Source: a virus. From it: a stretch of 64,000 bases of DNA. This document shows, in pieces, positions 1 through 64,000 of the stretch. The stretch covers positions 1 to 64,000 of the IMG/VR virus record IMGVR_UViG_3300047564_002293, one strand, 5' to 3'. The notes under the pieces were generated by a model. The model did not search any database and was not told the origin of the DNA. It worked only from the letters and a program-made list of their open reading frames with translations. The first letter of the stretch is position 1, and each line of letters begins with the position of its first letter. The translations under genes were made by a program, and so were the position numbers.

Positions 1-227
1 TTAACTGCTTTGAATGCCGCGCCTCCTTCTAGTGTGTCTGTTGGTTCTTTTTCTACATAAGCAACTTCGTTTGCTGCCATTGTAAAACTACCGATCGTAG
101 CGCCAGCAGAATCCTTACGAGTAACTAGTGCTGCTGTACTGGTATTTAAAACCCTAACAACAGTTGCTGAGTCAACATTAGTAGCTGATGTAAGCGTTGT
201 TTCCGCCGCCAATACTTTGAGTGCCAT
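1..227 (-). CDS. Partial small virion-associated hypothetical protein
   Basis: The start codon is at 225-227 and the frame runs open off the left edge, so 75 codons are visible and the C-terminus is missing. The product begins MALKVLAAETTL and is rich in Ala, Thr and Val with no cysteine, as in small beta-rich structural proteins. It sits 22 bases downstream of the small terminase gene, in the same transcript. In T4-like cyanophages the large terminase and sheath genes usually follow here. I do not recognise the family; a head- or tail-decorating role is only a guess from position. Confidence 0.6.
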   Translation of the reverse strand, partial: MALKVLAAETTLTSATNVDSATVVRVLNTSTAALVTRKDSAGATIGSFTMAANEVAYVEKEPTDTLEGGAAFKAV

Positions 228-249
228 GATACTTCCGTTTATTTAATAT

Positions 250-672
250 TTATTCTTCTTCAACCTTTCCTTTCTTCAATAGTAATTGAAGGTCAGCAGT
301 GGTTCCAAAGAACATGTTATTTGTTACGTTGCCATTGATAGCAGCAGATTTTTTATCAACCTTTTCGAGGTCTTTGATTTTCTTTTGAAGGTCAATAAGT
401 TTATCTGTCATGTCTGCCGTTTGCTTAATAAAGTTACCAGCAACCTCATAAGCTCTTGGATGATTGCTTTCTCGTGCTAAGTCAAGCACATCGTTGATTG
501 CCTCTTGTGCTTTATCAATCAGATTGTATAGTTGACCTCTAGTATACTGATAATCTTTATCAGCATCTTCAGAGATCTCACTTCCCATTTGTTTAATCAT
601 TTCAGTTTTTGCTTCTATAGGTGATACATCAATATCAAAAATTTCTTCCATGTTATCTTCAAATTTACTCAT
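250..672 (-). CDS. 16: Small terminase subunit, gp16-like
   Basis: A 140-residue acidic, mostly helical protein. The N-terminal part (residues 1-40) is acidic and the middle (about 45-110) is a predicted coiled coil with a heptad-like run ending in DLQKKIKDLEK. Small terminase subunits of T4-like phages form rings through such a central coiled coil and load the large subunit (gp17) onto concatemeric DNA for packaging. The ATG overlaps the gp15 stop as ATGA, and the gene follows gp13-gp14-gp15 exactly as in T4, which is the strongest support. gp17 would lie just outside the left edge. Confidence 0.8.
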   Translation of the reverse strand: MSKFEDNMEEIFDIDVSPIEAKTEMIKQMGSEISEDADKDYQYTRGQLYNLIDKAQEAINDVLDLARESNHPRAYEVAGNFIKQTADMTDKLIDLQKKIKDLEKVDKKSAAINGNVTNNMFFGTTADLQLLLKKGKVEEE

Positions 673-1466
673 AGCAATTCAATACCCTCGTTGAATCCAA
701 AGTCATCTCCTGGCATCAGAAGTAGATCATCATTTGCATCGATATCGTTGTCGCCATCTTGGTCAGTCAATGCCTTTGGAGTTACATCGTAACGTAGGGC
801 TCTCTTATGTTCATTAAAATCACCAAGAGTTTCAAATACTGTTGCCTTGCGAATAATTTGTGCATCACTAACTGGACCATACATATAAGTTTTGAGTGTA
901 AAATCTAATGTATACGTGATTGCTCTTCTACGCATCATATCATCTTCATAATCATCTTCGTAATTAATATTATTTAAAATAATTGGAAGATCTTTTTTCT
1001 CATCCATTTCTGGAATGAGATTAACTGTTACGTTGAATGATGGTTGAAAGAATGGTAGAATCTGTTCTAAAATCTGTAACGCATCATCTTGGTTCTTTGA
1101 AAGAATTGCTAGTTCAAAGTTAAGATTGTATGGAACTGGCATGTACTGAACTTTTACAGCATCAGTACCACTTTGCTTCAAGTACTTTTGAATAGGTGAT
1201 GTTTTTCTTTGTGCATCATAAGTGATCCCAGTCATCTCAAAAGAGATGCGAGGCATTGTAATGCTAACCTTACGCTCAGTGCTTGGATCTTGATCTAGGC
1301 GAGCAAGAAACTTACTTTTGGGACCATAGGCAAGAGCTACCTTTTCCTGTCGAATTACAGCGCCAGTATCTGGATCTTTCTTCTCAATTTGAATATTGTT
1401 GAAGATAGTTCCGAATGCCTTTACATTCTTTTTAATAATTTCGTGATAAAAATGATTTCCTAACAT
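669..1466 (-). CDS. 15: Tail sheath stabilizer and completion protein, gp15-like
   Basis: A 265-residue protein. It begins MLGNHFYHEIIKK, typical of the T4 gp15 family, which caps the finished tail tube and sheath and forms the interface to the neck. A central stretch (about residues 100-200) has alternating hydrophobic strands, with an acidic DDYEDDMMRRR segment near residue 180. The C-terminus is very acidic (DQDGDNDIDANDD, near residue 240), resembling a metal-binding loop, but this is not a known feature of the family. Its ATG shares one base with the gp14 stop (TAATG) and its stop overlaps the gp16 start, implying translational coupling. Confidence 0.85.
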   Translation of the reverse strand: MLGNHFYHEIIKKNVKAFGTIFNNIQIEKKDPDTGAVIRQEKVALAYGPKSKFLARLDQDPSTERKVSITMPRISFEMTGITYDAQRKTSPIQKYLKQSGTDAVKVQYMPVPYNLNFELAILSKNQDDALQILEQILPFFQPSFNVTVNLIPEMDEKKDLPIILNNINYEDDYEDDMMRRRAITYTLDFTLKTYMYGPVSDAQIIRKATVFETLGDFNEHKRALRYDVTPKALTDQDGDNDIDANDDLLLMPGDDFGFNEGIELL

Positions 1467-2362
1467 TAGAATACTCCCATATCTCCATATTCACCAAATG
1501 GATTACCCTCGGTGAAATCAAGGATAGCATCTGCTTTGGTTTCTAATACTTTATTTTGATCGTTATCGTAGTTATCAATCTCAAACTCAATTGTGGAGAA
1601 TGAATCTATGACCCAAGAAGCACCGCTATCTTGTCCTACTAGAGGAACGTTCTGTTGTAATACTCCATTTATATATGTTAAACGAAGTTTACGACTTGCT
1701 GGTAACCACTCAGCAACAGTTGCTTTTGTTGTAACTGCAGAACCATCGACAATAAAAGTCTGTTCTACTTCTTCACCCGCTATATAAGTGCCAGTTCCAC
1801 CAACCTTAACAAATGCTGGAAATACATGAGACTCTTGTGTGAGATCATCAATAAGTGGATCGCCAGTATTGAAGTAGTTGTCGGCATTCTCGATGAGTTC
1901 GCAAGTTAAAGAAAAAATATAATTTTTTCCTAACTGATAAAAAGGAACTTCTCTTTCAACAAATTTAATCTCATAAAGATTTTTTGTCATTGGAACATAT
2001 AAAAGATCTCCTTCATTTGGTCTATTAGGAACTCTTGTATCAATCTCTGTTTCTACATAGTTGATCCATCTTCTTTTGGATACAGCATATGTAATTTCAT
2101 CAGATAATCTGAGACCAAACTTAGACATTGCAACAGCACCAGAACCACCAAAACCTTCTACGTTAATTAACATCATCTCGATCATTACCTTATCTTCAAA
2201 TTTAGATAAGATAACATCGTTGAGTGTTTTATCAATCAACATAGTTTTTGGCACGTAGATAACATCTTGACCGAACAATTGTATCTGTTCGTCAACTAAA
2301 TCTTGAATGAGCGTTTGCTCGTTGTCTGTTCCGCCAAATTGTGTGAAGTATTGACTTTTCAT
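1466..2362 (-). CDS. 14: Neck protein, gp14-like
   Basis: A 298-residue neck protein. The N-terminal half carries residues typical of T4 gp14: an NEQTLIQDLVDEQIQLFG helix, the strand segment DVIYVPKTM and EGDLLYVPM near residue 120. gp14 and gp13 form the neck ring that joins the filled head to the tail. A C-terminal stretch (about 185-260) is a beta-rich insert containing GTGTYIAGEEVEQ, which resembles domains found in other structural proteins of this phage. It is sandwiched between gp13 and gp15 with one-base TAATG overlaps at both ends. Confidence 0.87.
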   Translation of the reverse strand: MKSQYFTQFGGTDNEQTLIQDLVDEQIQLFGQDVIYVPKTMLIDKTLNDVILSKFEDKVMIEMMLINVEGFGGSGAVAMSKFGLRLSDEITYAVSKRRWINYVETEIDTRVPNRPNEGDLLYVPMTKNLYEIKFVEREVPFYQLGKNYIFSLTCELIENADNYFNTGDPLIDDLTQESHVFPAFVKVGGTGTYIAGEEVEQTFIVDGSAVTTKATVAEWLPASRKLRLTYINGVLQQNVPLVGQDSGASWVIDSFSTIEFEIDNYDNDQNKVLETKADAILDFTEGNPFGEYGDMGVF

Positions 2363-3174
2363 TATCCGATAGCATCCATTGGTGGAATCTCGTAATCAGA
2401 AATCATCTTGCTTTCAATCTCCGCAATCTCTCTAATGGCATCTTCATAGATCTGACGACCATTATACGAGACACCACCAGGAAGTTGAACGCCATTAAAC
2501 TTGATTAAATTCTGCCCCCACTGACGTTTGAAGAGAGCAGTTACATATCTCTTCAACCAAAAATCATTCCAAATTTTTGTTAAGTTTGTTGGATCTAATG
2601 CTCTATAACAATCAATAATAAAAATTTTTCCTTCGGTCATTAATGTGGCATCATAATCAATATAGAGTTTTCCATTTCTTTTGGTGAATCTATACTGAAC
2701 AATTGAACCAGTATTGAGTACCATGTCTAGTGTCTCAATATATGTTTTGGTCATATAGTAATTTAAAATGTCAATAGAACCAAAAGCATACAAGTCGTTC
2801 AGGAAGATTTGATACTCAATACCAAATAGGTCTCCTCTGATGCTACTTGATGTTAATCCAAAAATTCTTTCGATACCAATGATGTGATCTGGTAGTTGTA
2901 GATAGTTATTTCTTTCAGTAAACGTTGTTCCGTCTGAAGATGTATGAGTGGTGTTTGTTGATTTAAAACGTGTAATATCAGCAGATGTCATTGTGTGCTT
3001 GAGATACATTCTCTCAGCACCATCAAAATGACGTTCTTGAAAATATTGTAATGCTTCGTCAATACGATCTTCTAGTTGCGAATCAGCAACGTTAATTTGA
3101 AGAACGGGCGAACCAAGTTCACGCAAACAATATTGTTTTAATTCTTCTCTCGTTGCTGGTTTTGTTGCCGACAT
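2362..3174 (-). CDS. 13: Neck protein, gp13-like
   Basis: A 270-residue protein beginning with a helical region (TREELKQYCLRELG) that is well conserved in gp13 of T4-like phages. This is followed by a segment on inter-subunit contacts (about residues 40-60, ALQYFQERHFDGAERMYLKH) and a long central beta/helix part. It is the first gene of a four-gene set gp13-gp14-gp15-gp16 with overlapping start and stop codons. A late promoter box at 3232-3239 lies upstream, and a perfect hairpin lies between that box and the start codon. Confidence 0.88.
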   Translation of the reverse strand: MSATKPATREELKQYCLRELGSPVLQINVADSQLEDRIDEALQYFQERHFDGAERMYLKHTMTSADITRFKSTNTTHTSSDGTTFTERNNYLQLPDHIIGIERIFGLTSSSIRGDLFGIEYQIFLNDLYAFGSIDILNYYMTKTYIETLDMVLNTGSIVQYRFTKRNGKLYIDYDATLMTEGKIFIIDCYRALDPTNLTKIWNDFWLKRYVTALFKRQWGQNLIKFNGVQLPGGVSYNGRQIYEDAIREIAEIESKMISDYEIPPMDAIG

Positions 3175-3186
3175 TTACCAGTCCTA

Positions 3187-3220
3187 TAAAAAATCCCTAC
3201 ATGTATTTAGCATGTAGGGA
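3187..3220 (-). terminator. Rho-independent terminator or 5' leader hairpin upstream of gp13
   Basis: Perfect 10-bp inverted repeat TCCCTACATG / CATGTAGGGA (3194-3203 and 3211-3220) around a 7-base loop. Read on the minus strand it is followed by six T residues (A-run at 3188-3193). It should terminate transcripts coming through the 65-codon gene at 3243-3440. It also lies downstream of the late promoter box at 3232-3239, so late gp13 transcripts would begin with the hairpin. Confidence 0.8.
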
Positions 3221-3231
3221 CATTGGGTGCC

Positions 3232-3239
3232 TATTTATA
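3232..3239 (-). promoter_or_regulatory. T4-type late promoter box for gp13-gp16
   Basis: The plus strand reads TATTTATA, giving TATAAATA on the coding strand, the sequence recognised by the gp55-type late sigma factor of T4-like phages. It lies just after the stop of the 65-codon gene and about 58 bases before the gp13 start. Confidence 0.7.
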
Positions 3240-3242
3240 AGG

Positions 3243-3440
3243 TCATTCTACGACTTCGGTAGGAGTCGTTTCAGTTGGCTCTTCCGATTCTGGATTCAAA
3301 AGTGCTAGAGTTTCTAGACCACCTTGTAGTTTTAGGCGATATTCTTTCGCCTTTTCTAGATCTGCTTCTAGTTGAGTAATTTGCTCATTAGCAGATTTTA
3401 ATTGATTTTCGAAATTTTCTTTCAGAGTTGCAGTATCCAT
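3243..3440 (-). CDS. Small coiled-coil protein
   Basis: A 65-residue, highly charged protein with a clear heptad pattern over residues 5-45 (LKENFENQLKSANEQITQL), then a Glu/Thr/Pro-rich tail. The start is supported by a TGAGGAAA Shine-Dalgarno sequence 6-7 bases upstream. It closes the tail-accessory transcript, just before the terminator at 3187-3220. A short coiled coil in a fibre cluster could be a trimerization or fibre-assembly chaperone by analogy to T4 gp57A, but no homology is visible. Confidence 0.7.
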   Translation of the reverse strand: MDTATLKENFENQLKSANEQITQLEADLEKAKEYRLKLQGGLETLALLNPESEEPTETTPTEVVE

Positions 3441-3454
3441 GATTTCCTCAATAA

Positions 3455-5164
3455 TTACAGAGTTGTTTTATTTAGTACGGAGATATGAAGACCATTCCAC
3501 CAACTGGATGAATCTTCGTATTGTGTAGTGAGAAGTTGCTTCTCATATAAAATATTTATCTTTGAAAAATTTATGAAGTCTTTTACGGATTTTACTACTC
3601 CTTCGAAATTGGCATCATCTATGACTAGTATAAAAGTATCTTCAAATAACGGCAATAAATGTTTTAAACATTTCATTTGATCAATATAATCATGACTACC
3701 ATCATAAAATATTATATTGGGTTTAACAAATGACAAGTCTATAGATTGTAAATCTTCTATTTTTTTATCTATTAACTTTCCGTTTATTTTATATTTTTTT
3801 ATGTTATCTAATAAAGTATATTTTGGTTTTGAATAACCCGACCACTGAATATCTAATCTAGCGGGTGCTATTTCAGTTTGATAATTATCTATAGCAAATC
3901 CAATTGCATCGGTGTTCATAATTGCTGGTATAAATGTGCTTCCAGCATAAGAACCCAACTCTAAATATTTGGCATCTTTTATAGAACATAAGTTGTTTAA
4001 AAAATGTCTAACTCTATTTGAAGACAATCCTTCAATAGAAAAATTTTTGTCATCAAATTTAGAAATATTTTTTCCAGAGTTATCCAAAGAATTAATTACA
4101 TGTTGTACATATGGATGTAATTGTTTGTCGTATTTTTTTACTCTAGATTCTATAACTGATTCACAATAATTACATTTCCAGCAATCAAATTTACAATTTT
4201 TTATTTTTTGCCGCCAAATATCTATTGGTTTATTTTCAATATGAATGTCGTGAATATATTCGTTAAAATTTTCAAATAACAACTCTTCGTTATTTGCCCA
4301 TCTTTTTATGATATTCATAGATTCATTCAATCTCATGGCAGATTCTCTGCCATGCATTTTAAAAACATCAATTCCCAGATCTATAAATTCTTCCCAATCT
4401 TTTTTCCATGGAGGAATATTGGCAGCCTTTAAAGATGCTGCGGGATCCAACACAGACCATTTAGCACAAGAAACTCTACTAATAGAATCTCCAAAATATT
4501 CTGGATTTTCTACTTTTCTACTATTATTATAATGATAATGTTCTGGCATGATCGGACAACCACCCCAGCAATTTTCGTTCGATAGTAAAGATAATTTTAC
4601 TGGTTTCCCTATAGATTCACAATATTCCTTTGCCTCTTTAATTGCGTTAAGTTGGTCACGATCTCGCATTAAATCTCTATCGAGATTAATGTAATGAAAT
4701 CCTGCCTTTGCTAAAGATACAATTTCGTTTGGTCTGGTAACTTCGCGTAAAATAGTATTTTTAATATAAAGTTCTGGAAATTTTTCTTGTATTTGTCCAG
4801 TAAGTAACCATGTAGTGTGTGGAATAGTTGCTATTCTTACGCCAGCATTATATAATGGTTCAAAATTTGTTATGAATAGATCTAAATTTTCTTGATCTGG
4901 TCGAACAAAAATATTATTAAATGTTGCAGATAAAGGTATTCCAGTCTGTTTTGAAATATAAAGAGAATTGAATGTTGTTTGTTTTTGATCTGCAAAAATA
5001 TCTCCCATAGCATCTTGCTCAAATGGAGGCATTCTGCATGTGAAATATAAATCAAAAATATATTTTTTGTGTTCTATTAAAAATGGTATTAATGTATTTT
5101 CTACAAAATCTTTAGGAAGCTTTGGATTTAGTGGAAGACTGAAGACCTTTTGGTAATGATCCAT
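3455..5164 (-). CDS. U32-peptidase-like Fe-S protein fused to a class I SAM methyltransferase
   Basis: A 569-residue two-domain protein. Residues about 75-290 look like the U32 'peptidase' TIM-barrel family: repeated beta-alpha units, a cysteine-bearing segment NENCWGGCPIMPEHYH (Cys199, Cys203), Cys233, and VFKMHGRESAM near 267-277, resembling the U32 FKIEGR signature. U32 members such as UbiU/UbiV and RlhA bind a 4Fe-4S cluster and act in hydroxylation rather than proteolysis. A second cluster, CKFDCWKCNYC (Cys324, 328, 331, 334), follows. Residues about 385-569 form a Methyltransf_24-type domain: LELGSYAGS (motif I, about 401-409), FYDGSHDY (486-493) and VIDDANF. The start lies 53 bases inside the preceding gene. 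The substrate is unknown; modification of tail proteins or of host glycan or RNA are alternatives. Confidence 0.6.
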   Translation of the reverse strand: MDHYQKVFSLPLNPKLPKDFVENTLIPFLIEHKKYIFDLYFTCRMPPFEQDAMGDIFADQKQTTFNSLYISKQTGIPLSATFNNIFVRPDQENLDLFITNFEPLYNAGVRIATIPHTTWLLTGQIQEKFPELYIKNTILREVTRPNEIVSLAKAGFHYINLDRDLMRDRDQLNAIKEAKEYCESIGKPVKLSLLSNENCWGGCPIMPEHYHYNNSRKVENPEYFGDSISRVSCAKWSVLDPAASLKAANIPPWKKDWEEFIDLGIDVFKMHGRESAMRLNESMNIIKRWANNEELLFENFNEYIHDIHIENKPIDIWRQKIKNCKFDCWKCNYCESVIESRVKKYDKQLHPYVQHVINSLDNSGKNISKFDDKNFSIEGLSSNRVRHFLNNLCSIKDAKYLELGSYAGSTFIPAIMNTDAIGFAIDNYQTEIAPARLDIQWSGYSKPKYTLLDNIKKYKINGKLIDKKIEDLQSIDLSFVKPNIIFYDGSHDYIDQMKCLKHLLPLFEDTFILVIDDANFEGVVKSVKDFINFSKINILYEKQLLTTQYEDSSSWWNGLHISVLNKTTL

Positions 5165-5891
5165 TCAATTCACCTTTATATTCTTTAAGTTGTTTTAATA
5201 GAGGAACTTCTAGATTTTCTTCTATGCCATGGAAAGTTGGAAGTGCCATGCTGTCTGAACGTTCTAAATCCTGTAGATATGGCATTAATTTTTGTTGAAT
5301 TTTACCTATACTGACATTGAGCAGTCCAGAATATTGAACAGCAACTTGAATAGTTGCTAGTTGGTCTTCTTCTGATAACATAGCAATAGAGTCCATGTTA
5401 CCAATACCAATTCTACCACTTGTTGCTAAATCTAGTGCTGCTTGTTTTCCTAATCTAGCAATCCAATATTTCCTTTCTTGTTCCTCATCATATGATAAGT
5501 ATTTTTCCAACTCTTCTGTTGGCATTTCTAGATCTTGTAAATATTTGATAAAACAATCAAATTCATTATCTAATGCTTTCTTTTTTCTCCTATAAGTTTC
5601 ATTATCTATTTCCAAATCTTCTAAATCAATTAATAAAGATTCTCTTTCAAATTCATCTTCACATTTTTCTAGTTTACTTTTAATTTTTTTTATTTCTAAA
5701 AGTGTTCTTTTATTTTGAATAACAACTTTTTGCAAATTGTGATATCTCTGCTCGACCTCAAGTAACGCCTGTTTGATTTGTCTTTCTTTTGTTACGTGAG
5801 ACCTCATAACAAAAAAGTTAATTTGCTCTGGTGACATACCAGAGCACCATTGTTCAGCAATTTGTATAACTTCTTCTTTTGATAATGCCAT
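5112..5891 (-). CDS. Coiled-coil tail-accessory protein, unknown
   Basis: A 259-residue charged protein with a long predicted coiled coil over about residues 30-120, containing IKKIKSKLEKCEDEFERE. The C-terminal part is more globular. It lies downstream of the giant fibre gene and overlaps the start of the U32-methyltransferase fusion by 53 bases, suggesting translational coupling. I recognise no family. Position after a long fibre gene makes a fibre-assembly or attachment role plausible but unproven. Confidence 0.6.
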   Translation of the reverse strand: MALSKEEVIQIAEQWCSGMSPEQINFFVMRSHVTKERQIKQALLEVEQRYHNLQKVVIQNKRTLLEIKKIKSKLEKCEDEFERESLLIDLEDLEIDNETYRRKKKALDNEFDCFIKYLQDLEMPTEELEKYLSYDEEQERKYWIARLGKQAALDLATSGRIGIGNMDSIAMLSEEDQLATIQVAVQYSGLLNVSIGKIQQKLMPYLQDLERSDSMALPTFHGIEENLEVPLLKQLKEYKGELNGSLPKGLQSSTKSKAS

Positions 5892-5909
5892 AATAAACTC
5901 TTTTAATAA

Positions 5910-6665
5910 TTAAAAATTAAATCCAGTTCCTACTGGTTTTCTGTAAACAGTTCCATCTTCTTTTTCTATAAATCTACCACATAATTTTGCTTGCTCGCCA
6001 TGCATAGGAACATTAAAATAATCTTCGTATAAGACGTTCAATTCTTCAATAGATTTTGCTTGGTAGAATTCTTCTTTCAACTCTTGTAAACGCAAGTATA
6101 GTGATTTAATATTCGAATCATATTCTTGTTTTTTATTATTTATTTTGATTATCAAATCTTCTTTTGTGGTTCTTTTTGCTATGGCCAAATTAGCAACAAA
6201 TTGTTCATCATTCAATTGATACTGCCAGGTATTCATTTCGAGTTGAGATGTAGTCGTAACAATTTTTTTATATCTATTTTCAAACTCTTCTTCTAATATT
6301 AATTTAGATAAGAATTGCATAGTTTTAATAACGCAATCATATCTTTTTTGACTCATAGGTATTTTAATTTTATCACTGAATACGGATTCATAATACGAAG
6401 AATCTAAATTTTCTTCATATTCAATATTGAGATCAATGTCTTCTTTAAGAATTTTAATTTCCGATCTCGGATCTCCAAAAGACCTAAAACCAAAAATAGC
6501 CATTTCTTGATCTATTTCTATAAATTTTGAAACATATTTTTTTAAATTTTCAATTTCATATTCTTCTATAGAAAAAGAATTCCAATTTAAAATATTTCCG
6601 TATGGAATATATGTTGATAATTTTGACAATCCTAGATCATCGTTAGATAGATAGTACTTTTTCAT
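5910..6665 (-). CDS. Hypothetical protein downstream of giant fibre, possible fibre chaperone
   Basis: A 251-residue protein. Residues 150-225 are helical, starting with the segment EMNTWQYQLNDEQFVANLA, which has the W..Q..E/D..A pattern often seen in C-terminal domains of phage tail-fibre assembly proteins (seen pattern, inferred role). The C-terminus ends in RKPVGTGFNF. Its ATG lies three bases before the stop of the giant fibre gene is cleared, in the same transcript. Fibre-tip folding chaperones are commonly encoded directly after their fibre, which is the reason for the suggestion. Confidence 0.55.
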   Translation of the reverse strand: MKKYYLSNDDLGLSKLSTYIPYGNILNWNSFSIEEYEIENLKKYVSKFIEIDQEMAIFGFRSFGDPRSEIKILKEDIDLNIEYEENLDSSYYESVFSDKIKIPMSQKRYDCVIKTMQFLSKLILEEEFENRYKKIVTTTSQLEMNTWQYQLNDEQFVANLAIAKRTTKEDLIIKINNKKQEYDSNIKSLYLRLQELKEEFYQAKSIEELNVLYEDYFNVPMHGEQAKLCGRFIEKEDGTVYRKPVGTGFNF

Positions 6666-6668
6666 CGA

Positions 6669-9600
6669 TTAAACCCCCGTGTATCCAGAAATGACACTAC
6701 CAAATTCTGTTCCAGCAGCAGATGCAGCTCCACCTGGACCTACTCTGTTTACAGAACTATTGAATGTGAATGTATCTGCAGTGTAGTTCATAATACCACC
6801 TTGATTGTTCTGAGCACCATTGTACATACCACACATGAAACCATTATTATTACCTGTATGTAGGCTCTCTTCTCCTGTTGCGCCAGGTTTTGAAATAGTT
6901 GCAACTTCTACTCCAGTATCCATTGTTCTCTTAGACCAGTTAGCTCCTGTTGAATAACCACCACCAGTGTTCCAATATCCTCTATTATTTCTTGCAGAAA
7001 TAGTTTTGTTTGAACCATCTGTTCCAGGAGGACTATTCCATCCGACATATGTTTCTGTTGCCCATGGATAATAATAACCATTGCTCTTCTTAGTCCATCC
7101 ATAAATAGCACCATATCCACCAGCTGGGTTGTTTACGGCACCTTCGGGATTTCCGTTTGGTGCTAATGCACAAGTATCATTGGTTAGATTGAATCTATCT
7201 GGTCTACCATCACCAGCACCATATACATATGCGAATCTAAAATCTCTTCTCATTAATGTTGCTCTATTTCTTGCAGATGTTACGGATGTAGTTCCAGCAT
7301 TAGCATTTGTATTCATGTTAACTTTAGATACGGTTGCCGAAGTGCCATCCCAACTATCAGCAGTTGTGAATACATATGCAACCATGCCTAAACTTTGAGC
7401 TCCTGCACAATACGCATCACTGAATGTTAGTAAGTCTCCCAAGTTTGATTGAGTTAATGTGGCATGAGTTAATGAGTTTACATTTTTCCATGATGTCGCG
7501 TTTTGATATCCAGCGAGAGTATACCCTCTAGTAATAGTAAATGCGGACTGATATTGAGTTGCTAGATCAACTTCCCAATACGCATTAGTTCCATTACTTT
7601 TTAATGTGGCACCAATTGTAGATGCGCTTTGTGCAGGTAGTGGGTTGAATAATACACCATTTTTATAAATCTCACCCTGAATATTTAAAGCACCACCAAT
7701 CTGACATGCGTATGCCGAGTTTGTTGATTCGGTTCTAATACCGACATAACCATTAGAATCAACTCTAATACCTGTGGTTCCATTACCACCAGCACGAACA
7801 TAAACACCATAACCAGATCTTGCGGAAATAAAAGTGTCTTCATTTCTACTGAGAACTAGATAATCACCATTATTTGTGTTTGTGCTATGTCTTAATGCGC
7901 CATATGTAGTATCTGCTGGCCAAGTTCTGAGTTGCATTCCACCAGCTGAGGTGATAATACCGCTAGAAGCATCAACGTTTCCACCGAATGTTGCATTATT
8001 ATTAGTTAAATCTATCGTAAGTGGCCATCTACTATTGGCAACTTGCGCCCAGTTTGGTTCAACAGCATTATTTGCTCCACCTAAAATATAGAAAAGATTA
8101 CTATTTACATGAATAAATGCACTTCTGTTATCTGAATCTTGGAAAGTAATTGTCGGTGCTGTTCCAGATAATCTCAAACCATCGCTATCTGCACCAGAAA
8201 TTTGTAAATTCTGGTTCATATTTACAGCAGACCAACCATTTATGTTTAAACTATATGATGTGCTATCACTAGTTAGTTGACCATTTCCACCACTATCCAA
8301 ACCAAAATAGTATCTTCTTGTTCCGCTCCATGCGAATCCCATGTATGCCCAAGAATTATCTGTGGCATTTAGATATAACATTTGGTCGGTAGTTGTAGCA
8401 ATAGTTACTGCATCAGAGAATAAAGCAGTGCCATTGACATCTAACTTGTAACCTGCAGTTGGAGATCTACCAATACCAATTCTACTATCAGAAGTAGCAA
8501 CTAATGTATTTGCAGCAGCTTCACCGCTGAACTGATACATCACTTTGGTCCATGCTCTATCTACAATTTCGAATGATGTTCCTGCTGCCGAAGAACCACC
8601 TAGTTGAATTGTGTAAGTTCCTAGAGTTCTGTCCGAACCTCTACCTCTCCAAGCTTCTCCTGTGTTTGTTGTACCGATTGTAAAACTACCACCTCTGATA
8701 GCACCAGCAACTTCTAGTTTTGTGCCAGGATTAGTTAATCCAACACCGACACGATCGTTTGTTGGGTCAACATATAATGTGTTTGTGTCAACTGTTAAAC
8801 TAGCACCAGCAGCAATTGTTACGTTTCCACTTAACGTAGAAGTTCCGCCAACACTCAAGTTACTGCTTGCTCCACTGATGGTTAGTGAACCAGTCATGGT
8901 ATCACCAGTCTTCAATACGTTGAGAGAAGCGGCACCAGTCAAACTAGCAGTGATAGTACCAGCAGCAAAGTTGCCAGAGGCATCACGCTGAACAGCAGCA
9001 CTCAATACATTGTTCGAAGCAAATACAATGTTGCCAGCATTCCAAATGGCGTTATTATTAATTGTAACAGAACTAGACGTTGCTGCGACAATATTTAAAT
9101 TGCCAGATCCATCAGTTGCATTACCACCAGAAGCAATTAATGCAACGTTATAATTAGTTGCTGCTGAAGAACTACTATTGAAATAAATTGCAGGAGATGA
9201 AGCAGTACCATCCTTTCTGCCGAGTTTTAATCTGCCAGTTCCAGTATCGCTAACAAGAGAAGCTGCGGTGAAAGTTCCAGATGAATTTATTGTGTAATCT
9301 TGGAACGCAACTCTATTAGATGCTGTACCAATTGTCAATGCTCCAGTAAAAGTACCAGTTGTCAGAACACCTCTAATAATAGTGTAGTCTAGTACATCAT
9401 CAGCGTCATTATATGTAATGATATTTGTAATCAGTATAGTTCCCGTGCCTTGCGAGTTTACATCGTAAAGATTGACGTTTTGACCAGCGAGGAATGGTGA
9501 TGTGGTGAGTACATAACCACTGACGTAAATATCATAATAAGGATTATTTGTTGTACTTAAAATATTTACTGCAGTATTGAAATTCTTTTGAGAAATATAT

Positions 9601-12600
9601 GATGGAATATGATTGTCACTTAAAATACCTGTATTGATATTGTATGCATTTTGATAGAATGATCCTTGTCTGTTATCAAGTTTATCTGCGTCTAATCCAG
9701 TTCCAGGTCCATCATTTAAATCTGTCCAGACTTTAGCCCACGAACCAAATGTCGTCACACCAGTTCCAGAACCACGAAGCCACATGTTGTTGTTGTCTGT
9801 AAATGCAAGTTGCCTTACACCACCAAAAGTAGCATCAAAACCAGAAGAACCATTTCTTAATGTGAGAACGAGGTGCTTGGTTCCACCATCATCCAAACTA
9901 TCGGAGGCATTATTTCTTGTGTCAGCAATAATACCTTCTGCAAATGCGTTAGGTGAAGGTGATGATGTTGGGTTGTTTGTGGAAGTAATGAGACGTAGTG
10001 TATTACCAGACTGACCAGAAATAGAGATGTTATATGTCCCAGCAAGACGATCAACTGATAATGTTCCTTGATTTAGGTTGCTAGCATTCAAGTAGTAAGC
10101 GCCTTGTGCGCCATCAAGCAAGTCAGCATCTAATCCACTATCAGCACCAGTCTTGAGTGTCACTGATCCGTTGCCAGCAGCACCTAGAGTAAATTGTGAC
10201 TTTTGGAATCTAGCAACACCAACAGAACCATATGGATCAGCAGAGATAGTTAGATCATCAACTCTCTTAATATCAACAGCAGCATTTGCATAGTTTTTAT
10301 TAGTTGTGGCTAATTTTGCTAGAAGAACTAATCCAGATCCAGAACCAATACCAGATGGTGCAGAAGTAACACTAAAATCAGCATTGTAATTAACGCCACC
10401 ATTTGTTACTGTCACGGTAGTTACTGCGTTACCAGAAACAATAATATTTGCTTTTAATCCAGTTCCAGTACCGCCTGATAAAGAAACATCAAAATATGAA
10501 CCATTTGTAAATCCACTACCACCATTAGCAATAACTACGCTATCAACAAAGTTTCCTAGTGTATAAGCGGCATCAATAATTAATGGAGATGCTGGACGAG
10601 TAAATTGAATAATTGTGCCAGCAGAAATATTTGCTGTTACTGGGTTATTCAGTTGAACTGTCGTAAATCCAGCAGCAGTTACAACAGAATTAACTAAAGT
10701 TCCTATTGGAATGCCAGTAACGTCATTAACAATTCCGTGACCCTTGAGAATGTTGGCATTTGTTGTGAATACAAATGTACTTGATCCAGAAGAAACAGCA
10801 TTATTTAACTTAGCAAAGTATCTTGTTTCAGTTCCCTTCAGAGATTGGAGAACAGGAGCATAAGATTGATCTCCTCTTAAGAATGTATATGAGTTTGCTT
10901 CGGACGAGTTTTGTGCCAAACGAGTTGTTGCAATAACACCAGAAGTGATCGCATCAGCTGAGATTTGGTTTGATGATAGGGATACCCAGTTACCATTTAA
11001 TTTTGAAGATGTATTGATTACACGGGAGATATCAACAATAGTTCCTGTTGGGGTATTATTTGATGTAACTGTATCAGTATCTACAATCTTAATTTGATTT
11101 ACAATATCTCCATACAATCTATTTTCAATCAAAGCTGAACCAGTGGCAGTTACACCAGCACCACCAGGACCAGTAAACACTACTGATGGTTGTGTGGTGT
11201 ATCCTTTACCACCAATATATCCGTTATTTTCTGTAATAGTTACCGATACAACCTGACCATTAGCAATCGTACAAGTCGCGGTTGCTGATACAGCACCACC
11301 TTGAGGATTACCGCCAGAAATGACTATGGTTGGTGGAACGGTGTACCCAGAACCAGGGTTGGTAATGTTAATTTTCCAAACTACACCCTGACGATATTCT
11401 GTTGCTTGAATCTGACCACCAGAACCAGAACCAGTGAAGATGTTTCCAGTGTTAAATACTAGTGCTGTATCTACAGGGAAACCAAGATACAAACTGGTTA
11501 AGTCATTATTGAGGATGTAAGATACCGATGTATCTGCCTGAATAGCAATATCACCAGCAAGTGCTCCTTCTAATGCAAGACGAGCCGCCTGATTTGCCAC
11601 TGTATAGACGTTGAAAGGTCTTAAGGCAGGGATCTGGTCAATAGAGATCTTACCGCTGTCTGTGAGTTCTACGAGCGCCCTAGGGACGGCATTCGTGGAG
11701 TATGGCTTGTTGATGTATGGTCCAAGGTTATTCGAGATGTAATCCTTAACTGCCTTTTGTGTAGGTAGTTTGGAGTCAGTTGAGAAAGCACCACCGAGAG
11801 TGTTAGAAGCATCGAAACCAGTAACAACAACGTCACCACCCTTAAGTTTGAGGAATTCAACTTCCGAGATAGTAACTGTACCTGTAAAGGTAATAGCACC
11901 AGTTCTGTTCTCAATACGAGCAAAATAACCTACCTTAAAGTCACCAAGTTCGTCAGTACCAGAGGTATATACACGACCATAGTTTTCCGAAACTTGTTCG
12001 TATGCTTCAATCTTAATACCACCATTTTCTGGCAGAGCATTATAGTTTGTGCCCGATCCAGCAAATTCCCAAGTGTGACCAGATGAGTTAACAATAGAAG
12101 GTCTATGTAGTTTAATTGTCTTGCCAACAAACTCTGTGTTTGAATTTCCAACAGGAACTCCAGTAGAGGTCTTAGTAAAATCAGCTCCCTCATTTAGAAT
12201 AATTGTTGCACTGAAGGGAGGACCAACCGTTACGTTTCTTACTGATTCAATAAAATATTCTATGTTTGTATTTGTGTTCGTGTATCCATCAATTTTGACA
12301 ACATAATGTTCGAATGGTCTTCTGCCTAAACCACTAACCGTAATTTCTGTTTTTCCTGTAACCGATGTACTAATATTGGTAATAGTTCCAATATCGAATG
12401 CATATGGATCTTTTCTATACCCACGCGCCCTTAGAGCATAGATACCAAAGTTTGTAGCAGCGTTGGTAACGGAAGCATAACCACCACTATCAGCATAAAC
12501 ACCATCAGCACAGAATAGAACGAACACGGAAACCAACTGGCAGTAACCATCGTTGACCACTCGATATCCTGTTCCACCAAATGAAACAATAGTGAACTGG

Positions 12601-15600
12601 GCAGCAACCATGGATTTACCCTGGTTTGGATAAGATGCTGCACCATTAAGTTCTAATCCCGCAAATGGTGAGTTTGGTTGAGTTACCTTGTCTCCATCGA
12701 TCTCACAACCACCACCACCTAAGAATGAAATAACAGAAGCGTTTTGAATATATGGTGATGCCTCAATTGCAGGTAAGTCGTCCCATATTGCTCTTGGGGT
12801 GATATACTTGTTATTAGCATCGTATAAAGCACCATCTGGATATGTAATCGTTGGTGAATACAAGGTGCCGTATGTTTTTGTGGTAGTTCCTGCAGCAATA
12901 GTTCCAGCAAGAATACCATCAAATAGTGTCATCTCAGTATCAATCGCGCTGAAGATGCCAGCACATTTTGAAGTTGCTGGATCTACTAGGATTGTTGCAT
13001 CTGTAAATAATGGAATTGTAGTTTCATATGTTGGAGTATATGTTGCTCCTGTTCCATTAGCACCAGTTTTCCAATTACGCATTGCTAGTTGTGCTAGCTC
13101 TTTAACTTTAGTAAATGCGTAACGAGTTGCTGCTAACTCACCTGAAGGAATTCCAGTCAGTGCAGTTCCAGTATAATACGATTCTGCTGAAGTTACGATA
13201 CCAGCATTACCACCCAAAACAAGATCTCTTCTTAATCCAGCCAATACATAACGAATGTCTCTCTTACACTTTCTTTCCTGATCTGTAGTTAATCCAAGAC
13301 CAGGGTAAAGTGCCTTGGCATATCCAAGTGCTTCGGAAGCAATAAAGTCTGCGTTTCTGGAAATTAAATATGCTGCATCTAGTTGAGTACCAGTGGCGTT
13401 ATTTGCTAATGTATCCGTGTAGACATAAGCAAGCGTAGTGATAGCAGAAGCGACATCATTACATGCTGGACTTGATGTATCTTGTACTACAGAAACATCA
13501 AAGTAACGTGCTACGCTAGAATAAACGGGAGTGTAAAGTGGATCTGCTATTTGACCATTTCCAGTTCTCCAGCGACGCATCGCAAGAATACAAAGTTGGC
13601 GTACAATCTCGACAGATCTAACAGTTTCTGCAATTTCGTTGCTAACGTATCCAATTTGAGTACCATTTACATAAGTTTTGGCAGCTTCAATAACATTATA
13701 GTTACCACCATACTCAAGATCCATGAGAATGGCATTTACTACGTGCCCAATATCTCTACGGCACTTTGCTTCGTTTGGTACACTAAATGATCTTTGAACA
13801 TAAGCACTCGCAGATAAAGCTGGAGTTGATGCTGTAGTATAGATTGTTCCAGAAGTTAAACCAAGAGTTCCAATAAGACCCAACCATTTTACTTCGAACG
13901 CAGTTGCACTTACTCTATTAGTTATAGTAAATGTCCCGTTAATATTATTGTTTAATCCATTTTTAAAAATAGATATCGTATCATCTACATAGAAACCATG
14001 ATTACCAGAAGTTGTAACTCTAAAAATTACATATCCAGCATCAGCACCTGTTCCTGATGTTGTTTGAATAGAAGAAATTGAAAAATTAGGACTAAATTCA
14101 TCTTGAATTTGTAGGTATGCTTCGTCCTTAATAAAATCAATATTATTTCTAATTAAATTACATGCATCCTGATAACGTCTTAAAACAAAATTTGGTAGTG
14201 GGAATTTGTTTGGGGAGTTTAGTAGCGATAGCGTAATGTAGTTATTTGCTGATTTTACACTAGCATTTGTTGGAACGTAGTTGACATCTGTAAATGCTGC
14301 CAGTTGTTTATAAAGAACAATACGTCTTGATCTTCCGTCAGCATCACGAATAATTTTATAAACTCTTTGCTTGCCATTTAAAGATGAAAGATCTGGATTT
14401 GATGTTGGTAGTCCAGAAATTTCAATCTCTTGATTTTCTTTGAAGTTGTGGAAATTTACTCTTCCTACTAGGGGGTTAGTATATAGAACAATACCGCCAG
14501 TTGCTGGATCTGCTTGTAACGATCCATCAACTCTGGTGATTGGTAATGTAGTGGTTACGTCGGTAATGTGATCTACAACTTCGCCTTCTGCTCTAATTGA
14601 TTCAACTTGAACTGCAATCAAGTTATATACGTTGCGAATCCAAGTTAATGTGGCAGTTCCGTTGGAAGCAGAACCAGTTGTATGTGTTGGTGAAGTTGAA
14701 TCAGAAGTACCAGCAGCAGTTACAGAATAAACATTATTACCATTGTAGATAATAGTGTTTAAAGTATATGTAGTATTTGCTTGCCAAGATCTAGCACCAT
14801 CTCCAGGATATGTAAATGTTTCGCCAGTCTGGAAAGAACCACTTATAACTCGAATATCAAGAGTTCCGCTAATAGTTCCTGATGTAAATGTTCTTGCTGT
14901 AACCAAACCAACGGCACCAGTGTTGACACCAGTTACATATTCGTTTTCAGCAATTGCTGTACCACCTGTGTTTGTTTGGAAGGTAACTCTGATTTTTGCT
15001 GGTCCAAAAATTTGATGACCGATTGGAAAACTTCTCTTGAAATCTCCACCAGAAGCTGGATCGTAATAGATTCTTTGCTTGTCATCAAATACACAAGCAT
15101 ATTTCCAAGTAGCAATAGGATCTCCATTACTATCAATCTTATCTCTGAATGTTAGACCAGAAATATAGTTCTTGTCCGCAAACTTGAACATGTGCTTGTT
15201 CGGATTGTTTGGGCGAACAATAACAATACGAAGTGAGTCGCCAACAACTGAGCAATCTGCTGGAATTGAAATTGGGTTATCTTCTACGTATTCACCTCCA
15301 GAAACAATAACAGTTTCCTTAACACCCTTTGTTTGAGAAGCAATCTGACATGCTCTCTTGATAGTTCTTACGGGAGCAGCAGCAGATCTGCCATTATTTG
15401 AATCGTTACCAATCTCAGCAGAAACATAAACACGACCACCAACGTCGTTTGTGGCAAGATTTAAAACGTATTCAGTGGTAGCAATTTTATCAGAATCATC
15501 TCCAAATGGGGGAGTAATTGAACGAGGATAACTCATATCCTCGTTATATCCTTTAAGTAGAGGACTTGATACTCTATAACCAATATGCTTGAGACTTACT

Positions 15601-16316
15601 GTACCATTTGAAACTATACCATCAGAATGAGTTGGTGGTGCGCTTCCACTTAGACCAGTATTTAATGCCTGATAAATGTTATTGCCAAAATATAAAGTAG
15701 AATTAATACTTACTGAGGTTGATGGAACCCATAGAGTGCCAGTATTATTTGCGTAAGTTTTTAAAGAAGGAGCACGAAACTTAGCATCTGGTGTTACAAA
15801 ATTGTCAATATCAAGGTTTAGAATTCTAGCAGTATCGGAAATAATAGAAGTCGAAGTACGAATAGCACCATTAACATCTAATTCATAATCTACAGTATCT
15901 AGATATGCTGTGGCAGCAGCGCCATTGCCATTACCACCAGTAATAGTTACACTCGGAGCACTAGTGTAACCTGAACCAACATTATCTACTACTATTGCTA
16001 CTACCGCTCCCGAAGAAATAATTGCAGAAGCTAAAGCTTGCGTTCCACCAGATTGTTGTGGTGGTGATAAAATTACTGATGGAGCGAGAGTATACCCAGA
16101 TCCATTAAATCCTTCATTAATTAAAATCTTTTCTATTCTTCCGCCAGTTCTGTTGATACCTACGCGAGGTAATTTGGTAGCAGAATCTATTTGTACTCGG
16201 AGAACTTCTTTTTCATCCGATCCCGATCCTGATCTTATAGTTAGATCATTACTACCAATGAGTTGTGGATCTGATCCCTTAAGTATCTGTTTATCGGCGT
16301 TGAATTCTAAACTCAT
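6669..16316 (-). CDS. Giant tail-fibre-like virion protein (3215 aa)
   Basis: The N-terminal part (1-130) holds GSGYT-type repeats. Residues about 200-245 and 507-561 are CBM5/12-like modules. Residues about 293-400 start YVSAEIGNDSNNG with APVRTIKRA, the entry to a pectin-lyase-like right-handed helix common in cyanophage structural proteins. Residues about 710-930 and 975-1095 are a duplicated helical unit with CRRDIGHV / CKRDIRYV cores. Two fibre repeats of the type DADLLDG..GAYY lie near 2065 and 2215. A fibre-shaft part follows (LYVDPTNDRVGVG) and a Gly/Asn-rich C-terminal tip (about 2900-3215), probably the receptor-binding end. Its size and repeats suggest a long host-recognition fibre. 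Confidence 0.75.
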   Translation of the reverse strand: MSLEFNADKQILKGSDPQLIGSNDLTIRSGSGSDEKEVLRVQIDSATKLPRVGINRTGGRIEKILINEGFNGSGYTLAPSVILSPPQQSGGTQALASAIISSGAVVAIVVDNVGSGYTSAPSVTITGGNGNGAAATAYLDTVDYELDVNGAIRTSTSIISDTARILNLDIDNFVTPDAKFRAPSLKTYANNTGTLWVPSTSVSINSTLYFGNNIYQALNTGLSGSAPPTHSDGIVSNGTVSLKHIGYRVSSPLLKGYNEDMSYPRSITPPFGDDSDKIATTEYVLNLATNDVGGRVYVSAEIGNDSNNGRSAAAPVRTIKRACQIASQTKGVKETVIVSGGEYVEDNPISIPADCSVVGDSLRIVIVRPNNPNKHMFKFADKNYISGLTFRDKIDSNGDPIATWKYACVFDDKQRIYYDPASGGDFKRSFPIGHQIFGPAKIRVTFQTNTGGTAIAENEYVTGVNTGAVGLVTARTFTSGTISGTLDIRVISGSFQTGETFTYPGDGARSWQANTTYTLNTIIYNGNNVYSVTAAGTSDSTSPTHTTGSASNGTATLTWIRNVYNLIAVQVESIRAEGEVVDHITDVTTTLPITRVDGSLQADPATGGIVLYTNPLVGRVNFHNFKENQEIEISGLPTSNPDLSSLNGKQRVYKIIRDADGRSRRIVLYKQLAAFTDVNYVPTNASVKSANNYITLSLLNSPNKFPLPNFVLRRYQDACNLIRNNIDFIKDEAYLQIQDEFSPNFSISSIQTTSGTGADAGYVIFRVTTSGNHGFYVDDTISIFKNGLNNNINGTFTITNRVSATAFEVKWLGLIGTLGLTSGTIYTTASTPALSASAYVQRSFSVPNEAKCRRDIGHVVNAILMDLEYGGNYNVIEAAKTYVNGTQIGYVSNEIAETVRSVEIVRQLCILAMRRWRTGNGQIADPLYTPVYSSVARYFDVSVVQDTSSPACNDVASAITTLAYVYTDTLANNATGTQLDAAYLISRNADFIASEALGYAKALYPGLGLTTDQERKCKRDIRYVLAGLRRDLVLGGNAGIVTSAESYYTGTALTGIPSGELAATRYAFTKVKELAQLAMRNWKTGANGTGATYTPTYETTIPLFTDATILVDPATSKCAGIFSAIDTEMTLFDGILAGTIAAGTTTKTYGTLYSPTITYPDGALYDANNKYITPRAIWDDLPAIEASPYIQNASVISFLGGGGCEIDGDKVTQPNSPFAGLELNGAASYPNQGKSMVAAQFTIVSFGGTGYRVVNDGYCQLVSVFVLFCADGVYADSGGYASVTNAATNFGIYALRARGYRKDPYAFDIGTITNISTSVTGKTEITVSGLGRRPFEHYVVKIDGYTNTNTNIEYFIESVRNVTVGPPFSATIILNEGADFTKTSTGVPVGNSNTEFVGKTIKLHRPSIVNSSGHTWEFAGSGTNYNALPENGGIKIEAYEQVSENYGRVYTSGTDELGDFKVGYFARIENRTGAITFTGTVTISEVEFLKLKGGDVVVTGFDASNTLGGAFSTDSKLPTQKAVKDYISNNLGPYINKPYSTNAVPRALVELTDSGKISIDQIPALRPFNVYTVANQAARLALEGALAGDIAIQADTSVSYILNNDLTSLYLGFPVDTALVFNTGNIFTGSGSGGQIQATEYRQGVVWKINITNPGSGYTVPPTIVISGGNPQGGAVSATATCTIANGQVVSVTITENNGYIGGKGYTTQPSVVFTGPGGAGVTATGSALIENRLYGDIVNQIKIVDTDTVTSNNTPTGTIVDISRVINTSSKLNGNWVSLSSNQISADAITSGVIATTRLAQNSSEANSYTFLRGDQSYAPVLQSLKGTETRYFAKLNNAVSSGSSTFVFTTNANILKGHGIVNDVTGIPIGTLVNSVVTAAGFTTVQLNNPVTANISAGTIIQFTRPASPLIIDAAYTLGNFVDSVVIANGGSGFTNGSYFDVSLSGGTGTGLKANIIVSGNAVTTVTVTNGGVNYNADFSVTSAPSGIGSGSGLVLLAKLATTNKNYANAAVDIKRVDDLTISADPYGSVGVARFQKSQFTLGAAGNGSVTLKTGADSGLDADLLDGAQGAYYLNASNLNQGTLSVDRLAGTYNISISGQSGNTLRLITSTNNPTSSPSPNAFAEGIIADTRNNASDSLDDGGTKHLVLTLRNGSSGFDATFGGVRQLAFTDNNNMWLRGSGTGVTTFGSWAKVWTDLNDGPGTGLDADKLDNRQGSFYQNAYNINTGILSDNHIPSYISQKNFNTAVNILSTTNNPYYDIYVSGYVLTTSPFLAGQNVNLYDVNSQGTGTILITNIITYNDADDVLDYTIIRGVLTTGTFTGALTIGTASNRVAFQDYTINSSGTFTAASLVSDTGTGRLKLGRKDGTASSPAIYFNSSSSAATNYNVALIASGGNATDGSGNLNIVAATSSSVTINNNAIWNAGNIVFASNNVLSAAVQRDASGNFAAGTITASLTGAASLNVLKTGDTMTGSLTISGASSNLSVGGTSTLSGNVTIAAGASLTVDTNTLYVDPTNDRVGVGLTNPGTKLEVAGAIRGGSFTIGTTNTGEAWRGRGSDRTLGTYTIQLGGSSAAGTSFEIVDRAWTKVMYQFSGEAAANTLVATSDSRIGIGRSPTAGYKLDVNGTALFSDAVTIATTTDQMLYLNATDNSWAYMGFAWSGTRRYYFGLDSGGNGQLTSDSTSYSLNINGWSAVNMNQNLQISGADSDGLRLSGTAPTITFQDSDNRSAFIHVNSNLFYILGGANNAVEPNWAQVANSRWPLTIDLTNNNATFGGNVDASSGIITSAGGMQLRTWPADTTYGALRHSTNTNNGDYLVLSRNEDTFISARSGYGVYVRAGGNGTTGIRVDSNGYVGIRTESTNSAYACQIGGALNIQGEIYKNGVLFNPLPAQSASTIGATLKSNGTNAYWEVDLATQYQSAFTITRGYTLAGYQNATSWKNVNSLTHATLTQSNLGDLLTFSDAYCAGAQSLGMVAYVFTTADSWDGTSATVSKVNMNTNANAGTTSVTSARNRATLMRRDFRFAYVYGAGDGRPDRFNLTNDTCALAPNGNPEGAVNNPAGGYGAIYGWTKKSNGYYYPWATETYVGWNSPPGTDGSNKTISARNNRGYWNTGGGYSTGANWSKRTMDTGVEVATISKPGATGEESLHTGNNNGFMCGMYNGAQNNQGGIMNYTADTFTFNSSVNRVGPGGAASAAGTEFGSVISGYTGV

Positions 16317-16365
16317 TTTGGTGCAATGCTCCGACTTTTTTAGATTTCCTTTTATTATTTAGTTA

Positions 16366-16875
16366 TTATGTCCACAAAACACTGACTACTTCAACATGAG
16401 CAACCCATTTAATTGCAGTTGTTGTGCCACCTCTGACAGCGGAATAACTGAAATTATTTACTGCTCCAATATCATATGAACTAATAGTCCATGTTTGACC
16501 AGTTGGAACGCTATCTTTAATGGTAGTTATTAATTCAGATAAAACCTGAACATCACCAGCAGCACTACATGTAACATTAGATTCTATTTTTAATGAATAA
16601 TGTCCTGTGCCTGGAGCATCAACAGCTACAATATGAGCGGTAATAAAATTTATTGAACTACTTGGAAGTGTAATATAAGTTGATCCACTATTTAAAGATA
16701 AAATAGAACTATTAGTTCCTTTTAATATATAATCTTTTTTATTTACATCATTAAAATTAGAATTTTTAATTTCTAATGAATTTACATTCAAAACATCTTT
16801 GGTGCTATTAATTATTGTGGTTTCATCAACCGCAAATCCGCCAACAGAATTAAAAGTTTGTTTAGTTACTGCCAT
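16366..16875 (-). CDS. Small virion protein, fibre-like
   Basis: A 169-residue beta-rich protein between two giant fibre genes. It starts MAVTKQTFNSVGGFAVDET and ends in an aliphatic strand WVAHVEVVSVLW. No cysteine pair or enzyme motif is visible. The gene starts 7 bases after the stop of the 1333-residue protein, so it belongs to the same transcript. It is probably a structural component of the baseplate or fibre; no more specific assignment is supported. Confidence 0.65.
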   Translation of the reverse strand: MAVTKQTFNSVGGFAVDETTIINSTKDVLNVNSLEIKNSNFNDVNKKDYILKGTNSSILSLNSGSTYITLPSSSINFITAHIVAVDAPGTGHYSLKIESNVTCSAAGDVQVLSELITTIKDSVPTGQTWTISSYDIGAVNNFSYSAVRGGTTTAIKWVAHVEVVSVLWT

Positions 16876-16881
16876 GACTTT

Positions 16882-19800
16882 TTATTTTTTAAAACTAGTT
16901 TTTATTACGGTTATTTCAACAACTTCGCCATTGGGTAATAAACTATTCAAACTCGTGGTCATCCTAACGTTTCCAGAACCATCGAAATCGAATGTATTAT
17001 TTATTTGATCTTGTCCTGTAATAATATTGCCATATTCTGTGTGGAAAATATCACTATTTTTAGATGTGATGTTATATTCTATAATTTCTCTGTTGTCGGT
17101 AGTTGTGTTGTTAGCAATTACAATAATTTTTATTCCAGATTCGATAGTGGGATTGTATAGTGTAGTTAATCCAGAATTTGTTGCGCCTCTAGTTAAAACA
17201 AGCTCAGATGTTGAAATTTTAACATCATCTAATTCAAAGGTTTTTAATTCATTATCTAAAACTTTGATGTAACTACTACTATTTGTTGAATATAATTTAT
17301 TTACTAAAATATCACCAGTATTTGTAAATCTGATCAAAGTATCATTTGTTAATCCAGATGATAGAGAAATATCTAAATTTGTTCTGGTTGTTAAAAATTT
17401 GGTAGTTGTAGTTCCTGTGGTATCTAAAGTTGCCGCTAAATTATTAAAAGTTACCGTACTTACATCTAAATCTAAATTATTATTTGTTGATGTTATGGTA
17501 TCAATTGTTTTGAAATTTAATGCAGTCGTAGTTAATTCTAACGTGTTTGATCCGTTATTATAAAAATATAAAATATTTTCATTAGCACCTGGCGCAGATT
17601 CTGGAATAATGTAGGTATTACCATCTACGTCTCTAACTCCCCCCAAACTAGTCCAATTAGTCCCGTTATATCCTTCAAATTGAGTAAATGAAGTGCTATA
17701 TCTTATTGAACCAGTAGATGGGCTTCCTCTTTCTAGAGTAGTGCCAGATGGAAGAACTAAAGATGTGGTTGAATTTATCGATACTTTTTTGCCAGCAAAT
17801 GGTGAAATATTGATATCATCATCCACTGAAGAAATAGTATTTGATGCAATCTTTAATTTATCGCTATAATAAGTATCAACATTAAAATTTATTCTGGTTG
17901 AATTGGCAAAAGTTATTGGACCATAAATTTTTCTAATCCATAATAATGTTACTCCGCCATTTGTAGCCGTTCCAGAAGTGTGTGATGGACTGCTATTGCC
18001 AGAAGTTCCTGCAACCGTAACTTCGTATACATTTTCTCCATAATAAACAAGATCATTCAGAGCGTATGGGGTAGTGATTTGCCATAAAAGAACACCACTT
18101 AAATTAGAAGAAGTGATAGTATTTACATTTTGGAAATTAAATTCTAATGGAGATAATTGTAGAGAATTATTTCCTCCATTATAAAAATAAAATGTATCAT
18201 CATTTGCTCCAGGAGTTTTTTCTGGAATAATATAAGTATTTCCATCAATATCTCTAACTCCTCCTAAAGAAGCCCACGCTAAACTGGAAGCATTATATCC
18301 TTCATATTGTCCGACAGAAGTATTGAATCTGATTGAACCAGAAACAGCATCTAAAGGTCTTTGTAGAGTGGTTCCAGCAGGAACTTTAAATGAAGATGTA
18401 GCATTAACAAATACAGATTTGTTAGAATCTGGTTGGATAGTTATTCCAACACCATTTCCAGTTAATGGTACATCTACAATTTCTTCAATTAATGTGTTGC
18501 TTAATTTTAATTTTTGATTGATAGAAATATAATTATTAGATGTAGCTGGTAAATTAATATTTCCTTTTATATCTAAATTTGCATTATTCAAATCTAACGT
18601 GAAAATATCATCTGTTCCATTATTGACATTCAATACCTTACCAGATCCACCAGTAATATTTAAATTGGTAATTGGATTAAACGTTATTCCTCCCGATACC
18701 GATGCTATGGTATTTGAAGAAATTGAGATATTTCCTATTGTAGCATTACTAGAAACACCTAATGATTGTAACTGCGAAGAATTTGCTGACAGAGTACTTA
18801 AAGATGCTGATCCGTCTAGAGATAGTGAAATTTTATCTTCGGGCGAAACTGCAGTAATGGAAATGTTGGATAATGTTAATGTGGGTGGAGTACCTGATAC
18901 AACATTAATAACATTTCCTTCGTTGGCGTGAGATGCCCCCTGAACAGCACAATAATAGTATAATGTTGATAGTGTATCTTGAGTAACACTAATTGTTATC
19001 GTTTTATTTAATGTATCGGTTGTTACTCCTGGTGTGTATACCACACCAGTTCCAATTCCCCTTCCGCCATCAGAAACGGTATTAAACTGGAATAAATGGG
19101 ATACATTACTTCCATCACTATAATCAAAAATATACGTGTATCCAATATATAAAGTCAACACTGGTGCTTCTACATAACCCAGTCCATCATTTAAATCCAA
19201 CCAATACTTATAAGATCCAGGTAATCCTAAACATTTTACCTTATATCTAAATGGTATTTTTGGAATTAAAACATCACCTAATTGATATCCAACACCACTA
19301 GATCTAACGTCTACTGACGAAACATTACCTACATTAGATAATGTATATGCAAATCCAGAACCACTTCCAGATGATGCTGTGTTTATTGTGTAAACAAAAC
19401 CAGATCCAGTTCCACCAACATTAGATCTAGCAATACTTAAAGTGTCAGTTGCTTTATAATTAAATCCAACATTAGTTATTGTAAATGATGATACAACATT
19501 ACTTGTTATTACTACGCTTGCTTTTGCTCCATAACCATATCTTCCGCTTGTTCCAGTAGTAATTGTTATATTTGCTCCCATTCCAGGATGAGCTTCACAA
19601 TCATATCTTAATGTTGTTCCTGTTGTTGCAGTTGGTAAAATAACAAGATCTACAAATGATCCAGCGGTTCCAGGAGTTCCATTAGTGAAATAAAATACTC
19701 CAGCAGGAAGAAGACCACCAGTATTACTTCTAATTATAAATGGGTGGGTGTCATTTGAAACACTGGAGGTGTCAAATCTATATGTATTGCCTCTAATTAA

Positions 19801-20883
19801 TGATAATGTTTGTTGAGTTACTCCATTAATTTGATATACGCTGTTGGGTGGTGGAGTGCCAGGATTTGCTACAGATGTGACTGTATATGTTGTTGTTGGT
19901 ACATTATAAACAGGAACATTATTATAAGTGCCATCTGTGTATAAGGTTCCTGGATTCGTAATAGTTCCTACTGGAGTACTAGCTCCAATTATTGTATTAC
20001 TTGCATTTAAAATATCGTTTATTAAATATCCATTATTTCCGTTCGATTTTGGTGTTACTGATGAAACTGCATATGGAATTTGATTAATAGTAAACTGAAA
20101 TCCAGATCCACCGCTAGTTCCCCCTCCTTGCGATTGAGGAAGAACTAAATCTGCATTAGAAACTGACAGAACATTTCCATTAACATATCCTGTACCACTA
20201 TTAGTTATGGTAACACTAGTTACTCCTTGTCCAACTTGTGATACAACTATAGTTGCTCTGGCTCCATTTCCAGACCCACCACTTAAAGGAACATCAGTAT
20301 ATACAGAAGCCGTATAACCAGATCCAGGATTGGTTATAGATCCAACTATTCCGCGAACTACTATATCGGCAGTAGCGCCAGTTCCGCTACCATTACTTAA
20401 TGGAACATCTGTGTATGTTCCAGGAACATAACCAGATCCAGCATTGGTTATAGTGCCAGCAAATGGCGATACCTCTAAATCTAGTAGTGCGTTATTTCCA
20501 GATCCACCACTAACTGCTATGTTTTCGTAAATATTGGCGTAATAATTTCTTCCAGGTATATCAATTGATAATGTATCTATTACTTGACTCTGTACCTTTA
20601 TATTTTTATAAAAATAGGACGAATCAATATCAAATCTTGTTATTTCTTGTCCATAAGATGCTACTGATAATACATTTCCAGTTTTATATAATCCAGTATT
20701 TGTTTGGTTAGTGAAAAATAAAGAAGGAGCACTTCTACTCCCATTGTTTAAAGAAAATGTTCCCGATAAACTACCACCAGCACCCCCGCCAAGATCAAAT
20801 ACATCTTGAGCTAGTAAATTTATTTTTTGCCTCTGTATTTCAAGAGTATCGGTTAATGCTACATTTCTAAGTACTGCTGGCAT
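16882..20883 (-). CDS. Fibre-like virion protein with two cupredoxin-like domains
   Basis: A 1333-residue structural protein. Residues about 130-330 hold GSGYT-type repeats. A cupredoxin-like domain spans about 345-445: DTHPF (His near 379) and YDCEAHPGM (Cys, His, Met in C-x2-H-x2-M spacing, near 428-434), 49 residues apart, as in plastocyanin and amicyanin copper sites. A second, degenerate domain spans about 545-665 with SHLFQF and YYYCAVQGASH, keeping His and Cys but lacking the Met. Two near-identical GGVRDIDGNTYIIPE / GGVRDVDGNTYIIPE segments lie further on, separated by a CBM-like module (about 931-986). Its start overlaps the previous gene by 17 bases. Copper binding is inferred, not shown. 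Confidence 0.7.
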   Translation of the reverse strand: MPAVLRNVALTDTLEIQRQKINLLAQDVFDLGGGAGGSLSGTFSLNNGSRSAPSLFFTNQTNTGLYKTGNVLSVASYGQEITRFDIDSSYFYKNIKVQSQVIDTLSIDIPGRNYYANIYENIAVSGGSGNNALLDLEVSPFAGTITNAGSGYVPGTYTDVPLSNGSGTGATADIVVRGIVGSITNPGSGYTASVYTDVPLSGGSGNGARATIVVSQVGQGVTSVTITNSGTGYVNGNVLSVSNADLVLPQSQGGGTSGGSGFQFTINQIPYAVSSVTPKSNGNNGYLINDILNASNTIIGASTPVGTITNPGTLYTDGTYNNVPVYNVPTTTYTVTSVANPGTPPPNSVYQINGVTQQTLSLIRGNTYRFDTSSVSNDTHPFIIRSNTGGLLPAGVFYFTNGTPGTAGSFVDLVILPTATTGTTLRYDCEAHPGMGANITITTGTSGRYGYGAKASVVITSNVVSSFTITNVGFNYKATDTLSIARSNVGGTGSGFVYTINTASSGSGSGFAYTLSNVGNVSSVDVRSSGVGYQLGDVLIPKIPFRYKVKCLGLPGSYKYWLDLNDGLGYVEAPVLTLYIGYTYIFDYSDGSNVSHLFQFNTVSDGGRGIGTGVVYTPGVTTDTLNKTITISVTQDTLSTLYYYCAVQGASHANEGNVINVVSGTPPTLTLSNISITAVSPEDKISLSLDGSASLSTLSANSSQLQSLGVSSNATIGNISISSNTIASVSGGITFNPITNLNITGGSGKVLNVNNGTDDIFTLDLNNANLDIKGNINLPATSNNYISINQKLKLSNTLIEEIVDVPLTGNGVGITIQPDSNKSVFVNATSSFKVPAGTTLQRPLDAVSGSIRFNTSVGQYEGYNASSLAWASLGGVRDIDGNTYIIPEKTPGANDDTFYFYNGGNNSLQLSPLEFNFQNVNTITSSNLSGVLLWQITTPYALNDLVYYGENVYEVTVAGTSGNSSPSHTSGTATNGGVTLLWIRKIYGPITFANSTRINFNVDTYYSDKLKIASNTISSVDDDINISPFAGKKVSINSTTSLVLPSGTTLERGSPSTGSIRYSTSFTQFEGYNGTNWTSLGGVRDVDGNTYIIPESAPGANENILYFYNNGSNTLELTTTALNFKTIDTITSTNNNLDLDVSTVTFNNLAATLDTTGTTTTKFLTTRTNLDISLSSGLTNDTLIRFTNTGDILVNKLYSTNSSSYIKVLDNELKTFELDDVKISTSELVLTRGATNSGLTTLYNPTIESGIKIIVIANNTTTDNREIIEYNITSKNSDIFHTEYGNIITGQDQINNTFDFDGSGNVRMTTSLNSLLPNGEVVEITVIKTSFKK

Positions 20884-21088
20884 TTTTTATAAATTCTCTT
20901 AAAAGATTTTTAATATCTGACAATTCATTTTTTAGATCTTCAACATCATTTTGTAGAGTTTTCAAAGAAGCTCTACTATTTTTCAATTTTTTTGCGTCTT
21001 CGAACGCACTATTATCAGTATTTATAATAGCTCCAGTAAAACTATCTCTAATTAAATAATCATGATCTATTACTTTTAAATATTCCAT
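20867..21088 (-). CDS. Small coiled-coil structural accessory protein
   Basis: A 73-residue protein. The first half (MEYLKVIDHDYLIRDSFTG) is a short beta unit that I recognise as recurring in small genes of T4-like cyanophage tail modules. The second half is a heptad coiled coil (LKTLQNDVEDLKNELSDI). Its ATG overlaps the stop of the 2879-residue baseplate protein by one base and its stop overlaps the next start by 17 bases, so it is tightly coupled to both neighbours. A trimeric fibre or wedge adaptor is plausible. Confidence 0.75.
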   Translation of the reverse strand: MEYLKVIDHDYLIRDSFTGAIINTDNSAFEDAKKLKNSRASLKTLQNDVEDLKNELSDIKNLLREFIKNASST

Positions 21089-24000
21089 TAGAAAGTAGCA
21101 ACCACTCTTACATCTTGAATCTTAGGAACAAATACTGGTTGTGAACTTCTCATAACAATTTTTATAGCAAATGACGAAAATTCATTTAAATTGGAAATAC
21201 TATATTTGTATTCTTTATATGAATTTTTGTTTTCAATGTATCCAGCGATTGAGTTATCACTTGAAGGAACAACTCTTATGTCTGGTGATCCATCGCCATT
21301 AAAATATTCCCACCCAAGATCATCAAAATTGAATTGTGAACTTGCTGGTTTAACTTTATACAGCACCTGAATATCATTTTCTTCAAACAGATTTGCAGTT
21401 AATTTGACATCTAATCCAGTAGAAGAATTTGCTAAAGAAATTTCTTTTGTTACATATTTTGCAATAGTTGAACTATTTTTTAAATTTTCTGAAACATAAA
21501 GAATTCCATCTGAATATGATATAGATTTAATTTCTAAGAAAGATTGAGTATCTGATGATTGGTTATCATATCCTAAGATATCACCTACTCGGAAAATATC
21601 AGTTGCCTGTGATGTACTGGTATTACTAAATGGTATTCTTGCGTAAGAAGATCCAGTAGTTGCCGCAGCAGTGTAATTATCATTAATTGGGTTTTTATTG
21701 TTGGAAATTTTTAATTGTTTTTTCTCAGCATCCCATGATATTACTTTACCACTAATAACATTAGTATATGACTTTGTTAAATCTGTTTTATCCAATGCAA
21801 CAACACCAGAATTATATGGGAATGCGAATTTAATCTCAGTCAAACCATCAGATGAAGTGAATATATTACTTAAAGTTGGTTGAGAAGTAAACACTAATCT
21901 TTCACTTGGAGCAAATAGTATATCTGTGGTTAATTTGATATACAATTCATTTGTAGTTGTATCTAATTTTACCAGAATACCTTGTGCTTTTGAAGTATTT
22001 CCAGTTACGATCTTTTGATTTCCTGCATCTCCAACATTAATTGATGAAATATCAGTTCCAGTTACAACCACTTTATAGATTGGATAGAATTGTAGAATTT
22101 GATCTCTTCTACCAAATCTATACTCTTTGCCAGATGGTTTCTCTACTTGATTGTTTACGAGTTTTACCGAAGCGGCTCTAAGGTCAATAACAGGTGATAG
22201 GGTAGAAACATCAGAATTTAAGTATAACTTATAAGTCAATGATCTATTTTCTACAGAAGAAGAATTTTTGAGTTCGTTAATTCTAGAAGCAAGGACTTTT
22301 TGATTGTTGAAATAATGAATTTCATTTAAGAAAGTTTTTTCAAATCCATCATTTAAGGTTGTTTGTGAATAATTTGAATAATTTGTGACTGAAGAATCTA
22401 CTGGAATGATATTAGTAGTTTTTACTTCTGCATTAATTTTCGTGTTGCTGAAATTTAAATATGATACTTGAGCATATAATTTTTCATATTTTCTGTTATA
22501 TGTGGCAAGAACTGAAGAACCGCCACCTACTGCATTTGAAGCAGCACGTAATTCTGGGTTTATATTATAAAATTCGTTTCCAGAATTTATAACTTTAAAT
22601 AAACGGGTAGTCAATACATCGGAGGTAATTCCTCCAACATCAACAACTTTTTTAAAGTTTACATATGATTTGCCAGTATCTTCAAATCCGTTATTTCTGT
22701 GGTTAACTTTAATAATTTTATTATTGTTACGGAATAACAAAGAAGTTGCTGTGGTATCGGAAAGAGAATCAGTTTCAAAAGGATTCTCGTCTAATAACTC
22801 ATAACCTAGTTGCTCATTGGTTAATTCGATAATGCCTTGTTTTGATTTATCAAATTCTGCTCTGTATAATTTAAACTTAATATCTTCAAAAAGATCTTCA
22901 GTCCATGTATCTACGTTTTGTGATTTGTAAACAGATCCTAAAAGTGGTTGTGAAGTAACTGTCGAATTAGTTGATATTTCTAGTTCGCCAAGTTTAGATG
23001 CCCACAATAGATAATCTGTAGAATCTGTTTCTACTGCGAATGCATATTCTGTATTATTTTGTAAATAAACAGGGTATTCAAAAGTGAAATGGGATGGTGT
23101 AGTTGAATTAGTTACTGATGTGGTTCCAGGATCTACTGCAACGCCCATCTTAACTGCTGGTGTATCGATTTCCAATAGTGCTTCTATATCAGCATTAGAA
23201 GCAGATAATCCTGTAGATTTGATAATAACTGCAGGTGGTTCTGTATAACCAGATCCACCAACAACTAATTGTGTATCAAAAATGTTTCCACCAGAAACAG
23301 AGCATGTTGCAGATGCTGTGGTCCCGCCTAAAAGCTGAGGACTGACAATTTGAAGAGTAGCGGTATCGTAACCAGAACCAGTATTGTTAATTTTTAGACC
23401 AACAATTCTTCCAGAATTTTTGGCAATCGTTACTTTTAATGATGTAGCATTTGCTGCATTGTATGTGTTTAGTGAAGGAATTGATAAAACTTCATTTTGT
23501 ATGAATGTCTTACCATTGTGATTGCTCAATACTAATGTATATACTTGATCGTTTGTTAGAGTATATACTCCAGTTACAGAAGGAATTAGTTTAGTATTAT
23601 TTCTATCATATATCGCTTTGATTGGTCCAGCAGCACCAGAAGACGAACCAGTGACACTTTCTCCCTCTGTTAAGTATAGAGTTCCATTAGTGTAAATTTT
23701 TAAGTTGGTGTCTGGATTCAAAACACATTCGCTACCAGGAACAATATATTTTCCTGGTTTTCCGCTTTCTATGTTAGTTATATAAACTTTAACTGGTATA
23801 GTTGAACTCTTTTTATTAAAGAACAAATCAATGCCAGTTAAAAATACGCCACCATCATAACCTTCAATCATAAATGATTGCGATAATGGATTTGGTGTAG
23901 TTTGTGCTTTTGCACTTTCTACAAATTGAATACCTTCTTGTGATTTTAATATTGCTGGTGTAGTGGAAATAATCGTCGCTGGTTGTGAAGGTAATGTTCC

Positions 24001-27000
24001 AGTAGCATAATATTTAACTTCTGTAAATGAATCTACATCACTTGATGTAGAACCAGTCGAATCAGATGTAAATTTGATGGTCTTTATTCCTGTTATGAAA
24101 GATAGGGGAGATCCTTTCTCGCTATCGTAAGAAATTGTATTAACATCTCCAGTCCAAGATGTTCCACTCTGAGGTGGTAACCCAGATGGAATCAATAGCA
24201 TTCCACTAGCATTACCATTTGCATCAGTAGTTAATATATTTCCGAAAGTACTTAATGAATTTCCACCAATTCTAGTATACTTATAGTCAGGTACAACCCA
24301 TCTGTCAATAGATTGTCCATCCATAAAGACATAAAACTTGCTCAATGGTTTCATTCTCTTGATGGTGAAATAAACTGGTACTGATCTACAGAATGTTTGA
24401 ATCGAGGAAGAAACAATATTAGATCCTACGCTTCTAGTAGAAACACCTTGAGCAAGAGAATTATTTTGTGGACTTATATTAGAACTGCTTGCAGTAGTTG
24501 CATTTGAAGTGGTACTGGTTGATGAGAGAGAAGAAGTATCACTTAATGAGGTTACATTATAAAATACTCTATTAGTTCCTATCCAATTGACAATAAAATT
24601 ATCAAAGATGCTGGCAAATCCTTCTCTAGCATCATTTTTTGCATAGAATACTGAGAACACTTTGCTATCATTATCTAAAATTAGTGGTGTTTCTTTTTGA
24701 TCATACCACTGATCAATATTTGGTGTAATTGATGCATCGCCAACATATTGATCAACAACAAATGGATTTGGATTTAGTGTTTTTGTAGCGAATACGTTTT
24801 GAATAGCAGTGACATCAGAATATGGTAAAGTGATAACACCATTACTATTTTTATAATTTGCTAATGTTCTTTGCTCATCTCTAGTATTCACTTCCTTAAG
24901 TGAATATGAACTTTCGATTGATCTAGGTCTTAAAGTAGATTGCTGAGTATCAATAGCACATTTATAATCTATTGACGTTAAATTTCCAACCCCATGATTT
25001 TCAAAATTATCTACAATAAATCCTGTCTTAAATTTATCAGCACCCACATCATCTTTAACTTGCATATTTAAAGCTTGCTGCTCTAATACGCTGAGGAGAG
25101 TGTATTGTTCTAGTCTTTCGATACGCTTTTCTAATTTGCCAATATCGCGCATCGTGTATCGTTTGTTGTCAACTGGAATTATACGAACATCATTTGCTGT
25201 GTTCGTATAAGCAGGAACATACATGTAGTATAATGCCAATGAATCATCGACATCTGCTGGTTTTGTTGGATTTAGAGAAGAATTGCCTTCTTTGACAAAA
25301 AATTCTCCTTTTTTATTTACAAAAACTCCATCAATTCTATCTAGATATTGTCTTGAACTGAAGGAAATTGTGTATTCTAATCCTGTTTCTGTTGCTGGAG
25401 TACTCGATGTAATTCCACCAGATCCAGTAAAGTTATTGAAATCTTTTACTGAAAGAATAGCAGTATCTTGATAACCACTTACAATGGCGGTAGAATCTAC
25501 TTTTGGTCTAAAATCAAATACATCTCTTAAAGAAATTTTGCCGTAAACATTAGAATTAAATACTGGAATTTCGTTTAATTCTACGCCAGATTCGTGTAGA
25601 TATGAATCAACTGTACAAAAATCTCCTTGAGAATGTTCAAAATAATCGAATGAAATAATCAACTGACCAGTTGGAGCAGTATATCCTGGTTTTAAAATGA
25701 GGCGCGAAACGTCATAGAACGTATCTCTCTGACCATCATCAAAGGAAAATCTTTCTGTTACATCGGTTCCCGTAACTAGTTCTCCTGAAGCTGATACAAC
25801 TGGAGGAGTCTGTGATGTTCCTTCATAAATATATCTAATTTTAAATACGTCGGAATATGATAAAATGTCATTACTATTTGTGTCGTAGTTTCTGCCACGA
25901 ATAGGAACTACTCTATCTCCAGGAGAAACTATAAGAATTCTTTGATTTCTATATGCTGTTTTTAATCTTGGTCTTGCTTTAGATACTTGTAAGGTTGCAG
26001 TTAATTTTAAGATGGGGAAATTAGTGCTAGTTCCAAAGAAAGATGATGGTAAAGTGATACTTACACTACCAGCAGTAGTACCATTTGTTGTATCTGTGGT
26101 ATTTGAGATGGAAACTTGACTTTCTTTTAGATATATGATATCTCCTGATTCTAGAGTTGTTGAACTTTTTTTATCTAGAACTGTCATAATAAAATTACTT
26201 TCAGTAAAAGAAGCAAAACGTTGCGTTCCGTATGGCAATTGAGCAGCAAATGTTACATTACCACCACTAGTCGAAGCAGTAGTAACAAAATCTCTTCTGA
26301 AATAATATGTAATCTTTGAATCTTCCGAATTTAATGCAACATTTTCTAAATATTTGCATCCTGTTGGAACTACTAATGAACCAGTAGATGCATTTCCAAT
26401 ATTTGGTCTAACTCTAACAATAGATGCATTAGAAACATTTTCTCTGAGAACATTATCGATATAGATTTTAGATTTGATTAATCCTTGTGCTTTTTCTACT
26501 CTTTGTACTATTGTTCTATTAATGTTATTTGCATCATCAGTAAATTGAATAGCATCACCTTGTACAAGACTAGTAGAAGGATCTCCAGCAAATCCATTAC
26601 ACTCTAAATATTTTAATCCTTTTTTCCCAGAGAACGTGAAGTCAGTTAAGGTTTGATTGGTAATATAAGAACTTAGGAAAGATTCTACATCAGCAGTAAA
26701 TGTATATGCATCACCTGCTCCAAATGTTGATTGTACAGATTTTACATTTTGTGGACTATAATTTGTTACTGTATTTCTGTATAGAACTGCAGCAACTACG
26801 CTATTCTGTGTTGGATTAGTGGATCCAGTATTGAACGAAACTGCTGGCGTAGTAGCATAAGTTTGTGATACTAAATTTCTATCCTTGATAATAATTTTGT
26901 AAATGCCTGTCAAATAAGTTCCAATTTCGATTGATGAAGTATCATATTCTACTCCATCAATTTTAATTTTAGTAGTAGTTGAAGAGTAACCAGCACCTCT

Positions 27001-29727
27001 ATCCATAACGACGAAATGCGAAATGGTTCCCTCTCTAGCAATTCTTCTTGAATTTCCATCTTCATCCGTGATTGTTTCTCCAGAAATGAATTCACCCGAA
27101 AGAACTCTAACGAATAAAGTATTGCCAGAAGTATACTTTGTAGTAGAGGATCCTTCTATGACTCCATATGCACCACTAGTAGAACCAACTACATATTTGC
27201 CTGGAATGAAAATTAGATTATTTAATTCTTGATCTACAATAATTTTTGTGAAAAATGTTGGGTTAAAATATGCCATTTTGAAAATGGCGTTATAACTTGA
27301 TGTAAATACCGCTTCTGCTTTTGCTCCAGATCCATTTCCACCAATAAAAGTAATTTCTGGTCCAGAAGTATACCCAGTTCCAGGATTTGTAATAGTTATA
27401 GAAGTTACCGCATTTCCAGAAATATTAGCAGTAGCAGTTGCACCACTACCTCCACCACCACTGATAACAACAGTTGGTGCTCCAGTATATCCAGATCCAC
27501 CAGAGGTAACCTTTATCTCTCCGATACCACCCGTAGTGGTTCCTCTACCCTTGGAAAGAACAATATCCAAATCTGGATTGAATCCTGCTCCTTTTTCTAC
27601 CAAATTGAAATCTTTTGGTTTACATACACCAATAATAGGAGTGATTACCTCGTTGTAATCATAGATCTCAGAATATGGGAAAATTGTAGAAACTCCAGTT
27701 TGGAAATAATAATTTTGTGCGTCAGATTCTGATACAAAAAGTTTTTTCCTTCTGGTTGATGGATCAGTATCATCATATTCTCTGAGAAGTTTATAAATGT
27801 CTTCTTTGTTTCCAGCAACTGTTAATTCCAAAAAGTCAATAGTTGTTGCAGATACCGAAATATCAAAAGGACGTTTGACAATAGAATATGATAAAAGATC
27901 CAAACTTCTTACTGTTGTTGTAGCGGGAGAAGTCCCTTTATTAACTACATACCACAAAGTAGTAAAACTACTACCAAAAGTATTTGAAGTTGGGAAAGTT
28001 CTACTAGCGTAATTACCAGGATTTGGTAGATATAGTGTAACAACACCAGTATCTAAAGTAAATTTTTTAGATCTACGAGCAACCGTTTGTTTTGTTGTAT
28101 CAGTAAAACTAATGGTTGGAGCGGCAGTATATCCAGATCCAGGATTTGTTAATGTTACACCTGTTACTTTGCCGTCTGCGGAAATATTTGCAATACCATA
28201 TGCCTGTACTCCACCACTACCAGGACTTGCAAACGCCACTGAAGGAGCAGTAGTATATCCAGAACCTTGATTCGAAATAGTTACGTTTGTAACTACTCCA
28301 CCAGAAATGGTGACATTTGCTGCAGCACCAGAACCAGTAGTTGTTTCCGTGTTGTTATATCCAATAGAACCATCATTAAATACTGAATTTAATTGAATGG
28401 TAGGATACGCAGTTAATTCTTGTCCATCAGCATTTACTGGAATACTTCCATATACGTTTCTTAAATTGAAATATGAAAGACCAGTTGCTTTTAAACGAGT
28501 ATCATCTTTTATTAGTGTATCTCGCGCTTTACTTACTTCTAGATATTTTACATCTTTATTGATAATTTCATAACCTTTGATGTATGCTTTGCCACTACCA
28601 ATACCAGCAACCATCAAAGAACTTGCTTCTTCTACAGATTTATTATTTACTAGTTCTGTCTCTACATTTAATGGATATAATCCTTTGTTATTATCTTTTT
28701 GATAATATTCTCTAAGATCCAGAGCAAAATTATCTACAACATAATCACCTGATTCATCATATGTTCTTCTTGCTAAAGTTTCTTCAATTAGGTTGTAATC
28801 AGTTGGTTTTACTAATTGTTGAATAATTCCATTTTTAATTGAAACTAATTGTACATAATCTTCATCAGTAAGTCCATCATATTCCTTAGCAACTAAAGAT
28901 AAATTGATTTTTAATCTATGTGCTCCAGGAGCAGAATAGTTGGAAAACCCCTTTGCGTTATCGTATAGTGATACGTCTTGTTCTGGAGTTACAATTTCTT
29001 CAGTTATTTTAAAACCTACTTTTACTGAAGGTTTGTTGTAATACTTATCTACAACAATAAGTTGTTCACTATTATTAACAAAATATCCGTTGACAAAATA
29101 TACCCCCTGCTCTACTTTAACGGCTGAGGCGTATCCCATCGCTGGACTATCGATAGTGGAAATAACTCCAGTATCATAATCTTGAATGTTTATGGTAGTA
29201 GGCAATACACTGCCATCAGTTCCAACAACTAAGGTTGGTGTATCTGTGATATTTAATGCTTCTAAAGTTTCTCCTTGTCTGAAAGTAGACTCGGAATTAT
29301 TATTTCCGCTATTTGTATATTTTACGAAAATAACATCAGATTCTATATCAGTTCCATATGCGTATGAAATTACGCTAGCAGTAACACCAGAAGTTAATCC
29401 TTGGAGAGTTGCTCCAATCAAATTGGAAATATCATATTTTTGAAATACGATATTTCCGTTAATGTTAACAGCAACTTCAGAAACTGCTGATAATTTTACA
29501 TAATCTAATTTATTGTTGAATGCAACTTCTCCAGGAATTACCTGTTGCCCCTGTTTGAACTTATTGCGACCAATGTTTTCAATTTGATTCTGCAATACAG
29601 ACTGGAGAGATGTTAACTCTCTAGCCTGTATTGAATATCCTGGTCTAAAAAGAACTTTGTAGTATCCTTTAGATGAATCAAAATCATCGTTGTATGGAGG
29701 CACATTAAGATTAATCTTCTGGGGCAT
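21088..29727 (-). CDS. Giant baseplate/tail structural protein, DUF4815-type (2879 aa)
   Basis: The N-terminal 600 residues match the style of DUF4815: NVPPYNDDF near the start, then GYYKVLFRPGYSIQARELTS with QVIPGEVAF near residue 65. Several GSGYT-type repeats follow near 480-560 and 770-840. A long central beta region contains RIEVLEQYTLLS-like and FYVFMDGQ segments, the latter in a part that in cyanophages typically forms the tail-fibre connector. It occupies the gp9/gp10 position after gp8. T4 gp9 and gp10 are far smaller (288 and 602 residues), so this is either an expanded or a fused version. Assignment to gp10 specifically is uncertain. Confidence 0.75.
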   Translation of the reverse strand: MPQKINLNVPPYNDDFDSSKGYYKVLFRPGYSIQARELTSLQSVLQNQIENIGRNKFKQGQQVIPGEVAFNNKLDYVKLSAVSEVAVNINGNIVFQKYDISNLIGATLQGLTSGVTASVISYAYGTDIESDVIFVKYTNSGNNNSESTFRQGETLEALNITDTPTLVVGTDGSVLPTTINIQDYDTGVISTIDSPAMGYASAVKVEQGVYFVNGYFVNNSEQLIVVDKYYNKPSVKVGFKITEEIVTPEQDVSLYDNAKGFSNYSAPGAHRLKINLSLVAKEYDGLTDEDYVQLVSIKNGIIQQLVKPTDYNLIEETLARRTYDESGDYVVDNFALDLREYYQKDNNKGLYPLNVETELVNNKSVEEASSLMVAGIGSGKAYIKGYEIINKDVKYLEVSKARDTLIKDDTRLKATGLSYFNLRNVYGSIPVNADGQELTAYPTIQLNSVFNDGSIGYNNTETTTGSGAAANVTISGGVVTNVTISNQGSGYTTAPSVAFASPGSGGVQAYGIANISADGKVTGVTLTNPGSGYTAAPTISFTDTTKQTVARRSKKFTLDTGVVTLYLPNPGNYASRTFPTSNTFGSSFTTLWYVVNKGTSPATTTVRSLDLLSYSIVKRPFDISVSATTIDFLELTVAGNKEDIYKLLREYDDTDPSTRRKKLFVSESDAQNYYFQTGVSTIFPYSEIYDYNEVITPIIGVCKPKDFNLVEKGAGFNPDLDIVLSKGRGTTTGGIGEIKVTSGGSGYTGAPTVVISGGGGSGATATANISGNAVTSITITNPGTGYTSGPEITFIGGNGSGAKAEAVFTSSYNAIFKMAYFNPTFFTKIIVDQELNNLIFIPGKYVVGSTSGAYGVIEGSSTTKYTSGNTLFVRVLSGEFISGETITDEDGNSRRIAREGTISHFVVMDRGAGYSSTTTKIKIDGVEYDTSSIEIGTYLTGIYKIIIKDRNLVSQTYATTPAVSFNTGSTNPTQNSVVAAVLYRNTVTNYSPQNVKSVQSTFGAGDAYTFTADVESFLSSYITNQTLTDFTFSGKKGLKYLECNGFAGDPSTSLVQGDAIQFTDDANNINRTIVQRVEKAQGLIKSKIYIDNVLRENVSNASIVRVRPNIGNASTGSLVVPTGCKYLENVALNSEDSKITYYFRRDFVTTASTSGGNVTFAAQLPYGTQRFASFTESNFIMTVLDKKSSTTLESGDIIYLKESQVSISNTTDTTNGTTAGSVSITLPSSFFGTSTNFPILKLTATLQVSKARPRLKTAYRNQRILIVSPGDRVVPIRGRNYDTNSNDILSYSDVFKIRYIYEGTSQTPPVVSASGELVTGTDVTERFSFDDGQRDTFYDVSRLILKPGYTAPTGQLIISFDYFEHSQGDFCTVDSYLHESGVELNEIPVFNSNVYGKISLRDVFDFRPKVDSTAIVSGYQDTAILSVKDFNNFTGSGGITSSTPATETGLEYTISFSSRQYLDRIDGVFVNKKGEFFVKEGNSSLNPTKPADVDDSLALYYMYVPAYTNTANDVRIIPVDNKRYTMRDIGKLEKRIERLEQYTLLSVLEQQALNMQVKDDVGADKFKTGFIVDNFENHGVGNLTSIDYKCAIDTQQSTLRPRSIESSYSLKEVNTRDEQRTLANYKNSNGVITLPYSDVTAIQNVFATKTLNPNPFVVDQYVGDASITPNIDQWYDQKETPLILDNDSKVFSVFYAKNDAREGFASIFDNFIVNWIGTNRVFYNVTSLSDTSSLSSTSTTSNATTASSSNISPQNNSLAQGVSTRSVGSNIVSSSIQTFCRSVPVYFTIKRMKPLSKFYVFMDGQSIDRWVVPDYKYTRIGGNSLSTFGNILTTDANGNASGMLLIPSGLPPQSGTSWTGDVNTISYDSEKGSPLSFITGIKTIKFTSDSTGSTSSDVDSFTEVKYYATGTLPSQPATIISTTPAILKSQEGIQFVESAKAQTTPNPLSQSFMIEGYDGGVFLTGIDLFFNKKSSTIPVKVYITNIESGKPGKYIVPGSECVLNPDTNLKIYTNGTLYLTEGESVTGSSSGAAGPIKAIYDRNNTKLIPSVTGVYTLTNDQVYTLVLSNHNGKTFIQNEVLSIPSLNTYNAANATSLKVTIAKNSGRIVGLKINNTGSGYDTATLQIVSPQLLGGTTASATCSVSGGNIFDTQLVVGGSGYTEPPAVIIKSTGLSASNADIEALLEIDTPAVKMGVAVDPGTTSVTNSTTPSHFTFEYPVYLQNNTEYAFAVETDSTDYLLWASKLGELEISTNSTVTSQPLLGSVYKSQNVDTWTEDLFEDIKFKLYRAEFDKSKQGIIELTNEQLGYELLDENPFETDSLSDTTATSLLFRNNNKIIKVNHRNNGFEDTGKSYVNFKKVVDVGGITSDVLTTRLFKVINSGNEFYNINPELRAASNAVGGGSSVLATYNRKYEKLYAQVSYLNFSNTKINAEVKTTNIIPVDSSVTNYSNYSQTTLNDGFEKTFLNEIHYFNNQKVLASRINELKNSSSVENRSLTYKLYLNSDVSTLSPVIDLRAASVKLVNNQVEKPSGKEYRFGRRDQILQFYPIYKVVVTGTDISSINVGDAGNQKIVTGNTSKAQGILVKLDTTTNELYIKLTTDILFAPSERLVFTSQPTLSNIFTSSDGLTEIKFAFPYNSGVVALDKTDLTKSYTNVISGKVISWDAEKKQLKISNNKNPINDNYTAAATTGSSYARIPFSNTSTSQATDIFRVGDILGYDNQSSDTQSFLEIKSISYSDGILYVSENLKNSSTIAKYVTKEISLANSSTGLDVKLTANLFEENDIQVLYKVKPASSQFNFDDLGWEYFNGDGSPDIRVVPSSDNSIAGYIENKNSYKEYKYSISNLNEFSSFAIKIVMRSSQPVFVPKIQDVRVVATF

Positions 29728-29779
29728 TTTACGTGCTCAGTCTGCTTGATTGGGTTGGATTATAATAAAAATTATGATA

Positions 29780-31534
29780 TCAGAATTCAATAACTAATTT
29801 AATATCTTCAATTTGATCTGCTGCTCTAGTAATTAGTCTTCTATTTTCAACATAAATTACTTCTCCAGAATTATTTGCAATTTCTGGACTTGCTAATCCA
29901 GATGCAAAAGTAACTCCAAGAGCAGTAGCATTATATGCAGTATCTACGGTACCAGTTCTACCACTTGTTGCCCCAGTAATTGGATTAGCAGCAGTCGAAA
30001 CAAATGCGCGAACAACGCCATTGTCTGTATGCTCATTAGGTGATTGGTAATACTTAAGAACACCAGCTGTTGTGCTGCCAGTATCTAAAGTCCAAGATAC
30101 TACTCTTCCTTTTGAAATTAAACCGCTATTCGATTGTGTAATAATTTCATCTGCGACAAAATTTCCAGAAACGCTAGTTAGTTTTACAGAATATAGTCCA
30201 GAAGCATTATCTGCTGTCAAGAAACTAGATGATCCAAACTGAAGAGGATCTTGAACGATACCAATTCTGCGGAAATCGTTATCTACAGGGAAATCTCCAG
30301 AACCTTCTGCGTATGTTAGACGAATATTTGTCATAACACGCTTTGAATTCATTTCCAATACTGGATCGGCACCATGTCCGCCCTGAGGTGGGATGATGAT
30401 TTCAATTTCTCCTCTTGCACTTCCACCAACGGTTGCCAAAGAAGACAATCCTGCGTTGGTGTAAAGATATCCATTCTTAAGAATTACATTACCATAAGTA
30501 TATCCAGATCCAGCTGCATTTATTGATACTGCAGTGATTTGACCACCACCATTTGTTGTGATCTGAACTTTTCCGCCAGTTCCATCGCCTTGAATAGCAG
30601 CATATAGTGTGCTACTCGTTGGAAGACCAGATCCAGCATCCTTTAGAAGAGCAACTGAGATAGCACCAGCAACTGCTCCTGTTTGAACTGTTCCGTTTAG
30701 AACAATTGGCATGAAGTCAGTAGATAGGAATTTAATTACATCATCCGTTGGGATGGTGTACATATACTTCCAAATATATGTACCAGATGGTTCTGTATAA
30801 ATGCCACTACTATAAGTTCCTTCCCCACTTACTGGTACTGTTCTTGGGGGATATGTGGCACTTTGACCACTCAAATTGGAAGGATTTGTTCCGTTAAATA
30901 AGCAAACAAAAACTTCATACTGATCATTCATTACAGCATACTTTGCAGTTGCCATTGAACTTTCGCCAGTAGCTGAAAGTTTTTGTGAACTATAATCAGG
31001 TCTCCACATATCAAATTTGGGGTTAGCGGAAAGATCCCAATTATAACGTCTAACTACGTGTCTAGCATAAGAAGATGTAATTCTCTTAAGAGCAATTAGA
31101 TCATCATATATTTCATATTTCTCTTCTTGGTTATCAATGGGTGCAGTAGGAACATCTTCCGTTGCATAACGATAAACACCTGTCTTTGCGGTAGCAGTAG
31201 AACTATTGCCAGTTAAAGTTGATCCAGCAGCTGGAGTAGCACCAACAGTTGGTCCAATACCAGTTAAAAGTAAACTATTTGGATAAACTTCAGCAACAAC
31301 ACCACTGAATGTTGCAGCACCTAAAGATGCTCCAACATAGACACTTTCTCCCACCGAGAAATTTGTTGCGCTTACTCCATAAATTTCTAGATATGCTTTC
31401 CATCCTTGTGGTCTACCAACAAAGAAATACATTCTAGAACGATTTGTGTCAGCGTCGCCAGAACCTTCTGAAAGAGATTCCAGAAATTGTTTGGCATTAA
31501 AAATTCTGAACTTTTCAGAAATGATTGCGGGCAT
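29780..31534 (-). CDS. 8: Baseplate wedge protein, gp8-like
   Basis: A 584-residue protein opening with ISEKFRIFNAKQFLESL and NRSRMYFFVGRPQGW, conserved in the gp8 family of T4-like phages, whose dimer binds gp7 and gp6 in the baseplate wedge. T4 gp8 has 334 residues, and the extra length includes GSGYTYGN-type and VGES-type modules. It follows the gp7-position gene and has its own late promoter box at 31562-31575, with the start at 31532-31534. Confidence 0.85.
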   Translation of the reverse strand: MPAIISEKFRIFNAKQFLESLSEGSGDADTNRSRMYFFVGRPQGWKAYLEIYGVSATNFSVGESVYVGASLGAATFSGVVAEVYPNSLLLTGIGPTVGATPAAGSTLTGNSSTATAKTGVYRYATEDVPTAPIDNQEEKYEIYDDLIALKRITSSYARHVVRRYNWDLSANPKFDMWRPDYSSQKLSATGESSMATAKYAVMNDQYEVFVCLFNGTNPSNLSGQSATYPPRTVPVSGEGTYSSGIYTEPSGTYIWKYMYTIPTDDVIKFLSTDFMPIVLNGTVQTGAVAGAISVALLKDAGSGLPTSSTLYAAIQGDGTGGKVQITTNGGGQITAVSINAAGSGYTYGNVILKNGYLYTNAGLSSLATVGGSARGEIEIIIPPQGGHGADPVLEMNSKRVMTNIRLTYAEGSGDFPVDNDFRRIGIVQDPLQFGSSSFLTADNASGLYSVKLTSVSGNFVADEIITQSNSGLISKGRVVSWTLDTGSTTAGVLKYYQSPNEHTDNGVVRAFVSTAANPITGATSGRTGTVDTAYNATALGVTFASGLASPEIANNSGEVIYVENRRLITRAADQIEDIKLVIEF

Positions 31535-31561
31535 GTTTTTAGTCTCTCTAAAAGGATATTT

Positions 31562-31575
31562 TATTTATATTTATA
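31562..31575 (-). promoter_or_regulatory. Tandem T4-type late promoter boxes upstream of gp8
   Basis: Two overlapping TATTTATA copies on the plus strand (31562-31569 and 31568-31575) give TATAAATATAAATA on the coding strand. They lie directly after the stop of the gp7-position gene and 28 bases before the gp8 start, so gp8 and genes downstream can be expressed separately from gp25-gp6-gp7. Confidence 0.72.
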
Positions 31576-31579
31576 CAGG

Positions 31580-34500
31580 TCAAACGGAATATGGCATGAT
31601 ATTATTAGTACTGGAAACGATATTCGATCCCTTGTATAGTGTGCATCCAGTAAAACTGGTCGAAGTTTTTCCTGTATATTGAACCACACTATAGGTTGAC
31701 CCATTACCAGTAAATAGGTAACCAGATGAAGGGAAATAAGTTGTATTTCCAGTTACATTAATTATATTGGAAACGGAAAGGTTAGTATTTCCATTCGCTA
31801 GAACTATTGAGTTTTGAATTGATGGATGTGATAAATTCCAGATATTTCTAGATTTTGTAAAAGAACTAAAATTGGAAACATCAAAATCTTCAATTGTCAC
31901 GTAATTATAATTGATGCTAATATCATTAAAAGATAATTGAGATACAAATGCAGCACCAACATTCATGTTATACCAATAATTGTATCTCGATAGACTATTC
32001 GAAAGACTTAATTTAGTATATTGTGTTTTGTATGATGTTTGAGCATTAGCATTATTCACAACAACAATATTTCCATTTCTCTGAGAAATTTGATTAAATG
32101 GAGTATCTAATATTATTATAGTATTATTTCTTTGAATAACTTCATTTGTTAATAATACCGATTCTTCATAATAATCAGCAAATCCAGTACTATTTAATAA
32201 AGTAATTGAATTTACTAATTTTTGAACATTTACTACTGGAACATTTTCTACTTTGGATTCTACTTGTGTTGTTATAAATTGTGTTATCTTATTTTCTGTA
32301 AATTGTATACTTGCAGTAACTTGTAGAATTGAAGTATACTGATCATTAACTGCTCCAGAAGATGAAACATCTACAGATTTTTGAACAATTGTTGTTATTT
32401 GTTCACTAATATTTTGTACTTTAGGATCCGTAATTAATTGAGAAATCGTAGTGATGCTTGGGGCAACACTAGACATTGATGCATATTGAATATCGAGTTT
32501 AGCAATTGTGGAAATGTCATCAACACCAGCATCAATAATAGTTACATCGTCGCTATATTGCCTTACGAAAGCGCCAGCTGGATGCGTTTTTATTGTAGTT
32601 CCATCTACTCCTCTAACAACCCCCAAGAAACGATCAGATAGCTTGCTGGAATAAGAAACTATCTCATCTTCGACAAGTAGTTTGCCGAATGATTTGAATT
32701 TTTCAGTGGTTGGTACATAAATGATTTTGTCTGTGAGAGACAGAGAAGAATCCAAGTAAGCACCAGTTTCATGTAGAGACCTATATGCAAGAAGATAGTT
32801 CGCTTTTGCGAATGTTCTCACATATGAAGTTAATTCTCTTTCTGCTTTAATAATAGTTGCATTTTGGAATAAAGAAACCACCTCAATTGGTACTTGACCA
32901 TTACTGAAGAAGAATTGAACACTAGTCGAAATAGAACTGACATTAGCATTTAGATTAAGTACACTTGTGTGTACGTTCAAACATTTTTGAACAGGTAATT
33001 TGACATTTTCACTTTTTTGAACAATTGAAGTTATTTTTCTATCAGTATCAAATGGAGTTACTGCGACAACAGAAGATATAGTAATAATTGGAGGTTGTGG
33101 ACTATCATCAAAAGTTGCTCCAGAGGTGATATACAATGTCCCTGCATTTTCAATCTTAGGAGACATGCTGACAATAATTTGTGTTACATCAATACTTCTT
33201 TGTTTACGAATTACGTCATATCCTCTAGAGATGTAAACTTTTGGCGCTACAAGATAATCACTTCCTTGATCATATAATACTATGTCAATTACTTCTTCAT
33301 CGTGAACGATTGCATATGCTTTTGCACCACCACCTTGAGCTGGTGCAATAATAGTTCCACCCTCATCTTTTTGTGCTTGAGCAACAAAAATTAATTGGGG
33401 TGCAGTTTCATACCCATATCCAGCTGCAACAGGATAAATTTGTTTTGTTACATAAGAATCCCAGTCTTTTTTATTCCAGGTCAGAGAAACTACTTTGCCG
33501 TTTTCTATGTTTGCAGAAACATCTAATCCCTCTCCATAACCAATACCATTATATGTACTAGTGCCTAGTTTTCCGTAGTAATTTGAATTAACGTCATCTA
33601 CATCTCTATAACTAGTTTTAGTTACTATATCTGATTTTGATAAAATTGTTCTAAATTCTGATTCACCATCTATTTTTAATAAATCGCCAACATCAACAAA
33701 ATCTTCTTTTCTAAAACGAGGACTATTTTTTAACAACCAACCAGGAATTGATTTTCTCAAAATGTCTTGTTGATCATCATTTTTTTCAAATGATTGTATC
33801 GATATTATTCTAGATGATTGAATTACTAAATTCTGTTTGGTTACTCCATTATATCCCACAATTTCCAAATTTTCTGATGAAATGAATCTTTTATTCTGAG
33901 AATCTATTGTTAGTTCAGTATTTGTGCCATTATAATATGATGTTCTAATAATACCTTGAGTAGTATTAGATTTAATTGTTGCTCCATCAATTTCAATTGG
34001 ATAATCCGAAGAAAGATTTCCAGAAATTGTAATTATAAATCTATTGAAAAATAGTGAGGTCTCGTAATTAAATGCATTTAATGCCTTTTGATAATCTCTA
34101 CCATAGGTATATAAAATATTAACTTTTTGACCCACTCTAATTGGTTCTCTAAAGATAATATTACTTCCATTAATACTATAATTTTTTAAACGCTGTTGGA
34201 ATACTCCATCAACGAAAACTAAAACATTTCTGTCTTCATCAACGATTACAGTTTTGCCACTGACGGCAGAACGTAAAATAAATGGACCTGCATTAATTCC
34301 ATTAATAAATCTAGAATCTATTAATAATCTTTCGTAACCAGAAACAGAAACTCCATAAAAAGATTGTTTTGTGGATTCAAAAGTTCTTGGTGGTTCTACA
34401 AAAACTATTTCATTTGGTGTTGTTGTTCTTCTAATATAATATGATCTATCGAGTGGAAGCAGAGGAGTGCTTCCTGCTTGCTGTAAAACACCATCAATTG

Positions 34501-37500
34501 CGACTAATAAATTTTCGTTAGAAGATAAAGTTACTGGTGAATTATCTTCGTAATATAATGGGAAAGAAGATGCAATACCATTAAATTGAGAAGATATATC
34601 TTTGATTTTTTTGAAATATTGATTATTTAATTCATTATTTTTAAATTGTATAATTCGAGCAACAATTTTTTGTGGTGGACTATCTACTCCTTCTCTATAT
34701 GATGAAAGTGGTATTGGTTGACCACCAACACTTCTATACCCAAGAGGAGCTTCTGCAAATGTAATTTGTGTTCCTGAAATAGTAAATGCTTTTCCAGGTT
34801 CTTGTAAAATACCATCTAATGATAGAATTACATTATTGACATTAGAAACAGAATATGGAGTATTTGATCCCTTTAAAGTGATTGTGAAGGTTTTGTTACC
34901 GCTTCTGTTTCCATTTGAATCAAAATAACCACTAAAATCTGGAGTTAGTTTGATATCATAGGAAAGCATCTCTCCCGTATCAAATGTAGATGCAAATACA
35001 GATCCTCTTCCTCTAATTACATTTAAATTTGAAAGATTAAATGTACTTTGAGTTATTACTCTATGAGTATTTTCTATGGTTACTTTATTTTTTTCAGGAT
35101 CCCATAATTGAATAAAACTTACATGATCAATTTTTGGTTGTACTGGTTTTATTTTGTTTTCTACTTCAGACTCTACAGAAACTTCTCCGAATACTTTAAA
35201 TCCAGCTGGGTGTATTGTTTGGGTAACTAAACTTCTCCAAACATCAATCGGCGTTTTGGATTTGATTACATAAGAATAATCTTGATAGAAATACGAATCT
35301 GCAATTCTTTGTGAATCTGAACTAATCTTTGATCTGTCAGAAGCGTAGTAACCCAAGTTATCATAATATGATTTTATGTTATCAGATAACAATCCAACAA
35401 AGGATTTTACTACATAAGCAGTTTTATTTTTAATTTTGCCAACAATGGTTAAATTTTCTTTAAATTCTCCTTCTATTTTTTCAATTCTTAGTATATTTGT
35501 ATTTTCTCTCCAACCATTTTTTGTTACAAATCCCTTAGCGATTAAAACACCACTATCGTATTGATTAATTTCTTCACCATCAATAAAGGCATTTTCTGGG
35601 AAATTATTTACCACTAAAATACGTGGGGTTGTGAATATCTTCCTTATGGTGGTATCTCTATTATAATTCTTTCCGTTTTCTATGATCGAGATGCTCTTAG
35701 GAACTCCAATAGATGCACTGGAAAAATATATCTTAACGTCAGTTTCGATAATTTTGATATCAGGCTGGCGATTATATCCAACACCCCTATTCTTAGTTAC
35801 TATACCAGATATAGATCCGTTAGAATCCTTAATTATCTCAAATTCAGCAAATTTTCCATCAGTATTCAGTAAAATTGCCTTTGGTTTTGAATAATTTTTT
35901 CCAGAACTTATAATATTAATAGAAGAAATATTTTTCGCAATACTATTCCAATTAACAACAGCAACACATTCGTTTTCTGCTGCTGGTCTTACTCCATACA
36001 CTCTAGGAATTTTTATAAATTCTTTACCTTGATTTTCTATTACAACACTATTAATTTGCCCGACAGAAGAAGCAGAATTTGTGTTATATGCGATAGTTCC
36101 CGATCCATCATATTTTGGATAGGAACTCATCTCATATACAATGCTATTGGGGGTTGTATATGTAACAATTTTCGATCCCTGTAGAGGATCTTCAATTAGT
36201 TTCAAATATGATTTATCTGAATCTATTATTCCTGCTTTGTCAAAATAGAAATAATTTACATATTTTGTACTAGTTTCTTTTGTAGTAGATAATACTCCAT
36301 TATCATAATATGACCCAAATCCAAATTTAACTTTAATATTTGAACCAGGAGATCCAGGAAGAATAGTATTTCTTAAACTTTCCGTTGAAATAATATTAAA
36401 ATTACCACTTGGAGAAAATTCCAAGAAACTGCCAGTCAAAGAATAATGTGATGTATCAAATTTATAAGTGTAATATTTTTGAACATCGATAATTGGATTT
36501 CTTGACCAATTAATATTATCATACGAAAATTCAAATTTATATGCTTGATTTTCGATATTATCTTTTACATATACTAGTTTTTTTGGAGTACTAGAATCAA
36601 AGAAACTAATTCCTGAGTATAAGGAATTTATGGATCCTAAAACTCTATCTACACCATAAACAACCACCAGTTCTTGAGAATTTTCATCGTAGGAAAGAAC
36701 GTATCCATCTTTATCAGTATTACCAACATGAAAATCTACTGGGAGTGTATATTTTTCGTATGCACTCGAAACTAGTTCATTGTTGAAATGATTTACGACC
36801 GTCGTTTCCTTCTGCCCACGTAGTACATCTACATATAATCCATTGTTTGAAATTGCAGTTACTTTTACAATTTCTGATCCTAGTTGTAAATAATCATTAT
36901 TTGAGATAGATTGAACATCATTTAGATATAATCTAGTATTTGTTGTCGAAAATCCTACATGCGTTACTTCTAAAATCAAAAATCTCGTTGAAGTTGTAGT
37001 AACTGATCTATCCAAAGAAGAATTTTGAACGGTTAACAAATCTCCTTGTTTGTATCCTTTACCTTTAGATGTTATCGTGATTGATGTGACAACACCATTA
37101 GTAACGGAAATTGTTGCTCTAGCATTGTTAGTATTGCCTGCTTTTCCTATAACAGCATCCGAACTATTACCAACTACTCTTCCTTCAATGTCTCTGCATT
37201 TTGTAATATCATTGAAAATTAATTCAACGTTAGTAAATGTTTGATTTCCTGATGTAGTTGATGCATAATCACCAGTTGTGACAAAATTAGAATTTGCGTA
37301 TGCATAAAATCGAGTTAGTGTGGCAGTACCATTAGAAACTGCTCCAGAAGAATGTGAAGGTGGAACATTCCCAGTGATTCCAGAAGTTGTTACCTGATAA
37401 ACTAAAGAATTATACGTTAAATACTCGCCAGAAGATACTGAAGTATTTGCAGTCCATGATTTACTGGTAATATTATAACTACCATTATTTAAAACTCGTT

Positions 37501-40500
37501 GACTTCCTAATCCAGTATCAACAATAGTTTTTGTGTAAGATGGTGAAGATAATTTTACTTTTTGATAAATTCTTCTTCGAGTGTAAATTGTAGTTTCGGT
37601 CGTAGACGAATTTGGAATAATATTAACGTCAACTATATCACCACGCGAAACTTTATGTTCTGTAGAGGTTTTCAGAATAGCAATTTTATCATTAATTGAT
37701 ATAGGTTTAATTTGACTACTTAAATTGATGATATTTACGATTGAACTGCCTACAGTATCAGATAAGGAGAAACTCTTTATGTAAAAATTATCATCTACAA
37801 CAAAATTTCCTTGAATGACCTTAATTTTTAAATTATTTTTTAATTCTGAAGACTCTAGAATCAAACCTCTAGCTTTCTCACTAGTACATACAGATCCTGG
37901 AGTTAAATTATCTGTTAGTGTAATTAACGAACCTGTAGGAGATGAAGAGATTCTAAATGCTAGTGGTTCTGGATTTCTTACATAATAAATTTGGTTTGCA
38001 ATTATTCCTGAAAAACTATTCGAAAATACAATTGGTTCACCTTCAGAAAAAATGTTAGAAGCAACTACTAGTTTATTTGAATTTACTTTAAGAATTACAG
38101 ATTGTTTTCCATTCGTCAAAACAACATCTGAATTTGCTGTATAAGAAGAAGCATTATCTAAAATTAAATTAATTACGTTGATAGTGGATGATAACGTATT
38201 GGTAGCGTTAAATGTTCCTGATACATTCCTCAAAACCAATGTTTTATCATCAAAAACATCTCCAATTAACTGACCAGACGCACCTGTTGATTGTTGCGTT
38301 ACAATATCACCACTGAAAAAATAACAAGAATTTTCTGTGGTTATTTTTACGGATTTTGTTTGTTGTGATTCGATTGATTCTACATTTTTTCCTTTGACTG
38401 ACGAAACTTTGGCAATTAAACCAGAACCTTCGGTGTCGGTGTAGTCTACTTCTACAATGCTACCATTTCCAAACGTATTTGTTGAATAATCACATGTTGC
38501 TGATGTAACACTTCCAGACTTAATGGAATCTACATATGCAAATATTGATGATCCGTTTTCAGGAGTGCTCTGCGTCTTTAATCTACTTACTTTTTTGGGT
38601 AAATCTTTTTGAGAAATAGATTTATTATAATTTGAATCTACTGGGATAGAATAATAATTGGATCCTATAAAATATGGATACACTGGAGTATTACCAGCAG
38701 TAATTGTCAAGAAATATGCATAAGTTCCTTCTGGATATTCTGGAGTGATACAGAATCTACCATTATTTTGATCTAGATCTCCAGATCTATGAGAATATGA
38801 ATAATCCTCTATGAAAGATCCCAATGGATAGTCTGATAAAGATGGACCTCCAGATCTGCTAATGTTTAACGAATAACTAGATCTCATTCTAGAAATAGAA
38901 GAAGATGCGTTTGTTGGATTTGAATATCCATATGGACCATAAATTGGATTTCCATCATATGCATATCCCAAGATAGGTGAATGCGATAAAGTTGATGGAA
39001 CATTACCTAAACTATCTAAGTTATCATTTAATGATACTCTTAAACTTTTTGGATTCGCTAAGTAAGAATATCCATACCCCAAAGACGTATCATTATTTTG
39101 GAAAAAATAACCATAATTTGCATCTAAACTATTTTGCAGTTTAGCATACCTATTCTTTCTCCATGTTCTTACTTCGCTTATAGCAGTTGCTCCAGATCCA
39201 ACTGGTTCTATAATTACTTGAACATTCTGTTGAGTATAAAACTTTCCTCTATCGTTTTGTACAAAACCAGTTATTTTACCATCTGTTGAAATTTCGGCAG
39301 TATAACTTGCGAATCTACCTCTTCCCAGAGAATCTTTAATAATAACTCTAGGTGGAGATGAGTAGTATTCGCCAGGATTAATAATATTCAATCCAGTAAT
39401 CTGATCTCCAGTTACTACTGCTTCTACAACTGCATTTCTACCAGAAGTAATAGTTACTTTTGGTACTGGAGGGAAAAATCCAGATCCAGATGTAATAACA
39501 TCAATTCTTTCTACGACTTCGCCCGACATAATTGCCTTAGCCGATGCAACTATGTTATCAGAACCATCTTGAACCAATACATATGGTGCTGTAGCATATC
39601 CACTACCTTGAGAAGTAACTATGATATTAGTGATTTCGCCAAAAATTACTTTTTCAGTATCTTTTGCTCCCCTAATAGTCACTCCGTTTACTAAAATACC
39701 AATATCTGTATATGGCGTTTCGTAAATCTCTGTGGTAATTGATGGATACTTTCGAATGAGTTTTAAATGCTTTTGATCTTGTAAAGTTTGAGACCAAGAG
39801 TTCAATCCAATGGCATGAGATGGGTATCCAGATGATGTGATATAATAATATTGCTCATCCTCATAAATTGCAGAAACTTCGGAGATGGTCTGCTGCAAAT
39901 CTGATGATATTGACGTATTAGATGAAGTAGGAGCACTATATGTCTCATTAATTTTCCATCTTACGTCATTATTCGCATTATCAAAAATAATTCTATTTCT
40001 AGTCTCAAATCCTGATCTTGAATATTGTACTAAATCGTTTTCTTGTGAATATGGAACATTAGAATCAATGTTCAAAGAGTAAATTACACCAAAGACAAGT
40101 AATTTAACTTCTTGTGATGCACCAAAGGTATCAACGTAACTACCAGTAACCAAAGAAAAATCATAAACTGGTGTATTTACTGGATGTGATTGTGGTGAAG
40201 ATCCTCTACTTTCGATAGTAAATTGATTTACATTTTTTGATTTGTAATTAACTACTTCATTTCCTATTAAAAGTTGTCCAGATAGAGAATTCCAACCAGT
40301 AGTGGAATAAACGTAAATATTTTTATTTGCTCCATCTGAACCAGATAAAAATTTGGTTAAGAATGTTTGAGAAGCAACGGAAAATTCTCCAACAACACTA
40401 GACTCTGATAAAATTAATTCGTAGAAACCATCACCAATATCTTTTACATTGTCTACAATGGCAAAAGCTGTTTTGATTGAAGAGTCAAAGGTATTTTCTG

Positions 40501-41305
40501 GTTGAGTAATTTTCTCCCCAATCAACTTTGTTACATCGCCAGAAATGACTCTTACTTTTAGTGAATAGTTGTCTATCCATTCACCAGATGATGATTTGAA
40601 TGTACTTTCTCTTGGATAGTAAACACTGGGAACATCAGTAGGATCTTTAGCAATGATTGAATTGAATAAAAATCTAATTGATTGATCTGTTCCCTTTGAC
40701 TGATAAAACTTCTTAATGTTCTTGATTAATAGAGTTTTATCTACTTCTGGTTTTAAATCTTTTTCTGGAAAATCACCAAGATACTGAGACTCGAAATTTT
40801 TGATTAATGAATATAAAAATAAATTACTGATATTGGATACAATTTTGCCACTCAGGTGCTCTGTTCCAGTTCCTAAGTCTGCATATTCTACATTTGTAAT
40901 ATCAGATTTGCTGTACAGATCACCAAGTTTTGTTGTGGCGTTTATATTTCTGTAGCAATCAACAAAAGAAGTTGCTGTCTTTGTTTTGTAAAATACTGCT
41001 TCATCTTCTATCAGAATATACCCATTGGTATCTGGAAAAGACGATGTATCGGCAACATTAATGGTTGTTGATGTCGCTGAAATATTAGAAGTTAACGTAG
41101 TATTCTGTTGAAGAATAGTTTTTTCGTAAGTATCAATATCATGATACTTCGTTAAATTATTAATAAGATCTATAGGTTGCCCAGGCAATTCAAGCTGCTC
41201 GTAATATTTCTGCATAAACGCAGAAAACTGAGGATATTCCGAAGAAATAAACTTTGGTAGTTGATCATCAACTAACGATGAGAGCTTTCTAACCTTGGTT
41301 GCCAT
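31580..41305 (-). CDS. 7: Giant baseplate protein in gp7 position (3241 aa), YHYH domain
   Basis: Residues 1-240 (PKFISSEYPQFSAFMQKYYE and KKFYQSKGTDQSIRFLFNS) match the beginning of gp7-type baseplate wedge proteins of cyanophages. Residues about 71-122 and later segments repeat a beta module with the pattern FP..G.ilI..E.v.Y. A YHYH-type domain lies at about 765-890: LGYAYDGNPIYGPYGY, then FCITPEYPEGTYAYF. A CBM-like module lies at about 1280-1332. Many GSGYT-like repeats occur near 560-660. It lies between gp6 and gp8. T4 gp7 has 1032 residues, so this version is about three times larger. The name rests on gene order and the N-terminus. Confidence 0.7.
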   Translation of the reverse strand: MATKVRKLSSLVDDQLPKFISSEYPQFSAFMQKYYEQLELPGQPIDLINNLTKYHDIDTYEKTILQQNTTLTSNISATSTTINVADTSSFPDTNGYILIEDEAVFYKTKTATSFVDCYRNINATTKLGDLYSKSDITNVEYADLGTGTEHLSGKIVSNISNLFLYSLIKNFESQYLGDFPEKDLKPEVDKTLLIKNIKKFYQSKGTDQSIRFLFNSIIAKDPTDVPSVYYPRESTFKSSSGEWIDNYSLKVRVISGDVTKLIGEKITQPENTFDSSIKTAFAIVDNVKDIGDGFYELILSESSVVGEFSVASQTFLTKFLSGSDGANKNIYVYSTTGWNSLSGQLLIGNEVVNYKSKNVNQFTIESRGSSPQSHPVNTPVYDFSLVTGSYVDTFGASQEVKLLVFGVIYSLNIDSNVPYSQENDLVQYSRSGFETRNRIIFDNANNDVRWKINETYSAPTSSNTSISSDLQQTISEVSAIYEDEQYYYITSSGYPSHAIGLNSWSQTLQDQKHLKLIRKYPSITTEIYETPYTDIGILVNGVTIRGAKDTEKVIFGEITNIIVTSQGSGYATAPYVLVQDGSDNIVASAKAIMSGEVVERIDVITSGSGFFPPVPKVTITSGRNAVVEAVVTGDQITGLNIINPGEYYSSPPRVIIKDSLGRGRFASYTAEISTDGKITGFVQNDRGKFYTQQNVQVIIEPVGSGATAISEVRTWRKNRYAKLQNSLDANYGYFFQNNDTSLGYGYSYLANPKSLRVSLNDNLDSLGNVPSTLSHSPILGYAYDGNPIYGPYGYSNPTNASSSISRMRSSYSLNISRSGGPSLSDYPLGSFIEDYSYSHRSGDLDQNNGRFCITPEYPEGTYAYFLTITAGNTPVYPYFIGSNYYSIPVDSNYNKSISQKDLPKKVSRLKTQSTPENGSSIFAYVDSIKSGSVTSATCDYSTNTFGNGSIVEVDYTDTEGSGLIAKVSSVKGKNVESIESQQTKSVKITTENSCYFFSGDIVTQQSTGASGQLIGDVFDDKTLVLRNVSGTFNATNTLSSTINVINLILDNASSYTANSDVVLTNGKQSVILKVNSNKLVVASNIFSEGEPIVFSNSFSGIIANQIYYVRNPEPLAFRISSSPTGSLITLTDNLTPGSVCTSEKARGLILESSELKNNLKIKVIQGNFVVDDNFYIKSFSLSDTVGSSIVNIINLSSQIKPISINDKIAILKTSTEHKVSRGDIVDVNIIPNSSTTETTIYTRRRIYQKVKLSSPSYTKTIVDTGLGSQRVLNNGSYNITSKSWTANTSVSSGEYLTYNSLVYQVTTSGITGNVPPSHSSGAVSNGTATLTRFYAYANSNFVTTGDYASTTSGNQTFTNVELIFNDITKCRDIEGRVVGNSSDAVIGKAGNTNNARATISVTNGVVTSITITSKGKGYKQGDLLTVQNSSLDRSVTTTSTRFLILEVTHVGFSTTNTRLYLNDVQSISNNDYLQLGSEIVKVTAISNNGLYVDVLRGQKETTVVNHFNNELVSSAYEKYTLPVDFHVGNTDKDGYVLSYDENSQELVVVYGVDRVLGSINSLYSGISFFDSSTPKKLVYVKDNIENQAYKFEFSYDNINWSRNPIIDVQKYYTYKFDTSHYSLTGSFLEFSPSGNFNIISTESLRNTILPGSPGSNIKVKFGFGSYYDNGVLSTTKETSTKYVNYFYFDKAGIIDSDKSYLKLIEDPLQGSKIVTYTTPNSIVYEMSSYPKYDGSGTIAYNTNSASSVGQINSVVIENQGKEFIKIPRVYGVRPAAENECVAVVNWNSIAKNISSINIISSGKNYSKPKAILLNTDGKFAEFEIIKDSNGSISGIVTKNRGVGYNRQPDIKIIETDVKIYFSSASIGVPKSISIIENGKNYNRDTTIRKIFTTPRILVVNNFPENAFIDGEEINQYDSGVLIAKGFVTKNGWRENTNILRIEKIEGEFKENLTIVGKIKNKTAYVVKSFVGLLSDNIKSYYDNLGYYASDRSKISSDSQRIADSYFYQDYSYVIKSKTPIDVWRSLVTQTIHPAGFKVFGEVSVESEVENKIKPVQPKIDHVSFIQLWDPEKNKVTIENTHRVITQSTFNLSNLNVIRGRGSVFASTFDTGEMLSYDIKLTPDFSGYFDSNGNRSGNKTFTITLKGSNTPYSVSNVNNVILSLDGILQEPGKAFTISGTQITFAEAPLGYRSVGGQPIPLSSYREGVDSPPQKIVARIIQFKNNELNNQYFKKIKDISSQFNGIASSFPLYYEDNSPVTLSSNENLLVAIDGVLQQAGSTPLLPLDRSYYIRRTTTPNEIVFVEPPRTFESTKQSFYGVSVSGYERLLIDSRFINGINAGPFILRSAVSGKTVIVDEDRNVLVFVDGVFQQRLKNYSINGSNIIFREPIRVGQKVNILYTYGRDYQKALNAFNYETSLFFNRFIITISGNLSSDYPIEIDGATIKSNTTQGIIRTSYYNGTNTELTIDSQNKRFISSENLEIVGYNGVTKQNLVIQSSRIISIQSFEKNDDQQDILRKSIPGWLLKNSPRFRKEDFVDVGDLLKIDGESEFRTILSKSDIVTKTSYRDVDDVNSNYYGKLGTSTYNGIGYGEGLDVSANIENGKVVSLTWNKKDWDSYVTKQIYPVAAGYGYETAPQLIFVAQAQKDEGGTIIAPAQGGGAKAYAIVHDEEVIDIVLYDQGSDYLVAPKVYISRGYDVIRKQRSIDVTQIIVSMSPKIENAGTLYITSGATFDDSPQPPIITISSVVAVTPFDTDRKITSIVQKSENVKLPVQKCLNVHTSVLNLNANVSSISTSVQFFFSNGQVPIEVVSLFQNATIIKAERELTSYVRTFAKANYLLAYRSLHETGAYLDSSLSLTDKIIYVPTTEKFKSFGKLLVEDEIVSYSSKLSDRFLGVVRGVDGTTIKTHPAGAFVRQYSDDVTIIDAGVDDISTIAKLDIQYASMSSVAPSITTISQLITDPKVQNISEQITTIVQKSVDVSSSGAVNDQYTSILQVTASIQFTENKITQFITTQVESKVENVPVVNVQKLVNSITLLNSTGFADYYEESVLLTNEVIQRNNTIIILDTPFNQISQRNGNIVVVNNANAQTSYKTQYTKLSLSNSLSRYNYWYNMNVGAAFVSQLSFNDISINYNYVTIEDFDVSNFSSFTKSRNIWNLSHPSIQNSIVLANGNTNLSVSNIINVTGNTTYFPSSGYLFTGNGSTYSVVQYTGKTSTSFTGCTLYKGSNIVSSTNNIMPYSV

Positions 41306-41312
41306 TTATATT

Positions 41313-43112
41313 CTACTCTTGAATGAGGGTAAATGAACTATGATCAATATCAATATCTAAGAAGATTTCTCTCTTAGCAATAATGTCATTATATTCTGGT
41401 TTTACACGAATTTCGATTCTATTATCGGAGAAGGTTCCTTTAATAATATTTAAATCAAATACTTGAATTTCTCCAGTGACATAATTAATTATTCCTTGAT
41501 TTTGATTCAGAACAATTTTTTCACCAGTCTGTGAGTCTAATCTGTATAGAACTATTTTTCCAGATCTATCTTCCAAATACACCGTATAAGAAGGATATTT
41601 CTGAACTACAAATCCAGTAGAAGACATGGCATTGGTAGTCGAATCATTCAAAAATGGATTATTAAAACACAATTCATAATATGCATTATTATTTAACGAA
41701 GGATAAAAATCCTTTCTCATGAGAATTGTAGTTAAGTTAGATTTTATAGATCTATCAGAACTATCAACTACACCCACTATTTTACTATATCTAAACTTCC
41801 CACCAAATTTCTCAGTATCACTACTTGCAATATATTTTGCGATATTTTCAATAATCTTTGTTTTTAAAGAATCTGCACTTAAATTAGTGACAGATTGGTT
41901 GTAGAAAATGTTGCTGTACAACTCAACGTAAATAATAGAAGCATCAACAATTTCTGGAATAACAGATGCTACCGAATATTTTCTTAATTCATCCAAAATA
42001 ATTTTTTTGGTGTATGAAGAAATATATGCTGAATTGGTTGGTTTTATAGAAATTTTAACTTTACCATATTCGGGAGGATCTGCATTCTCTCCACCATAAG
42101 CAATAATATCTGCTATATTTGGATATACTCTTTTAACAATAGCAGAATAGTCTACAGCAGTTACGGCACGATTCTGTGCTCCATACATTGCTGGTGCATT
42201 GATTTTTATACTATCAATGCTTTCTATGCCACTGCCGCCAAATGCTTTTGCAATAGTAGTAATGTTGTTAACTTGAACTATGAAATTACTATTTCCACTA
42301 ACATCACTAACTACACCAGAATAATTAAATATAGACGCTCCGTTGGTTGCATCTGCATTGGTAACTAAGTAACTTACTTCAACAACTTGCCCAGTGGTTA
42401 ATTTTTTGCCAAATACGCCATCGCCAAAAATTAACTTGTAATTTTCATCTTCAATTTCATTGATGAAGAATACTGGAGATGATGGAGTAGTGTTTAAAAT
42501 ATTGTCGGAAAGAACATATCTTTCGTAGATAGATGCCGATGGAGAATCAAATACTCTAACTCTAATCGTGCTGACATCAATATTTGCGTTGTTTAATATT
42601 ACATTAAACACTCCGCCGCCTACTGTGTAAGTATTGGTAACAAAAGTTCCTTCGTAAATTTTTAAATTATTGAATGATACTGTATTATCTGGCAATACAT
42701 TTGCCTGCACATCATCCAAAATAACATATTGATATAATTTTTCATCTACGTTTGTTAGAAACGCATTTCCTCTTCTTAAGAATACTGTGCTTGGTAATGT
42801 TGTTCCTTGTAAAGTCAATGAACAAGATACAGCAGCAGATGAAGCAACAGATGATCTTGGTGTATATCCTAGTTGTTTCGCTATAGCAACTACATTATCA
42901 CGAAGAGTAGCAGAATCTAAAAATGTCTCATTAACAACCATGTTGGCGTTAAAAGACGTATAATAGGTATTATATGCTAATACGTCCAGTAATTGCCCTA
43001 ATGTAGAACCCTCAAAATCATAATCAGTAAAATCCGAATTCGCTCTCAAATAATCTCTGAGAGCAACTTTAATATCAAAATAATCTAAATTTGTTAACTG
43101 ATTGTATGGCAT
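41313..43112 (-). CDS. 6: Baseplate wedge protein, gp6-like
   Basis: A 599-residue protein. The N-terminal segment (about residues 25-110) includes LGQLLDVLAYNTYYTSFNAN and DNVVAIAKQLGYTPRS, characteristic of gp6/gpJ-type baseplate wedge proteins. The central segment GAQNRAVTAVDYSAIVKRVYP (about 310-330) is the conserved J-domain core that joins wedges into the baseplate ring. The length is close to T4 gp6 (660 residues). It lies four bases downstream of gp25. Confidence 0.92.
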   Translation of the reverse strand: MPYNQLTNLDYFDIKVALRDYLRANSDFTDYDFEGSTLGQLLDVLAYNTYYTSFNANMVVNETFLDSATLRDNVVAIAKQLGYTPRSSVASSAAVSCSLTLQGTTLPSTVFLRRGNAFLTNVDEKLYQYVILDDVQANVLPDNTVSFNNLKIYEGTFVTNTYTVGGGVFNVILNNANIDVSTIRVRVFDSPSASIYERYVLSDNILNTTPSSPVFFINEIEDENYKLIFGDGVFGKKLTTGQVVEVSYLVTNADATNGASIFNYSGVVSDVSGNSNFIVQVNNITTIAKAFGGSGIESIDSIKINAPAMYGAQNRAVTAVDYSAIVKRVYPNIADIIAYGGENADPPEYGKVKISIKPTNSAYISSYTKKIILDELRKYSVASVIPEIVDASIIYVELYSNIFYNQSVTNLSADSLKTKIIENIAKYIASSDTEKFGGKFRYSKIVGVVDSSDRSIKSNLTTILMRKDFYPSLNNNAYYELCFNNPFLNDSTTNAMSSTGFVVQKYPSYTVYLEDRSGKIVLYRLDSQTGEKIVLNQNQGIINYVTGEIQVFDLNIIKGTFSDNRIEIRVKPEYNDIIAKREIFLDIDIDHSSFTLIQE

Positions 43113-43116
43113 TTCT

Positions 43117-43512
43117 TTATGCTCTGGTTCTTTCTAGAAATAACTCGATTGTCTGGTATTGTTCTGGCAACCCAACCACTTGATATTCTATTTCAATGTC
43201 ATATCCATTAGCATCATAATTTTCTTCAGCAATTATATTTTTTAACCTTACTCTCGGCTCGAATGCATTGATAGTATATTCAATTTCACTCTTTACAGCA
43301 TCGGCATTAATAAAGTCTAATGGTTCAAATAACAAATCAGTGATCCTGCTACCAATGTTTGGATTGAAAAATCTCTCTCCAGGAGCAGTTGTGATTAAAT
43401 TTTGAATAGATTGTTTAATAGCAGTAAAATTTTTAGTCACCAATAAATCATCAGTGACTGGATGTTTTGCAAACGTAATACTGATGTCTTTAAACGACCT
43501 ACTTACAGGCAT
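43117..43512 (-). CDS. 25: Baseplate wedge protein, gp25-like
   Basis: A 131-residue protein of the GPW/gp25 family. The key segment is GERFFNPNIGSRITDLLFEPLD (about residues 45-66), corresponding to the EPR core motif region of gp25-like proteins that begins sheath polymerization. Its length equals that of T4 gp25 (132 residues). In T4 gene 25 lies elsewhere, but in cyanophages it typically precedes gp6, as here. Two late promoter boxes lie 11-30 bases upstream. Confidence 0.92.
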   Translation of the reverse strand: MPVSRSFKDISITFAKHPVTDDLLVTKNFTAIKQSIQNLITTAPGERFFNPNIGSRITDLLFEPLDFINADAVKSEIEYTINAFEPRVRLKNIIAEENYDANGYDIEIEYQVVGLPEQYQTIELFLERTRA

Positions 43513-43522
43513 AAAAATACCA

Positions 43523-43542
43523 TATTTATAGTATTATTTATA
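43523..43542 (-). promoter_or_regulatory. Two T4-type late promoter boxes upstream of gp25
   Basis: TATAAATA occurs twice on the coding strand, at 43523-43530 and 43535-43542. The distal box would give a short leader of about 15-20 bases before the gp25 start at 43512. The proximal box would start almost at the ATG. Arrangement in tandem matches the doubled boxes upstream of gp8. Confidence 0.72.
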
Positions 43543-43569
43543 CCTGTATGGGTAATGTCTGTCGGAGAT

Positions 43570-43770
43570 TTACACCATCCATTCGACATAATCATCAAAA
43601 CCATCCTTACCACCACAGAATTTTGACATTCTATCTTCTGGAGGATCATTTTTTTTCTTCTCTGTCGGAGTCACGCGCTTTTCATAACCATAATCAGTAA
43701 TTAATCGCGTAGTTCCCCACATTTCGCGCATGTAATTAACGTCTCTATCTGGATTTGGAGTGTTTGCCAT
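43570..43770 (-). CDS. Small hypothetical protein
   Basis: A 66-residue charged protein with a lysine-rich middle (EKKKNDPPEDRM) and two aromatic, acidic ends. It is preceded by TGAGGAAA as Shine-Dalgarno and sits between a strong terminator (43826-43865) and the late promoters of gp25. I do not recognise it. Confidence 0.65.
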   Translation of the reverse strand: MANTPNPDRDVNYMREMWGTTRLITDYGYEKRVTPTEKKKNDPPEDRMSKFCGGKDGFDDYVEWMV

Positions 43771-43825
43771 CTGTTTTTCCTCAAAATTTGATTAAAACAG
43801 AACTTTTTACGGGGTTGCTATCCCG

Positions 43826-43865
43826 AAAAAAAGCGGTATTTCACCAAAAATAGGCAAAATACCGC
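43826..43865 (-). terminator. Rho-independent terminator (minus strand)
   Basis: Perfect 9-bp stem GCGGTATTT / AAATACCGC (43833-43841 and 43857-43865) with a 15-base loop. On the minus strand it is followed by seven T residues (A-run 43826-43832). It closes the transcript of the small genes at 43894 and to the right, and separates them from the late baseplate genes. Confidence 0.85.
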
Positions 43866-43893
43866 AAAAATTATCTGTATTCCTTCGAAATTT

Positions 43894-44040
43894 TCACGAA
43901 CCCTGCCCGCGATAACGCTTTTTGCGTCCATTTCGACTCGTTGCAGCAAGATTTGTATTCTTTGAGCGCCCTTGACTAGTAAGCTTGGGCTTTCCAGGCA
44001 CGTAATTCGTCTTATTCAAACCAACTTTTGCTTTTGCCAT
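43894..44040 (-). CDS. Small basic protein (48 aa)
   Basis: MAKAKVGLNKTNYVPGKPK, then a Gly/Ser/Arg/Lys-rich tail ending RNGRKKRYRGQGS. It is strongly basic and has no predicted fold, like nucleic-acid-binding tails. The Shine-Dalgarno GTGAGGTAAAAG precedes the ATG. The gene is 10 bases downstream of the PAAR-like gene. I recall similar small basic proteins near the baseplate genes of cyanophages, without known function. Confidence 0.7.
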   Translation of the reverse strand: MAKAKVGLNKTNYVPGKPKLTSQGRSKNTNLAATSRNGRKKRYRGQGS

Positions 44041-44050
44041 AACTTTTACC

Positions 44051-44425
44051 TCACTTTGCTTTAGTTTTTAATCCAATAAACACTTGATCTTCAGTAAATG
44101 GACCGAGAATAATCGGTCTTTCTGTCCCCTCTATCACCGTAACATCTCCTGATATTACAGGTTGCAACTTACTAATGAATACATTAGGATTTGACTTGGC
44201 AATATATGTCCTAACACCACTGGTTAAACACGGAAGAATTGGAATAATCGGTTCGCCAATCACTGGTACTGGCAAAAGTTTATGTTCAGCAAATCTAAAT
44301 GGTTTTTTACCAGAAAATACATTAGGAGCAGCGATTTCAGTTCCTAATGGGGAAGGTTGAAATCTACAATTGATACCCCCAACGGAAATGGTATCGATTG
44401 ATGCACTGAATGCAATGTTGGACAT
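44051..44425 (-). CDS. PAAR-like protein, candidate tail-spike tip (gp5.4-like)
   Basis: A 124-residue protein with short, Pro- and Gly-rich beta repeats. NPNVFISKLQPVISGD (about residues 78-93) resembles the SPNVFINGKPAARVGD repeat of PAAR proteins, and an earlier unit (GTEIAAPNVFSGKKPFRFAEH) repeats the pattern. PAAR domains cap the gp5 membrane-piercing needle and bind one metal ion through His and Cys; here Cys20, the AEH histidine and PCLTSG cysteine are candidates. In T4 the equivalent gene 5.4 lies just before gene 6, consistent with the position here. No other spike gene is in the window. Confidence 0.5.
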   Translation of the reverse strand: MSNIAFSASIDTISVGGINCRFQPSPLGTEIAAPNVFSGKKPFRFAEHKLLPVPVIGEPIIPILPCLTSGVRTYIAKSNPNVFISKLQPVISGDVTVIEGTERPIILGPFTEDQVFIGLKTKAK

Positions 44426-44640
44426 TATTGGTCGAAATTACTTTCGATCCTATTTATTCTAGCATACAGATCGTCCAGTGTCAAATTTAATTTTTCATAG
44501 TCCTCCTTATGCGGCGGACGATAATAAATCACAAACGGATCTGGTAATTTACTTAAACGTAACTCTATTTTACTTAGAGTTCTTTCTAGATTCTTTAGTT
44601 GAATCTCCAAATCCTTTACCTGCTGTTCTAGTGTCACCAT
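44425..44640 (-). CDS. Coiled-coil hypothetical protein
   Basis: A 71-residue protein starting at MVTLEQQVKDLEIQ, with a heptad coiled coil through residues 1-35, then PDPFVIYYRPPHKED and a second helix. A longer reading from 44712 adds 24 N-terminal residues with no coil, so I chose the internal start. It overlaps the preceding gene by 71 bases and its stop overlaps the PAAR-like start by one base. Function unknown. Confidence 0.6.
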   Translation of the reverse strand: MVTLEQQVKDLEIQLKNLERTLSKIELRLSKLPDPFVIYYRPPHKEDYEKLNLTLDDLYARINRIESNFDQ

Positions 44641-44902
44641 AGAGATCTCGCAGGTTGTCTTCGAGACTTTCGGTAGACTCGATGTTGCTTCCAAAGGATG
44701 AGGAGTCTTCATAAATTACATTTCCAGTTTCATCAAAAGTTGAAATATTTACTTTGTCATCAGTGCTGTATATACCCTGATACCACTTGTCTGCTAACTC
44801 TAGCATGTGATCAGCTAACTTATCATAATCAGTGAAAGTTTGATCGTCAACCACTTCACCTTCCTTGTTAACAATTTGATAATTAATCTTCTTCTCGGTC
44901 AT
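44570..44902 (-). CDS. Hypothetical acidic protein
   Basis: A 110-residue protein beginning MTEKKINYQIVNKEGEVVDDQ, with an alternating strand-helix pattern, a tract of acidic residues, and a Ser/Thr/Lys-rich tail. An upstream start at 44929 would add nine residues but overlap the AbrB-like gene more. It overlaps that gene's end by 20 bases. Small acidic proteins with this opening recur in cyanophage genomes, to my recollection; function unknown. Confidence 0.65.
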   Translation of the reverse strand: MTEKKINYQIVNKEGEVVDDQTFTDYDKLADHMLELADKWYQGIYSTDDKVNISTFDETGNVIYEDSSSFGSNIESTESLEDNLRDLYGDTRTAGKGFGDSTKESRKNSK

Positions 44903-45083
44903 TTGCAAATTCCTCGTCAACTCGTTCAACTAAAATAGTGCCATCTTTGTTCACACTCCATTCTAGCACATCGCCCTCTTCCCATCCAACACTTTCTAAT
45001 AGGTCTTCGGGGAGTGTTACGAAATACTCCTGAAAGTCATCATTGTATTCTACCGTTGTTTCGTATACTTTATGCATTATCAT
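44883..45083 (-). CDS. AbrB/MazE-fold small DNA-binding-like protein
   Basis: A 66-residue protein whose core YFVTLPEDLLESVGWEEGD (about 20-38), followed by VLEWSVNKDGTILVERV, matches the swapped-hairpin AbrB/SpoVT/MazE domain: strand, LP-x2-LL-x-S-x-GW-x2-GD, strand. Such proteins act as transcription regulators or antitoxins. No matching toxin gene is adjacent; a HicA-like gene lies 470 bases upstream in the same direction. The strongly acidic C-terminus (DREED) is unusual for a DNA-binding protein. A regulatory role in early-to-late switching is a guess. Confidence 0.65.
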   Translation of the reverse strand: MIMHKVYETTVEYNDDFQEYFVTLPEDLLESVGWEEGDVLEWSVNKDGTILVERVDEEFANDREED

Positions 45084-45104
45084 TCATATAATCTTTTTTA
45101 TATA

Positions 45105-45287
45105 TCACACTTTTGAAAGAATACGCCCATGCGGTAACCATTTCTCACACTTTGAAATCCCATAAAGAAATTCATCATATTTTTTATATGTTATTGTTAC
45201 CTGTCTTCCATTGGTGCTGAAAGCATGAATCTCCATGGAACTTTGGTCTATTATAACATAACTTATCTCTTCCACAACATACTCCAA
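45105..45287 (-). CDS. Hypothetical protein
   Basis: A 60-residue mixed-charge protein that opens MEYVVEEISYVIIDQSS and continues with a basic strand TNGRQVTITYKKYDEFLYG. It overlaps the gene at 45263-45409 by 25 bases. No signature recognised; coding is supported by open frame, position and amino-acid composition only. Confidence 0.5.
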   Translation of the reverse strand: MEYVVEEISYVIIDQSSMEIHAFSTNGRQVTITYKKYDEFLYGISKCEKWLPHGRILSKV

Positions 45288-45409
45288 AGTTCTTTCAGTA
45301 CTATGTAGATATACCCAAACTCTTCCATTCTAGTCGTCTTGGTGGACCTCGGATTGCATAGAGTAATTCCAGATTGCCATGGGCGAACGTTTTGAGGTTT
45401 TTGAGTCAT
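45263..45409 (-). CDS. Hypothetical small protein (48 aa)
   Basis: Opens MTQKPQNVRPWQSGITL, then an Arg/Lys-rich linker, then an aromatic helix FGYIYIVLKELWSMLW that could be membrane-bound or amphipathic. A longer reading from 45463 is possible. The ATG has no clear Shine-Dalgarno. It is the first gene after the switch from the GC-rich island to the AT-rich region. Confidence 0.45.
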   Translation of the reverse strand: MTQKPQNVRPWQSGITLCNPRSTKTTRMEEFGYIYIVLKELWSMLWKR

Positions 45410-45551
45410 TTTTATTTGGGAAAAATTTTTTTTATAAACGTGTAATCGATCGAGCGTTTTCAAAGTTTTGTAGGTTAATAGTATCTATGACTTTTCGCTC
45501 GGCCGCGCCGCCATAACGATAACGTTATAATATAACTGCTGCTCTGCCCCC

Positions 45552-45761
45552 TCAGGGGAGGGCAGCGAGTGCCTTCCTGATCACGGCGGACATGCCAGGG
45601 GAGATGGTGCTGCGCCCCTTGCTGCCATGCGTCGGCAGGATGATGTCAGTCTGCCAGGCGGGGTGATTCCAGATCTGATGCGATGCTGTCGTTCGCTTGA
45701 GCACGGCGCCGCTCGCTTTCAGATCTCGCTCCGCTTGCTTCCACTTGAGAGGTGAGGGCAT
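45552..45761 (-). CDS. HicA/YcfA-like protein (orphan toxin-type)
   Basis: A 69-residue protein with the HicA pattern: an N-terminal helix (WKQAERDLKASGAVL), K/R-x-T-x2-SH with the catalytic-type histidine (TTASHQIW, near 27-34), a strand (DIILP-TH) and a terminal helix after the P-G turn (SPGMSAVIRKAL). HicA proteins are double-stranded-RNA-binding-fold mRNA interferases normally neutralized by HicB. No hicB-like gene is adjacent. A GC-rich hairpin (CTGCCC / GGGCAG, 45545-45566) overlaps its stop and may act as a terminator. It sits at the left edge of the GC-rich island. Confidence 0.6.
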   Translation of the reverse strand: MPSPLKWKQAERDLKASGAVLKRTTASHQIWNHPAWQTDIILPTHGSKGRSTISPGMSAVIRKALAALP

Positions 45762-45785
45762 GGTGTGATAGGATGATGGGTCGGG

Positions 45786-45983
45786 TCAGTCTTCAAATGT
45801 GGGGAGTTTGGCGATCGCCTCATCATGATGGGTCTCGGCATACTGGGCGGCGAGGACAGAGGCAGGCAGTCCCCAATGGATGAACTGAGAGGGGCGACTG
45901 CCGTTGTTCAGTTGATCGTGGCGGGAGATCCACCGAATCTGGCGGGTGGCGAGGTCAGAGCACTGGGCGAGGGGGAAGCGCAT
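45786..45983 (-). CDS. Hypothetical protein in GC-rich island
   Basis: A 65-residue protein beginning MRFPLAQCSDLATRQ, with a basic-aromatic N-terminal half and a C-terminal acidic tail. Upstream is a TAGACT -10 box (46005-46010) but the TGTGCCAC element seen upstream of the neighbouring genes is not evident. The leader is CAGCAACCAACCA without Shine-Dalgarno. No homology recognised. Confidence 0.55.
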   Translation of the reverse strand: MRFPLAQCSDLATRQIRWISRHDQLNNGSRPSQFIHWGLPASVLAAQYAETHHDEAIAKLPTFED

Positions 45984-46023
45984 TGGTTGGTTGCTGATGT
46001 GGTTAGTCTACAGGGTCAGCGCC

Positions 46024-46173
46024 TCAGCGCCCATCCCAGCAGGCAGTCTGCCAACCGTCCCGCTCCATACGGCGGCGGTCGAAGTCGTCAGCATCCCAGC
46101 GATCGTCGAAGTCCATGTCGAAGATCTCGCCAGGGGCATCTTGGATCTCGGTGAAGCAGGTGTCGAATTCCAT
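46024..46173 (-). CDS. Hypothetical acidic protein (49 aa)
   Basis: A 49-residue protein opening MEFDTCFTEIQDAPGE, with an Asp/Arg-dense middle (DFDDRWDADDFDRRR) and a Trp/Cys C-terminus (WQTACWDGR). Its promoter-like elements at 46198-46203 and 46234-46257 are described separately. Too short for an automated caller with a 60-codon cut-off; I support it from the intact frame, the leader and the shared upstream architecture. Confidence 0.6.
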   Translation of the reverse strand: MEFDTCFTEIQDAPGEIFDMDFDDRWDADDFDRRRMERDGWQTACWDGR

Positions 46174-46197
46174 GGTTCGTTTCGTTTGATTGATCTT

Positions 46198-46257
46198 AGT
46201 CTACAGGGTCGGGGTCAGTCCAGCGAGGCGATCTGTGCCACCTTCTCTGCTGTCACA
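46198..46257 (-). promoter_or_regulatory. Promoter with TGTGCCAC element (gene at 46024)
   Basis: TAGACT -10 box at 46198-46203 and a TGTGCCAC-N-TGTCACA element at 46234-46257. The element starts 36 bases from the -10 start. The -35 region (46221-46226) is not consensus. The element overlaps the 3' coding end of the gene at 46215-46355. Confidence 0.55.
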
Positions 46258-46355
46258 GCGTCAAGGGTCTGGGCAGTCTGCAGGATGGCGCCAGCGGTCT
46301 GAGAGAACATCAGCAGCAGAGCAGCAGCGAGGGCGAGGCGAAGGGTGTTTGCCAT
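46215..46355 (-). CDS. Small secreted or membrane peptide (46 aa)
   Basis: Starts MANTLRLALAAALLLMFSQ, a typical signal peptide or single membrane span (residues 5-22 hydrophobic), with a possible cleavage after SQTAGA. The remaining 23 residues are soluble (LDAVTAEKVAQIASLD). I chose the internal ATG at 46355 over the upstream one at 46415, because the extra residues overlap the preceding gene and are Pro/Ser-rich. The function is unknown; a role at the host membrane is suggested by the leader. Confidence 0.6.
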   Translation of the reverse strand: MANTLRLALAAALLLMFSQTAGAILQTAQTLDAVTAEKVAQIASLD

Positions 46356-46362
46356 GCTAGGA

Positions 46363-46524
46363 TCAGCGATCGAACTGAGCGAGGGAGGAAGGGGCGATGT
46401 GAGAGGGAGAACCACAGGAGCGGTAGAAGTCTACCATACGCTCTGCCTCTGCCAGGGTGGGGAACCACTGCGACCGCCACTCACAGGCATTGTAGGGGGT
46501 CTGGTAGCGAACTTCGATTCTCAT
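46363..46524 (-). CDS. Hypothetical protein (53 aa)
   Basis: Begins MRIEVRYQTPYNACEWRSQW, then an amphipathic helix (PTLAEAERMVDFYR) and a Ser/Pro-rich tail. The pattern strand-W-helix suggests a small alpha/beta protein. Driven by a promoter with -10 at 46551-46556 and a TGTGCCAG element at 46587-46610. Not recognised. Confidence 0.6.
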   Translation of the reverse strand: MRIEVRYQTPYNACEWRSQWFPTLAEAERMVDFYRSCGSPSHIAPSSLAQFDR

Positions 46525-46550
46525 GGTCGTCTCGTTTGGTTGACTCTGTT

Positions 46551-46610
46551 AGTCTAGAGGATGATCAGTTGCACCAGGCGGCGAGGTGTGCCAGTTCGCC
46601 TGCCGTCTCC
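46551..46610 (-). promoter_or_regulatory. Promoter with TGTGCCAG element (gene at 46363)
   Basis: TAGACT -10 box at 46551-46556; TGTGCCAG element begins at 46587, 36 bases from the -10 start. The right half (GCCGTCTCC) is degenerate. The leader between is the shared CTAACAGAGTCAACCAAAC. It overlaps the 3' end of the gene at 46565. Confidence 0.5.
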
Positions 46611-46759
46611 TGCAGGTTGGATTCGGTCAGACCAGCGAGGCAGGATTCGAGATCATCGGGGTCGATGGCGTCGATGTCCCCATTGATCTCCCATGCCTGT
46701 GCCTCAGCGAGGGCGAGGCAGCGATCACGAAGCGAGAGGGTGAAGGTCTTTTCTTTCAT
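46565..46759 (-). CDS. Hypothetical acidic protein (64 aa)
   Basis: Helical, acidic: starts MKEKTFTLSLRDRCLALAEAQ, then an Asp-rich linker (DIDAIDPDDLESCL) and a second helix. A short -10 (TAGACT, 46766-46771) lies upstream; a degenerate copy of the TGTGCCAC element may be at about 46802. No family recognised. Confidence 0.6.
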   Translation of the reverse strand: MKEKTFTLSLRDRCLALAEAQAWEINGDIDAIDPDDLESCLAGLTESNLQETAGELAHLAAWCN

Positions 46760-46768
46760 GCTGTTAGT

Positions 46769-47011
46769 CTAGATGGAGATGGTCTCGTGACGCTGCAGCA
46801 GGGTGCGGTTTGCCCACTGTCCCAGCGAGGTGCCAGGCATCATCAGGCGCAGCATGTCACGGCGGCGGCAGTCGTGACCGCTGACGCTGCCAGAGTGCCA
46901 TTGCACGATGGCGCGACGGGTCAGGGGCGACAGGATCACACGCTCACAGGCGCTGCTAGGGCGTTGCACGTTGATGAACACAGGCAGGTGATCGATGGCG
47001 AAGTTCAGCAT
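46769..47011 (-). CDS. Hypothetical basic protein (80 aa)
   Basis: Begins MLNFAIDHLPVFINVQRP; contains several Arg/His-rich segments (GHDCRRRDMLRLMMPG) and a C-terminal LLQRHETISI. More basic than its neighbours and therefore possibly nucleic-acid-binding. Promoter elements at 47039-47044 and 47075-47098. I do not recognise it. Confidence 0.6.
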   Translation of the reverse strand: MLNFAIDHLPVFINVQRPSSACERVILSPLTRRAIVQWHSGSVSGHDCRRRDMLRLMMPGTSLGQWANRTLLQRHETISI

Positions 47012-47038
47012 GGGTTGGGTTGTTTGGTTGACTCTGTT

Positions 47039-47098
47039 AGTCTAGAGGGTCGGCGGTCGATGCTGGGGGCAGCGTGTGCCACCCCCTCAGGTGTCCTA
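47039..47098 (-). promoter_or_regulatory. Promoter with TGTGCCAC element (gene at 46769)
   Basis: TAGACT -10 box at 47039-47044 and a TGTGCCAC element beginning at 47075, 36 bases from the -10 start. The right half reads GGTGTCCTA. The element overlaps the stop of the ArdA-like gene (47096). No consensus -35 is visible at the expected position. Confidence 0.55.
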
Positions 47099-47524
47099 AT
47101 AGTCGCTGAACACAGCAACCTGACGATACTTCACTTCACAGCAGGTGAAATCGTAACGCAGGGAGGAATCGTAGGTTGCCTGCCAATCTACAACCAAAGC
47201 ACAGGGAACATCGTGCAGATCGCTATAGTATTCTTCAGCGAAGTCTGCCTCAGATTCATACCAACCACGGAAGCGATCATCACATCCTTCGATGTCAGAA
47301 ACGCAACCCATTTCACCAATCAAAGCATCAACGGCATCATATCCGATCGCTTCACCACAGCGGCAATACTCTTCATAATAGGAGACAAAATCGTTCTCAT
47401 TGTAGGTGTCGATGAACTCCAGCATATCATCCAGAGCATAGTTCTCATCGATCAATTCATCGATCTTCTCAACAGCAGCAGCGGAGAGAACTTCTTTGTA
47501 GTTTGCAGTCAAGGTGATGCTCAT
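47096..47524 (-). CDS. ArdA-like acidic antirestriction candidate
   Basis: A 142-residue, very acidic protein (I count about 34 Asp/Glu against 8 Lys/Arg). The segment DDMLEFIDTYNENDFVSYYE and, near the C-terminal part, DRFRGWYESEADFAEEYYSDL resemble the ArdA family, whose members mimic B-form DNA and block type I restriction enzymes (Y-x-G-x-[W/F]-x-[S/D]-E-x-[D/E]-F-A-E pattern). The cysteine-rich composition (8 Cys) is unusual for ArdA. The gene has a consensus -35 TTGACT with a 17-base spacer to CATACT and a TGTGCCAC element. An early anti-restriction role fits, but the identification rests on motif-level resemblance. Confidence 0.55.
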   Translation of the reverse strand: MSITLTANYKEVLSAAAVEKIDELIDENYALDDMLEFIDTYNENDFVSYYEEYCRCGEAIGYDAVDALIGEMGCVSDIEGCDDRFRGWYESEADFAEEYYSDLHDVPCALVVDWQATYDSSLRYDFTCCEVKYRQVAVFSDY

Positions 47525-47548
47525 GTCGTTTGTTTGGTTGACTCTGTT

Positions 47549-47607
47549 AGTATGGCAGGGATTGGGGAGGAAGTCAAGAGGTCTGTGCCACTTGTTGGAT
47601 TGTCACA
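47549..47607 (-). promoter_or_regulatory. Strong early promoter plus TGTGCCAC element (ArdA-like gene)
   Basis: TTGACT (47572-47577), 17-base spacer, CATACT (47549-47554), plus a TGTGCCAC...TTGTCACA element at 47584-47607, 35 bases from the -10 start. The element overlaps the 3' coding end and stop of the 55-residue gene at 47603. Confidence 0.75.
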
Positions 47608-47770
47608 TCCCGTTCAGGAAGTCTGCCATCGCCTCCTGATACTCATCATAGGTTTTGAAGCGGTCAGCGAAGCGAGCGGGCACCTTGCCATCGAACTTAG
47701 CAGGGGCGGGCAGGTCGCGCCCCTTGGCGAGGATCTGCTGTTCATAGACGTTGGGGTTGAAGCGGGTCAT
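47603..47770 (-). CDS. Hypothetical protein (55 aa)
   Basis: Begins MTRFNPNVYEQQILAKGRD and continues with a basic middle (KVPARFADRFK) and an acidic helix (YDEYQEAMADFLNG). A small, mostly helical protein. Not in automated calls longer than 60 codons; supported by intact frame, leader and upstream elements (TAGACT at 47797-47802; TGTGCCAC at 47832-47855). Confidence 0.62.
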   Translation of the reverse strand: MTRFNPNVYEQQILAKGRDLPAPAKFDGKVPARFADRFKTYDEYQEAMADFLNGM

Positions 47771-47796
47771 TCGGTCTCGTTTGTTTGGTATGCTTT

Positions 47797-47855
47797 AGTC
47801 TACAGGGTCAGGCGGGGGATCTGGTCCCCCTTGTGCCACCTTGCCAACTGGTCAG
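47797..47855 (-). promoter_or_regulatory. Promoter with TGTGCCAC element (gene at 47603)
   Basis: TAGACT -10 box at 47797-47802; TGTGCCAC...CTGGTCAG element at 47832-47855, 35 bases from the -10 start; no consensus -35. A GC-rich hairpin GGGGGATCTGGTCCCCC sits between (47814-47830). Confidence 0.55.
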
Positions 47856-48085
47856 GGCAGCACCGCCAGACGCTCAGCGAGTCGCGCCTTCGCTTGAATC
47901 TCCTCAAGCGAGGGGATCTGTTCAATCCAACGCATCTCACACTTAGAGTAATCGTATCCCTGAACTTCCAATTCTTTCATGTATGCCACAGCGGCGGAGT
48001 GATAATCGAACAGACGCAGGGAAGAGAAGTCTTCACCTTCATAATCCCATCCGCCGATGACAGCGTAGGCGCGAGGCGTTTCCAT
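47852..48085 (-). CDS. Hypothetical alpha/beta protein (77 aa)
   Basis: Starts METPRAYAVIGGWDYEGED. A strand-turn-helix pattern follows (LFDYHSAAVAYMKELEVQGYDY), then CEMRWIEQIP and a charged helix. The start at 48085 is chosen because GGAGATCAA gives a Shine-Dalgarno site; an upstream ATG at 48157 would read through the promoter. Similar 'AYAVI..W.YEGED' proteins occur in cyanophages to my recollection; function unknown. Confidence 0.65.
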   Translation of the reverse strand: METPRAYAVIGGWDYEGEDFSSLRLFDYHSAAVAYMKELEVQGYDYSKCEMRWIEQIPSLEEIQAKARLAERLAVLP

Positions 48086-48113
48086 TTGATCTCCGTTTCG
48101 TTTGGTATGCTTT

Positions 48114-48173
48114 AGTATTGCACCGATCGGGGGGCATCGCAAGGGGGTCTGTGCCACCTGTGCTAGTGTCCAC
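48114..48173 (-). promoter_or_regulatory. Early promoter plus TGTGCCAC element (gene at 47852)
   Basis: TTGCGA (48137-48142), 17-base spacer, AATACT (48114-48119); TGTGCCAC element at 48150-48173, 36 bases from the -10 start. A direct repeat GCCCCCTAG (48175-48183 and 48190-48198, period 15) follows in a 100-base non-coding stretch. Confidence 0.6.
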
Positions 48174-48258
48174 TGCCCCCTAGACAGACGCCCCCTAGGC
48201 GACTAACCTAGAGGGCGGGAGGGGAGGGAAGGGGGCAGCGAAGCGGCCGCCCAGTTTG

Positions 48259-48435
48259 TTATACTTCCAGTAGTTCAGGATAGTATTGCTGAACCTCTTC
48301 ATTCAGTTCTTCATCGTTATACTTATCGTATCCCTCCATGAGATAATCGTAGCAGAGACACATCATAGTTTTGAGATCCATGTCATCCAACATTTGCTGG
48401 ACAAGTTGATCCTGAAGTTCTTTGCGATCCATCAT
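48259..48435 (-). CDS. Hypothetical acidic protein (58 aa)
   Basis: Begins MMDRKELQDQLVQQMLDDMD, helical, then a Cys/Tyr-rich middle (MMCLCYDYLMEGYDKY) and an acidic end. The start ATGATG overlaps the stop of the preceding membrane-peptide gene (ATGA), so the two are translationally coupled. It marks the right edge of the GC-rich island. Function unknown; small acidic proteins of this type recur in cyanophage early regions. Confidence 0.65.
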   Translation of the reverse strand: MMDRKELQDQLVQQMLDDMDLKTMMCLCYDYLMEGYDKYNDEELNEEVQQYYPELLEV

Positions 48436-48557
48436 TTGTTCAGGGGAGAATTGTAGAAAGATTTGAACACCGAAATCACAATGATAGCGGTGGAGATGAC
48501 ACCAACGAACCCGAGGTAAGTTACAGCGTCACCAGTGAAATTGTAAGATTCAGGCAT
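48432..48557 (-). CDS. Small single-pass membrane peptide (41 aa)
   Basis: MPESYNFTGDAVTYLGFVG, followed by a hydrophobic span (VISTAIIVISVF) and a short basic C-terminus (KSFYNSPLNK). Its stop overlaps the start of the next gene. A -10 box AATACT at 48578-48583 and a perfect TGTGCCAC inverted repeat at 48609-48640 lie upstream. A membrane role is inferred from the hydrophobic core only. Confidence 0.6.
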   Translation of the reverse strand: MPESYNFTGDAVTYLGFVGVISTAIIVISVFKSFYNSPLNK

Positions 48558-48577
48558 CGGATTTGTTTGACTCTGTT

Positions 48578-48640
48578 AGTATTGCATCAAATGTGGGCAG
48601 ATGGTGATACCCTGTGCCACTTGTTGAACTGGCACAGGGT
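48578..48640 (-). promoter_or_regulatory. Promoter with perfect TGTGCCA inverted repeat (membrane-peptide gene)
   Basis: AATACT -10 box at 48578-48583; ACCCTGTGCCA / TGGCACAGGGT perfect 11-bp inverted repeat (48609-48619 and 48630-48640) with a 10-base spacer. TGTG starts 35 bases from the -10. This is the most symmetric copy of the island's element and may be the template of the recognition sequence. Confidence 0.65.
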
Positions 48641-48655
48641 CACTTGACAATGATA

Positions 48656-48793
48656 TCAGAACTCGATAGTCTCAAGGGTAGGAGAATTCTGATACTCATC
48701 TGCCGAATCTTCGGTCAGAGTATCAAGAACTGCCATCAGTTCGTTACCATCAGCGGCACGATTGAGCAGGGAAAGCATTACTTCTTTGGTCAT
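48656..48793 (-). CDS. Hypothetical protein (45 aa)
   Basis: Begins MTKEVMLSLLNRAADGNEL, helical, acidic. I recall similar small proteins in cyanophages that start with the MTK-x-[ELV]-LLx2-L pattern. A TATAGT -10 box at 48816-48821 precedes. Its stop lies next to the inverted repeat at 48609-48640. Confidence 0.6.
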   Translation of the reverse strand: MTKEVMLSLLNRAADGNELMAVLDTLTEDSADEYQNSPTLETIEF

Positions 48794-48824
48794 GATGTTG
48801 TTGGGGGTAAGGTATACTATAGAG

Positions 48825-48853
48825 ATTGAATATGATTAGACATCATATTCAAT
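48825..48853 (-). repeat. 12-bp hairpin at a stop codon
   Basis: ATTGAATATGAT / ATCATATTCAAT perfect 12-bp stem (48825-48836 and 48842-48853) with a five-base loop. It overlaps the stop codon of the gene at 48836-48964 and the -10 region of the next gene. It could be an attenuator or mRNA 3' end; no T-run follows. Confidence 0.6.
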
Positions 48854-48964
48854 TGTCATCGTATCTTCGATGATATAATCATCGATGATATAACCATCTT
48901 CATCTAGAAAGATATCAGCCACCTCTTGTTCTACAATTTCTTGATACATTTCAGAAATGGTCAT
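48836..48964 (-). CDS. Hypothetical acidic protein (42 aa)
   Basis: MTISEMYQEIVEQEVADIF followed by Asp/Ile-rich repeats (EDGYIIDDYIIEDT). Strongly acidic. Shine-Dalgarno AAGGAG precedes the ATG by 8-9 bases, in contrast to the A/C-rich leaders of neighbours. No recognised family. Confidence 0.55.
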   Translation of the reverse strand: MTISEMYQEIVEQEVADIFLDEDGYIIDDYIIEDTMTIEYDV

Positions 48965-48988
48965 TAGTTAACTCCTTGAGGATTAATT

Positions 48989-49016
48989 AAATTTATAACT
49001 TTAAAGTTATAAATTT
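48989..49016. repeat. 28-bp perfect AT palindrome
   Basis: A perfect 28-bp palindrome with centre TTTAAA (centre between 49002 and 49003). Composed almost only of A and T, so it can be chance in AT-rich DNA, but the 14-bp half-length is unusual. It lies in the promoter-proximal leader of the gene at 48836. Confidence 0.6.
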
Positions 49017-49034
49017 TAAATTTCTTAAAATTCA

Positions 49035-49121
49035 AAGATTCTGAGGTTTCTGAGAATTTTAAGTTTTCAAGGTTTCTGAGAATTCAAAGTTTGTTAAAAT
49101 TCTCAGAAACCTCAGAATCTT
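49035..49121 (-). repeat. 28-bp perfect inverted repeat at gene 3' end
   Basis: Arms 49035-49062 and 49094-49121 are perfect reverse complements over 28 bases (GATTCTGAGGTTTCTGAGAA is the core of one arm). The 31-base spacer holds a further partial copy (AAGGTTTCTGAGAATTC). The right arm touches the stop codon of the gene at 49121. Related sequence occurs again at 50250-50405. A very stable mRNA 3' hairpin or a recombination target are both possible. Confidence 0.85.
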
Positions 49122-49435
49122 CAGTTCAGGCGCATTCCAGAAAAGAAAGGAATTGCACCGCCTTCCTGACTCACAAACCACTCAAATTTCTTCTGAAACA
49201 CACGCTCACCAGGGATACCATGCTCACAGAGAATAGCATTCAGGCGAGACTTGGTGGTGTTAGATTGCCAACCACCATCAAAAAGAGTAACAAAGCACTC
49301 GCCAATCTCAGCGATTTTGTTACCATGCAGGAAGACTTCGCTCACACCATCATTGGTGACAACTTTGGTGTTATCTTTCTGCCAATCTTTGCCGTTGGTG
49401 ATAGCGGCGTTCATTTGGCGTTCGATGAGGCGCAT
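49121..49435 (-). CDS. Conserved hypothetical protein (104 aa)
   Basis: Starts MRLIERQMNAAITNGKDWQ; strands TKVVTNDGVSEVFLHGN and KIAEIGECFVTLFDGGWQS follow, and the C-terminal half is KFEWFVSQEG-like. I recall near-identical openings in T4-like cyanophages (recollection, no search). The internal start at 49435 is preferred over 49504 because a consensus promoter (TTGACT, 49483-49488, 17 bases, CATACT) lies between the two. Confidence 0.75.
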   Translation of the reverse strand: MRLIERQMNAAITNGKDWQKDNTKVVTNDGVSEVFLHGNKIAEIGECFVTLFDGGWQSNTTKSRLNAILCEHGIPGERVFQKKFEWFVSQEGGAIPFFSGMRLN

Positions 49436-49459
49436 GGGTCGTTTGCTGTTGACTTGGTT

Positions 49460-49488
49460 AGTATGGAGCCGATCAGGGCAAAAGTCAA
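49460..49488 (-). promoter_or_regulatory. Early promoter, gene at 49121
   Basis: TTGACT at 49483-49488, 17-base spacer, CATACT at 49460-49465. The leader CAACAGCAAACGACCC precedes the ATG and has no Shine-Dalgarno. Confidence 0.7.
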
Positions 49489-49543
49489 CCCCCCTAACCA
49501 TCACCTTTGCTTATGGGTTCGATCAGGGGGGCTTATCGTTGAG

Positions 49544-49607
49544 TTTTCCACAGGGTTGTGGAAAACTATTGAAAGTTTTCCACAGGTTTTAGTATATCTG
49601 TGGAAAA
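49544..49607. repeat. Four TTTTCCACA boxes in two inverted pairs
   Basis: TTTTCCACA at 49544-49552 and 49576-49584 and reverse complement TGTGGAAAA at 49557-49565 and 49599-49607. The arms form two hairpins of 10-12 bp. TTTTCCACA equals the cyanobacterial DnaA-box consensus. Downstream of the gene at 49616, so a terminator role is the conservative reading; a replication-initiator site is the alternative. Two more copies lie at 50569-50577 and 50581-50589. Confidence 0.6.
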
Positions 49608-49615
49608 CTATTTAC

Positions 49616-49780
49616 TTACCATTCAATATTATCTCCATCAAACTTAATTCTTTTCTGCTTCTTAGGAGTGCGTCCGAGATTCTTAATCTTAACGCCATAC
49701 GTATTCTCTACTACTTGTTCATCAAACTCGTCGAAATCTTGATAGAAATCGTTTTTGTTGGAGTTCTTACTACGTGCCAT
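49616..49780 (-). CDS. Hypothetical basic/acidic protein (54 aa)
   Basis: Opens MARSKNSNKNDFYQDFDEF (acidic after the basic start) and ends GRTPKKQKRIKFDGDNIEW. A bipartite charge pattern typical of small nucleic-acid-associated phage proteins. Leader lacks a clear Shine-Dalgarno. Unknown function. Confidence 0.62.
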   Translation of the reverse strand: MARSKNSNKNDFYQDFDEFDEQVVENTYGVKIKNLGRTPKKQKRIKFDGDNIEW

Positions 49781-49848
49781 TTGTTTGTTCTAAGGTGTCT
49801 ACAATCGTCTGTAAGGGATATTGACAACCAAATTGGTGCAATCACCCC

Positions 49849-49878
49849 TTGACAAACATATTTATTGTGTGCTAGGGT
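49849..49878 (+). promoter_or_regulatory. Possible plus-strand promoter
   Basis: TTGACA (49849-49854), 18-base spacer ending in TGC, TAGGGT (49873-49878): an extended -10 with a weak hexamer. It points into the coding region of the KTSC-like gene (antisense) and is followed by a hairpin CAGAGTG / CACTCTG. It resembles the plus-strand promoter at 50410. Confidence 0.35.
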
Positions 49879-50123
49879 CAGTCAACCAGCAGTTTCAGAG
49901 TGCCTTCGTTGACACTCTGGTTGATGAATCGACCCACCGAGATATCCTCAGAGTCGAATTCAGCAAGCAACTGACTATCAAATCCGACAGCATCTTCAGT
50001 GCTGTAAGTATAAGATTTGTCGGAATTGCTATTATACTGAATAGAAACCGTGTTCTTTTCAGTATCAATAACAATGTTTTTGATAGCAGAACTAGGAACT
50101 TCTTGGTAGTTTTTAACAGACAT
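49878..50123 (-). CDS. KTSC-like small protein (81 aa)
   Basis: MSVKNYQEVPSSAIKNIVI, then DTEKNTVSIQYNSNSDKSY, and near the end SVGRFINQSVNEGTLKL. This is the general pattern of KTSC domains (S-x-I-x2-I-x-Y..L.V.F..G..Y.Y, then [KS]-x-G-x-[FY]-[FI]-N): a predicted nucleic-acid-related fold found near phage and plasmid genes. The catalytic-type lysine of the KTSC name is not clearly present. Promoter at 50151-50179. Confidence 0.5.
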   Translation of the reverse strand: MSVKNYQEVPSSAIKNIVIDTEKNTVSIQYNSNSDKSYTYSTEDAVGFDSQLLAEFDSEDISVGRFINQSVNEGTLKLLVD

Positions 50124-50150
50124 TCGATTGATTTGATCGATTACTTAGTA

Positions 50151-50179
50151 ATAATACTATGGTCTTCTGAGTTTGTCAA
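50151..50179 (-). promoter_or_regulatory. Consensus early promoter, KTSC-like gene
   Basis: TTGACA (50174-50179), 17-base spacer, TATTAT (50151-50156). Followed by a leader with ATCAAATCAATCGA directly before the ATG. Confidence 0.8.
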
Positions 50180-50249
50180 GGGTTTTTTGATTAGTTTAAC
50201 TTATATAACAATAGTATTATATTATAATATGTTATTATAATTATAATGT

Positions 50250-50405
50250 TTCTCAAAATTCTCAGAAATCTCAAAAACTTAAAAAACTTAAATATTAAGA
50301 TTTCTAAAAAACTCGAAAACCCTTGGAAATACAGAATTCTCGGTTTTGACGCTTTTGAGATTTCCGAGATTTTTGAAATTTCTGAGATTTTTGGGTTTCC
50401 ACACA
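50250..50405. repeat. Degenerate repeat cluster related to 49035-49121
   Basis: TTCTCAGAAATCTCAAAAA-type units on the left (50255-50280) and inverted TTTTGAGATTTCCGAGAT / GAAATTTCTGAGATTTTTGG units on the right (50352-50395) make a long imperfect stem-loop and share the TTCTCAGAAA core with the 28-bp inverted repeat at 49035-49121. It lies in the only long stretch without a gene (50124-50616). An open frame through it (50191-50406) is an artefact of the repeat. Confidence 0.65.
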
Positions 50406-50409
50406 AAGC

Positions 50410-50439
50410 TTGACAACTCGTTAGGTCGCGTGCTAAGAC
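50410..50439 (+). promoter_or_regulatory. Plus-strand promoter of candidate RNA
   Basis: TTGACA (50410-50415), 18-base spacer with extended TGC before the -10, TAAGAC (50434-50439). It points away from all annotated genes. The predicted start (about 50446) coincides with the first base of the hairpin at 50446-50486. Confidence 0.45.
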
Positions 50440-50445
50440 TACAAC

Positions 50446-50486
50446 AACTCAGAGCATTTCGTAGCATATACGAAGGTTTCTGAGTT
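50446..50486 (+). ncRNA. Candidate small RNA hairpin
   Basis: Two nested perfect stems: AACTCAGA / TCTGAGTT (8 bp) outside and TTCGTA / TACGAA (6 bp) inside with loop GCATA. It begins where the plus-strand promoter at 50410 should start transcription. It also reads as a hairpin on the minus strand, so it may be a processing or termination site for the transcript of the KTSC-like region instead. No ORF above 30 codons is on this strand here. Confidence 0.4.
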
Positions 50487-50568
50487 CATTATACTATTTC
50501 TACACACTATAACACTATCGTTATACATCACCAAACTATATTTAATTAAACCTTTCTTAATCTAATAG

Positions 50569-50589
50569 TTTTCCACAGGTTTTTCCACA
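50569..50589 (+). repeat. Two direct TTTTCCACA boxes
   Basis: TTTTCCACA at 50569-50577 and 50581-50589, same orientation. Together with the four copies at 49544-49607 there are six perfect copies within about 1.05 kb and none noticed elsewhere in the window. The remaining bases of the gap 50490-50566 show no other structure that I can support. Confidence 0.55.
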
Positions 50590-50616
50590 ACCTGACTATA
50601 CCAGCACCTAGACAAC

Positions 50617-51318
50617 TCAATAAAACGTAGACTGTAACTTAAATGTTTCATTCCGCAACCTTTGTATATCACTCAGACTATACTCTTCATCTACTACTAC
50701 ATTATACTCTAATGATCGTTTCATTGGTATGATTTGCATCATTGGTGTACCCACTGGTATAAGAGTAACACCATCAAGTACATGCCAAAAGAATTGTACA
50801 TTAAGAGATGATGATTCTTGAGGATCAAGGATACCAGTTGTATGAGTAAACCTCACTTCATTATTATAGTGTACATGAGTAATAAGAAATACAATATCTT
50901 TAGGTGCTTGTACTCTCCATCCAAAATCAAATTTAAATATGGATGATAATGATGAGTGAGGTGTTGAGTGATATTGAGAAAATAATTCTGGTGGATGTAG
51001 GGAGAATTGTATAGGAGAATCTGTTGCTGCTATATTAACGATTGGCGACTGATGATTAGAGTCAGTGACGACACGAATATCTGTAGGTGTAGGTAATATC
51101 CATCCTGTATTCATCATTGAGCGAATACCAGGGCACTTAGCAATATTACCTATACGTTGAGTGAATGGGCATTTTTTAGTATGAAGATCTTTTGTCAGTT
51201 GTTTATACTGCTGATGTGGTTGTTGTAACCAAGATCTTTGAATTGATTGTGCTGATACGATTGGATAGTTTGCTGCGACACCATCAATGATATTATAGAA
51301 TCGAATATTACGTTTCAT
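50617..51318 (-). CDS. Conserved cyanophage protein, DUF6065-like
   Basis: A 233-residue protein. It opens MKRNIRFYNIIDGVAANYP and carries CPFTQRIGNIAKCPGIRSMM (about 49-68, possible Cys pair). The C-terminal half has FDFGWRVQAPKDIVFLITH, TGILDP, FFWHVLDG and VGTPMMQIIPMKR, a pattern that I associate with DUF6065-type proteins (recollection, hedged). Its function is unknown. The ATG overlaps the previous gene by 11 bases. The downstream 200 bases are the large non-coding gap. Confidence 0.6.
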   Translation of the reverse strand: MKRNIRFYNIIDGVAANYPIVSAQSIQRSWLQQPHQQYKQLTKDLHTKKCPFTQRIGNIAKCPGIRSMMNTGWILPTPTDIRVVTDSNHQSPIVNIAATDSPIQFSLHPPELFSQYHSTPHSSLSSIFKFDFGWRVQAPKDIVFLITHVHYNNEVRFTHTTGILDPQESSSLNVQFFWHVLDGVTLIPVGTPMMQIIPMKRSLEYNVVVDEEYSLSDIQRLRNETFKLQSTFY

Positions 51319-51517
51319 AATACTTATTGTATGTTTCTTTTAGAAGAGTTAGAGCATCATGATATGGTGTGATATCAGTATCATATTCATCACCAAAATT
51401 CCATTCATTAAGTTGTTGAATAGCAGCAGTTGTTGCATTCATGAGAGTCAGTAAACCTTCACGATCTACAACAAGTGTTACCAGTGGTTCTTGATCAATT
51501 TTACTTGAGATTTCCAT
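51308..51517 (-). CDS. Hypothetical helical protein (69 aa)
   Basis: Starts MEISSKIDQEPLVTLVVDR. The C-terminal part is a helix (LTLMNATTAAIQQLN) and DITPYHDALTLLKETYNKYYET. Start at 51517 chosen over 51577 to reduce overlap with its upstream neighbour. Not recognised. Confidence 0.6.
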   Translation of the reverse strand: MEISSKIDQEPLVTLVVDREGLLTLMNATTAAIQQLNEWNFGDEYDTDITPYHDALTLLKETYNKYYET

Positions 51518-51722
51518 GATAGGGTATGAAGAGAACGTTTTGTTTAGAATCTGAGTGTCTAGCAGCAAACCAATCAAAGAACTCTTCTTCTAGTGCTTGT
51601 GCATTGATTCGATGTTTAGTTTTAAGTTGTGGTGTTTTACATGCACGAGAACGACTGAGTAGGTAATCGATACGAATACCCGCCCAATCGATGAGTTCAT
51701 TGTAGTGTTGCTCTTTATTCAT
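51501..51722 (-). CDS. Hypothetical protein (73 aa)
   Basis: MNKEQHYNELIDWAGIRID opens a helical region with several Arg/Lys (LLSRSRACKTPQLKTKHR) and ends with DSKQNVLFIPYHGNL. Basic in the middle, so perhaps nucleic-acid-binding. Overlaps the next gene by 17 bases and the previous one by 8. Unknown. Confidence 0.6.
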   Translation of the reverse strand: MNKEQHYNELIDWAGIRIDYLLSRSRACKTPQLKTKHRINAQALEEEFFDWFAARHSDSKQNVLFIPYHGNLK

Positions 51723-51921
51723 TGATAGTAAGAATCATTGAGAAATGATCATAAGATTGCATTGATTGATTTGCTGGTAGGAGTTCTTCAACAGATTTAA
51801 CCCATTCAGCAGGGAATTTATCACGCTTTCGTAGTAGTTTAACAAAATCATCATACTCTAGATCAGATTGATCAATAACAACTTTGTATTGAGTTTCGTT
51901 GAGAGGAGCAAGAGTAATCAT
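51715..51921 (-). CDS. Hypothetical protein (68 aa)
   Basis: MITLAPLNETQYKVVIDQ, DLEYDDFVKLLRKRDKFPAEW and a hydrophobic end (SMILTINE). A small strand-helix-strand pattern. Stop overlaps the start of the next gene by 8 bases. No recognised family. Confidence 0.6.
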   Translation of the reverse strand: MITLAPLNETQYKVVIDQSDLEYDDFVKLLRKRDKFPAEWVKSVEELLPANQSMQSYDHFSMILTINE

Positions 51922-52010
51922 GAGTCGTAAGGATTATTTGAATGTAAAGCATAGTTAAACACTAAAGCAATCAATGCTAGAGCAAACCATGCTGCAAAAA
52001 ATGTCATCAT
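51918..52010 (-). CDS. Small membrane peptide (30 aa)
   Basis: MMTFFAAWFALALIALVFN, a clear hydrophobic span, then YALHSNNPYDS. I chose ATGATG at 52005-52010, overlapping the stop of the preceding gene, over a 65-codon reading that starts inside that gene. Very short single-pass peptides of this kind are typical of cyanophage early regions. Confidence 0.5.
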   Translation of the reverse strand: MMTFFAAWFALALIALVFNYALHSNNPYDS

Positions 52011-52189
52011 TGTGGTAATGGTTTTAAACGGCGAGAGACACAATCTTGGAATTGTTGCCATTCTTTTTCTGTGAAGTTGTCGGAAGCATAAGGTATGCCA
52101 ACATAAGCAGCACAATAGCGAGCAACATTTTCTGGAACAGCATAAGGATCAGTGGCAGCAATCAGAGTAGACAGAGCAAGTTCAATCAT
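52007..52189 (-). CDS. Hypothetical protein with signal-like N-terminus (60 aa)
   Basis: MIELALSTLIAATDPYAVP (possible signal peptide or helix), then NVARYCAAYVGIPYASD and a WQQFQDCVSRR helix. Two cysteines could form a disulfide after export. Overlaps the start of the membrane peptide by four bases. Function unknown. Confidence 0.6.
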   Translation of the reverse strand: MIELALSTLIAATDPYAVPENVARYCAAYVGIPYASDNFTEKEWQQFQDCVSRRLKPLPQ

Positions 52190-52304
52190 GATTTGTAAAC
52201 TCTTTCATTAACTCATTTAGTCGTTGATTAGATCGATAGTTTTGAATGATGTCAACGACACAATAACCAAAGGCAAATCCTGCCATGATAGTAGTAATAA
52301 TCAT
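52182..52304 (-). CDS. Small membrane peptide (40 aa)
   Basis: MIITTIMAGFAFGYCVVDI (membrane-span candidate), then a charged tail NYRSNQRLNELMKEF. Overlaps the start of the next gene by eight bases. No homology recognised. Confidence 0.5.
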   Translation of the reverse strand: MIITTIMAGFAFGYCVVDIIQNYRSNQRLNELMKEFTNHD

Positions 52305-52312
52305 AATAGTTT

Positions 52313-52666
52313 TTAGCGAGCGTAAAGATAAGAACCTGCCCAATCGGCATTAGCAAACAGATATTCGCGGTCAGAGATCAAACGAAGATCATAACGTACA
52401 CCTTTGGCAGGTGCTTTAAGGCTAGCGGGTTTGTACACTTCACCAGTCTTTTTATCAATGAAAGCATGAATACTATCACGCTTACCATCGATACACATAA
52501 AGATCTTGTGATACTTACGACCAGAAGAATTCAGTTCGTAACCATAACCATCAGGTGCAACGTGAGTGAGAGCATCACACAACATCATACCATACTTAAC
52601 AACATTCAGATACAGAGTGTTGCGAGCATCTTGCTCTGCTTGGAAGTCAGCGAAGGTGGCAGTCAT
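52313..52666 (-). CDS. Conserved hypothetical protein (117 aa)
   Basis: MTATFADFQAEQDARNTLY at the start; then YHKIFMCIDGKRDSIHAF and GVRYDLRLISDREYLF towards the end. A mixed alpha/beta pattern with regularly spaced charged residues, no catalytic motif. The start at 52666 is supported by an upstream consensus promoter (TTGACA, 17 bases, TATCAT). The alternative start at 52735 would run through the promoter. Similar openings occur in other cyanophages (recollection). Confidence 0.7.
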   Translation of the reverse strand: MTATFADFQAEQDARNTLYLNVVKYGMMLCDALTHVAPDGYGYELNSSGRKYHKIFMCIDGKRDSIHAFIDKKTGEVYKPASLKAPAKGVRYDLRLISDREYLFANADWAGSYLYAR

Positions 52667-52687
52667 TTGTTCTGTGCTGTTGTATGT

Positions 52688-52716
52688 ATGATACCAAGGA
52701 TGCCAGGACATGTCAA
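52688..52716 (-). promoter_or_regulatory. Consensus early promoter, gene at 52313
   Basis: TTGACA (52711-52716), 17-base spacer, TATCAT (52688-52693); overlaps the end of the zinc-ribbon gene. Confidence 0.75.
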
Positions 52717-52934
52717 GGTATGGGGGCATTAGCAATCCTTATCGAACCATCGAGATTAAATACAGATCCACAATCAGGGCAATTCCACGAGTGAATTCTA
52801 TCAGTTTCCCAGCTTGACACAGCGATTACAGTAGAGTAAAAGTATGGCGGGGAATGATTTTCATGATACTCAGGAGGAATTGGAAGTGTATGCCACAACG
52901 AATTACATACTGGACAATGAGAAATCTTATCCAT
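52713..52934 (-). CDS. Zinc-ribbon-like protein (73 aa)
   Basis: Two CxxC pairs: CPVC at residues 7-10 and CPDC near residue 52, spaced for a zinc ribbon, with SSWETDRIHSWN before the second pair. Small zinc-ribbon proteins act as nucleic-acid-binding or protein-interaction modules; no specific assignment is possible. One-base overlap with the upstream gene (TAATG). Confidence 0.65.
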   Translation of the reverse strand: MDKISHCPVCNSLWHTLPIPPEYHENHSPPYFYSTVIAVSSWETDRIHSWNCPDCGSVFNLDGSIRIANAPIP

Positions 52935-53083
52935 TAAGTAAACTCCGCAATATAATAATCAACAGTCACCTCATTCTCCGCAGCAAGACGCTCAAGATCT
53001 TCTACATAATAGTCAATCAATTCCTTCTCACGATATTCTTCAATATTGAGAAGAATTTCAGACATGTCTTGTTCTTCAGTCAT
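52934..53083 (-). CDS. Acidic helical protein (49 aa)
   Basis: MTEEQDMSEILLNIEEYRE and ELIDYYVEDLERLAAENEV: one long acidic helix with a heptad-like pattern. One-base overlap with the zinc-ribbon gene. Not long enough for default gene callers, but the start-stop overlaps on both sides support it. Confidence 0.6.
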   Translation of the reverse strand: MTEEQDMSEILLNIEEYREKELIDYYVEDLERLAAENEVTVDYYIAEFT

Positions 53084-53235
53084 TTCGCGTAAATGCAATT
53101 AGGATTGTGAGGTTGCTGAGCACATGCTTTATCATATGCTTTCATCAATTCTTGATCACGTTTGATCAACATGCCATTCCACATCAGAACAGCAATCACA
53201 CCAAGAAAAATGTAAGTGATGTTTTTGGATTTCAT
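53080..53235 (-). CDS. Small membrane protein (51 aa)
   Basis: MKSKNITYIFLGVIAVLMW is a basic start plus membrane span; the tail KRDQELMKAYDKACAQQ is cytoplasmic or periplasmic and ends PNCIYAK. Start overlaps the stop of the next gene upstream (TGATG) and its stop overlaps the following gene by four bases. Confidence 0.62.
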   Translation of the reverse strand: MKSKNITYIFLGVIAVLMWNGMLIKRDQELMKAYDKACAQQPHNPNCIYAK

Positions 53236-53504
53236 CAGCAAGCACCGTAGAAAGGATTACCGAGTTGGGGAAGATTAGAATTGTCGCGGGTCTGAACATA
53301 ACCATATGCTTGACGCTCACGAATATCAAGCATCATCTCCACACGATTCAGAAACTTTTTAGATACTTGACCATGAGGAGCAAAGGTAACAGCACGAAGA
53401 AACCACTGCTGCGAAATATCACCATAAGGAGTTTTGACAGGGTAGAAGTCAACAATCATGTTGCCATCCTTGCTAGTCAGTTGGGGCGTTTGCAGAGTCT
53501 GCAT
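53235..53504 (-). CDS. Hypothetical protein (89 aa)
   Basis: MQTLQTPQLTSKDGNMIVD, then YPVKTPYGDISQQWFLRAV and FLNRVEMMLDIRERQ, ending GNPFYGAC. A likely alpha/beta fold without an enzyme signature. It begins a short transcript from a strong consensus promoter (53528-53556). Confidence 0.65.
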   Translation of the reverse strand: MQTLQTPQLTSKDGNMIVDFYPVKTPYGDISQQWFLRAVTFAPHGQVSKKFLNRVEMMLDIRERQAYGYVQTRDNSNLPQLGNPFYGAC

Positions 53505-53527
53505 CGGTCTGTCTCGATTACCTTAGT

Positions 53528-53556
53528 AGTATAAGGGATCAGGGGTCCAGTGTCAA
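53528..53556 (-). promoter_or_regulatory. Consensus early promoter, gene at 53235
   Basis: TTGACA (53551-53556), 17-base spacer, TATACT (53528-53533). Overlaps the end of the gene at 53539. One of the best promoters in the window. Confidence 0.82.
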
Positions 53557-53757
53557 GCGTCCCTTTGATTTGCTTTTCTTATGGGTCGCTGGGGTGGTCG
53601 ATTTGGATTGCTTTTCTTTTGTGATTTTTTGCTGTTTTCTAATGTACTCTACTGCCTTGTCAGCGGTCGCAACATCTGCAATCTGCTGCCCATTGTAAAG
53701 TATAACGTATCTAGTGCCATGCCACGGCACTGCTGCATATCCATCTTTAGTAATCAT
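53539..53757 (-). CDS. Small basic protein (72 aa)
   Basis: Starts MITKDGYAAVPWHGTRYVI, with a compact strand unit (ILYNGQQIADVATADKAV), a helix and then a Lys/Ser/Thr-rich tail (KEKQSKSTTPATHKKSKSKG). Basic tails of this type bind nucleic acid. It overlaps the Dam stop by four bases, so it is the third gene of the methylase operon. Unknown role. Confidence 0.6.
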   Translation of the reverse strand: MITKDGYAAVPWHGTRYVILYNGQQIADVATADKAVEYIRKQQKITKEKQSKSTTPATHKKSKSKGRLTLDP

Positions 53758-54659
53758 CGCTTAACAATTAAAATTTCATGTGATTCTTTTGCTACATCCT
53801 GTGCTGGTGTTAGAATGCCACGATCCATTTTATTCTTACCAATTCTCTTCTCTCCTAGAGCATATGAGTAATGCCACTCTGGATAGTACAATTCAAAGTC
53901 TTTGTAATACTCTCGAATCGTTTCGCAGTTATTGTAAGATAGAATGAATGTACCTTTGTGATTGTGCAACAGATCACGCAGCTTTTCGTGATCAAATCCA
54001 GTGTGATGTACGTCGATGTTGCAGTTAGGATACATGCCTTTCAGCATTTTATTGTCGCTGTCCTTCTCTAGGTAGTAGGGCGGGTCCAGGTAAATGAAAT
54101 CACGAGAAAATTCAGGAATGACATCCACGAAGTTACCTTGTGCCACTGATAATAGTGGATTGCGATAACTACGAATGTTGTCTACCATTTTATGCCACTT
54201 CTTCTCGTCCTGATAGATCTTACTGATCCATCCCAAATACATTGGACCATAGGACAAATTATGATTGAAATAGTAGTATGCTGCAGCAGTCACTGCTGAC
54301 AACTGAATTGGATCACGCTTATAATAGTCTGTGCGCCAATCCTTGAGCAACTCCTGTGTATTCTCCCACTGAATCAAAATCTCTTTGATCTCAGCATACC
54401 TTTCCTTGGTAGGAGTCAGTGTCATCATCTCATCTGCTAATTCTTGTGGAGAATTCAGTAGTACATTCCAGAAGTTGACTAGAACATCGAAAATATCGAA
54501 TCCCAGAACGGGCACACCATACTCTGATGCCCAACGCGACTCAAGACTGCCACCACCAACAAATGGTGAAATAATACGCTCAGGTTTGGTCTCGATGTAA
54601 CCCGTAATGATATTATACGCTTTAGATTTACCACCAGCGTAGCGAATAGGTGTCTTCAT
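53754..54659 (-). CDS. dam: Dam-type DNA adenine methyltransferase
   Basis: A 301-residue protein beginning TPIRYAGGKSK, the SAM-binding start of D12-class (Dam) enzymes, then ISPFVGGGSLESRW (motif I, near residue 35), FIYLDPPYY (DPPY catalytic motif, about 190), a helical target-recognition segment and a C-terminal SHEILIVKR. Dam enzymes transfer a methyl group from SAM to N6 of adenine, usually in GATC. GATC occurs throughout this window, so the phage has not eliminated the site. The start at 54659 is preferred over 54809 since motif I is at the usual distance. Four bases separate it from the putative nuclease gene. Confidence 0.9.
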   Translation of the reverse strand: MKTPIRYAGGKSKAYNIITGYIETKPERIISPFVGGGSLESRWASEYGVPVLGFDIFDVLVNFWNVLLNSPQELADEMMTLTPTKERYAEIKEILIQWENTQELLKDWRTDYYKRDPIQLSAVTAAAYYYFNHNLSYGPMYLGWISKIYQDEKKWHKMVDNIRSYRNPLLSVAQGNFVDVIPEFSRDFIYLDPPYYLEKDSDNKMLKGMYPNCNIDVHHTGFDHEKLRDLLHNHKGTFILSYNNCETIREYYKDFELYYPEWHYSYALGEKRIGKNKMDRGILTPAQDVAKESHEILIVKR

Positions 54660-54663
54660 AGAT

Positions 54664-55236
54664 TCAACTGCTCTTAGATGTACGATCAATCTTGTATTGA
54701 CCAAATGCTTCGTGAATGTTGCTGGGAAGCGAAACGCCAGTCTCCTGATAGTTCCACTTGGGATAGCAATCTTCAATGATATTATACTGCGAAAGGCAAT
54801 TTTCTTCAATACCCTTTGCGCTCACAGGAACAACCACTTGATTAGACTTGAACAACCCAGGCACCTCAACTACAATGGGTTCCATGTAAATCATATACAC
54901 TTCGACTTTATTACCTTTGTCGAGTTCTTCACGCATGAACCAGTTAATAGCAAATCGATTGATACCAGGGTCATCTTGACCAGCATTCAAATAAAAATTC
55001 ATGCAACCTTGAATGCCACTCTTAGTGGAAGACTGACCAATTTTATATATCTCCTCGTTGACACACAGAATATACACCAGCGAAACGTGTTTTGTCTTCA
55101 GTTTCTTGGGGAAATTACTATCGTAATTCAGTGTCAGTTTAGTTTTGTGAAATACATGTTTAGGACCAGAATAAATTTCGGTTCCGTGTACAATTTCTCC
55201 TACTCGAATTGCAGTGGGAACATCAATAATTTTCAT
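54664..55236 (-). CDS. GIY-YIG-like putative endonuclease next to Dam
   Basis: A 190-residue protein. VYILCVNEEIYKIGQSS (about 54-70) follows the spacing of the GIY-YIG core (two strands, x-I-Y-x2-x-K-I-G); a helix with RFAINWFMREEL (about 94-105), and at the C-terminal end EENCLSQYNIIEDCYPKWN (about 147-165), resembling the E...Y..P.WN end of GIY-YIG restriction enzymes (Eco29kI type). The pair with a Dam methylase, reading from one consensus promoter, is the layout of a type II restriction-modification system. The first GIY residue is replaced by VYI and the catalytic Arg is not securely placed, so a non-nuclease relative is possible. Confidence 0.5.
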   Translation of the reverse strand: MKIIDVPTAIRVGEIVHGTEIYSGPKHVFHKTKLTLNYDSNFPKKLKTKHVSLVYILCVNEEIYKIGQSSTKSGIQGCMNFYLNAGQDDPGINRFAINWFMREELDKGNKVEVYMIYMEPIVVEVPGLFKSNQVVVPVSAKGIEENCLSQYNIIEDCYPKWNYQETGVSLPSNIHEAFGQYKIDRTSKSS

Positions 55237-55259
55237 GGTTGGTTGGTTGGTATCTTGGT

Positions 55260-55288
55260 ATTATAAGGGAATGGGGGGCGCTTGTCAA
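55260..55288 (-). promoter_or_regulatory. Perfect consensus promoter of nuclease/Dam operon
   Basis: TTGACA (55283-55288), 17-base spacer, TATAAT (55260-55265). This is the only full-consensus sigma70 promoter noticed in the window. Confidence 0.88.
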
Positions 55289-55301
55289 CCCCCCTTGACA
55301 C

Positions 55302-56552
55302 TCATGCAATAATGCTGGTGGGCGGCACCCCCTTCACAAAGATAGCATCAACAACTGCCTGCAGACGTTTCTGAATCTGAGCACCATAATTGCCGTAGAT
55401 GGGTACAGTTACGAAACCAAAAGGTTTGCGATAGTTACCCAGATCACCAGCGGTAATCTTACCTTCCGCAATGTCACGCGCATCATCAGCATTCATGCGG
55501 ATCACACGACCAATGGTTTGCGCCATCTCTACGATGTTAAGGTTACGAAGCAGCACACAATGCGTCAGACCAGGCACATTCATACCCTCAGACAGGATAG
55601 AATAGTGAAACACAACAAACTTACGATTGGGATCTTTGCCCCACGCAGTCAACGTGTCAAAGAATACCTCACGATTTACTTTGGTCTTGTTGATATATGC
55701 ACCATGCTTAGCAGTGATGTGCATCACATCATAACCACGCTCAGTGAGATCCTGCAGCATAGAAGTTGCAGCAACCATTCCCCAAATAATCTTGCTGCTA
55801 GGTGCTGCTACGAGGATTTTCTGCCCAGCATCAGCATCAAGATTATCAATGATGTCAAGCACAGTATTGCTATCGCAATCAGCAGCGTTAGACTTGGTGC
55901 GAGCAACTGCAGGTTGCTCATGAACAACAATCTGGGGAGGAATGATGCTGCCAGACTCAATCAATTCCTGAGCAGGAACGATGTGAAGAGTCTTACCGAA
56001 CACCAGAGAGTTGTTCATACCACGACCCATAGGATTCTTCGACTGACGAGGAGTTGCAGTGAAGAAGTAGCAGGCATTTGCCATCTGAGAAACCATAGCA
56101 GTTTTAGGAAAGAACTGCCTGCTGGTAGCATTGTGTGCTTCATCGAAGTAAGCAACATCAATATCTACACCTGCCTCAACAATCTTGTGCAGAGAGTTGT
56201 AGGTAGTGAAGATCAAGCAAGACTCACCAGCAGCGCGGGCAGTGTTGTTAAACAGACCAATCTTATCAGATTTGGTGCTGCTGAAGTGATGAGTATCACC
56301 AGAGTGAACATGAAGAATGTGAACATTCTTGGTGTCAATTACTTGCAGGTATTCTTCACACAACTGGTTGACCAGCAGCAGGCGGGGGCAGACCACAACC
56401 GCCGTCAGACCACGCTGAGAGGCGCTCAGACGGCGCTGGAGGTCCATGATGGCAATCAGAGTCTTGCCGCCGCCAGTGGGCACCAGAACGCTGCCGTGGG
56501 ACGCTTGGAGCATGGCATCGAGAGCAGTCTGCTGGTGGGGGCGAAGTTTCAT
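55302..56552 (-). CDS. SF2 DEAD/DEAH-type helicase
   Basis: A 416-residue protein with all core SF2 motifs: Q-like start MKLRPHQQTALDAM, Walker A VPTGGGKT (about 23-30), motif II YFDEAHN (about 137-143), motif III FTATPR (about 165), motif V HYSILSEGMNVPG and motif VI QTIGRVIRMN (about 344-353). It has the type-I/III restriction-helicase or UvsW-like organization. T4 UvsW (503 residues) resolves recombination intermediates and removes R-loops; the role here is inferred. Promoter at 56576-56604; the gene lies next to the methylase/nuclease pair, which may hint at a functional link. Confidence 0.88.
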   Translation of the reverse strand: MKLRPHQQTALDAMLQASHGSVLVPTGGGKTLIAIMDLQRRLSASQRGLTAVVVCPRLLLVNQLCEEYLQVIDTKNVHILHVHSGDTHHFSSTKSDKIGLFNNTARAAGESCLIFTTYNSLHKIVEAGVDIDVAYFDEAHNATSRQFFPKTAMVSQMANACYFFTATPRQSKNPMGRGMNNSLVFGKTLHIVPAQELIESGSIIPPQIVVHEQPAVARTKSNAADCDSNTVLDIIDNLDADAGQKILVAAPSSKIIWGMVAATSMLQDLTERGYDVMHITAKHGAYINKTKVNREVFFDTLTAWGKDPNRKFVVFHYSILSEGMNVPGLTHCVLLRNLNIVEMAQTIGRVIRMNADDARDIAEGKITAGDLGNYRKPFGFVTVPIYGNYGAQIQKRLQAVVDAIFVKGVPPTSIIA

Positions 56553-56575
56553 GGCGAATTGATTTGTATGAGACT

Positions 56576-56604
56576 ATAATACAGGCAAAGGCAGGAGTCG
56601 TCAA
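56576..56604 (-). promoter_or_regulatory. Early promoter of helicase gene
   Basis: TTGACG (56599-56604), 17-base spacer, TATTAT (56576-56581). Leader of 23 bases with no Shine-Dalgarno. Confidence 0.8.
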
Positions 56605-56644
56605 GACCCCTGCCCATTAGCGTTGCTTATGATAGCAATAAAGT

Positions 56645-57052
56645 TTACTTATTCATCTGAAGTGTGGGCACAGGCATACCACCTTCGGTAGGCACATAGA
56701 TGGTTACGTTACCATTTTTGCTACCATCTTCCAGACCAGTGATATACAAATACTGAAGATATTCACGATTATCTTTCAGACTATCACCGATGATTTGGTT
56801 TGCTTTGGCAACACCAGTAGCACGAATGATCTCAGCATCAGCAAGTTGTTGTGCCGAATCTTTCTTTGCTTGTGCTTCCAGAACTGCTACCTGACGAGTA
56901 TATTCTGCCTTTTGCAGTTCTGCTTTACCAGCAAGAGATTGTTGCCACACATTGTAGAGTGGTCCACCAAAGAATAGCAGAGCAACGACAACTACAAACC
57001 CACCACCAATAACAATGGCAACAGGGGTATTAGGATCATTGTAACGAGTCAT
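56645..57052 (-). CDS. SPFH/HflC-like single-pass membrane protein
   Basis: A 135-residue protein: a membrane span at about residues 11-30 (VAIVIGGGFVVVVALLFFGG), a helix (QQSLAGKAELQKAEYTRQV) with coiled-coil character (about 38-90), and DAEIIRATGVAKANQIIG then EYLQYLYITGLEDG, the pattern of the C-terminal coil of prohibitin/stomatin/HflC proteins. T4-like cyanophages carry such proteins (recollection). It would anchor in the host inner membrane and may modulate FtsH-type proteolysis. Shine-Dalgarno TGAGGT precedes the start. Confidence 0.72.
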   Translation of the reverse strand: MTRYNDPNTPVAIVIGGGFVVVVALLFFGGPLYNVWQQSLAGKAELQKAEYTRQVAVLEAQAKKDSAQQLADAEIIRATGVAKANQIIGDSLKDNREYLQYLYITGLEDGSKNGNVTIYVPTEGGMPVPTLQMNK

Positions 57053-57067
57053 AATTTACCTCAAAAA

Positions 57068-57463
57068 TTAAACAGCAAGGGCGCCAGAAGGAATTTCTAC
57101 AACTTCAGGCAGTTTACTATCATCAAACTGATTCATATTATAGCACACCCACTCACGACCACGGAAGATATATGCAAACTCTTCGCTGTTATCAGGCAGA
57201 AGATATTCACACAGGTTAGCATCAAGACGAGGGGGGCAGTTATCACCACGAGCAGAATAATACTCGGGTTGATAGTTGCCATTCTCACCAGTCCAGCAAG
57301 TGCTCATGTCACCACCATCAATCAGTTCAGCGACTTTATCTTTGGTGTTGTAGTGAGTGTTAAGAATACGTCCCAACCATTCGGGATAACCATCCCAATG
57401 ATGATAGGCAGACAGAATGCTGCCATCTTTCAGTTCAATACCAATGCGAGAACGAGTTGCCAT
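57068..57463 (-). CDS. Conserved phage protein (MATRSRIGI family)
   Basis: MATRSRIGIELKDGSILSA and YHHWDGYPEWLGRIL (about 20-34) form a signature that recurs in small proteins of diverse phages (recollection), of unknown function. Cysteines at CWTGENGN and CPPRLDANLCEYL could chelate metal. The middle (YNTKDKVAELIDGGD) is helical. Start and stop are 15 bases from both neighbours. Confidence 0.75.
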   Translation of the reverse strand: MATRSRIGIELKDGSILSAYHHWDGYPEWLGRILNTHYNTKDKVAELIDGGDMSTCWTGENGNYQPEYYSARGDNCPPRLDANLCEYLLPDNSEEFAYIFRGREWVCYNMNQFDDSKLPEVVEIPSGALAV

Positions 57464-57493
57464 GTCAGTTAATAAAATAGGAATCAGGTTGGT

Positions 57494-57634
57494 TCAGAAC
57501 TTTACATTAACGCCAACAACTTTTGCCTTAGGATTGCGAGCGAGAGCAGTCTCACGAGCATTTTGAGGATTAGTAGCAATCACTTCTTCATCCCAAGTTT
57601 TACCACCAACATAAAGTTTGACGAGATAAGTCAT
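57494..57634 (-). CDS. Small alpha/beta protein (46 aa)
   Basis: MTYLVKLYVGGKTWDEEVI, ATNPQNARETALARNPKAK, VVGVNVKF: one strand, a helix, one strand. Reads from a consensus promoter (57658-57686). Not recognised; the compact fold suggests a regulatory or binding protein. Confidence 0.62.
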   Translation of the reverse strand: MTYLVKLYVGGKTWDEEVIATNPQNARETALARNPKAKVVGVNVKF

Positions 57635-57657
57635 GGGTGTCTCTCGATTACCTATGT

Positions 57658-57686
57658 AATATAGGGCATTCGGGGGCAGGAGTCAA
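57658..57686 (-). promoter_or_regulatory. Consensus early promoter, gene at 57494
   Basis: TTGACT (57681-57686), 17-base spacer, TATATT (57658-57663). Confidence 0.78.
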
Positions 57687-57698
57687 GGGGTCGAACCA

Positions 57699-57992
57699 TC
57701 AGGGTTTCTTATACATCGCTTTCAGTGTAGCGATTTCTGCTTTTAGTTCTAACATATCCTGCCTCAGATAGTCATAATCATTCTTCAAATATCCATTTTG
57801 TAGTGCTTCATCAACAAACTTACCACGATAGATGTTAAGTTCATCATCTGTCTCTACAAATAGATTCTGAAGTTCTTCATATTTGATTTTGAGTTCTTCA
57901 AAGTTACGACGCCAAGAATCACGCTCATCTCGCATAGCGTTATATTCCATTTGCATCAGTTCTTCGTCACTATACTGGTTCATCGCAGACAT
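57699..57992 (-). CDS. Coiled-coil protein (97 aa)
   Basis: Starts MSAMNQYSDEELMQMEYNA and continues as a nearly unbroken charged helix: RDERDSWRRNFEELKIKYEE, NGYLKNDYDYLRQDMLELK. A second possible start is the fourth residue. It overlaps the preceding gene by 23 bases. The role is unknown. Confidence 0.65.
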   Translation of the reverse strand: MSAMNQYSDEELMQMEYNAMRDERDSWRRNFEELKIKYEELQNLFVETDDELNIYRGKFVDEALQNGYLKNDYDYLRQDMLELKAEIATLKAMYKKP

Positions 57993-58134
57993 TTTGAATT
58001 GCTTCCATGAGCATAGCAGTGATCTGTTCTTCTGTCAAGTGATTGAACATTGCATACGCTGGATCATTTTTATCCCATGAAATAGTCAACGAACCATCTT
58101 CATTTTCTGTTATGCTCAATGAATCAGTAGACAT
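57970..58134 (-). CDS. Hypothetical protein (54 aa)
   Basis: MSTDSLSITENEDGSLTIS, then WDKNDPAYAMFNHL and TEEQITAMLMEAIQN. A strand-helix-helix pattern. Both neighbours overlap it (by 23 and 11 bases). Unknown. Confidence 0.62.
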   Translation of the reverse strand: MSTDSLSITENEDGSLTISWDKNDPAYAMFNHLTEEQITAMLMEAIQNVCDEPV

Positions 58135-58312
58135 CGTTAGTTACCTCAAACATAGTATAATTAATCAGAGCATCAATTTGTGCTTGTAGTCTATTTTCCA
58201 ACTCGTAGAGTGCATTGGTAGTTTCTACATTTTCTTGTTCTAAAATATTCACTTTTTCTTCGAGAAATCTGACACGTTCCTCTAAACTATCGTTTTTCAT
58301 GTGAAATCGCAT
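58124..58312 (-). CDS. Coiled-coil protein (62 aa)
   Basis: MRFHMKNDSLEERVRFLEE, then a heptad coil (KVNILEQENVETTNALYEL). The start at 58312 is preferred because of AAGGAAAAGGAA before it; the longer reading from 58339 lacks a site. Small coils of this type could be anti-termination or regulatory peptides. Confidence 0.58.
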   Translation of the reverse strand: MRFHMKNDSLEERVRFLEEKVNILEQENVETTNALYELENRLQAQIDALINYTMFEVTNDVY

Positions 58313-58469
58313 TTCCTTTTCCTTGTAGTGATTTAGCAAGAAGATGACTATAATAATCTAGGTATTGAGGATCAAATGATGCTACAGAACCAGCATTTTT
58401 GATATGGTCGCGCATCTCGGTGAGTTGCTGCCATTCTTCGTCTGTCATGGTTTTTTTAGCGTTTGTCAT
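58287..58469 (-). CDS. Hypothetical protein (60 aa)
   Basis: MTNAKKTMTDEEWQQLTEM, RDHIKNAGSVASFDPQYLD, YYSHLLAKSLQGKGN. Helical; W and Y cluster suggests a compact fold. Overlaps the next gene by 26 bases. Not recognised. Confidence 0.58.
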   Translation of the reverse strand: MTNAKKTMTDEEWQQLTEMRDHIKNAGSVASFDPQYLDYYSHLLAKSLQGKGNAISHEKR

Positions 58470-58539
58470 AGTATATTATCAGGAAATGCTGATAAATCAA
58501 GGTTTCTTTATATTGTCTTTTTATTGTTGTAACAATTTG

Positions 58540-58728
58540 TTACAATACACCAACTTCTCTAAGATACTCACGATATCTAGCAAATCTACCAAGGTGTGGT
58601 TGACGTGGAATCTCCAACTGATGGCAAATTTCACAATAACATAACCATTCATACCATGGTGTAGTTGGATCTAACTCATGGTATGGATAGTAATCAGGTT
58701 TTTTTTCTCTTGTTTTAGAGTTTTCCAC
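58540..58728 (-). CDS. Hypothetical protein with Cys pair (62 aa)
   Basis: MENSKTREKKPDYYPYHEL, then TPWYEWLCYCEICHQLE with three Cys (near 30-35), and RFARYREYLREVG. Small Cys/His-rich proteins may bind zinc, but only CYC-x2-C-H is visible. Overlaps its neighbour by 14 bases. Confidence 0.6.
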   Translation of the reverse strand: MENSKTREKKPDYYPYHELDPTTPWYEWLCYCEICHQLEIPRQPHLGRFARYREYLREVGVL

Positions 58729-58951
58729 CTACTTCACCTTCATATGTTTTGGAAGTAGTCCAGCCTTCTTGGCATCCTTTAAGGTAAAATCTGGTTGCTG
58801 TAATACAAGTGTCTCTGTGTAATGACATGATGAGTCCTCTCCCATCTTTGTGAAAACTTTTCCAAGTTTTCCAGCGAGTTTCTTCAACACGGAATGTATC
58901 ATCAATCCAATCTACCTCAGCAATTTCAGGGTGTTCGTTTGGGTGGTTCAT
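58715..58951 (-). CDS. Hypothetical protein (78 aa)
   Basis: MNHPNEHPEIAEVDWIDDT, then TRWKTWKSFHKDGRGLIMS and TATRFYLKGCQEGWTTSKT. Several tryptophans and alternating charges. No signature. Confidence 0.58.
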   Translation of the reverse strand: MNHPNEHPEIAEVDWIDDTFRVEETRWKTWKSFHKDGRGLIMSLHRDTCITATRFYLKGCQEGWTTSKTYEGEVGGKL

Positions 58952-59078
58952 TCAAATTCTCGAATACGATTTTTGATTGTTGCTGTGTGATATACGTTCT
59001 CAACTCTGGTGTCTCCTGCCATTCCCAGATTGTTCCATCTTTCTGCGTATGAGTCTTTGTTACTAGTTGTATTTTCAT
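58926..59078 (-). CDS. Hypothetical protein (50 aa) overlapping the next gene
   Basis: MKIQLVTKTHTQKDGTIWE, WQETPELRTYITQQQSK: strands and a short helix, with composition typical of a real protein. It shares about 130 bases with the 58948-59274 frame on the same strand, a much longer overlap than normal here. Either both are real, one is a decoy, or the junction hides a frameshift. Confidence 0.45.
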   Translation of the reverse strand: MKIQLVTKTHTQKDGTIWEWQETPELRTYITQQQSKIVFENLNEPPKRTP

Positions 59079-59274
59079 GGATCTCAATGAGTATTTGTGT
59101 TTCGTCATTCCAATGCCTCAAAACACCTGCTACAATGAAGCAGTTAGTGATAAGATATGTAGCGAAGATAATAGTGCGAATGATAGCAACCTTATCTGCT
59201 TCGTGATCTTTGTTGCTTGCTTTTTGCCCCAGTGCTTTCGCCCACCAGCGCCACATCATTCGTTGTTGCTTCAT
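58948..59274 (-). CDS. Membrane protein (108 aa), C-terminal part in overlap
   Basis: MKQQRMMWRWWAKALGQKA and a hydrophobic helix (TIIFATYLITNCFIVAGVL, about 34-52) strongly suggest a membrane anchor. The final 50 residues are polar and overlap the 50-residue gene at 58926. I recall similar anchor segments (FATYLITN-x-FIVAGV-x-RHW) in cyanophages. The TM part is well supported, the tail less so. Confidence 0.6.
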   Translation of the reverse strand: MKQQRMMWRWWAKALGQKASNKDHEADKVAIIRTIIFATYLITNCFIVAGVLRHWNDETQILIEIHENTTSNKDSYAERWNNLGMAGDTRVENVYHTATIKNRIREFE

Positions 59275-59572
59275 AGTCAGTTACTTTGTATCGTGTGATA
59301 TGTTTAATGTAGTGGTCGTAGCATTGAAACCAGCAGGTTTTCTTGTCGTTGCCGTCTTTGTATTCTAAACGAATAGGGAATCCAGGATGAGGAAACTTAG
59401 CGGGGTCATTGCTGAGTTTAAGACTACATTCCTGTTGGGTAGGTGTAGGGATCTTTGTATCCTTCTTCTGTTTTGTCAGTTTGCCCCAGTTTTGATCCGT
59501 TTCCGCTTTGGCGGTAGCGCGGGTGTTCTTGGCAGACTTCGTAGCAGGCATCGTAGAAACTTTTTTCGGCAT
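59192..59572 (-). CDS. Hypothetical basic protein (126 aa)
   Basis: MPKKVSTMPATKSAKNTRA (basic, disordered start), then PAKFPHPGFPIRLEYKDGN, WFQCYDHYIKHITRYKVTD and a Ser/Arg-rich end. The ATG at 59572 is preferred to a GTG two codons upstream. It overlaps the previous gene by 149 bases and the next by 83. The basic tail suggests nucleic-acid contacts. Confidence 0.55.
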   Translation of the reverse strand: MPKKVSTMPATKSAKNTRATAKAETDQNWGKLTKQKKDTKIPTPTQQECSLKLSNDPAKFPHPGFPIRLEYKDGNDKKTCWFQCYDHYIKHITRYKVTDYEATTNDVALVGESTGAKSKQQRSRSR

Positions 59573-59726
59573 AACCACATCCTAACATGAAAGATTTAAA
59601 AATGTCAAGCAACTCGTGTGCATTGAGGTCGTCACACTTTGTTGAGATTGTCAGTGTCTTGGATGGGTAGCGTTCACCCATACACACCAGTTCATCGTTT
59701 TTGTAAGTGAAGGTTGTTGTACTCAT
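59424..59726 (-). CDS. Hypothetical protein (100 aa)
   Basis: MSTTTFTYKNDELVCMGER, TLTISTKCDDLNAHELLDI and FKSFMLGCGYAEKSFYDAC: a beta unit followed by helices; the first 70 residues look like a globular phage protein. The last 30 residues (from RYRQSGNGSKLGQ) are polar and overlap the next gene. The overlap length (149 bases) is unusual. Confidence 0.55.
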   Translation of the reverse strand: MSTTTFTYKNDELVCMGERYPSKTLTISTKCDDLNAHELLDIFKSFMLGCGYAEKSFYDACYEVCQEHPRYRQSGNGSKLGQTDKTEEGYKDPYTYPTGM

Positions 59727-60118
59727 CGTCCTGTTATGTCCTCATAGTCTTGTAGTTTACCATATTTGAAGTGCAATTTCAAGCGGGGCCAGTCCTCCCA
59801 TGCTCCCTGCCAATTAGCAGGATACACTTCGATATACCTTGTGATATAACATGGTTGATATTTGCCATGCACACCAGTAGGAACCCATTCATGATTAAAA
59901 AACTTCTTGTCTGGATTATACTTAGGATGACCTTCTTCGTATATCTCCAGTGTGCTGCATCCAATATAACTTGGATACCACAATAGACCACTGGGATCTA
60001 ACCAGTAGTCTGTCATGGTGCCACCAATACCATCTTCAATATCTTTGGTTTGGCACACCACATTTGTAAACTGCTCGCCCAAATCATATGATGAGCGGAA
60101 ATAGTCGAACATACCCAT
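59723..60118 (-). CDS. Conserved phage protein (131 aa)
   Basis: MGMFDYFRSSYDLGEQFTN is an opening that I recall from several phages (MGMFDYFRSSY-type), then TKDIEDGIGGTMTDYWLDP, WYPSYIGCSTLEIYE and FFNHEWVPTG. Tyr- and Trp-rich, likely beta. Function unknown. Overlaps the previous gene by four bases (ATGA). Confidence 0.7.
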   Translation of the reverse strand: MGMFDYFRSSYDLGEQFTNVVCQTKDIEDGIGGTMTDYWLDPSGLLWYPSYIGCSTLEIYEEGHPKYNPDKKFFNHEWVPTGVHGKYQPCYITRYIEVYPANWQGAWEDWPRLKLHFKYGKLQDYEDITGR

Positions 60119-60122
60119 AATT

Positions 60123-60443
60123 TTATCCGATTACTCTATAACATATGGTAGCATTACCACGACTGGGAGAAGAGATACGAGAGAATGCTGCGTAACTCAA
60201 ATCTAAATCAGCATGGCTATATGGTCCCCTATCATTTATACGAACAATAACTTGCTTCATATTGTCTTGATTGGTGACACGAATTCTGCTACCCATTTTA
60301 AGATATGGGTGTGCTGCGGTTAATTGATAAGCACTGAAACGTTCACCATTAGCAGTTCTTTGTCCATGGAAACCATCACCAACACCATAGAAAGTAGCAA
60401 TTCCACACATTAGACCAGCAATAATCATTCTGATTGCTCCCAA
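60123..60443 (-). CDS. RlpA-like double-psi beta-barrel cell-wall protein
   Basis: ATFYGVGDGFHGQRTANGE (about 16-34) is followed by FSAYQLTAAHPYLKMGSRI, QVIVRINDRGPY (near 66-77) and LDLSYAAFSRIS. This is the conserved core of RlpA: the TAAH histidine, RINDRGP and DLS-x-A-A match. RlpA cleaves peptidoglycan strands lacking stem peptides. An N-terminal hydrophobic stretch (MIIAGLMCGIATF) can act as a secretion signal, so the enzyme could reach the periplasm without holin help. At 106 residues it is the domain alone. Whether it is lytic here is not shown. Confidence 0.85.
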   Translation of the reverse strand: MGAIRMIIAGLMCGIATFYGVGDGFHGQRTANGERFSAYQLTAAHPYLKMGSRIRVTNQDNMKQVIVRINDRGPYSHADLDLSYAAFSRISSPSRGNATICYRVIG

Positions 60444-60601
60444 AGTTTGTTGTGTATTATTTCAATACATTGATTCCATTTATAAGAGTTTGTGTCATGC
60501 TCTTTTGGCAACCATTCTTCAACAGCATCCACAATCTCGTCACATATATCAATAGAGAAACCAAGTTTGTTTCTCATCACACTCCACAATGATTCAGTCA
60601 T
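60425..60601 (-). CDS. Hypothetical protein (58 aa)
   Basis: MTESLWSVMRNKLGFSIDI, CDEIVDAVEEWLPKEHDTN, YKWNQCIEIIHNKLWEQSE. Helical and amphipathic. The longer reading to 60736 overlaps the gene at 60594. Next to the RlpA-like gene (19-base overlap), so perhaps a partner in lysis or regulation, but no motif supports it. Confidence 0.58.
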   Translation of the reverse strand: MTESLWSVMRNKLGFSIDICDEIVDAVEEWLPKEHDTNSYKWNQCIEIIHNKLWEQSE

Positions 60602-60773
60602 AGGGCACCTGCACATCCTTCTTCCATACATCAGTAAAGCACAACCATGGCTCCTCTTTGTGTGACATTTCTGCCATCCAATGCTGACCATTCTCATCAA
60701 TCGCATCCAAGTAATGAATGCGAGTCTTAGGGTCAATCGTGCGAGTCACATACACAAACTTTACTTTATTCAT
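60594..60773 (-). CDS. Hypothetical protein (59 aa)
   Basis: MNKVKFVYVTRTIDPKTRI, HYLDAIDENGQHWMAEMSH, EEPWLCFTDVWKKDVQVPY: a beta-rich small fold with conserved-looking Trp. Overlaps both neighbours by 4-8 bases. Found by reading; too short for many callers. Confidence 0.58.
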   Translation of the reverse strand: MNKVKFVYVTRTIDPKTRIHYLDAIDENGQHWMAEMSHKEEPWLCFTDVWKKDVQVPYD

Positions 60774-61000
60774 TTCCTATCACCCCATAGTTGCTCAAAA
60801 TGCTTACCATCTCTACCACAATACATCTCAAAATCTCTGGCATTTTCACAACTTTGACTTTTTTTGTCTCCAGTTATAAAATCACCAGTTACGATGGGAT
60901 TATAGCACCGATCAAGTGAGTTATTCCCAAAAAGATGACCTAACCAACTTTTCCTATAGTAGAGACAATCTTTACATAGTTTTCGTTGTTCAGAAGTCAT
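60770..61000 (-). CDS. Cysteine-rich small protein (76 aa)
   Basis: Cysteines at KLCKDCLYYRK, DRCYNPIV, QSCENARDFEMYCG make a C-x2-C plus two more Cys pattern suited to zinc binding. Ends HFEQLWGDRK. No specific family recognised. Overlaps previous and next genes by 4-11 bases. Confidence 0.6.
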   Translation of the reverse strand: MTSEQRKLCKDCLYYRKSWLGHLFGNNSLDRCYNPIVTGDFITGDKKSQSCENARDFEMYCGRDGKHFEQLWGDRK

Positions 61001-61283
61001 ACTTCACCTCTGTTTCTTTCATACGAAGCAGGAAACTATCGTCACCAATGTCACCACTGTAGAGATAATCAATATGCTTCATAATCTCTGCCATCTTACG
61101 CAGTTTGGGGATTTGCTCCTGTAAAACATCAATCACATCAGGGTCGTGGTTGGGATACCATTCACAACCATAAGTGCGATCTTCATTCCTTTCCTTACCA
61201 TTATTCTCAATCTCTACTTCCAACTCATCAGCAAATTGTGAGACCTTGTAATAGTCGTAATCTCCAAAGTGTCCGCCGCTCAT
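60990..61283 (-). CDS. Conserved small phage protein, MSGGHF family
   Basis: MSGGHFGDYDYYKVSQFAD begins with an opening that I recall from many phage and plasmid proteins (MSGGHF-type, with helical ADE-L-x2-EIE). Continues GCEWYPNHDPDVIDVLQEQ and YSGDIGDDSFLLRMKETE. Function unknown in the family. Overlaps its neighbours by 4-11 bases. Confidence 0.72.
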   Translation of the reverse strand: MSGGHFGDYDYYKVSQFADELEVEIENNGKERNEDRTYGCEWYPNHDPDVIDVLQEQIPKLRKMAEIMKHIDYLYSGDIGDDSFLLRMKETEVKYDF

Positions 61284-61477
61284 TTCATTTCCTCGTATTC
61301 GTCAATCTTTTCGTTGATAAATCCAGTCATATCAATGGTGTATGGATTTGTGCCCTCAATCTCACAATCAAGGAGAAACTCCATAACAGCACCAAGGATC
61401 AGACATGCTTTACGCTTATCATCCATTGGTTGAGCAATGTAGTGAACAATGTGGTCGTAGAGTTCATCGTAAGTCAT
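61280..61477 (-). CDS. Hypothetical protein (65 aa)
   Basis: MTYDELYDHIVHYIAQPMD, DKRKACLILGAVMEFLLDC, GFINEKIDEYEEMK: acidic and helical with one hydrophobic core helix. ATGA overlaps with both neighbours. Unknown. Confidence 0.62.
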   Translation of the reverse strand: MTYDELYDHIVHYIAQPMDDKRKACLILGAVMEFLLDCEIEGTNPYTIDMTGFINEKIDEYEEMK

Positions 61478-61656
61478 TGGTAGTCCTCATCATCAAAAGT
61501 AAAGTATTCGTAGATAGCAGACATCACAGCTTCGTCAATCCTTTCCATAACGGCACTTGGCAAAGGATTCTCTACATGTTTGTGTGCAAGATGCCAACCA
61601 CGACGCACACCTTCTTCAATCGCCATCTCTAAGATGACACGAGTTTTAGCTTTCAT
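61474..61656 (-). CDS. Conserved hypothetical protein (60 aa)
   Basis: MKAKTRVILEMAIEEGVRR, GWHLAHKHVENPLPSAVME, IDEAVMSAIYEYFTFDDED. Helical with an EGVRRGW-x-x-AHKH core; I recall similar sequences in T4-like cyanophages and cyanobacterial phages (recollection). Function unknown. Confidence 0.68.
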   Translation of the reverse strand: MKAKTRVILEMAIEEGVRRGWHLAHKHVENPLPSAVMERIDEAVMSAIYEYFTFDDEDYQ

Positions 61657-61790
61657 TCTTCATCCTCCACAACTGCCCAACGATTTAGTGCCTCACGGAT
61701 AGTTTTCCTAACTTCAGGATAAAGATTGTAATACCCTCCAATCTCATCCCAAAGTTCATCAATTTGTTTATCAGTGGGAATGTTAGTCAT
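61653..61790 (-). CDS. Hypothetical protein (45 aa)
   Basis: MTNIPTDKQIDELWDEIGG, YYNLYPEVRKTIREALNRW. Acidic start and amphipathic helix. Four-base ATGA overlaps with neighbours. Confidence 0.58.
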   Translation of the reverse strand: MTNIPTDKQIDELWDEIGGYYNLYPEVRKTIREALNRWAVVEDEE

Positions 61791-62023
61791 TCGATTACCT
61801 CTTTGATTTCAGAAATGATTTCCCAGTGTGCATCAGATTTGTCACCGAAACGATTAGTTCCAGTGCGAGTGCTGACCCACATAAAGTATTTGCGATTCTC
61901 TGATGCTAAGAATAACTCACCACCAGTATCCTGTTCTACAATACAAACAGGATTGCCCTCCATGATGTTAGCAAAACGATTCTTTGCCTTGCTGCTTTTG
62001 GGTTTTACGATAACCTTTCTCAT
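61787..62023 (-). CDS. Hypothetical beta-rich protein (78 aa)
   Basis: MRKVIVKPKSSKAKNRFAN, IMEGNPVCIVEQDTGGELF, RKYFMWVSTRTGTNRFGDK. Basic start then a beta-rich core. Start 62023 is preferred over 62104 (the extra residues are Cys/Tyr-rich and overlap a membrane gene). Unknown. Confidence 0.6.
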   Translation of the reverse strand: MRKVIVKPKSSKAKNRFANIMEGNPVCIVEQDTGGELFLASENRKYFMWVSTRTGTNRFGDKSDAHWEIISEIKEVIE

Positions 62024-62205
62024 TTTGCAACAAGCAACAGAATAGCAATAACGACAAAAGCAAGAATAAGAGTAATCCACAAGGGAGACAATACCCACAC
62101 CCAAGGCCAGGAAATGACTCCAGCAAGTTTCAAACCAATAAACAGAATGGTGAGCATACCAGTGAAACCAATACCACCACCAGAAGAAGAGTTGTTGTTA
62201 GCCAT
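62020..62205 (-). CDS. Two-span membrane protein (61 aa), Fragile-X-F-like
   Basis: MANNNSSSGGGIGFTGMLT, then two hydrophobic spans (ILFIGLKLAGVISWPWVWV and LWITLILAFVVIAILLL). The pattern 'GGIGF-x-GML-x2-L-F-I-x-LKL' matches small phage membrane proteins sometimes named transmembrane Fragile-X-F (recollection). Function unknown; holin-like or membrane-modifying roles are guesses. The start at 62205 is supported by the promoter at 62248-62277. Confidence 0.7.
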   Translation of the reverse strand: MANNNSSSGGGIGFTGMLTILFIGLKLAGVISWPWVWVLSPLWITLILAFVVIAILLLVAK

Positions 62206-62338
62206 GTAGATGCTTAAGCAGTTCGGGGAAGTTTGCTTTACCATGTAATAATACCCCACCCACCACGCACATGTCAAGTAGGAAGAGTATTAGTAAAAAT
62301 AATGTGATGTATAACTTATCCTTATCAGACGGGTTCAT
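62198..62338 (-). CDS. Possible membrane peptide (46 aa)
   Basis: MNPSDKDKLYITLFLLILF, a membrane span, then GGVLLHGKANFPELLKHLH. The region also carries the promoter of the next gene (TTGACA, 18 bases, TATTAT), so the reading frame may be decoy around the promoter. ATGA-like overlaps at both ends favour a real gene. Confidence 0.45.
   Translation of the reverse strand: MNPSDKDKLYITLFLLILFLLDMCVVGGVLLHGKANFPELLKHLHG
62248..62277 (-). promoter_or_regulatory. Early promoter (18-base spacer), membrane gene at 62020
   Basis: TTGACA (62272-62277), 18-base spacer, TATTAT (62248-62253). Spacer is one base longer than in the other early promoters. It overlaps the possible 46-residue peptide gene. 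Confidence 0.7.
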
Positions 62339-62841
62339 GGATACCTGCCGACAATCTCAATAGTATATCTTATCTGTCCACCAAATCCAGTAAATGAGTT
62401 ATCTACTTGTGCCGAAATAGATGATACACATGCTTTTCCGTTTGCCACATCATTTATCACCTTGCACATTTGCTTTTCCATTTCTGTGACTTGTGGCAAC
62501 CGAAATGTGTTTGGATTAACAGATGATGTAGTTTTGCCGTTACTAATCAGTGCATCGGGTTTGAAATAGCTGCCATCCATACTGATAGCACCATTGTTTA
62601 TAGTGGCGGCAGGAATGACAAATGCACCACTATCCATGATTTCTGACCCACCATTGATAGTTAATGATGGTTTTGGTGGATTTACATTGATAATATCATC
62701 TGCCATACTTCCAAGCAGTCCAGATGATGTGTATCTTTCCTTCATCTCTTTGATGGATAGAGGCGGCTTTTTTTCTTCTACGACTTCTTCTTTCTTCTCA
62801 CCGTAGATTTCTTCAAATTTTTGAATAAGCGGGTTTGTCAT
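62335..62841 (-). CDS. Hypothetical protein, possibly structural (168 aa)
   Basis: MTNPLIQKFEEIYGEKKEE and a charged helix, then Gly/Ser/Asn-rich short strands (SLTINGGSEIMDSGAFVIP, SMDGSYFKPDALISNGKTT) and a C-terminal SFTGFGGQIRYTIEIVG. The repeat-like strands suggest a beta-helix or a virion protein. Nothing enzymatic is visible. ATGA overlap with the gene at 62838. Confidence 0.6.
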   Translation of the reverse strand: MTNPLIQKFEEIYGEKKEEVVEEKKPPLSIKEMKERYTSSGLLGSMADDIINVNPPKPSLTINGGSEIMDSGAFVIPAATINNGAISMDGSYFKPDALISNGKTTSSVNPNTFRLPQVTEMEKQMCKVINDVANGKACVSSISAQVDNSFTGFGGQIRYTIEIVGRYP

Positions 62842-63116
62842 TGATATGATTCTCCATAACGATGATATCTTTCAAAGTTGCGTGGTGCTGATGTCAGAAA
62901 ATCACAGCGAATCTCAAACCACTTCCAGCGGAATGAGAATCCTGTGAGTGATCTACTACCGAAGCTAATCAGCAGCATAGGGAATATTTCTGTAGCAGGA
63001 TAATCATCCCACTGAATGACAACATCCATCAATGCGAAATGTGGATACCATCCAAGCAGTTGAAAATACCATTCGTGCCCAAAGTCTTCGTAGTGGTAGT
63101 AGTTGAAGAGTTTCAT
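62838..63116 (-). CDS. Hypothetical aromatic protein (92 aa)
   Basis: MKLFNYYHYEDFGHEWYFQ, LLGWYPHFALMDVVIQWDD, ISFGSRSLTGFSFRWKWFE: rich in Trp, Tyr and Phe, with several His; probably beta. ATGA overlap on both sides. Unknown. Confidence 0.62.
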   Translation of the reverse strand: MKLFNYYHYEDFGHEWYFQLLGWYPHFALMDVVIQWDDYPATEIFPMLLISFGSRSLTGFSFRWKWFEIRCDFLTSAPRNFERYHRYGESYQ

Positions 63117-63328
63117 TCTGCTAACCTCAGTTTGCGCTCGGGTGAAGGGATATGTATACGATATGCATCATCATACGGATAGACATATTCATAATACCAA
63201 CCTACATTGATGGTCTCCCAGAACTCTTTCATTCCCCAGTAATCACCAGCATTATAGGCTTCAAGGGCACTGCAGATATAGCGGAATCCTTCAATGAAGT
63301 CTTCCCATTTGCTTTCTTTAAACCTCAT
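63113..63328 (-). CDS. Hypothetical protein (71 aa)
   Basis: MRFKESKWEDFIEGFRYIC, ALEAYNAGDYWGMKEFWET, INVGWYYEYVYPYDDAYRI. Helical N-terminus, aromatic C-terminus. ATGA overlaps. No motif. Confidence 0.6.
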   Translation of the reverse strand: MRFKESKWEDFIEGFRYICSALEAYNAGDYWGMKEFWETINVGWYYEYVYPYDDAYRIHIPSPERKLRLAE

Positions 63329-63513
63329 GGCGTTTCATCACTCCAATAATATCTCAGTTGGTCTCCAGTGATATTCAAATGATAAATCTTACCATCTTGT
63401 CCATAAACACCAATCCACAGTGCTCGTTCGTTCATACTTTCCAGGTGAAACAACTTCACCTCTTCCAGTACAATTTCATCAGGGTTTTCAGTCCAATTTA
63501 CTAATTTAGTCAT
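63325..63513 (-). CDS. Hypothetical protein (62 aa)
   Basis: MTKLVNWTENPDEIVLEEV, KLFHLESMNERALWIGVYG, KIYHLNITGDQLRYYWSDE. Compact alpha/beta pattern. ATGA overlaps with both neighbours. Confidence 0.6.
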   Translation of the reverse strand: MTKLVNWTENPDEIVLEEVKLFHLESMNERALWIGVYGQDGKIYHLNITGDQLRYYWSDETP

Positions 63514-63809
63514 GAGTAATTAACGTGTAGATGTGATTGCCATGTGAATGCAGGTTGATCACATCGATGTACTTGAACTTTTACATGATTTGGTATCAGT
63601 TCAGCATACTTTTCCATGAACTCTTCTTCAGTCAGTTCATCGCAACCACGCAAGTAATGATCATCAGGTACAAACTTTGCGAATCGTTCATACTCACGGT
63701 CTCGATCAATTAATTGATAGTTACGGCAAATTTGTAGCCAATACGATCTACCCTCACCAGTGGCAAAATAATCAATCGCAAAGAAACGATAGAATGGTTT
63801 GTCAGTCAT
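63510..63809 (-). CDS. Hypothetical protein (99 aa)
   Basis: Opens MTDKPFYRFFAIDYFATGE, then SYWLQICRNYQLIDRDREY, CDELTEEEFMEKYAELIPN and HVKVQVHRCDQ. A longer start at 63848 would overlap the previous gene by 47 bases; 63809 overlaps by 8, like the neighbours. Function unknown. Confidence 0.6.
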   Translation of the reverse strand: MTDKPFYRFFAIDYFATGEGRSYWLQICRNYQLIDRDREYERFAKFVPDDHYLRGCDELTEEEFMEKYAELIPNHVKVQVHRCDQPAFTWQSHLHVNYS

Positions 63810-63984
63810 AAGTGGAAAATAGAAATACTTTAATTGTTTGTCCGTCATCTTGAAGACTTACCTGAACATTAGAGCATTCATATCGGACAAACTCTCTGCC
63901 ATTATCAGTAATAACTTCAACACGGGTAACATCTGGATAATTCTTCAGAAAGTCTCCATTTGGTTGTTGTATGTCTTCAGTCAT
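63802..63984 (-). CDS. Hypothetical protein (60 aa)
   Basis: MTEDIQQPNGDFLKNYPDV, TRVEVITDNGREFVRYECS, VQVSLQDDGQTIKVFLFST. A small beta sheet protein. Shine-Dalgarno GGAGG at 63994-63998. Overlaps the partial gene at the right edge as ATGA. Confidence 0.62.
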   Translation of the reverse strand: MTEDIQQPNGDFLKNYPDVTRVEVITDNGREFVRYECSNVQVSLQDDGQTIKVFLFSTYD

Positions 63985-64000
63985 TCAGTTTTGCCTCCAG
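63981..64000 (-). CDS. Partial gene at right edge (C-terminus)
   Basis: Only the last codons (GGKTE and stop) are visible and the stop overlaps the ATG of the next gene as ATGA, matching the pattern of this cassette. Nothing else can be inferred. Confidence 0.35.

Follow-up and report, generated by a model that had tools for sequence, protein, structure and literature searches.

Transcription ordering in T4-like cyanophages is poorly understood, and the locus described here raises the question of why seven small genes should each be preceded by the same short sequence at the same distance from the promoter. The window, i.e. the whole stretch of 64,000 nucleotides that was analysed, represents part of a T4-like cyanophage genome, with gp6- and gp25-like genes at 41.3-43.5 kb. 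These genes adjoin a GC-rich island (45.5-49 kb) of approximately 55% GC, versus 30-40% across most of the window, and an island beside gp6/gp25-like genes is also found in S-PM2, DSL-LC02 and S-RIM8. The island genes downstream of the repeated sequence are small, and their functions are mostly unassigned. A long inverted repeat at 49.0 kb gives matches to miRNA-named Rfam families, with scores below the gathering thresholds.

A 24-bp element at a fixed distance from the -10 hexamer

Seven copies of TGTGCCA are present on the + strand of the island, each beginning at the first coordinate of an element in Table 1; on the minus strand they read TGGCACA, upstream of minus-strand genes. In all seven cases TGGCACA is followed, at 30 or 31 nt, by the start of a -10 hexamer (TAGACT, CATACT or AATACT). 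The original prediction had listed seven promoters with TGTGCCA[C/G] at 35 or 36 bases, which is the same distance counted to the opposite end of the -10, and all of them are present; the 7-mer is followed by C in six copies and by G in the remaining one.

The repeated TGTGCCAC makes up one half, the promoter-side one, of a 24-bp quasi-palindrome, TGTGMCA-S-TT-N4-AA-S-TGGCACA, which can also be written as TGTGMCASTTNNNNAASTGGCACA and whose half-sites lie 10 nt apart. The perfect 11-bp inverted repeat reported at the last copy is real. The distal half (TGTGACA/TGTGCCA) is intact in three of the seven window copies and degenerate in four.

The element is separated from the -35 position by 7 nt, in line with the 6-7 bases proposed originally, and spans approximately -66 to -43, with its centre near -54.5. 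The promoters are thus ordered as element, 7 nt, a weak or absent -35, 16-17 nt, the -10 hexamer and a phage-specific start region. That several of them have no consensus -35 was also correct: the match to TTGACA is at most three of six positions (0-3) in five of the seven, five of six for the copy at 47584 and four of six for that at 48150. The element had been said to have no copy outside 46.2-48.7 kb, and this is true of the promoter architecture but not of the bare 7-mer, which also occurs at 8721, 10614, 10912, 16423, 33923, 54139 and 60051 of the window without such an arrangement; a chance-like half-site with TATGAT is found at 60057. No good half-site accompanies the additional TAGACTAA -10 boxes at 46771 and 46010.

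Table 1. Coordinates of the element copies and associated features in the window.
Feature	Position	Strand	Gene, promoter or remark
Element TGTGACAGCAGAGAAGGTGGCACA (24 bp)	46234..46257	-	gene 46024-46173; -10 TAGACT at +31
Element, promoter-side half intact, distal half degenerate	46587..46610	-	gene 46363-46524; -10 TAGACT at +31
Element, promoter-side half intact	47075..47098	-	gene 46769-47011; -10 TAGACT at +31
Element TGTGACAATCCAACAAGTGGCACA	47584..47607	-	ArdA-like gene; -35 TTGACT, 17 nt, -10 CATACT
Element, promoter-side half intact	47832..47855	-	gene 47603-47770; -10 TAGACT at +30
Element, promoter-side half intact, distal half TGGACA-like	48150..48173	-	gene 47852-48085; -35 TTGCGA, 17 nt, -10 AATACT
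Complete element TGTGCCAGTTCAACAAGTGGCACA	48613..48636	-	inside 11-bp inverted repeat 48609-48640; gene 48432-48557; -10 AATACT at +30
ArdA-like antirestriction gene	47096..47524	-	downstream of element at 47584
Core promoter and leader, example TAGACTAACAGAGTCAACCAAAC	47016..47044	-	common to otherwise unrelated genes
AbrB/MazE-fold protein, 66 aa, phrog_661	44883..45083	-	weak binder candidate; pI 4.05

Occurrence in cyanophages and in host genomes

Searches with TGTGNCANTTNNNNAANTGGCACA, allowing up to three mismatches and using the reversed pattern as a control, detected the element in 18 of 20 named T4-like cyanophages, with 2 to 20 matches per strand versus 0-1 for the control. At the same threshold it was found neither in the T4-like cyanophages S-SM2 and SynMITS9220M01 nor in T4, the podoviruses P-SSP7 and Syn5, the siphovirus S-CBS2 or Ma-LMM01. 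The exact pattern is present in at least 120 IMG/VR stretches.

The spacing is kept in relatives, so the loss of conservation that the original prediction had named as refuting it is not observed. When -10-like hexamers from seven phage genomes were pooled, peaks appeared at +30 (54) and +31 (42), with approximately 7-23 at neighbouring offsets. P-SSM2 has 17 sites, located in DNA richer in AT. Most have a perfect TATAAT at +30/31, and many are followed by an annotated start codon 56-65 nt downstream while abutting or overlapping the 3' end of the preceding gene. Each of the nine TATGCTAGCTAAGTG core promoters of S-CRM01 has the half-site at the expected distance, and the same holds for the Syn9 TATTCTATAAGAGTCA promoters at 48611, 51053 and 53049; two further Syn9 promoters (46342 and 47257) have TGTGCCAGTT or TGTGACACCT correctly placed, but their promoter-side half is damaged. 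Within a phage, unrelated genes share a core promoter and leader peculiar to that phage, the window version being TAGACTAACAGAGTCAACC, and it is the 24-mer, not the linker, that is conserved across phages.

IMG/VR sites were also oriented by the asymmetry of the element alone (distal TGTGACA, promoter-side TGGCACA), and with this orientation TTG emerges at +8 to +10 and TATAAT at +30/31. The oriented and deduplicated set used below comprises 333 sites; a good -10 was required for inclusion, so that -10 strength within this set cannot count as independent support.

In 257 Gb of bacterial and archaeal genomes, the exact pattern gave 63 matches, where approximately 30 are expected from a simple base count. 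Two of the matched sequences (L130 and L191) carry several copies each and resemble cyanophage DNA in other assemblies. At one mismatch the site was present in 8 of 300 Cyanobiaceae and 17 of 242 Cyanobacteriia genomes, with small control counts. Judged from sequence, there is no host regulon of this type in either group, both being near background. Since the same site and spacing recur in T4-like cyanophages and not in host genomes, the element looks like a virus-owned switch of T4-like viruses that infect ocean and lake cyanobacteria. The original suggestion of a phage- or host-encoded regulon element is thereby narrowed: a regulon-type DNA site fits, and a host-encoded one is very unlikely.

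Possible function of the element

One of the seven genes is ArdA-like (phrog_36653, E 9.6e-37; the match to Pfam ArdA is weak and below the cut-off). Among the fetched contigs, a near-perfect element with a -10 lies within 160 nt upstream of 17 of the 23 ArdA-like genes, compared to 311 of 3,811 other ORFs (8%); the closest relatives, L013 and L018, have an element upstream as well, which this search missed. Antirestriction proteins are typically made early and, with ArdA-like genes as targets, the natural reading is that the element genes probably constitute an early or host-takeover regulon.

The upstream position, the exact spacing and the mostly poor -35 hexamers favour a helper protein for host RNA polymerase. 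We thus propose, with moderate confidence, that the element is a putative site for a phage-encoded dimer that recruits the host enzyme to promoters with a weak -35. Such a dimer, possibly delivered by the virion, would bind at about -66 to -43, its promoter-side subunit would contact the host RNA polymerase holoenzyme, and the holoenzyme would in this manner be recruited to small host-takeover genes in variable islands. An immediate-early activator is needed at infection, and the putative protein would consequently have to be virion-borne. The location of the centre is unusual and counts against a classical class I or class II activator. A more specific version can be put forward only tentatively, namely that a T4-like cyanophage activator, perhaps virion-delivered, recognises an obligatorily asymmetric 24-bp quasi-palindrome, replaces the -35 contact and serves a phage-wide early regulon unlike the T4 scheme.

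Repression is kept as the main rival because stronger elements accompany better -35 hexamers. The correlation between element strength and -35 quality is positive and not negative (Spearman +0.30), and simple compensation for a missing -35 lacks support. A phage repressor made early could bind the site and shut the promoters when middle transcription starts, which would agree with a near-symmetric dimer site, with a correlation that fits repression of strong promoters, and with the presence of TTG at -35 in 86 of the 333 element promoters (26%), where some cores are strong and should need no help; in addition, no protein would be required at time zero. However, the site is located upstream of the -35 and not over the core promoter, and the five window promoters with a poor -35 would be weak unaided. 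We consider repression unlikely, and recruitment of the host polymerase is the reading that we prefer.

Comparison of the gene content of seven element-bearing phages with that of S-SM2 and SynMITS9220M01 yielded no obvious DNA-binding protein. The AbrB/MazE-like family phrog_661 is a weak candidate for the element binder. It is strongly detected in 13 of 18 element-bearing and in none of seven element-free phages (Fisher p 0.0016; p 0.11 within T4-like cyanophages only), and its gene lies in or beside the element cluster in many genomes and next to the island in the window. The members tested have pI values mostly near 4, and the family was not detected in S-CRM01, S-SSM7, P-HM1 or S-SCSM1, the first two of which have many sites. 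Being very acidic and undetected in site-rich phages, it makes a poor DNA-binding protein candidate.

It could also be imagined that element and promoter are kept as a patch of homology for the exchange of genes, as in the PeSL mobile regulatory cassettes of enteric T4-like phages (Arbiol et al. 2010; Comeau et al. 2014, both via PMC4503421). As with PeSL, copies of one promoter unit separate unrelated small genes within a variable part of a T4-like phage genome. In the window, in Syn9 and in S-CRM01, unrelated genes indeed share a core promoter and leader, always in variable islands of small genes. Homology alone, however, explains neither the exact -10 spacing nor the conservation of the 24-mer without its linker, nor the asymmetry at positions 8 and 17 described below. 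Moreover, unlike PeSL, the units have no conserved stem-loop or intrinsic terminator alongside, and what is conserved upstream in them behaves like a site for a protein. A cassette role is improbable as the explanation of the element, but would be compatible with regulation.

Cyanophages depend on the RNA polymerase of the host, and the TGTGA half-site resembles CRP sites, so the phage might have borrowed the site of a host regulator of the NtcA, CRP or another type. The likeness extends to a dimer-type inverted repeat located upstream of the -35, with a CRP-like TGTG half-site. Spacing and core sequence nevertheless do not match: TGTG-N16-CACA is found in 223 of the 333 sites, and the patterns of CRP (TGTGA-N6-TCACA) and NtcA (GTA-N8-TAC), for which a comparison had been suggested, in none of them within the element. 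As the hosts carry the element only near background and have no corresponding regulon, a borrowed host site is very improbable.

The element could alternatively act in RNA, as a hairpin (terminator or processing site) that ends the upstream gene, since elements lie at or inside the 3' end of that gene and the copy within the perfect inverted repeat folds strongly (z -4.9). The other six window copies have z values of 0.21 to -1.74, i.e. they are shuffle-like to modestly better than shuffles. Positions 8 and 17 of the 333 sites are GG in 122 cases, CC in 76, GC in 70 and CG in 27, with 101 pairable combinations versus 154 expected; they are thus anti-complementary (GG or CC 198, GC or CG 97). 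No linkage is seen between positions 5 and 20 (180 pairable versus 184 expected), and only 6 of the 333 sites have at least five T among the 8 nt that follow the element. The anti-complementary 8/17 pair, the unlinked 5/20 pair and the missing T-run place the constraint at the level of DNA, not RNA, and the preference for GG or CC points either to some asymmetry in the bound complex or to an avoidance of perfect palindromes. Anti-covariation, folding and the missing T-run rule out a hairpin or terminator, and an intrinsic terminator in particular fails on its unconserved stem; an Rfam search with E up to 1 gave no match at the elements.

Chance, which the rise of the island to approximately 55% GC might seem to favour, is refuted by AT-rich relatives such as P-SSM2, in which this architecture recurs, and by 2,000 dinucleotide-preserving shuffles of 46.0-48.8 kb, in which the 7-mer had a mean of 0.18 copies (maximum 3) versus the seven observed and a -10 of the element type at 30/31, found for all seven real copies, never appeared.

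Relation to known promoter elements

T4 middle and late promoters likewise carry a phage-specific element near, or in place of, part of a sigma-70 promoter. The element described here differs from both in being a 24-bp inverted repeat located farther upstream. The MotA core TGCTT occurs near the -35 in only 4 of the 333 sites and the late TATAAATA at the -10 in 2, in agreement with the proposal that the element is distinct from these classes. To our knowledge, T4-like cyanophages have no recognisable MotA or AsiA.

The original prediction regarded the element as undescribed, and in this it was probably wrong. Doron et al., in 2016, reportedly described a novel early-gene regulatory element in Syn9 and P-TIM40 that is conserved in T4-like cyanophages and abundant in the environment, and this kind of element is therefore probably already known. 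We think that the two are likelier to be the same than not, a likeness drawn from what is reported of that element and not from sequence or position. By that description, both are phage-specific, are located upstream of presumed early genes and are widespread among T4-like cyanophages and in environmental sequences, as the counts above indicate, and in Syn9 the TATTCTATAAGAGTCA promoters are preceded by the element described here. The sequence of the published early-gene motif was not found in the related papers that we searched.

Regardless of that identity, the 24-bp structure, the spacing rule, the 8/17 asymmetry, the near-absence from hosts, the link to ArdA and the 58-bp arrays described below were measured here. 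With its sharply defined 24 bp, its fixed spacing and a list of targets that includes antirestriction genes, the site can serve as direct bait for the missing regulator, and candidate early genes become predictable from sequence in uncultured cyanophages. Finally, tandem arrays of the element with a 58-bp period are present in freshwater contigs for which blast shows no relation to the T4-like cyanophages used in the comparison.

Asymmetry of the quasi-palindrome

In the alignment of 333 oriented and deduplicated sites, positions 8 and 17 of the 24-bp quasi-palindromic element favour identical bases within a single strand, either GG or CC, over complementary ones, a built-in asymmetry between the two halves of the quasi-palindrome.

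Distribution of the element

The same 24-mer forms tandem arrays with a 58-bp period in the freshwater contigs L297 (G001), L047, L052 and L109, in which the array unit consists of TGTGACACTTTCTAAACTGGCACA, followed by 7 nt and then TTGACA. Small genes, HigA-like antitoxins and KTSC-like proteins among them, lie downstream of these arrays; none of the L297 (G001) ORFs matched the compared T4-like cyanophages. Several copies of the element were also found in each of two contigs filed as Nonlabens xiamenensis (L130) and as a Flavobacteriales MAG (L191), with TATAAT at the fixed distance from at least one copy per contig; both probably represent cyanophage contamination or misbinning. The element is almost wholly missing from the T4-like cyanophages S-SM2 and SynMITS9220M01, which makes them helpful negatives in the hunt for its putative binding protein.

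Features in and around the GC-rich island

Coordinates of the features described
Feature	Sequence	Position	Strand	Remarks
AbrB/MazE-fold protein, very acidic	window	44883-45083	-	phrog_661
HicA-like toxin gene	window	45552-45761	-	Pfam match at E 9.7e-6, narrowly missing the cut-off; also in a phrog toxin family
Near-perfect inverted repeat, long	window	49036-49119		arms of ~26 bp
24-mer tandem arrays	L297 (G001)	1638-6750		freshwater contig

The long inverted repeat occupies an AT-rich gap between the genes at 48836-48964 and 49121-49504; miRNA-named Rfam matches to it, which scored below the gathering thresholds, are spurious and stem from the repeat itself. The HicA-like toxin gene is located at the island edge, and a HicB partner was not noticed. 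In many T4-like cyanophages, the phrog_661 protein is conserved next to gp25.
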